The notes under the pieces were generated by a model. The model did no database searches. It was given only the letters and a program-made list of their open reading frames with translations, and had not been told where the DNA came from. From positions 1-16,253 of the forward strand of contig JAFUPG010000066.1 in the NCBI GenBank assembly GCA_017481325.1: a DNA stretch of 16,253 nt, written 5' to 3'. Both the position numbers and the translations under genes were made by a program. This document shows positions 1 to 16,253 of this stretch, one piece after another; position 1 is the stretch's first letter, and each line of letters begins with the position of its first letter. Origin of the DNA: Oscillospiraceae bacterium. Its GTDB lineage: Bacteria; Bacillota_A; Clostridia; Oscillospirales; Oscillospiraceae.

Positions 1-95
1 CTGATGCGCTCGCCCTCTACCAGAATCTCACGGGTAGAAGTCGTCATGGTGTCGAAGTTTGCCAATTCACAGTTTCGAATCAGATACTTTTTCAA
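1..95 (-). CDS. Amidohydrolase-like protein, N-terminus only (cut by window edge)
   Basis: Only the first 31 codons are present; the rest lies left of the window. A TTG start at 95 is preceded by an AGGAGG ribosome site with an 8-nt gap. The peptide begins MKKYLIRNCELANFDTM and continues with a Thr/Ser-rich turn and an ILVEGERI strand. This alternation (LIRN strand, short linker, strand ending in EGERI) is the usual first beta-hairpin of metal-dependent amidohydrolases such as dihydropyrimidinases, SsnA-type and guanine-deaminase-type enzymes, where it forms part of the small beta-sandwich domain before the HxH metal motif. The HxH motif is not in view, so the substrate cannot be named. An internal ATG (codon 17) is a possible but poorer start, since it lacks a ribosome site. 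Confidence 0.55.
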   Translation of the reverse strand, partial: MKKYLIRNCELANFDTMTTSTREILVEGERI

Positions 96-122
96 ATTAA
101 CTTCCCTCCTGTTACAGACTCA

Positions 123-138
123 TGTAACATATGTGACA
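123..138. promoter_or_regulatory. 16-bp near-perfect palindrome upstream of the left-edge gene
   Basis: The sequence reads TGTNACATATGTNACA, symmetric except at the two N positions. It lies 28 bp upstream of the TTG start of the left-edge amidohydrolase-like gene, inside its presumed leader or promoter. The size and symmetry fit a dimeric helix-turn-helix operator. The cognate regulator is unknown. The symmetry is read directly; the role is inferred. Confidence 0.4.
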
Positions 139-142
139 ATTA

Positions 143-177
143 CCGGTAAAAAAAGACGGCCGAACAGTTTTTACCGG
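143..177. repeat. Inverted repeat with 10-bp arms in the AT-rich leader
   Basis: CCGGTAAAAA at 143-152 pairs perfectly with TTTTTACCGG at 168-177 around a 15-nt loop. The left arm overlaps a second palindrome, TTACCGGTAA at 140-149. On the minus strand this would form a hairpin in the leader of the left-edge gene. It could be an operator pair or an RNA hairpin; no run of U follows the stem, so it is not a convincing terminator. Confidence 0.4.
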
Positions 178-521
178 CTACTCTTAAAAATTACCAATAA
201 TTCTGAAAAAAGTAAACCGATTTTGGGTAAAAGAAACAACCGCCGCCCTTTCTGACAACATTTTGCCCAAAAATTCACAATCTCCGAAAGGAGTTGAAAA
301 AAATAAAGTCATTTTCACCAAAAATCGTCGCTCATTTCTGTAGAATACTACCAGAGAAAAAAGAAAAATTTGGAAAAATCGACATTCGTAACTTGTTTAA
401 CTTGTTTGTTTTATATCAATTTAAAGCGACTTTTGCATATTTTCTCTTACATTTTTTTCTTAAATTTTCACAATACCTCTTTCCACTTGGCAACCTCTGT
501 TACAAGATGGCAGTTCCATGC
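178..521. other. AT-rich non-coding stretch, no gene recognised
   Basis: About 340 bases, clearly more AT-rich than the flanking genes. Reading frames here are short, biased to Lys/Phe/Asn by base composition, and lack a properly spaced ribosome site (the best, AAGGAG at about 288, abuts a TTG start with no gap). The region lies between the 5' end of the left-edge gene and the 3' end of the lyase gene, so it must hold the left-edge gene's promoter, but I could not place one convincingly. It also contains a short direct repeat (AACTTGTTT twice, near 391-408). Confidence 0.5.
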
Positions 522-552
522 ACAAAAAACGGCACCCAAAACGGGTGCCGTT
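522..552 (-). terminator. Intrinsic terminator of the beta-lyase gene
   Basis: A perfect 10-bp stem (528-537 with 543-552) and a 5-nt loop; on the minus strand it is followed by a run of six U. It lies about 110 bases past the lyase stop codon and is the only strong terminator in this gap. Confidence 0.85.
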
Positions 553-598
553 CAGAGCATATGGTTTGATATGGGCGCTTTCAGATTTTCTCTGTCCA

Positions 599-649
599 AA
601 TTGCGCTGCCGCAAAATGCGCTTCGGCGCAATTCATGCCCTTCCGGGCA
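599..649. repeat. Cluster of small GC-rich inverted repeats in the lyase 3' UTR
   Basis: AATTGCGC (599-606) can pair with GCGCAATT (626-633). Alternatively TGCGC (617-621) and GCGCA (626-630) form a tight hairpin with a TTCG tetraloop. A further stem, TGCCC/GGGCA (636-640 with 645-649), closes a TTCC loop. The compact set resembles REP-like dispersed elements, but no second copy occurs in this window, so that is only a suggestion. It could equally protect the lyase mRNA 3' end. Confidence 0.35.
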
Positions 650-662
650 AATCATCACCTGC

Positions 663-2111
663 TTACTGATCCTCGCCGAAGTCCTTGACGTACTCGGCAA
701 CCAGCTTCTCGGGCCAGTCGGAGGTGGGCTCCAGCTTGCCGGTGAAGAAGCGGAGGGTGGAGGGCTCATGGGTGAAGCGGAGGCCGCCGATGAGGTGGGC
801 ATGGTCGTGGAGCCACTTCACACGGTCGATGACGTACTCGGTCTGGGACAGGGTGAACACTCTTCTGGGGAAGGCCAGACGGATCATCTCCACCGCAGCG
901 ATATGCTCGGTGCCGTCGGGGTTGCGTTCCTCGGAGAGGGTGCCACGCTCCATGCCACGGATGCCGCCGCAGAGGTACATGGCTACGGTGATAGCTCCGG
1001 CGGGGTACTCCTCATCGGGAATATGGGGCGCCAGCGCACGGGCATTGATATGCGCGCCCAGGCCGCCGCTGGGAGTCACCATGGGAACGCCGCACTTGAC
1101 CAGCTCGTTGACGCAGTGACGGATGAACTGGGGGCCCTGGGAGATGACATCGAAATCCATAGTCTCTTCGAAGCCCACGATCAGCGCCTCCATCTCCTTG
1201 ACGGACATGCCGCCGTAGGTCAGGAAGCCCTCGTACATGGTGACATAGTCCTCCATCTCATGGAACATCTTCTCGTCACGCACCATGCAGCCACCGCCCC
1301 TGCCGAAGCCGAACTTACGGCCGGAGAAGTAGACCAGATCATACAGATCGGCGATCATACGGGTGATCTCACGGATGGACTTGTCCTTCATGCCCTCTTC
1401 ACGGGTCTTGATGAAGTAGAGGTTGTCCTGGAGCAAAGAGGCATCCAGAACGGTGGGAATGCCATAGGACTTGGCGATATCGGTGGCGGCCTTCATATTG
1501 GCATAGGACACGGGCTGACCGCCGATGAGGTTGGTGCCGGCCTCCATGCGGAGGTAAGCGATATTTTCAGCGCCCTCTTTTTCGATGCAGGCACGGAGCT
1601 TATCCAGATCCATGTCGCCCTTGAAGGGCAGGTCGCTGGCGGTAATGAGGCCGGCATCGGAAACCAGCTCCTCTACCTTGCCGCCCAGGCTGGTGACATG
1701 GGCCTTGGCGGTGGTGAAGTGGTAGTTCATGATGACGGTCTTGCCGGGCTTGACAAAGTGGACGGCAATGATATGCTCACAGGCACGGCCCTGGTGGGCA
1801 GGCAGGAAATGCTTGATGCCGAAGATCTCCGTCAGCTTGTCGTTCATGCGGTAGAAGGTCTCGCTGCCGGCATAGGCATCGTCGGCACGGAGCATGGCGG
1901 CCTGCATATCGTCGCTCATGGCATTGACACCGGAGTCGGTGAGCATATCCACAAAGATATCCTTGTTATGCAGGGCAAAGGTATTAAAATTGGCCTCTTT
2001 CATCTTTTCCAGGCGCTGTTTTGCGGGCAAAAGCTCCAGACGCTGGACGATTTTGACCTTATGCATCTCCATGGGGACGGCGGGACGGTGGTAGAATTTG
2101 ATCTCGGGCAT
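663..2111 (-). CDS. Tryptophanase / tyrosine phenol-lyase family PLP enzyme (divergent)
   Basis: This 482-residue protein belongs to the beta-eliminating lyases, which use pyridoxal phosphate to split amino acids such as tryptophan or tyrosine into an aromatic product, pyruvate and ammonia. Family landmarks include LTDSG (57-61), AYAGSE (79-84), Y87, HQGR (106-109), GGQPVS (197-202), PLP-pairing D223 and the SGRK motif with the Schiff-base lysine K266. The MERG motif (387-390) matches tyrosine phenol-lyase, whose Arg binds the phenol, rather than tryptophanase. However, against both enzymes I remember, the Arg three residues after the PLP Asp is L226, the Lys before the Schiff-base Lys is R265, and the GGH motif reads GGL (349-351). 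Substrate is therefore uncertain. The ATG follows GGAGG by 8 nt. It is transcribed divergently from a LysR gene, its probable regulator. Confidence 0.85.
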   Translation of the reverse strand: MPEIKFYHRPAVPMEMHKVKIVQRLELLPAKQRLEKMKEANFNTFALHNKDIFVDMLTDSGVNAMSDDMQAAMLRADDAYAGSETFYRMNDKLTEIFGIKHFLPAHQGRACEHIIAVHFVKPGKTVIMNYHFTTAKAHVTSLGGKVEELVSDAGLITASDLPFKGDMDLDKLRACIEKEGAENIAYLRMEAGTNLIGGQPVSYANMKAATDIAKSYGIPTVLDASLLQDNLYFIKTREEGMKDKSIREITRMIADLYDLVYFSGRKFGFGRGGGCMVRDEKMFHEMEDYVTMYEGFLTYGGMSVKEMEALIVGFEETMDFDVISQGPQFIRHCVNELVKCGVPMVTPSGGLGAHINARALAPHIPDEEYPAGAITVAMYLCGGIRGMERGTLSEERNPDGTEHIAAVEMIRLAFPRRVFTLSQTEYVIDRVKWLHDHAHLIGGLRFTHEPSTLRFFTGKLEPTSDWPEKLVAEYVKDFGEDQ

Positions 2112-2147
2112 AAAAGTTTCCTCCGGGCTTGTTTTTTTCTTTGGCTT

Positions 2148-2176
2148 AGTATATAATAATGCCGCAGATTAGTAAA
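2148..2176 (-). promoter_or_regulatory. Sigma-A-type promoter of the beta-lyase gene
   Basis: On the minus strand, TTTACT (2171-2176), a 17-bp spacer and TATACT (2148-2153). The -10 differs from consensus at one base. The leader would be about 30 nt. Confidence 0.65.
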
Positions 2177-2198
2177 ACAAATAGTTTAGATTGGTTTA

Positions 2199-2213
2199 AT
2201 CGAAATTTTCGAT
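2199..2213. promoter_or_regulatory. LysR-type operator (T-N11-A palindrome)
   Basis: A 15-bp inverted repeat, ATCGAAATTTTCGAT, carries the T-N11-A pattern (T2200, A2212) typical of LysR-family binding sites. It sits directly before the ribosome site of the LysR gene and upstream of the divergent lyase promoter, which suits autorepression plus control of the neighbour. The pattern is seen; the role is inferred from family behaviour. Confidence 0.6.
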
Positions 2214-2222
2214 GGAGGGATT

Positions 2223-3128
2223 ATGGAGCTTCGAAATCTACACAGCTTTCAGCAGGTAGCGGAGAAAAACAGCTTTACCGCCGCAGCGGAGGCCCTGGGC
2301 TATAGCCAATCCACCATCTCCTTCCAGATCCGACAGCTGGAGGATGAGCTGGGCTGCCGTCTTTTCGAGCGGATCAACCACAATATCTCCCTGACCCAGG
2401 AGGGGCTGGAGCTGCTGGACTATGCCCAGCGGATGCTGCGGCTCACAGGCGAGGTGAAGGAAAAGCTCCACCCCACGGGAGAGATCGAGGGCTTTGTCCA
2501 CATTGTCACCCCGGACTCCATCTGCGAGGCCATGATGATGACCAACTATGCGGATTTTTACAGCCACTATCCCAAGATCCGCCTGAAATTCTCCACAGCA
2601 GACACGGGGGATATGTTCCGCATGCTGGATCGCAACGAGGCGGACATCATCCACACTCTGGATAGCCACGTGTACAGCCCCGAGTATATTATTGCCAGAG
2701 AGGAACGGGCGAAGGTGCATTTTGTCACCGCCACAGACTCCCCACTTGCCAAAAGACGGGGGCTATCCATTGAGGAGCTGCTGGACGAACCCTTTATTTT
2801 GACGGAAAAGGGTATGAGCTACCGACGGGTTCTGGATGAGGCGTTGGAAAAGCGCTCCCTGCGCCTGACGCCCATTTTGGAGATCGGGCGGACGGATATC
2901 ATTGTGTCCACCCTGGAGAAGGGTGTCGGCATTTCCTTTCTGCCGGAGCTGGCCACCCGTCAGGCGGTGCAGGAGGGACGGCTGTGTTATCTGGACGTGA
3001 CGGACCCGGAGATCGACATCTGGAAGCAGCTGATCTATCACCGCAGCAAATGGATCTCCCGAAGCCTGCGTGCCTTCATCGATTACGTTAAAAAAGCGGA
3101 ATTCTCACAGGAGGTGTCCCATGGATAA
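2223..3128 (+). CDS. LysR-family transcriptional regulator
   Basis: A 301-residue protein of typical LysR length. Residues 1-60 form the winged helix-turn-helix: MELRNLHSFQQVAEKNSF, then AAEALGYSQSTISFQIRQLE, and a wing ending in LFER. Residues about 90-290 are the periplasmic-binding-like effector domain. The ATG at 2223 follows GGAGGGA closely. The gene faces away from the PLP lyase gene, the classic arrangement in which a LysR protein senses the substrate or product of the divergent enzyme and represses itself. Its stop codon overlaps the next gene by 8 bases, so the ybaK-like gene is probably co-transcribed and translationally coupled. The effector cannot be read from sequence. Confidence 0.92.
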   Translation: MELRNLHSFQQVAEKNSFTAAAEALGYSQSTISFQIRQLEDELGCRLFERINHNISLTQEGLELLDYAQRMLRLTGEVKEKLHPTGEIEGFVHIVTPDSICEAMMMTNYADFYSHYPKIRLKFSTADTGDMFRMLDRNEADIIHTLDSHVYSPEYIIAREERAKVHFVTATDSPLAKRRGLSIEELLDEPFILTEKGMSYRRVLDEALEKRSLRLTPILEIGRTDIIVSTLEKGVGISFLPELATRQAVQEGRLCYLDVTDPEIDIWKQLIYHRSKWISRSLRAFIDYVKKAEFSQEVSHG

Positions 3129-3585
3129 GACCAATGCCATTCGTCAGTTTGACCGGAAAAAGCTGCCCTATACCGTTCACAGCTATGAGGGTGTCATCAG
3201 CGGCGCAGAGGTGGCCGCCTATTTGCAGCAGGACCCGGATCGGGTGTACAAAACCCTGGTCACCACAGGAAAAAGCGGCGGACATTATGTGTTCATGATC
3301 CCCGTCTGCGGTGAGCTGGATCTGAAAAAGGCCGCTGCCGCCGTGGGGGAAAAGAGCATCGCCATGCTGCCCCAGAAGGAGCTGCTGCCCCTGACCGGCT
3401 ATATCCACGGCGGCTGCAGCCCCGTGGGCATGAAGAAGCCCTTCCCGACAGCCATCCACGCCACCGCAGCGGAGCAGGAGCAGATTTTTTTCAGCGCCGG
3501 GCGCATCGGTCTGCAGATCTGCGCCGCCCCCTCGGATCTGGAAAAGCTGGTGCGGCTGCAATATGCCGATCTCCTTTGCCGTTGA
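3121..3585 (+). CDS. ybaK: YbaK/EbsC-type Cys-tRNA(Pro) deacylase
   Basis: A 154-residue member of the YbaK/ProX editing family, which hydrolyses Cys-tRNA(Pro) misacylated by prolyl-tRNA synthetase in the cytoplasm. The expected signatures are present: DKTNAIR at the N-terminus, RVYKTLV (41-47) with K44 in the place of the functionally essential lysine of the family, and GGCSPVGMKK around residue 100. The ATG at 3121 is preceded by AGGAGGT; a longer frame starting at 3070 has no ribosome site and would run deep into the LysR gene. It overlaps the LysR gene by 8 bases. Its TGA stop lies inside the -35 box of the next promoter, so the next unit starts immediately. Confidence 0.9.
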   Translation: MDKTNAIRQFDRKKLPYTVHSYEGVISGAEVAAYLQQDPDRVYKTLVTTGKSGGHYVFMIPVCGELDLKKAAAAVGEKSIAMLPQKELLPLTGYIHGGCSPVGMKKPFPTAIHATAAEQEQIFFSAGRIGLQICAAPSDLEKLVRLQYADLLCR

Positions 3586-3610
3586 CAATCCCGAGGGAAA
3601 TCGCTATAAT
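3582..3610 (+). promoter_or_regulatory. Perfect-consensus sigma-A promoter of the His-rich/CooT unit
   Basis: TTGACA (3582-3587), exactly 17 bp, TATAAT (3605-3610). This is the best match to consensus in the window and overlaps the ybaK stop codon. It predicts strong, possibly constitutive expression unless a repressor acts; no obvious operator is seen between it and the ribosome site. Confidence 0.88.
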
Positions 3611-3642
3611 AGATACACTTATATTATAAAGGAGTCATTTAT

Positions 3643-4047
3643 ATGATGTTCAATACCTTCTATCACCACGAGCACAGCCACTCCCATGAGCACAGCCATG
3701 GGGACGTGACCCATACCCACGAGCACAGCCACAGCCACCATCACGAGGGCGAGGAGCACAGCCACTCCCATGAGCATCTCCACGACCACGACCACAGCCA
3801 TGACCACGACCACGGCTGCACTCACAGCTGCAGCAGCTGCGCCGGCTGCGACCCCATGCAGGAGACGCTGGCCCTGATGCAGTACATGGTCAACCACAAT
3901 GCCGCCCACGCCCGTGAGCTGGCCGAGCTGGCAGGCAAACTGGAGCAGCTGGGCAACGAAGCCGCCGCCCGTCAGGTGCTCACCGCTGTCAGTGAGTTCG
4001 AAAAGGGCAACCTGCGCCTGGCCACGGTGCTGGCATCCCTGAAGTAA
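3643..4047 (+). CDS. Histidine/cysteine-rich putative metal-binding protein
   Basis: A 134-residue protein with three parts. Residues 8-61 contain 25 histidines, mostly as HSH, HEH and HDH repeats mixed with Glu and Asp. Residues 59-69 hold a four-cysteine cluster of the form C-x3-C-x2-C-x2-C. Residues about 72-134 are a predicted helical domain rich in Ala, Leu and Glu with no membrane segment or signal peptide, so it is likely cytoplasmic. Such His tracts bind nickel, zinc or cobalt in HypB, SlyD and CooJ-type proteins. I do not recognise a named family for the helical part. The ATG at 3643 follows GGAG by 8 nt. It precedes a CooT-like gene by 13 bases under a consensus promoter, which points to nickel storage, delivery or buffering; that role is inferred. 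Confidence 0.85.
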   Translation: MMFNTFYHHEHSHSHEHSHGDVTHTHEHSHSHHHEGEEHSHSHEHLHDHDHSHDHDHGCTHSCSSCAGCDPMQETLALMQYMVNHNAAHARELAELAGKLEQLGNEAAARQVLTAVSEFEKGNLRLATVLASLK

Positions 4048-4060
4048 GGAGGAAGCAGCC

Positions 4061-4255
4061 ATGTGCCTTTCCACCGTCTACAAGAACGAGCTGACCCCTG
4101 AGAACATCGCCATGCAGAACGTCATGACCATTGAATGTCAGGACGACATGGTCATTCTCACGGATCTCCTGGAGCGCCAGGTGGCCATCCGTGGCACCCT
4201 GATCATGGCCAACCTGGTCGAGGGCAAAGCCCTGGTTCGGGAGCTGGCCGACTAA
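4061..4255 (+). CDS. CooT-family small nickel-binding protein
   Basis: A 64-residue protein starting MCLSTVY, with Cys at position 2, then an all-beta pattern including MTIECQDDMVILTDLL (22-37) and a GTL turn (45-47). Length, the Met-Cys start and strand pattern fit the CooT family, in which the founding Rhodospirillum protein dimerises and binds one nickel through Cys2 and helps mature CO dehydrogenase. GGAGG lies 8 nt before the ATG. It follows the His/Cys-rich gene by 13 bases and is followed by a hairpin terminator, so the two genes form a unit. No CO dehydrogenase, urease or hydrogenase gene is in view, so the client enzyme is unknown. Confidence 0.75.
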   Translation: MCLSTVYKNELTPENIAMQNVMTIECQDDMVILTDLLERQVAIRGTLIMANLVEGKALVRELAD

Positions 4256-4269
4256 GCAAAAAGAAACGC

Positions 4270-4305
4270 ATCGGAGCAACCCGAAACGGGCTGCTCCGAT
4301 TTCTT
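4270..4305 (+). terminator. Terminator of the His-rich/CooT unit
   Basis: A long stem (4270-4283 with 4287-4300) with one A-C mismatch and a 3-nt loop, followed by a short U-rich tail (TTTCTT). It begins 15 bases after the CooT-like stop codon. Confidence 0.7.
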
Positions 4306-4338
4306 ATGGAAAGGATGAAAAAGATTTCATCATTCACG

Positions 4339-4372
4339 AAAAAGAAGCTGCCCGGTTTCGGGCAGCTTCTTT
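4339..4372 (-). terminator. Intrinsic terminator of the psuK-psuG operon
   Basis: A perfect 14-bp stem (4341-4354 with 4359-4372) around a GTTT loop. On the minus strand it ends in a run of U. It lies just past the psuG stop and faces the CooT-side terminator, so the two convergent units are insulated from each other. Confidence 0.82.
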
Positions 4373-4386
4373 GGATATGGAGGGAA

Positions 4387-5304
4387 TTAGTTCTCGCAGT
4401 ATGCCTTGGCGATCTTGGAAGCCAGACGGACATTGTTGAACACCAGCTGGATGTTGGACTCCAGGCTGCTGCCGCCGGTGATCTCCTTGATCTTGGCCAG
4501 CAGGAAGGGGGTGGTCTCCTTGCCGGAGATGCCCAGGGTCTTGGCCTCTTCCACGGCATCGGCAATGGCCTTGTTGATGACGTTCTCGTCCATGGAGTAC
4601 TCCTCGGGGATGGGGTTGGCAACCAGCATGCCGCCCTTCAGGCCCATGTCAGCCTGGGTCTTGAAGGCTACCGCCAGCTCTTCGGGGGTATCCATACGGT
4701 AGTCTACGCTGAAGCCGGACTTTCGGGTGAAGAAGGCGGGCAGCTCCTTGGTGCCATAGCCCAGGACGGGAACGCCGTGGGTTTCCAGATATTCCAGGGT
4801 CAGACCCAGGTCCAGGATGGACTTGGCGCCTGCGCAGATGACCATAACGGGGGTCTGAGCCAGCTCTTCCAGGTCAGCGGAGATATCCATGGTGACCTCA
4901 GCGCCACGATGCACGCCGCCGATGCCGCCGGTGGCGAAGATCTTGATGCCGGCCATGTGGGCGATGATCATGGTGGTGGCGACGGTAGTAGCGCCGTCTT
5001 CCTTACGGGCGCAGAGCACAGCCAAGTCACGACGGGAGGCCTTGGCAATCTGGGCACCCTTCTTGCCAAAGTACTCGATCTCTTCGTTGGTCATGCCGGC
5101 CTTCAGGCGGCCGCCGATGATGCCGATGGTGGCAGGAACAGCGCCGTTTTCACGGATGATGTTCTGCACAGTGAGAGCGGTCTCGACGTTCTGGGGATAG
5201 GGCATACCGTGGGAAATGATGGTGGATTCCAGAGCCACGACGGGCTTACCGTTGGCAAGAGCCTCTGCTACTTCGGGGTTGATGTCCAGATACTTGTTCA
5301 GCAT
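4387..5304 (-). CDS. psuG: Pseudouridine-5'-phosphate glycosidase
   Basis: A 305-residue enzyme of the PsuG family, which cleaves the C-C glycosidic bond of pseudouridine 5'-phosphate to uracil and ribose 5-phosphate. The hallmark VVALESTIISHGMPYP lies at 22-37, with E26 matching the metal or substrate Glu of the E. coli enzyme. Other signatures are GIIGGRLKAG (61-70), K88, FATGGIGGVHRGAE (123-136) and CAGAKSILDLG (157-167), where K161 is the Schiff-base lysine. Length is normal for the family. The ATG is preceded by GGAGG. It lies 33 bases downstream of the PfkB kinase gene, forming the usual kinase-glycosidase pair for salvage of RNA-derived pseudouridine. No dedicated transporter is seen here. 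Confidence 0.96.
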   Translation of the reverse strand: MLNKYLDINPEVAEALANGKPVVALESTIISHGMPYPQNVETALTVQNIIRENGAVPATIGIIGGRLKAGMTNEEIEYFGKKGAQIAKASRRDLAVLCARKEDGATTVATTMIIAHMAGIKIFATGGIGGVHRGAEVTMDISADLEELAQTPVMVICAGAKSILDLGLTLEYLETHGVPVLGYGTKELPAFFTRKSGFSVDYRMDTPEELAVAFKTQADMGLKGGMLVANPIPEEYSMDENVINKAIADAVEEAKTLGISGKETTPFLLAKIKEITGGSSLESNIQLVFNNVRLASKIAKAYCEN

Positions 5305-5337
5305 AGTTTGTTCCTCCAGATAATATGTTAATTTTAA

Positions 5338-6423
5338 TTATTGATTTTCTGCCATCCTCCGGCGCACCAGATCGGCGCAGAGGTCATGGTTAATGGTTTC
5401 GGCGCCCTCCACCGCAATGGCGGCGGTGGCAGCGGCGGCAAGAGCGGTGGTCTGCAGATCCGTGCCTTCTAAGTAGGCCCAGGCCAGCGCCGCCATGAAG
5501 GAGTCCCCTGCCCCGGTGGCATTGCGCATAACCGCCTTGCAGCAGGGCTGGATCAGGGTCTGCTTCCGGTCGGCGGCGAACACGCCCTCGGTGCCCATGG
5601 AGATGAAGACCCGATGCAGGCCGGTGGACAGCAGCACCTGGGCTGCCTTTTCCAGGCTCTCACGGTCGGTGATCTTCACCCCGGAGAGAAGTTCGGCCTC
5701 CATGCGGTTGGGCTTCAGGGTGTGGAGCTTGCCCAGCACAGAGCGGAGCTTCACCGCCTTGGCAGTGGAAACGGGGTCTGCAAAAATGGGAGCCGTGCAG
5801 TTCTCCGCCAGATAGCGGATGGATTCCTCGGGGATGTTGGTATCCACAACCACCAGCTGGGCATTGTTCAGCACGGGGAGCTTAGTGGCAAGATACTCAG
5901 GGGTGATCTTCTCGCAGATGTCCATGTCCGACAGGGCCAGCGCCATATCGCCGTCATGGTCATTGATGAAAAGGTAGGTGGGGGTGGCTCCGTCGGGAAC
6001 GGACAGGCAATCGCTGATGTCGATGCCCAATTCGCCGCAGGAGGCTGCTACCTTCTGTGCGTAGAGGTCATCGCCAAAGGCGGTGAGAAAGCGCACATTC
6101 AGACCCAGCAGGCTCATGTTATGGGCAATGTTTCTGCCCACACCGCCCAGGCTGATGCGCACCTTGCCGGGATTGGAATCCTGGGCAACCAGAGGCGCAT
6201 AGCTGCGGCCACCGATGTCAATGGTCACGCCGCCAACCACTACGGCATAGGTACCGGAGCGGAGGACATAGCCCTTACCGGCGATATAGCCCTTCTTCAT
6301 CAGGTTGGAAATATGTACCGCAACGGAGGAACGGGTGATCCCGGCCTTCTCCGCAAGGCGCTCCTGGGAGATCATAGGATCGGCCTCGATCCACTGCAAA
6401 ATCTGGCGTTCTCTCTGGGTCAT
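5338..6423 (-). CDS. psuK: PfkB-family (pseudouridine) kinase with N-terminal helix-turn-helix
   Basis: A 361-residue fusion. Residues 1-55 form a winged helix-turn-helix (SQERLAEKAGITRSSVAVHI, 19-38). Residues 57-361 are a PfkB ribokinase-like domain with GGVGRN (93-98) and the ATP/anion-hole signature NATGAGDSF (301-309), D307 being the catalytic base. The same architecture occurs in E. coli YeiI. Adjacent psuG makes pseudouridine the likely substrate, phosphorylated to pseudouridine 5'-phosphate. The start at 6423 is chosen because AGGAGG lies 8 nt upstream; an in-frame GTG three codons earlier overlaps that ribosome site. The HTH suggests the kinase regulates its own operon, but this is inferred. 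Confidence 0.88.
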   Translation of the reverse strand: MTQRERQILQWIEADPMISQERLAEKAGITRSSVAVHISNLMKKGYIAGKGYVLRSGTYAVVVGGVTIDIGGRSYAPLVAQDSNPGKVRISLGGVGRNIAHNMSLLGLNVRFLTAFGDDLYAQKVAASCGELGIDISDCLSVPDGATPTYLFINDHDGDMALALSDMDICEKITPEYLATKLPVLNNAQLVVVDTNIPEESIRYLAENCTAPIFADPVSTAKAVKLRSVLGKLHTLKPNRMEAELLSGVKITDRESLEKAAQVLLSTGLHRVFISMGTEGVFAADRKQTLIQPCCKAVMRNATGAGDSFMAALAWAYLEGTDLQTTALAAAATAAIAVEGAETINHDLCADLVRRRMAENQ

Positions 6424-6450
6424 ATTGCGCACCTCCTGTTCCCTGTGATC

Positions 6451-6479
6451 AGTATACCATAGGGATCATAGCTTGTCAA
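6451..6479 (-). promoter_or_regulatory. Promoter of psuK-psuG with a repeated CATAG in the spacer
   Basis: On the minus strand, TTGACA (6474-6479), a 17-bp spacer and TATACT (6451-6456). On the plus strand CATAG occurs twice, at 6458-6462 and 6467-6471, 9 bp apart, inside the spacer. This is a plausible, unproven site for the kinase's HTH domain. Confidence 0.8.
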
Positions 6480-6635
6480 GTCAATAATAAGCAAATATTT
6501 ATAAATTTTAATAAATGTTTATTTCGTGGGTTTGTATTCCTGCAAAGGTGTTCCTCCGGCATGGATTTGGGATATATATGCCGTCAAACATCTGTCTGTC
6601 GGCGGAGCCGGGAAGGGTTTGATTGGGGTATGGGA

Positions 6636-6670
6636 AAGAGGCTGCTGCAAAGCTTTTGCAGCAGCCTCTT
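6636..6670 (-). terminator. Hairpin terminator after the ECF sigma operon
   Basis: A 16-bp perfect stem (6636-6651 with 6655-6670) and 3-nt loop. It lies about 30 bases past the last gene of the minus-strand sigma-factor operon. The U tail is short, so release may rely on the strong stem. Confidence 0.6.
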
Positions 6671-6701
6671 GTGCTTGATTTATGGATGGGGTTTGAGTTG
6701 C

Positions 6702-7166
6702 TCAGGTAATTTTTACAACGAGGGAATAGTAGTATTCTGTCTCGTCGCTGCCGTCACTTTCTTGAGCGTAAAACGCAAAGGAGGCGTAGTAATTTGCGCC
6801 TACATCTGCGGAATAGTCGGTACTAAAGGAAAAAAACATCGTATTGGTTCCCAGGGTAGAGGGACTGCTGTAAGCATTGTAAGAATGCACCATGGAATAG
6901 CCGGCGCTGTTGGGCAACTCCTTATAGATGGCAACGCTGGTCGCCCCCAACTTCGCCATCGTGTCCGTGGCTATGACTTTGAAGTAAATATGGAGCTTTC
7001 CATTCCCGATAGGGGAGGCCTCATATCGAATATTATTGAAGAAATCGCTTGCCTGAGGAGAAATGCCGGAATCCGGCACCTCCGCCGCTGCGGCAGGAGA
7101 GATGCATCCCAGCAGGCAGGCAGATAAAAGAAGGAAAAGCAGAGTCTTACGGAGGAAGGATTTCAT
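6702..7166 (-). CDS. Small secreted protein, DUF6147-like
   Basis: A 154-residue protein with an N-terminal signal: positive start (MKSFLRK), a hydrophobic core at 9-21, and AAAA before residue 29, a signal peptidase I site. An LLGC at 18-21 resembles a lipobox, so lipid anchoring is a weaker alternative. The mature part begins near SPQASDFF, then GNGKLHIYFKVIATDTMAKLGATSVAIYK in two adjacent strands (residues 54-82), and ends with FYAQESDGSDETEYYYS. This pattern fits small exported DUF6147 proteins of Clostridia, of unknown function. AGGAG lies 8 nt before the ATG, and the gap to the preceding gene is only 11 bases. Its place in an ECF operon suggests a cell-envelope role; that is inference. 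Confidence 0.75.
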   Translation of the reverse strand: MKSFLRKTLLFLLLSACLLGCISPAAAAEVPDSGISPQASDFFNNIRYEASPIGNGKLHIYFKVIATDTMAKLGATSVAIYKELPNSAGYSMVHSYNAYSSPSTLGTNTMFFSFSTDYSADVGANYYASFAFYAQESDGSDETEYYYSLVVKIT

Positions 7167-7177
7167 AATATCTACTC

Positions 7178-8089
7178 CTATGGGATCGAATCCACCATTT
7201 TCCTTGCCTCTTCCTCCGTAAAGTTACCAGAGATGCTGCACTCCAGATCGCCCTCAAACCAAATGATTTGCAACTTCTCGTTGTTACGCAGGAAGTAATA
7301 CATAGTCCCATCCTTGACACAGGTAGCAACCCCTCCCTCATTTGCATGATAATAGGAGCGGTATGTTGTACCCGGGTTGGGGTAGTAGGAATAGTCGAAG
7401 TTAACTTTCCCACCGTCATAAGTGTAGGCTGCATCCACAGAGAAATTCTCGCCCTCGGACTCCACATAGAGCTGATCTAAGGTGAGCTCTCCGGGTAAGT
7501 ATTGGGGCAGGTGGGGCTGCACACCGAAGCTTGCCAGGGCCTCCTTTAATTCGGCAAAGGCAGGCGTATAGGCGGCCGGCGTGAGCGCCTCGTCTGTTTC
7601 CCGGACGGGGTTCGGCATATCTTCAGAGAGGGGAAGGAAGCGCACCGTGCCATGGTTCCAGCGGAGCATACGGTCATAGAGCCGTGCGCCAAAGGCCGCA
7701 CCGGCGCAGCAAAGCAGCGCCGCAATCAGGGCGGCAATGGCCAGTCCACGGAGGATCCGGTTCACGGGTTTCCTGGGGGTATTCTTTTGGGAAGAAGCGT
7801 AAATTGGTGGAGACTCAGGCACGACGTCGGTCTCGGTTTCGAAGGCGGTTCCACAGTAGTTTTCCCAGAACTCCTCCTGACGTACGGAGCGTTCTTCCTC
7901 CGTGAGCGTGTAAGGATATTCCGTTTTTTCGCTCATCACCTCCAATATTCTTTCCATAGAGGCATCCCTTTGGGCAGACCCGGGCTGCTCAGACAGCTGC
8001 AACAATAAATCATTCAGCTCATCAAAGCCCATGCGCTGCAGGCGCTCTATTTCATTTGCGGAACGGTGTTCAAACTTTTGCCCTGACAT
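7178..8089 (-). CDS. Membrane protein with DUF4367 domain, putative anti-sigma factor
   Basis: A 303-residue single-pass protein. Residues 1-111 are hydrophilic and probably cytoplasmic, residues 112-137 form one membrane segment (Ala/Leu-rich), and the outside part ends in a DUF4367-like domain from about 195 to 303. The C-terminal pattern IIWFEGDLECSISGNF then EEEARKMVDSI is characteristic of that domain. No zinc-binding HxxxCxxC motif is visible in the N-terminal part. The gene lies 63 bases downstream of an ECF sigma factor, the usual position of its membrane-bound inhibitor. The ATG at 8089 is chosen because AGGAGG sits 8 nt upstream; a longer frame starting at a GTG at 8140 has no ribosome site. 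Confidence 0.75.
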   Translation of the reverse strand: MSGQKFEHRSANEIERLQRMGFDELNDLLLQLSEQPGSAQRDASMERILEVMSEKTEYPYTLTEEERSVRQEEFWENYCGTAFETETDVVPESPPIYASSQKNTPRKPVNRILRGLAIAALIAALLCCAGAAFGARLYDRMLRWNHGTVRFLPLSEDMPNPVRETDEALTPAAYTPAFAELKEALASFGVQPHLPQYLPGELTLDQLYVESEGENFSVDAAYTYDGGKVNFDYSYYPNPGTTYRSYYHANEGGVATCVKDGTMYYFLRNNEKLQIIWFEGDLECSISGNFTEEEARKMVDSIP

Positions 8090-8103
8090 ATCTGTGCCCT
8101 CCT

Positions 8104-8119
8104 CTACTATTAATATCGG
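8104..8119. repeat. Leader repeat, copy 1 (before the DUF4367 gene)
   Basis: On the minus strand this reads CCGATATTAATAGTAG just before the ribosome site. A 13-of-16 match stands at 8666-8681 in the same orientation, just before the sigma-factor start. Confidence 0.35.
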
Positions 8120-8152
8120 AAATGAAGCCGGAAAATTCACTTCTTTTTTTGA

Positions 8153-8662
8153 TTATTTTAAAAATTTTTCTAATTTTTGATGAATTCTGCGCAGCCGCAT
8201 GGACAGAGCGGAGCGTTTGATGCCCATTTCACGGCATAAATCCGAGGGGCACTCCCCGTCGATATAGATCCGGCTAGCCAGATGCTGATCCTCCGGCGAC
8301 AAATGTGCCGACAGAAACAGCCGAAACTCCGTATTTTCCGTGTCACACGCTTCCGTGCGACGCTCCGTCAGCCGTTGCTGCAGCTGCCGGAGGCGCTGTT
8401 CCTCCCGAAGGCTGTCGGTCAGCTTATTCTGCAGCACTCGGAAGAGCCAGGCTCTGGGGTGCTCCATGGCTTGCAGCGCCTCCGCCTGCTCCCAGGCCAC
8501 GGTGAAGCTTAGCTGCACAGCGTCGTGCGCCAACTCCTCCAGCATTCCCCCGGTGAGGCCCAGCTTGTGCAGCCGCCAACAGGCATGATTGTATAAGGGC
8601 AAGTATTGCTCGGCATACAGCCGGTCAAACCATGCCCTGTTTGTCCTCTCTTGCTCTGTCAT
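8153..8662 (-). CDS. ECF-type RNA polymerase sigma factor
   Basis: A 169-residue protein with the two-domain layout of extracytoplasmic-function sigma factors. Residues about 20-92 form region 2 (LYNHACWRLHKLG, then HPRAWLFRVLQNKLTD), which binds the -10 element and core enzyme. Residues about 119-167 form region 4 (SPEDQHLASRIYIDGE, then LCREMGIKRSALSMRLRRI), the -35-recognising helix-turn-helix. Regions 1.1 and 3 are absent, as expected. The ATG follows AGGGG by a short gap. It has its own sigma-A-like promoter and heads an operon with a DUF4367 membrane protein and a secreted protein, suggesting an envelope-sensing switch. The signal is unknown. Confidence 0.88.
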   Translation of the reverse strand: MTEQERTNRAWFDRLYAEQYLPLYNHACWRLHKLGLTGGMLEELAHDAVQLSFTVAWEQAEALQAMEHPRAWLFRVLQNKLTDSLREEQRLRQLQQRLTERRTEACDTENTEFRLFLSAHLSPEDQHLASRIYIDGECPSDLCREMGIKRSALSMRLRRIHQKLEKFLK

Positions 8663-8665
8663 AAG

Positions 8666-8681
8666 CTACCCCTAATATCGG
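8666..8681. repeat. Leader repeat, copy 2 (before the ECF sigma gene)
   Basis: On the minus strand CCGATATTAGGGGTAG, matching 8104-8119 at 13 of 16 positions; its 3' half includes the sigma gene's ribosome site. See the matching copy before the DUF4367 gene. Confidence 0.35.
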
Positions 8682-8692
8682 TTGGTTCTTTC

Positions 8693-8721
8693 ATTCTAAG
8701 ACTTTCCTGCTTTTTCGTCAA
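8693..8721 (-). promoter_or_regulatory. Sigma-A-type promoter of the ECF sigma operon
   Basis: On the minus strand, TTGACG (8716-8721), 17 bp, TAGAAT (8693-8698). Housekeeping transcription of the sigma operon is therefore likely, in addition to any autoregulation. Confidence 0.75.
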
Positions 8722-8747
8722 GTAAAAAAACCGGATTGCCGAAAGGA

Positions 8748-8776
8748 TTGACAGAGATTTCGTTCTGTGATAAACT
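8748..8776 (+). promoter_or_regulatory. Promoter of the lipoprotein gene pair
   Basis: TTGACA (8748-8753), 17 bp, TAAACT (8771-8776), with a TG one base upstream of the -10 (extended -10). It is divergent from the sigma-factor promoter, the two -35 boxes being 26 bp apart. Confidence 0.78.
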
Positions 8777-8812
8777 GAATTTGACCGATTTTCATCTTGA
8801 GGAGGGATTCTT

Positions 8813-9673
8813 GTGAGAAAATATACATCCTTTCTGATGCTGCTTTTGGCGCTGTGGATGCTCTGCTCCTGCGCCTTCCTTCCCCGGCTCCCGGAGAGCA
8901 GCACTGTGCCTGCCGACACAGCACCCTCCACCACCGAAGCCACCGCCCCTTCCACCACCGAATCCACCGCCCCTTCCACCACCGAAGCCCCGACAGAGCC
9001 GCCAACGGAAACCGAGCCCTCTACAGAGCCTCTGCCGGAGCACTCGCCCCTGTATCTGCCGGAGTACACGGTGGAGGATGTGATCACCTATTTTAATGAG
9101 GTGGTTTTATCCGTGGAATACAACAACGGCGACGGCGACCCCTCGCTGGTGCAAAAATGGATCTCTCCCATATACTACCACCTGGAGGGCAGCCCCTCGG
9201 AGCAGGATCTTCAGACACTGGAGGACTTTCTCGCCCAGCTGAATGAGATACCCGGTTTTCCGGGGCTCTATCCGGCAGAGGAGGGGGATTTTGCCAATCT
9301 TACCCTGTACTTTGTGGAGCGTGAACCCTTTGAGGAACGCTTCTCCCAGGCGGTTCACGGTGACTTTGCCAACGGCGCTGTGGAATTCTGGTACTACACC
9401 GATAGCAACGAGATCCACACCGCCAGCATCGGCATCTGTCTGGATGTTGACCAGAGCGCCCGACTGAGCATTTTGCCGGAGGAGATCATCAATATGCTGG
9501 GCATCACCGATACCGTTCTGCGTGAGGACAGCATCGTCTACCAGTATTCCGATGAGAACACCGGCCTCAGCGACATGGATCTGCTGATTCTTAAGCTCCT
9601 TTATGACCCCAGAATCCAATGCGGCATGGATGCAGCCGCTTGTGAAGAGATCCTGCGGGAGCTGTACTACTGA
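8813..9673 (+). CDS. Lipoprotein with Thr/Pro-rich linker, DUF2927-like domain
   Basis: A 286-residue predicted lipoprotein. The signal sequence ends in the lipobox LCSC with C20 as the lipidated residue. Residues about 28-76 are a Ser/Thr/Pro/Glu linker built from 8-residue repeats (APSTTEAT-like), a typical wall-spanning spacer. From about 84 onwards is a globular domain; the stretch ILPEEIINMLGI followed by LSDMDLLILKLLYDPRI and a GM motif resembles the DUF2927 C-terminal signature, a family of unknown function. Initiation is at GTG 8813 with GGAGGG upstream. It shares a divergent promoter region with the ECF sigma operon and is followed after 14 bases by a small cytoplasmic gene. Domain assignment is from memory and moderately sure; surface location is firmer. 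Confidence 0.78.
   Translation: MRKYTSFLMLLLALWMLCSCAFLPRLPESSTVPADTAPSTTEATAPSTTESTAPSTTEAPTEPPTETEPSTEPLPEHSPLYLPEYTVEDVITYFNEVVLSVEYNNGDGDPSLVQKWISPIYYHLEGSPSEQDLQTLEDFLAQLNEIPGFPGLYPAEEGDFANLTLYFVEREPFEERFSQAVHGDFANGAVEFWYYTDSNEIHTASIGICLDVDQSARLSILPEEIINMLGITDTVLREDSIVYQYSDENTGLSDMDLLILKLLYDPRIQCGMDAAACEEILRELYY
8921..8989 (+). repeat. 24-bp tandem repeat, about 2.9 copies, inside the lipoprotein gene
   Basis: Units start at 8921, 8945 and 8969 and each encodes an APSTTE-type octapeptide. Copies differ at a few bases. The repeat number could change by slippage in frame, altering linker length. Confidence 0.8.
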
Positions 9674-9687
9674 TTGGGGGCATTTTT

Positions 9688-10119
9688 ATGGCAAAGCGTG
9701 ACATTATTCCGGAGGATATTCTGTACTACGGCCGCTGCTACGAGGAAGGGCGGCAGCTTTGGTGGTTTGATCTTGAGGCGCACAGGGTAATTTCTACGGA
9801 AGAGCTGGAGGCGCTTTACGGCCGGAACGGAGCGGAGCCCATTTCAGAGGATTCGGCCTTTCTTCCCCTTTTTCAGACAAATATGCTGCAGCTGCAAAAA
9901 GCATTTATGAAGGACTTTCCGGAACACACCGTGGAAAAGATCATGGCAGCGAGAAAGGTCTCTTATGCTGTGGCTTTTAACATCTTTGTTGAGACACCGC
10001 CGGAGATTTTCCGCCGCTGGAAAGACTTTGAGCGGGAACATCTGCTGCAGGATGCCGTCGCCTGGTGCAAGGCCAACCGGCTCCCCTACAGGAGGAAGGA
10101 TGCATCAGCCCGGGGCTGA
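9688..10119 (+). CDS. Small hypothetical protein, possibly UPF0158-like
   Basis: A 143-residue protein without signal peptide or membrane segment. An early LWWFDLEAHRVIS strand-turn (24-36), a middle part with FLPLFQ, and a C-terminal stretch RRWKDFEREHLLQDAVAWCK (109-128) recall UPF0158 proteins, which share a DLE-G-x-I start and a RF-K-x-L/AxxWL end. I am not certain of this match. The ATG at 9688 follows GGGGG, 14 bases after the lipoprotein stop, so the two are probably co-transcribed. No catalytic motif can be pointed out, and no terminator follows clearly before the next promoter. Confidence 0.65.
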   Translation: MAKRDIIPEDILYYGRCYEEGRQLWWFDLEAHRVISTEELEALYGRNGAEPISEDSAFLPLFQTNMLQLQKAFMKDFPEHTVEKIMAARKVSYAVAFNIFVETPPEIFRRWKDFEREHLLQDAVAWCKANRLPYRRKDASARG

Positions 10120-10168
10120 AGGAAGCTCCGCAGAAATTGCTCTTCCTGAAAATATTTTTCAAAATCCC

Positions 10169-10197
10169 TTGACAGGGCTGCTTCCTTATGATATATT
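10169..10197 (+). promoter_or_regulatory. Promoter of the riboswitch-flotillin unit
   Basis: TTGACA (10169-10174), 17 bp, TATATT (10192-10197), with TG one base before the -10. A 15-bp near-palindrome, TGAAAATATTTTTCA (10147-10161), lies 7 bp upstream of the -35 and could be an operator. Confidence 0.8.
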
Positions 10198-10203
10198 TAA
10201 TCC

Positions 10204-10315
10204 ATCAAGAGGGAGTAGTTGCACTGCTTCGCTGCAGTGGTGCCTCCGCCAACAGTACGATCGTTCCGATCTGGCGGATGCAGATCTTCTGACAAAAGAT
10301 TCAACAAGACTTTTC
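10204..10315 (+). ncRNA. yybP-ykoY-type (manganese) riboswitch aptamer, putative
   Basis: The leader begins with AAGAGGGAGTAG (10207-10218) and ends with AACAAGACTTTT (10303-10314). These match the two most conserved strands of the yybP-ykoY aptamer (GGGGAGUAG and GCAAGACCUUU). They pair as P1 (10207-10211 with 10310-10314), and the next helix begins with TTG (10219-10221) pairing CAA (10302-10304), a compensatory change relative to the common C-G pair. Between them are a CACTGC/GCAGTG hairpin and a CCGCCA/TGGCGG arm capped by GATCG/CGATC. Family members bind Mn2+. P1 and the terminator stem share 10308-10314, so ligand binding should favour read-through. Assignment is by eye, not by covariance search. 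Confidence 0.62.
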
Positions 10316-10350
10316 ATTCGCTGCAGCGGGTGAAGAGTCTTTTTGCTTTT
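10306..10350 (+). terminator. Riboswitch expression-platform terminator
   Basis: A 16-bp stem with several G-U pairs (10306-10321 with 10326-10341), a TGCA loop, then TTTTTGCTTTTT. Its left strand contains the 3' strand of the aptamer's P1, making the two structures mutually exclusive. Confidence 0.82.
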
Positions 10351-10410
10351 TCTTGATGCGTACGCAAGTCGTTTATTCCCATGAAAATATTTAGAAAAGG
10401 AGAAATCATT

Positions 10411-11820
10411 ATGCCCAACATTTTCACAAATCCTGCGGTTTTGATCCCTGTGATCGCCGGTGTGCTGGTCATCATTCTGCTGGTGGCCGGCTACCTGAAA
10501 GCTCCCCCCGACACTGCCTACATCATCTCCGGTCTGGGCAAGCGCCGTATCCTCATCGGTAAGGCCGGCTGGCGTGTCCCCTTCTTTGAGCGTGTGGATA
10601 AGATCTCCCTGCGTGTGATGCAAGTGGACGTGAAAACCTCCGAAGCCGTGCCCACCAACGAGTTCATCAACGTCAGCGTGGACGGTGTGGCCAACGTGAA
10701 GGTCTCCTCCGATCCCGAGCTGCTGCTCCGTGCCTCTGAAGCCCTGTTGGGCATGAGCCGCCAGGAGCTGATCTCTCTGGTCACCCAGGTGCTGGAGGGT
10801 AATATGCGTGAGATCGTGGGCTCCGTTGGTCTGAAGGAAATGGTGCAGGATCGCCAGGGCGTTGCCAAGAAGATCACCGAGAATGTGGTGCCCGATATGC
10901 AGAAGCTGGGCATCGAAGTGGTCAACTTCAACATCCAGAGCTTCCGTGACAATGCCGGTACCATTGAGAACATGGGTATTGACAACGTGGAGCAGATCCG
11001 CAAGAATGCCCAGATCGCCAAGGCCAATGCCCAGCGTGACATCGCCATCGCCACCGCCGAGGCACAGCAGCAGGCCAATGCCATCCGTGTAGAGGCCGAC
11101 AAGAAGATCGCCGAGCAGAATGCTGACCTCCTGGTGCAGCAGGCCCAGATGAAGGTAGTAGCCGACACCAAGAAGGCTGATGCCGACGCCGCCTACTCCA
11201 TCCAGCAGGAGACCCAGCGTAAGACCATCGAAATCAGCCGTGCCAATGCGGACATTGCCCGCCGTGAAAAGGAAGCCGAGCTCATGGAGAAGGAAATTGC
11301 CCTCCAGGAGCGCAAGCTGGATGCGGAGATCCGCAAGCAGGCCGATGCCATGAAGTACAAGGCCGAGAAGGAAGCCGAGGCCGACCTGATCCGCCGTCAG
11401 AGAGACGCAGAGGCCAAGAAGTACGAGGCCATTCAGGAGGCAGAGGCCAAGAAGGCCGAAGCCGAGGCGCTGCGCTTTGCCATGGAGCAGGAGGCCGAAG
11501 GTATCCGTGCCCGTGGTCTGGCGGAGGCCGAGGCCATTGAGAAGAAGGCCGAAGCCCAGAAGAAGATGGGCGAAGCCTCCATTCTGGAAATGTACTTAAA
11601 TGCCCTGCCTGAGGTGGTCAAGGGCGCAGCCGCTCCCCTGGCACAGACCGACAAGATCGTTATGTACGGCGACGGCAACTCCACCCGTCTGATCAAGGAC
11701 ATCATGGGCAGCGCCAACCAGGTGGTGGACGGCCTGAAGGAGTCCACCGGCATCGATCTGCAGGCGCTGGTGGCAGGCTTCGCCGGCGGCAAGATCGCCC
11801 AGAAGAGCGAAGAGGAATAA
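10411..11820 (+). CDS. floT: Flotillin-like SPFH membrane-scaffold protein
   Basis: A 469-residue flotillin. One N-terminal membrane segment spans 9-29, an SPFH/band-7 domain about 30-200 (PPDTAYIISGLGKRRILIGK, then EFINVSVDGVANVKVSSDPE), a long Ala/Glu/Lys coiled coil about 195-385, and a C-terminal region ending EMYLNALPEVV and STGIDLQALVAGF. Length and layout match B. subtilis FloT (YuaG), which forms oligomers in membrane microdomains and influences fluidity and signalling. No NfeD-like partner gene is adjacent. The ATG at 10411 is selected because AGGAG sits 8 nt upstream; an in-frame ATG at 10381 lacks a site. Expression is probably controlled by the riboswitch and terminator upstream, which is unusual for this family as far as I know. 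Confidence 0.92.
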   Translation: MPNIFTNPAVLIPVIAGVLVIILLVAGYLKAPPDTAYIISGLGKRRILIGKAGWRVPFFERVDKISLRVMQVDVKTSEAVPTNEFINVSVDGVANVKVSSDPELLLRASEALLGMSRQELISLVTQVLEGNMREIVGSVGLKEMVQDRQGVAKKITENVVPDMQKLGIEVVNFNIQSFRDNAGTIENMGIDNVEQIRKNAQIAKANAQRDIAIATAEAQQQANAIRVEADKKIAEQNADLLVQQAQMKVVADTKKADADAAYSIQQETQRKTIEISRANADIARREKEAELMEKEIALQERKLDAEIRKQADAMKYKAEKEAEADLIRRQRDAEAKKYEAIQEAEAKKAEAEALRFAMEQEAEGIRARGLAEAEAIEKKAEAQKKMGEASILEMYLNALPEVVKGAAAPLAQTDKIVMYGDGNSTRLIKDIMGSANQVVDGLKESTGIDLQALVAGFAGGKIAQKSEEE

Positions 11821-11840
11821 TCTGTTCCCGAATAACGCAA

Positions 11841-11872
11841 GGAGCCGGTTCAGCAAATGCTGAACCGGCTCC
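11841..11872 (+). terminator. Hairpin terminator after the flotillin gene
   Basis: A 14-bp perfect stem (11841-11854 with 11859-11872) closing a 4-nt loop, 20 bases past the stop, followed by a loose T-rich tail. It may serve both converging units, since the def gene ends at 11947 on the other strand. Confidence 0.7.
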
Positions 11873-11946
11873 CGTTGATTTTCGTTCTTAGTCATCAGCT
11901 ATTAGCTCCACCGAAAAACCTCTGTTTGCCGGTAAGCCTTTTTAGA

Positions 11947-12360
11947 TCAGATCAGGATACCGTTGCAGTGGTCGATTTCGTGCTGGATCACCTGGGCTGT
12001 CCAGCCTTCAAAGGTTTTAATGCGCTGTTGGAACTGCTCATTTTGCCAGCGAAGCTTGATTTTACCATAGCGTTTGGTCTTCCGGGGGCCGCCCAGCAGG
12101 GACAGGCAGCCCTCCTCGGTGTCGTAGGGCTGCTCTGCCTTCAGCAGCTCCGGATTCAGCATGAGCACGGGCTTTTCTCCCTCAAAAAAGACGATCATGC
12201 GCTTCTGCACACCGATCATATTCCCCGCCATGCCGGCGCAGGTCTCCCGGTGTGCCAGAAGGGTATCCAAAAGATCATAGGCGGCAGGCAGATCCTCCGC
12301 CGTGGCAGGTTGAGACTTCCCGGCCAGCAGGATGGGATCGTGGATCAGTTCTTTTACCAT
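11947..12360 (-). CDS. def: Peptide deformylase (short form)
   Basis: A 137-residue peptide deformylase, which removes the formyl group from the N-terminal Met of new proteins at the ribosome. All three family motifs are present but in the variant form common in short clostridial enzymes: motif 1 as GMAGNMIGVQ (43-52), motif 2 EGCLS (83-87) with metal ligand C85, and motif 3 QHEIDH (126-131) with metal ligands H127 and H131 and catalytic E128. It is shorter than the roughly 165-residue E. coli enzyme because the C-terminal helix is missing. The ATG follows AGGAG. It lies 39 bases downstream of the metallophosphoesterase gene, likely in one operon. Confidence 0.93.
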   Translation of the reverse strand: MVKELIHDPILLAGKSQPATAEDLPAAYDLLDTLLAHRETCAGMAGNMIGVQKRMIVFFEGEKPVLMLNPELLKAEQPYDTEEGCLSLLGGPRKTKRYGKIKLRWQNEQFQQRIKTFEGWTAQVIQHEIDHCNGILI

Positions 12361-12399
12361 AAAAAAGACTCCTTGTCTGTGGGTTTTTCAGCCCTTTCG

Positions 12400-13497
12400 T
12401 CACCGGGGCAGGATCTCGATGAGCACATATTCCGAAGGGGCAGAGGTTTTGATAGGCCAGCCCCAGCCGGCGACACCGGAGGTGACGATGGCGACGCTGT
12501 CTTCATCCAACGCTGTCAGGCCGTAGTTGGCATCGTTAAAATGCACCAGCTTGTCCAGGAGATTGGCCGGCCAGATCTGGCCGCCGTGGGTGTGGCCGGA
12601 GAGCAAAAGATCCGTTCCCAAAGCGGCATTCTCCTCGTACTCACAGGGCTGGTGATCCAAAGTCAAAAGGAATGTGGCGGCATCTGCTTCGGAAAGTAGA
12701 TCGGAAAGCGCCGCTCTGCCATCCCGGCTGCGATCCTCTCTGCCGATGAGGGTCAGATCAGCGGTCAGGGGCAGCACCTCGTCCCGTAAAACCGTGATCC
12801 CCGCCGCCTCCATATGGGCCCGGAGATCCGCATCCGTAAAGGCGCTTTCCAAACCGTAGAAGGGGCGGTCGTGGTTGCCGTAGACATAGTAGGAGCCGTA
12901 GGTGCTTTCGATCTCGCCCAGGCTGCGGAACAGTTCCTCCATCTGGGCGTAGGTGGTGTTGTTATCCACCAGGTCGCCGCAGAGGATCACCACATCGGGC
13001 TGCTGCGCCGAGACCTCCCGGCACAATTCCGCCAAAGCTTCGCCATCCAGGGAGACACCGTAATGGATATCCGACAGCAGTGCCACCCGATAGCCCGGAA
13101 TGCGCTTGTCCGTGGTGACGGTGTAGTGGGTTTTGACCACGTTGTGCATATTGAAATAGCCCAACAGCAGAACGCAAAGGGTCAGCAGCACAGGCACAGC
13201 GCCGCTGCGATGGAGCTTCAGGAGGAATTTCGGCTCCTGTTTGGCGCATTTTTTGTAAACAAAATGGATCAGGCGGCAGAGCTCGTTCAAGAACAGCAGG
13301 TGCAGCAGCACCAGGAGCATCATAGAGGCAAAGTAGCAGCTGCCCAGCAAAACCGCCGTCAGCAGAGCGATGACAATGCGGTTTTTCCACCGGAAGACCT
13401 CCGCTCCCAGCGTCAGGAAAATGCGGCGGATAAAGCGGTAATAATAGACCGCCAGACTGCCAAGGCTCAACAGCAAAAGAATAAACAGGAAGGCCAC
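12400..13497 (-). CDS. Membrane metallophosphoesterase, YkuE/YaeI-like
   Basis: A 365-residue protein with three predicted membrane segments (about 1-20, 41-70 and 101-117) followed by a calcineurin-like phosphoesterase domain from about 135. Metal-binding motifs are complete: DIH (143-145), GDLVDN (174-179), GNHD (207-210) and GHTHGG (301-306). Relatives such as B. subtilis YkuE and E. coli YaeI/LpxH-like proteins act on membrane-linked phosphoesters; the substrate here is unknown. I place the start at a GTG (13497) with GAGG 8 nt upstream. A longer frame opening at a TTG at 13554 is rejected because that TTG is the -35 box of the gene's own promoter. Confidence 0.87.
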   Translation of the reverse strand: MAFLFILLLLSLGSLAVYYYRFIRRIFLTLGAEVFRWKNRIVIALLTAVLLGSCYFASMMLLVLLHLLFLNELCRLIHFVYKKCAKQEPKFLLKLHRSGAVPVLLTLCVLLLGYFNMHNVVKTHYTVTTDKRIPGYRVALLSDIHYGVSLDGEALAELCREVSAQQPDVVILCGDLVDNNTTYAQMEELFRSLGEIESTYGSYYVYGNHDRPFYGLESAFTDADLRAHMEAAGITVLRDEVLPLTADLTLIGREDRSRDGRAALSDLLSEADAATFLLTLDHQPCEYEENAALGTDLLLSGHTHGGQIWPANLLDKLVHFNDANYGLTALDEDSVAIVTSGVAGWGWPIKTSAPSEYVLIEILPR

Positions 13498-13525
13498 AAG
13501 CAGCACCTCGTTTGAATTTTTCCTT

Positions 13526-13554
13526 ATTATACTGTGTTCCCTTTCTGCCGTCAA
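13526..13554 (-). promoter_or_regulatory. Promoter of the metallophosphoesterase-def operon
   Basis: On the minus strand, TTGACG (13549-13554), 17 bp, TATAAT (13526-13531). The expected transcription start is near 13519, leaving a short leader of about 20 nt. Confidence 0.85.
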
Positions 13555-13560
13555 GACAAA

Positions 13561-13593
13561 TCGGGAGTCGGCGCTGTTTGCACCGGCTCCCGA
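13561..13593 (-). terminator. Terminator of the M42 peptidase-DUF218 operon
   Basis: A 14-position stem with one C-A mismatch (13561-13574 with 13580-13593) and a 5-nt loop. On the minus strand it is followed by TTTGTCTT. It directly abuts the promoter of the next operon. Confidence 0.7.
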
Positions 13594-13605
13594 TATTTTT
13601 CGGAT

Positions 13606-14355
13606 TCAGAACAGGCGTTCCAGAAGGGTGTACCACACACCGCAGATCTCCCGGAGGTACATATTGCAGAGGAAGAATTTGTTGGTGGACTCGGCGCCGT
13701 AGCCCAGCATGGTCACGCCCTCGTTTTTCGCCAGCATGGAGGCTCTGCCCAGATGGTACTCGGCGGAGATCACCGCCACCGTATCCGGCCGGCTGCCGGT
13801 CTCGGCCTCGATGAGGTCCAGGGAGAAGCGGAGATTTTCCTCCGTGCTGGTAGCCTTGTCCTCCAGGCGCAGGCGGTTGGGGTCAATGCCCCGTTCCGTG
13901 AGCCAGTCGTACATGCACTTGGCCTCGGTGATGTCCTCATTATCGCCCTGACCGCCGGAGAGGACGGCAATGGCCTCAGGATAGGTCTCCAAATAGGTCT
14001 TGGTGGCTCTGAGCCGCTCTGCCAGAGACAGGCTGGGCTGAGTGCCGTTGACACCTGCCCCCAGAACGATCACATAGTCCTGCTGCGGATCCTCTGCACC
14101 GCTGCTCTTGACACCGATCCAGATCCCCGTGATCACCGCCAGAAGGATGGCGAGAATACAGAGCATCCGGAGGATCTTCCGGAGAAGCGGGCTGACAACA
14201 GGCAGGACGTAGCGCAGATTATACAGCAGCGCAAAAACCGCCGCCACTGCACCGCAGAAGCACAGCAGCAAGCCCAAAAAGCCGTAGCCGAAGACACAGA
14301 AATAGAAGAACAGCCCCAGGGCAAAGAAGGCCGCAGAAATCAGCCAGCGTTTCAT
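13606..14355 (-). CDS. DUF218 (YdcF/SanA-type) membrane protein
   Basis: A 249-residue protein with three hydrophobic helices in the first 83 residues, then a DUF218 domain. The domain signatures are VIVLGAGVNG (95-104), LAERL (111-115), LSGGQG (132-137) and a TSTEENL motif (169-175). Relatives include SanA and YdcF, implicated in envelope permeability or SAM binding but with no settled reaction. The ATG overlaps the stop codon of the upstream M42 peptidase gene (ATGA, 4-base overlap), so translation is coupled. No own ribosome site is needed or obvious. Confidence 0.87.
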   Translation of the reverse strand: MKRWLISAAFFALGLFFYFCVFGYGFLGLLLCFCGAVAAVFALLYNLRYVLPVVSPLLRKILRMLCILAILLAVITGIWIGVKSSGAEDPQQDYVIVLGAGVNGTQPSLSLAERLRATKTYLETYPEAIAVLSGGQGDNEDITEAKCMYDWLTERGIDPNRLRLEDKATSTEENLRFSLDLIEAETGSRPDTVAVISAEYHLGRASMLAKNEGVTMLGYGAESTNKFFLCNMYLREICGVWYTLLERLF

Positions 14356-15386
14356 ACGTTCAGATATCCCTTGAGCACCTTCAGGGTGTTTTCCACGCCG
14401 TCCATATGGCTGCGCTCGTAGCCGTGGGAGACGTAGACACCGGGGCCCATAACACCGTGGCGCACATCATAACCGGCAGTGACGGAGCAATCCGCATCGG
14501 AGCCGTAGCTGGGATAGACATCCACAGCGTAGTCAGCGCCTTCCTTCTCGGCGGCCTGTACCATTTTCTTCACGATCACATGGGAATAGGGGCCGTGGCT
14601 GTCCTTGGCGCAGAAGGAGACCATGCGCTCGGTGCAGGTCAGGCCGTCGCCCACGCAGCCCATATCCACGGAGATGACCTCGGTCACGCCGTCCGGCACG
14701 GAGGCAGAGCCGCCGTGACCCACTTCTTCATAAACGGTGGAATGCACCCAGAGACGACGGGTGGGGGTGAGTTCCTTGTCCTTCAGATACTTGGCAAAGG
14801 CGATGAGGATGCCCAGGGAGAGCTTGTCGTCCAGGAAGCGGCTCTTGATGAAGCCCTTCTCCGTCACACGGCTTCTGGTCTCAAAGCAGACGAAGTCACC
14901 GGCACGGATGCCCAGCGCCTTGGTGTCCTCGGCGGACTCTACCAGCTCGTCCAGAACCACCTCGGTCACGTCGAACTTACGGGAGGTGGCGCTGTAGTTG
15001 GGGTTCACATGGAGGGAGGCATTGCAGAGCTGGAAGGTGCCCTCGTAAATATCCCCCTTCATGGTGTAGACACGGCAGTTCTCGCCCTCGATGTTGTTGG
15101 CGTTCATGCCGCCCAGATTCAAAATGCGCAGACGGCCGTTGCCCTTGATCTCGGCCACCATGCCGCCAAGAGTGTCGGCATGCGCCTGCAGCAGCAGACC
15201 GTCGTTGACATCCTCGCCGCCCAGGTCGATGATAATGCCGCCCTTGTTGCAGCGCTTGGTGGCGTAGCCCAGGGCTTGGAATTCCTTCTCCACATAGTCA
15301 TCCACCATATGGGTAAAGCCGGTAGGGCTGTCGATGGCAAGAAGCTCCAGGGTCTTCTCTACCGCAAATTTTGCGTATTCTCTCAT
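14352..15386 (-). CDS. M42-family metal aminopeptidase
   Basis: A 344-residue member of the M42 family (FrvX, glutamyl aminopeptidase and TET-type enzymes), cytosolic dinuclear metallo-aminopeptidases that trim short peptides. Metal and catalytic residues can be placed: H69 and D71 in AHAD, D187 in FLDDK, the glutamate pair E220-E221 in YEEVGHGG, D241 in VDMG and H327 near the C-terminus. The ATG at 15386 has AGGAGG 7 nt upstream. A longer frame to 15500 is rejected because it would begin inside the thrS terminator hairpin. The downstream DUF218 gene overlaps by 4 bases. Confidence 0.92.
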   Translation of the reverse strand: MREYAKFAVEKTLELLAIDSPTGFTHMVDDYVEKEFQALGYATKRCNKGGIIIDLGGEDVNDGLLLQAHADTLGGMVAEIKGNGRLRILNLGGMNANNIEGENCRVYTMKGDIYEGTFQLCNASLHVNPNYSATSRKFDVTEVVLDELVESAEDTKALGIRAGDFVCFETRSRVTEKGFIKSRFLDDKLSLGILIAFAKYLKDKELTPTRRLWVHSTVYEEVGHGGSASVPDGVTEVISVDMGCVGDGLTCTERMVSFCAKDSHGPYSHVIVKKMVQAAEKEGADYAVDVYPSYGSDADCSVTAGYDVRHGVMGPGVYVSHGYERSHMDGVENTLKVLKGYLNV

Positions 15387-15440
15387 GAAAGATCCTCCTT
15401 CTGTCGCCGAGGTCAAGCCCCATCTGCGACCATTTTGTCT

Positions 15441-15449
15441 ATTGTAGCA
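15441..15449 (-). promoter_or_regulatory. Extended -10 promoter element of the M42 peptidase operon
   Basis: On the minus strand TGCTACAAT, an extended -10 with one mismatch to TATAAT. A weak TTTCCT lies 17 bp upstream in place of a -35. The site sits between the thrS terminator and the peptidase start. Confidence 0.55.
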
Positions 15450-15470
15450 TATATTTTCAGAAAAGGAAAC

Positions 15471-15509
15471 AAAAAACCGTATGTCTTTGAATTTCGACAT
15501 ACGGTTTTT
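15471..15509 (-). terminator. Intrinsic terminator of thrS
   Basis: A 14-bp perfect stem (15472-15485 with 15496-15509) and a 10-nt loop, followed on the minus strand by a U run. It is 13 bases past the thrS stop codon. Confidence 0.88.
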
Positions 15510-15521
15510 GTTATAGTTTGT

Positions 15522-16253
15522 TTAGTCCTTCTTCTTGGTGGCAATTTCCATCAGGCACTTGGCAATGAAGGCATCGGGCGTCATGGCACCCAAATCCTCG
15601 CCGCCTCTGGTACGGACGGAAACCGTGCCGTTCTCCATGTCACGGTCGCCTACCACCAGCATATAGGGGATCTTCTGCAGCTGTGCCTCACGGATCTTGT
15701 AGCCCAGCTTCTCGCTGCGCAGGTCGCCCTCGGCACGGATGCCCAGATTCTTCAGCTGCTCCACTAAATTCTGGGAGTACTCATGAGCACGGTCGGTGAT
15801 AGGCAGAACCTTGACCTGGGTGGGCATCATCCACAGGGGCAGAGCACCGGCGTAGCGCTCGATCAGGTAGGCCAGGGTGCGCTCGTAGCAGCCCAGAGAG
15901 GTGCGGTGGATGATATAAGGGATCTTCTTCTGGCCGTCGGTATCCACATACTCCATGCCGAACTTCTCTGCCAGGAGCATATCGATCTGGATGGTGACGA
16001 TGGTGTCCTCCTTGCCGAAGACATTCTTATACTGGATATCCAGCTTGGGGCCGTAGAAAGCGGCCTCGTCGATGCCCACGGTGTAGTCCACGCCCAGCTT
16101 ATCCAGGATCTCGCCCATGATACGCTGTGCCTCTTCCCACTGCTCAGGGGTGCCTTCGTACTTGATGCCGGCACGGGCAGGATCCCACTGGCTGAAGCGG
16201 AAGGTGCAGTTCTCCAGCATGCCGACCGTGCCCAGCATGTGCTTGGCCAGCTC
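15522..16253 (-). CDS. thrS: Threonine--tRNA ligase, C-terminal part (cut by window edge)
   Basis: The last 243 codons of threonyl-tRNA synthetase; the N-terminal editing part and the start of the core lie beyond the right edge. Visible are AAFYGPKLDIQYK, a class II core strand, the IIHRTSLGCYER motif 3 (its His matching the third zinc ligand of the E. coli enzyme), GALPLWMMPTQVKVLPI leading into the anticodon-binding domain, and RSEKLGYKIREAQLQKIPYM near the C-terminus. The segment before AAFYGPK is the clostridial version (DPARAGIKYEG and following), not the LSTRPE form of E. coli. The stop is followed by a strong terminator. Any leader such as a T-box lies outside the window. Confidence 0.94.
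   Translation of the reverse strand, partial: ELAKHMLGTVGMLENCTFRFSQWDPARAGIKYEGTPEQWEEAQRIMGEILDKLGVDYTVGIDEAAFYGPKLDIQYKNVFGKEDTIVTIQIDMLLAEKFGMEYVDTDGQKKIPYIIHRTSLGCYERTLAYLIERYAGALPLWMMPTQVKVLPITDRAHEYSQNLVEQLKNLGIRAEGDLRSEKLGYKIREAQLQKIPYMLVVGDRDMENGTVSVRTRGGEDLGAMTPDAFIAKCLMEIATKKKD

Follow-up and report, generated by a model that had tools for sequence, protein, structure and literature searches.

The closest described relatives of the leader considered here are the yybP-ykoY or Mn2+ riboswitches (RF00080), represented by L. lactis yoaB and by a member from X. oryzae. In this class, Mn2+ is described as stabilising the helix P1.1, thus blocking the terminator (PMC6754395, PMC11087558). 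In the L. lactis RNA, P1.1 is formed by A3–G7 with C96–C102, the Mn2+ site comprises G9, U39, C40, A41, U44, and C45, and N7 of A41 serves as the discriminator, this residue being called invariable (PMC9190785). With these members the leader shares the four-way junction, loop L1 with GGGAGUAG, the CAAGA-CUUU 3′ strand, an L3 bulge bearing the equivalents of C40, A41, and C45, and a P1.1 helix that competes with an intrinsic terminator. It differs from them in its target, which is a flotillin gene, in the L3 sequence ACAGUAC, and in an RF00080 score lying under the gathering cut-off. The layout CGUCAUUACG...CCGG is common to E. coli alx and many flotillin leaders. The targets of E. coli mntP and alx are exporters, unlike flotillin, and the mntP switch is called translational (PMC11647493), whereas the sequence studied here points to termination. 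The NiCo riboswitch is also a four-way junction sensing transition metals, described as lacking the docking interface formed by L1 and L3 (PMC6754395); its Rfam model is not among the seven matches of the leader at E 10.

The leader belongs to a window (the whole stretch of DNA analysed) of 16,253 nucleotides from an Oscillospiraceae bacterium. On its forward strand, positions 10205–10341 represent a yybP-ykoY (Mn2+) aptamer joined to an intrinsic terminator, upstream of a flotillin gene starting with ATG at 10411. Transcription is probably driven by a sigma-70-type promoter, TTGACA-17-TATATT (10169–10197, + strand), which matches 11 of 12 consensus positions and carries TG ahead of the second hexamer; a promoter scan returned two sites of this kind in 2.4 kb against 1.2 expected. 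The transcript would start at about 10204, exactly at the P1.1 strand, and a leader of about 206 nt separates promoter and flotillin, with the ribosome-binding site AAAAGGAG at 10395–10402 (+). The regulated gene (10411–11820, +) encodes 469 aa with the Pfam domains Band_7 (89 bits) and Flot (27 bits, exactly at the cut-off), and its nearest database protein, P0001, is 98% identical and bears the NCBI name flotillin family protein.

A hairpin scan placed a terminator-like structure 3′ of the gene (11841–11872, +), in keeping with a single-gene transcript, and the next gene, encoding peptide deformylase, lies on the opposite strand; the leader therefore most likely serves flotillin alone. No conserved operon partner was found 3′ of flotillin across the loci compared, where the largest homologous groups had four members, and a co-directional ORF of at least 100 aa within 120 nt downstream occurred at 29 of the 74 flotillin loci with enough downstream DNA. 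Elsewhere in the window, a 134-aa ORF (3643–4047, +) has a histidine-rich N-terminal half and is possibly metal-binding, and at 4387–6432 (−) an indigoidine synthase A-like gene adjoins a pfkB kinase gene with an HTH domain. This gene pair resembles one for pseudouridine breakdown.

A first-pass annotation of this DNA had proposed yybP-ykoY signature strands near the two ends of the leader, a terminator re-using the P1 strand with ON-switch logic, and flotillin as the downstream gene. All three proposals are borne out: the strands are GGGAGTAG at 10211–10218 and CAAGACTTTT at 10305–10314, the product is a flotillin by its domains and nearest relative, as given above, and the shared terminator strand is a constant feature of such leaders (see below). 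That annotation covered the two P1/L1 strands; the more diagnostic L3 metal loop at 10252–10258 escaped it. The aptamer as a whole spans 10205–10314 (+). It opens with the 5′ strand AAGAG of the switch helix P1.1 (10207–10211, +; columns 3–7 of the covariance model R1, helix 1), followed by the 5′ strand of L1, GGAGUAG (10212–10218, +), which forms part of GGGAGTAG. The L1 strands GGGAGUAG and CAAGA are both present beside P1.1 (10211–10218 and 10305–10309). Three arms follow, with limits read from the sequence: the P2 hairpin CACTGC...GCAGTG (10222–10239, +; helix 3), the P3 arm TCCGCCA/TGGCGGA with P3.2 GATC/GATC (10245–10278, +; 10259–10262 with 10268–10271; helices 4–6), and the P4 hairpin GATCTT/AAGATT (10283–10301, +; helix 7). 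The L3 metal loop ACAGUAC (10252–10258, +) is a bulge read from alignment A3, with residue numbers of the metal site taken from PMC9190785. The aptamer closes with the L1 3′ strand CAAGA and the P1.1 3′ strand CUUUU (10305–10314, +), where positions 10305, 10307–10310, 10312, and 10313 are invariant across the 40 rows of alignment A1. The motif GGGAGTAG is present in all 40 of these rows, which were selected by that motif; three more leaders, found without motif selection, have GAGAGTAG (L013, L028) or GGGAGTAA (L026).

The expression platform is an intrinsic terminator (10306–10350, +) with a stem at 10306–10341 of 16 pairs and a loop of four, followed by the T-rich tail TTTGCTTTTT; its 5′ arm includes the P1.1 3′ strand. 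In all 48 flotillin leaders, the window included, the P1.1 3′ strand lies within the terminator 5′ arm with all five of its nucleotides, and a T-rich tail is present. Since the strand is common to P1.1 and the terminator, the class mechanism would turn flotillin on at high Mn2+, that is, act as an ON switch. In the proposed scheme, without Mn2+ the CUUUU segment at 10310–10314 would enter the terminator, and RNA polymerase would halt near 10345, within the T-rich tail. A rise in cytosolic Mn2+ would let the ion bridge L1 and L3 via N7 of A10254 and backbone phosphates, stabilising P1.1, so that the terminator could not form and flotillin would be made. The computations establish the fold, the class membership, the retention of the leader before flotillin genes, the strand common to P1.1 and terminator, and the discriminator A, and from them we infer Mn2+ as the ligand, the direction of regulation, and the physiological role. 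Taken together, the data make it very probable that the flotillin transcript is under a yybP-ykoY riboswitch that Mn2+ turns on at the level of transcription.

A search with the Rfam covariance model, proposed in the first-pass annotation as a check, was carried out with cmscan. At the gathering threshold of RF00080 (45 bits), nothing is returned in the window. Below that threshold, RF00080 is the best Rfam match of the leader (10198–10369, 24.0 bits, E 7e-5 in 351 bases), and no other Rfam class outscores it there. The gathering score is reached in none of the 18 flotillin loci scanned out of 80, and at E 0.05 RF00080 finds nothing in four flotillin/SPFH loci (L096, L097, L099, L135); in the genome of the nearest relative (G001), it fails to pick up the flotillin leader (L001) even when matches up to E 10 are admitted. 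At the genome level, RF00080 matches at E 10, some of them due to chance, occur in 9 of 14 control genomes, 2 of the 14 having a match above the cut-off, while among 16 genomes picked for holding flotillin loci none has a match above the cut-off and seven have one at E 10. However, the cut-off is a poor judge here and misses true members, because with the same Rfam copy the validated riboswitch of E. coli mntP, at 41.6 bits, is under it too. At E 0.05, E. coli alx goes unlisted, and a leader preceding a P-type ATPase gene of the nearest relative scores 23.3 bits. The better score of the window relative to its kin probably comes from its L3, which has CAACA as in the Rfam consensus. As real members are hidden by the cut-off (compare L093 and L094), Mn2+ regulons in Clostridia are probably under-annotated.

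Because RF00080 misses some flotillin leaders outright, class membership rests on an independent covariance model, R1, and not on the Rfam model. R1 was built from 12 aligned flotillin leaders with a hand-set structure, drawn from a source set of 80 flotillin loci, with the window excluded. The hand-set structure replaced the result of RNAalifold on a MAFFT alignment of 40 leaders, which gave seven pairs only, six of them with compensatory changes; the low number is explained by MAFFT misaligning P2 and P4. R1 scores the window at 54.5 bits (10205–10320; E 4.8e-12 in 658 kb, R1 E-values being rough). With filters off, it also recovers the validated E. coli riboswitches mntP (36.1 bits, E 4e-8) and alx (29.4 bits, E 3e-6), and among leaders of related MAGs it scores those before Na_Ca_ex/CaCA, P-type ATPase, and MntP genes, as assigned by Pfam, at 45.4, 35.9, and 24.5 bits; the next-best match across the same eight sources, again with filters off, has 11.7 bits. 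Under default filters alx is returned, and the leaders of mntP, L081, and L083 are lost. The recovery of validated riboswitches by a model made from flotillin leaders indicates that these leaders and the proven Mn2+ riboswitches constitute one family. As far as sequence can tell, the flotillin leader is thus a member of the known yybP-ykoY class and not a new class, in agreement with the assignment that the first-pass annotation had made.

The same result bears on the view that the leader resembles yybP-ykoY in shape only and needs no ligand, acting instead by RNA polymerase pausing, by a protein, or as a constitutive attenuator. A terminator with a 5′ competitor is common in many attenuators, and the leader does fold strongly by itself: the minimum for 10205–10355 is −65.2 kcal/mol versus −42.3 ± 3.9 kcal/mol for shuffled sequences (z −5.9), a value reached by none of 200 shuffles. 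Nevertheless, the L1 and L3 metal loops are conserved beyond what the helices need, and validated Mn2+ riboswitches are picked up by a model built from flotillin leaders, so that a ligand-free leader is very unlikely.

Conservation before flotillin genes was assessed in 80 loci, 74 of which have at least 250 nt before the start, the other six being too short. An exact-motif scan detected the leader at 44 of the 74, and R1 raised this number to 47, so the expectation of the first-pass annotation that the leader would be conserved at flotillin orthologues holds for the majority; as the 80 loci are the best relatives of the window protein, 47/74 is not an unbiased frequency. The remaining 27 loci give no R1 match at E 0.1, and Mn2+ control is therefore not universal for flotillin. 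A quickly built flotillin tree of 81 rows, in which 26 of the 77 inner branches are open, requires at least eight changes to explain where the leader is present or absent, and leaders are found on both sides of the midpoint root. The window-type flotillin itself is patchy: of 39 genomes of the order, two have it at E 1e-60, and in each of them the leader accompanies it.

Covariation was evaluated on 52 matches in 50 distinct rows, an alignment fitted to the R1 structure, which favours pairing, and including two exporter leaders (L026 479–613, L054 7641–7730) as well as two short minus-strand matches. Over seven helices, 89% of cells pair, and 28 of 30 pairs have changes on both sides; all 500 shuffles fall short on each of the five measures, and when the partners are shifted by one column the paired cells drop from 89% to 44–47%. 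For the switch helix P1.1, 94% of cells are paired and four of five pairs changed on both sides, for P2 these values are 77% and five of five, for helices 4–6 of the P3 arm 90–100% of cells are paired, and for P4 80%. Such covariation, together with the 47 leaders among 74 loci and the E-value of the window, makes a chance coincidence of a terminator and a motif match, with no regulatory RNA behind it, extremely improbable, even if the RF00080 score under the cut-off speaks in its favour. Judged by R1, a yybP-ykoY leader is kept before flotillin in many gut Clostridia.

The ion sensed by the leader may be approached through its metal site. A10254 is presumably the equivalent of L. lactis A41, being matched via the L. 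lactis sequence, with agreeing spacing. On this alignment, the window keeps the Mn2+-discriminating adenine, A10254 in ACAGUAC. The L3 bulge of the 48 flotillin leaders reads UCA in 35, ACA in 7, and CCA in 1, which amounts to an A in 43 of 48, and ACU in 5. The five leaders with U at the A41 position (L011, L016, L018, L022, and L024) represent four distinct sequences, and their genes fall into one well-supported clade of seven flotillins that also includes L036 with A. A sixth candidate, L149, was rejected as a duplicate: its sequence equals that of the L016 leader, and it sits in the same genome only 12 nt away from a contig end, so close that its gene is out of view. In the genus of the ACU leaders, where 10 of 14 genomes gave matches, A is retained in the leaders before P-type ATPase, MntP, and OAD_beta genes, so that paralogous switches within one genus differ at the A41 residue.

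The literature is divided on the effect of such a replacement. In the X. oryzae RNA, A48U is reported to eliminate the response to Mn2+ (PMC6754395), and in reported simulations U41 contacts Mn2+ via its O4 more rigidly (PMC9190785). Decay of the ACU leaders is unlikely, because their R1 scores (41.6–46.7 bits) and terminators (−22.7 to −25.4 kcal/mol) are intact; an altered ion or threshold is possible for them. A strict U41 pattern ending in ACTAAACGG was sought in 295 genomes of the order and matched none of them, in a sample that has outside it the holders of the exact form (G118, G120, G121) and inside it G008, which has an extra G (GCGG) relative to the pattern; with this makeup, the result tells that the U41 variant is rare and no more.

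These leaders, a regulated gene that is not a transporter, and the expectation voiced in a review that yybP variants of altered ion specificity will be found (PMC7266159) all suit the idea that the flotillin branch has the yybP-ykoY fold and senses another divalent ion, Mg2+, Fe2+, or some other, instead of Mn2+. This idea has to be set against the A kept in the window and in 42 of the 47 other flotillin leaders, and against the likeness of the window ACAGUAC to ACAGCAC before the P-type ATPase gene in L082; it appears unlikely, and Mn2+ is the preferred ligand. A broader proposal, which at present we would rather doubt than accept, is that Mn2+ or a neighbouring ion governs SPFH scaffolds via riboswitches in gut Clostridia and that one genus evolved A41U only at flotillin while A41 was kept at the Mn2+ exporters and the Na+-pump gene, giving a re-tuned aptamer with altered ion specificity or threshold. 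In any case, a natural A-to-U change at the metal discriminator offers a ready-made test of how ion specificity is set in this aptamer class.

The companions of flotillin under the same switch were sought by R1 scans of three overlapping sets: the nearest relative's family (61 genomes), another family (40), and one genus (14). Counts from the first set are to be read as lower bounds, since its filters were stricter and only part of its candidates received a score. Sixty-nine loci from these and earlier scans yielded 71 matches in 66 loci, with L097 and L099 (flotillin) and L137 (overlapping L127) left out. Targets were classed by the first downstream ORF and BLAST to reference proteins, and Pfam was run on one to four examples per type except flotillin and alx. 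The matches precede genes for P-type ATPases (23), OAD_beta (16), flotillin (7, six of them already among the 80 loci), CaCA antiporters (7), MntP (7), and CitMHS/ArsB-like permeases (3), with one each for SPFH (L096), a Na/Pi cotransporter, GDT1, TGT, and E. coli alx, and three unclassified. L026 has two separate Mn2+-type switches next to each other (within 479–4000): a P-type ATPase gene (902-aa ORF) with its own switch stands directly upstream of the flotillin switch. At L054 the switch of a CaCA gene, encoded on the other strand, is located about 2.3 kb past the flotillin gene. In L096 (1501–2662), a switch scoring 76.3 bits by R1 precedes a second SPFH gene (Band_7 117 bits), distinct from the window flotillin; its protein gives no BLAST match to the window flotillin at 1e-4. 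The L096 switch hints that SPFH proteins may take part more widely in this response.

The OAD_beta leaders, placed before the gene for the beta subunit of Na+-pumping oxaloacetate decarboxylase, are L100, L104, L116, L122, L124, L125, L129, L140, L142, L150, L151, and L157–L161, two of them assigned with Pfam; in L129 the L3 bulge is TCG. Mn2+ control of a sodium pump is unexpected, and OAD genes are mentioned as occasional known targets of Na+ riboswitches (PMC9337991). The R1 matches before CitMHS/ArsB-like permeases, the Na/Pi cotransporter, and TGT (L109, L114, L126, L105, L133) are likewise odd companions for a Mn2+ switch.

Why a flotillin should respond to Mn2+ may be considered in the light of data from other bacteria. 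In B. subtilis, FloT and FloA are both listed among the proteins co-purifying with the TerC protein MeeF, and FloA also among those co-purifying with MeeY (PMC10550928, Table 1); according to the same paper, these TerC proteins export Mn2+ and metalate exported enzymes, and cells lacking them depend on FtsH. Shewanella cells deprived of the SPFH-domain protein SO1377 (COG2268) are reported to have less free iron and to be more sensitive to peroxide (PMC1468410). From these co-purifications and the SO1377 phenotype, a flotillin induced by Mn2+ could help exporters or the quality control of the membrane. Within the proposed scheme, flotillin would be made alongside Mn2+ exporters that have the same switch in related genomes and would support the membrane machinery for excess Mn2+, namely exporters, TerC proteins, and secretion or quality-control complexes. 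What counts against Mn2+ control of flotillin is that the flotillin genes of B. subtilis are described as sigma-W-dependent (PMC5052260), which means that another control of flotillin is known elsewhere.

In the literature searched, which has most subscription journals outside it, a flotillin or SPFH gene under a riboswitch was not found, and passages of PMC10550928, PMC8989276, PMC9723704, PMC10119275, and PMC5052260 show no flotillin gene under such control. What appears to be new here is the regulated gene, flotillin along with one other SPFH gene, and the set of five U41 flotillin leaders in one genus. We know of no earlier membrane-domain scaffold in a riboswitch-controlled metal regulon. 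The leader would place such a scaffold in a regulon of this kind and suggests that bacteria switch on a membrane-organising protein as manganese rises. This would be a testable link between Mn2+ stress and membrane organisation, one that fits the co-purification of FloT and FloA with TerC proteins.
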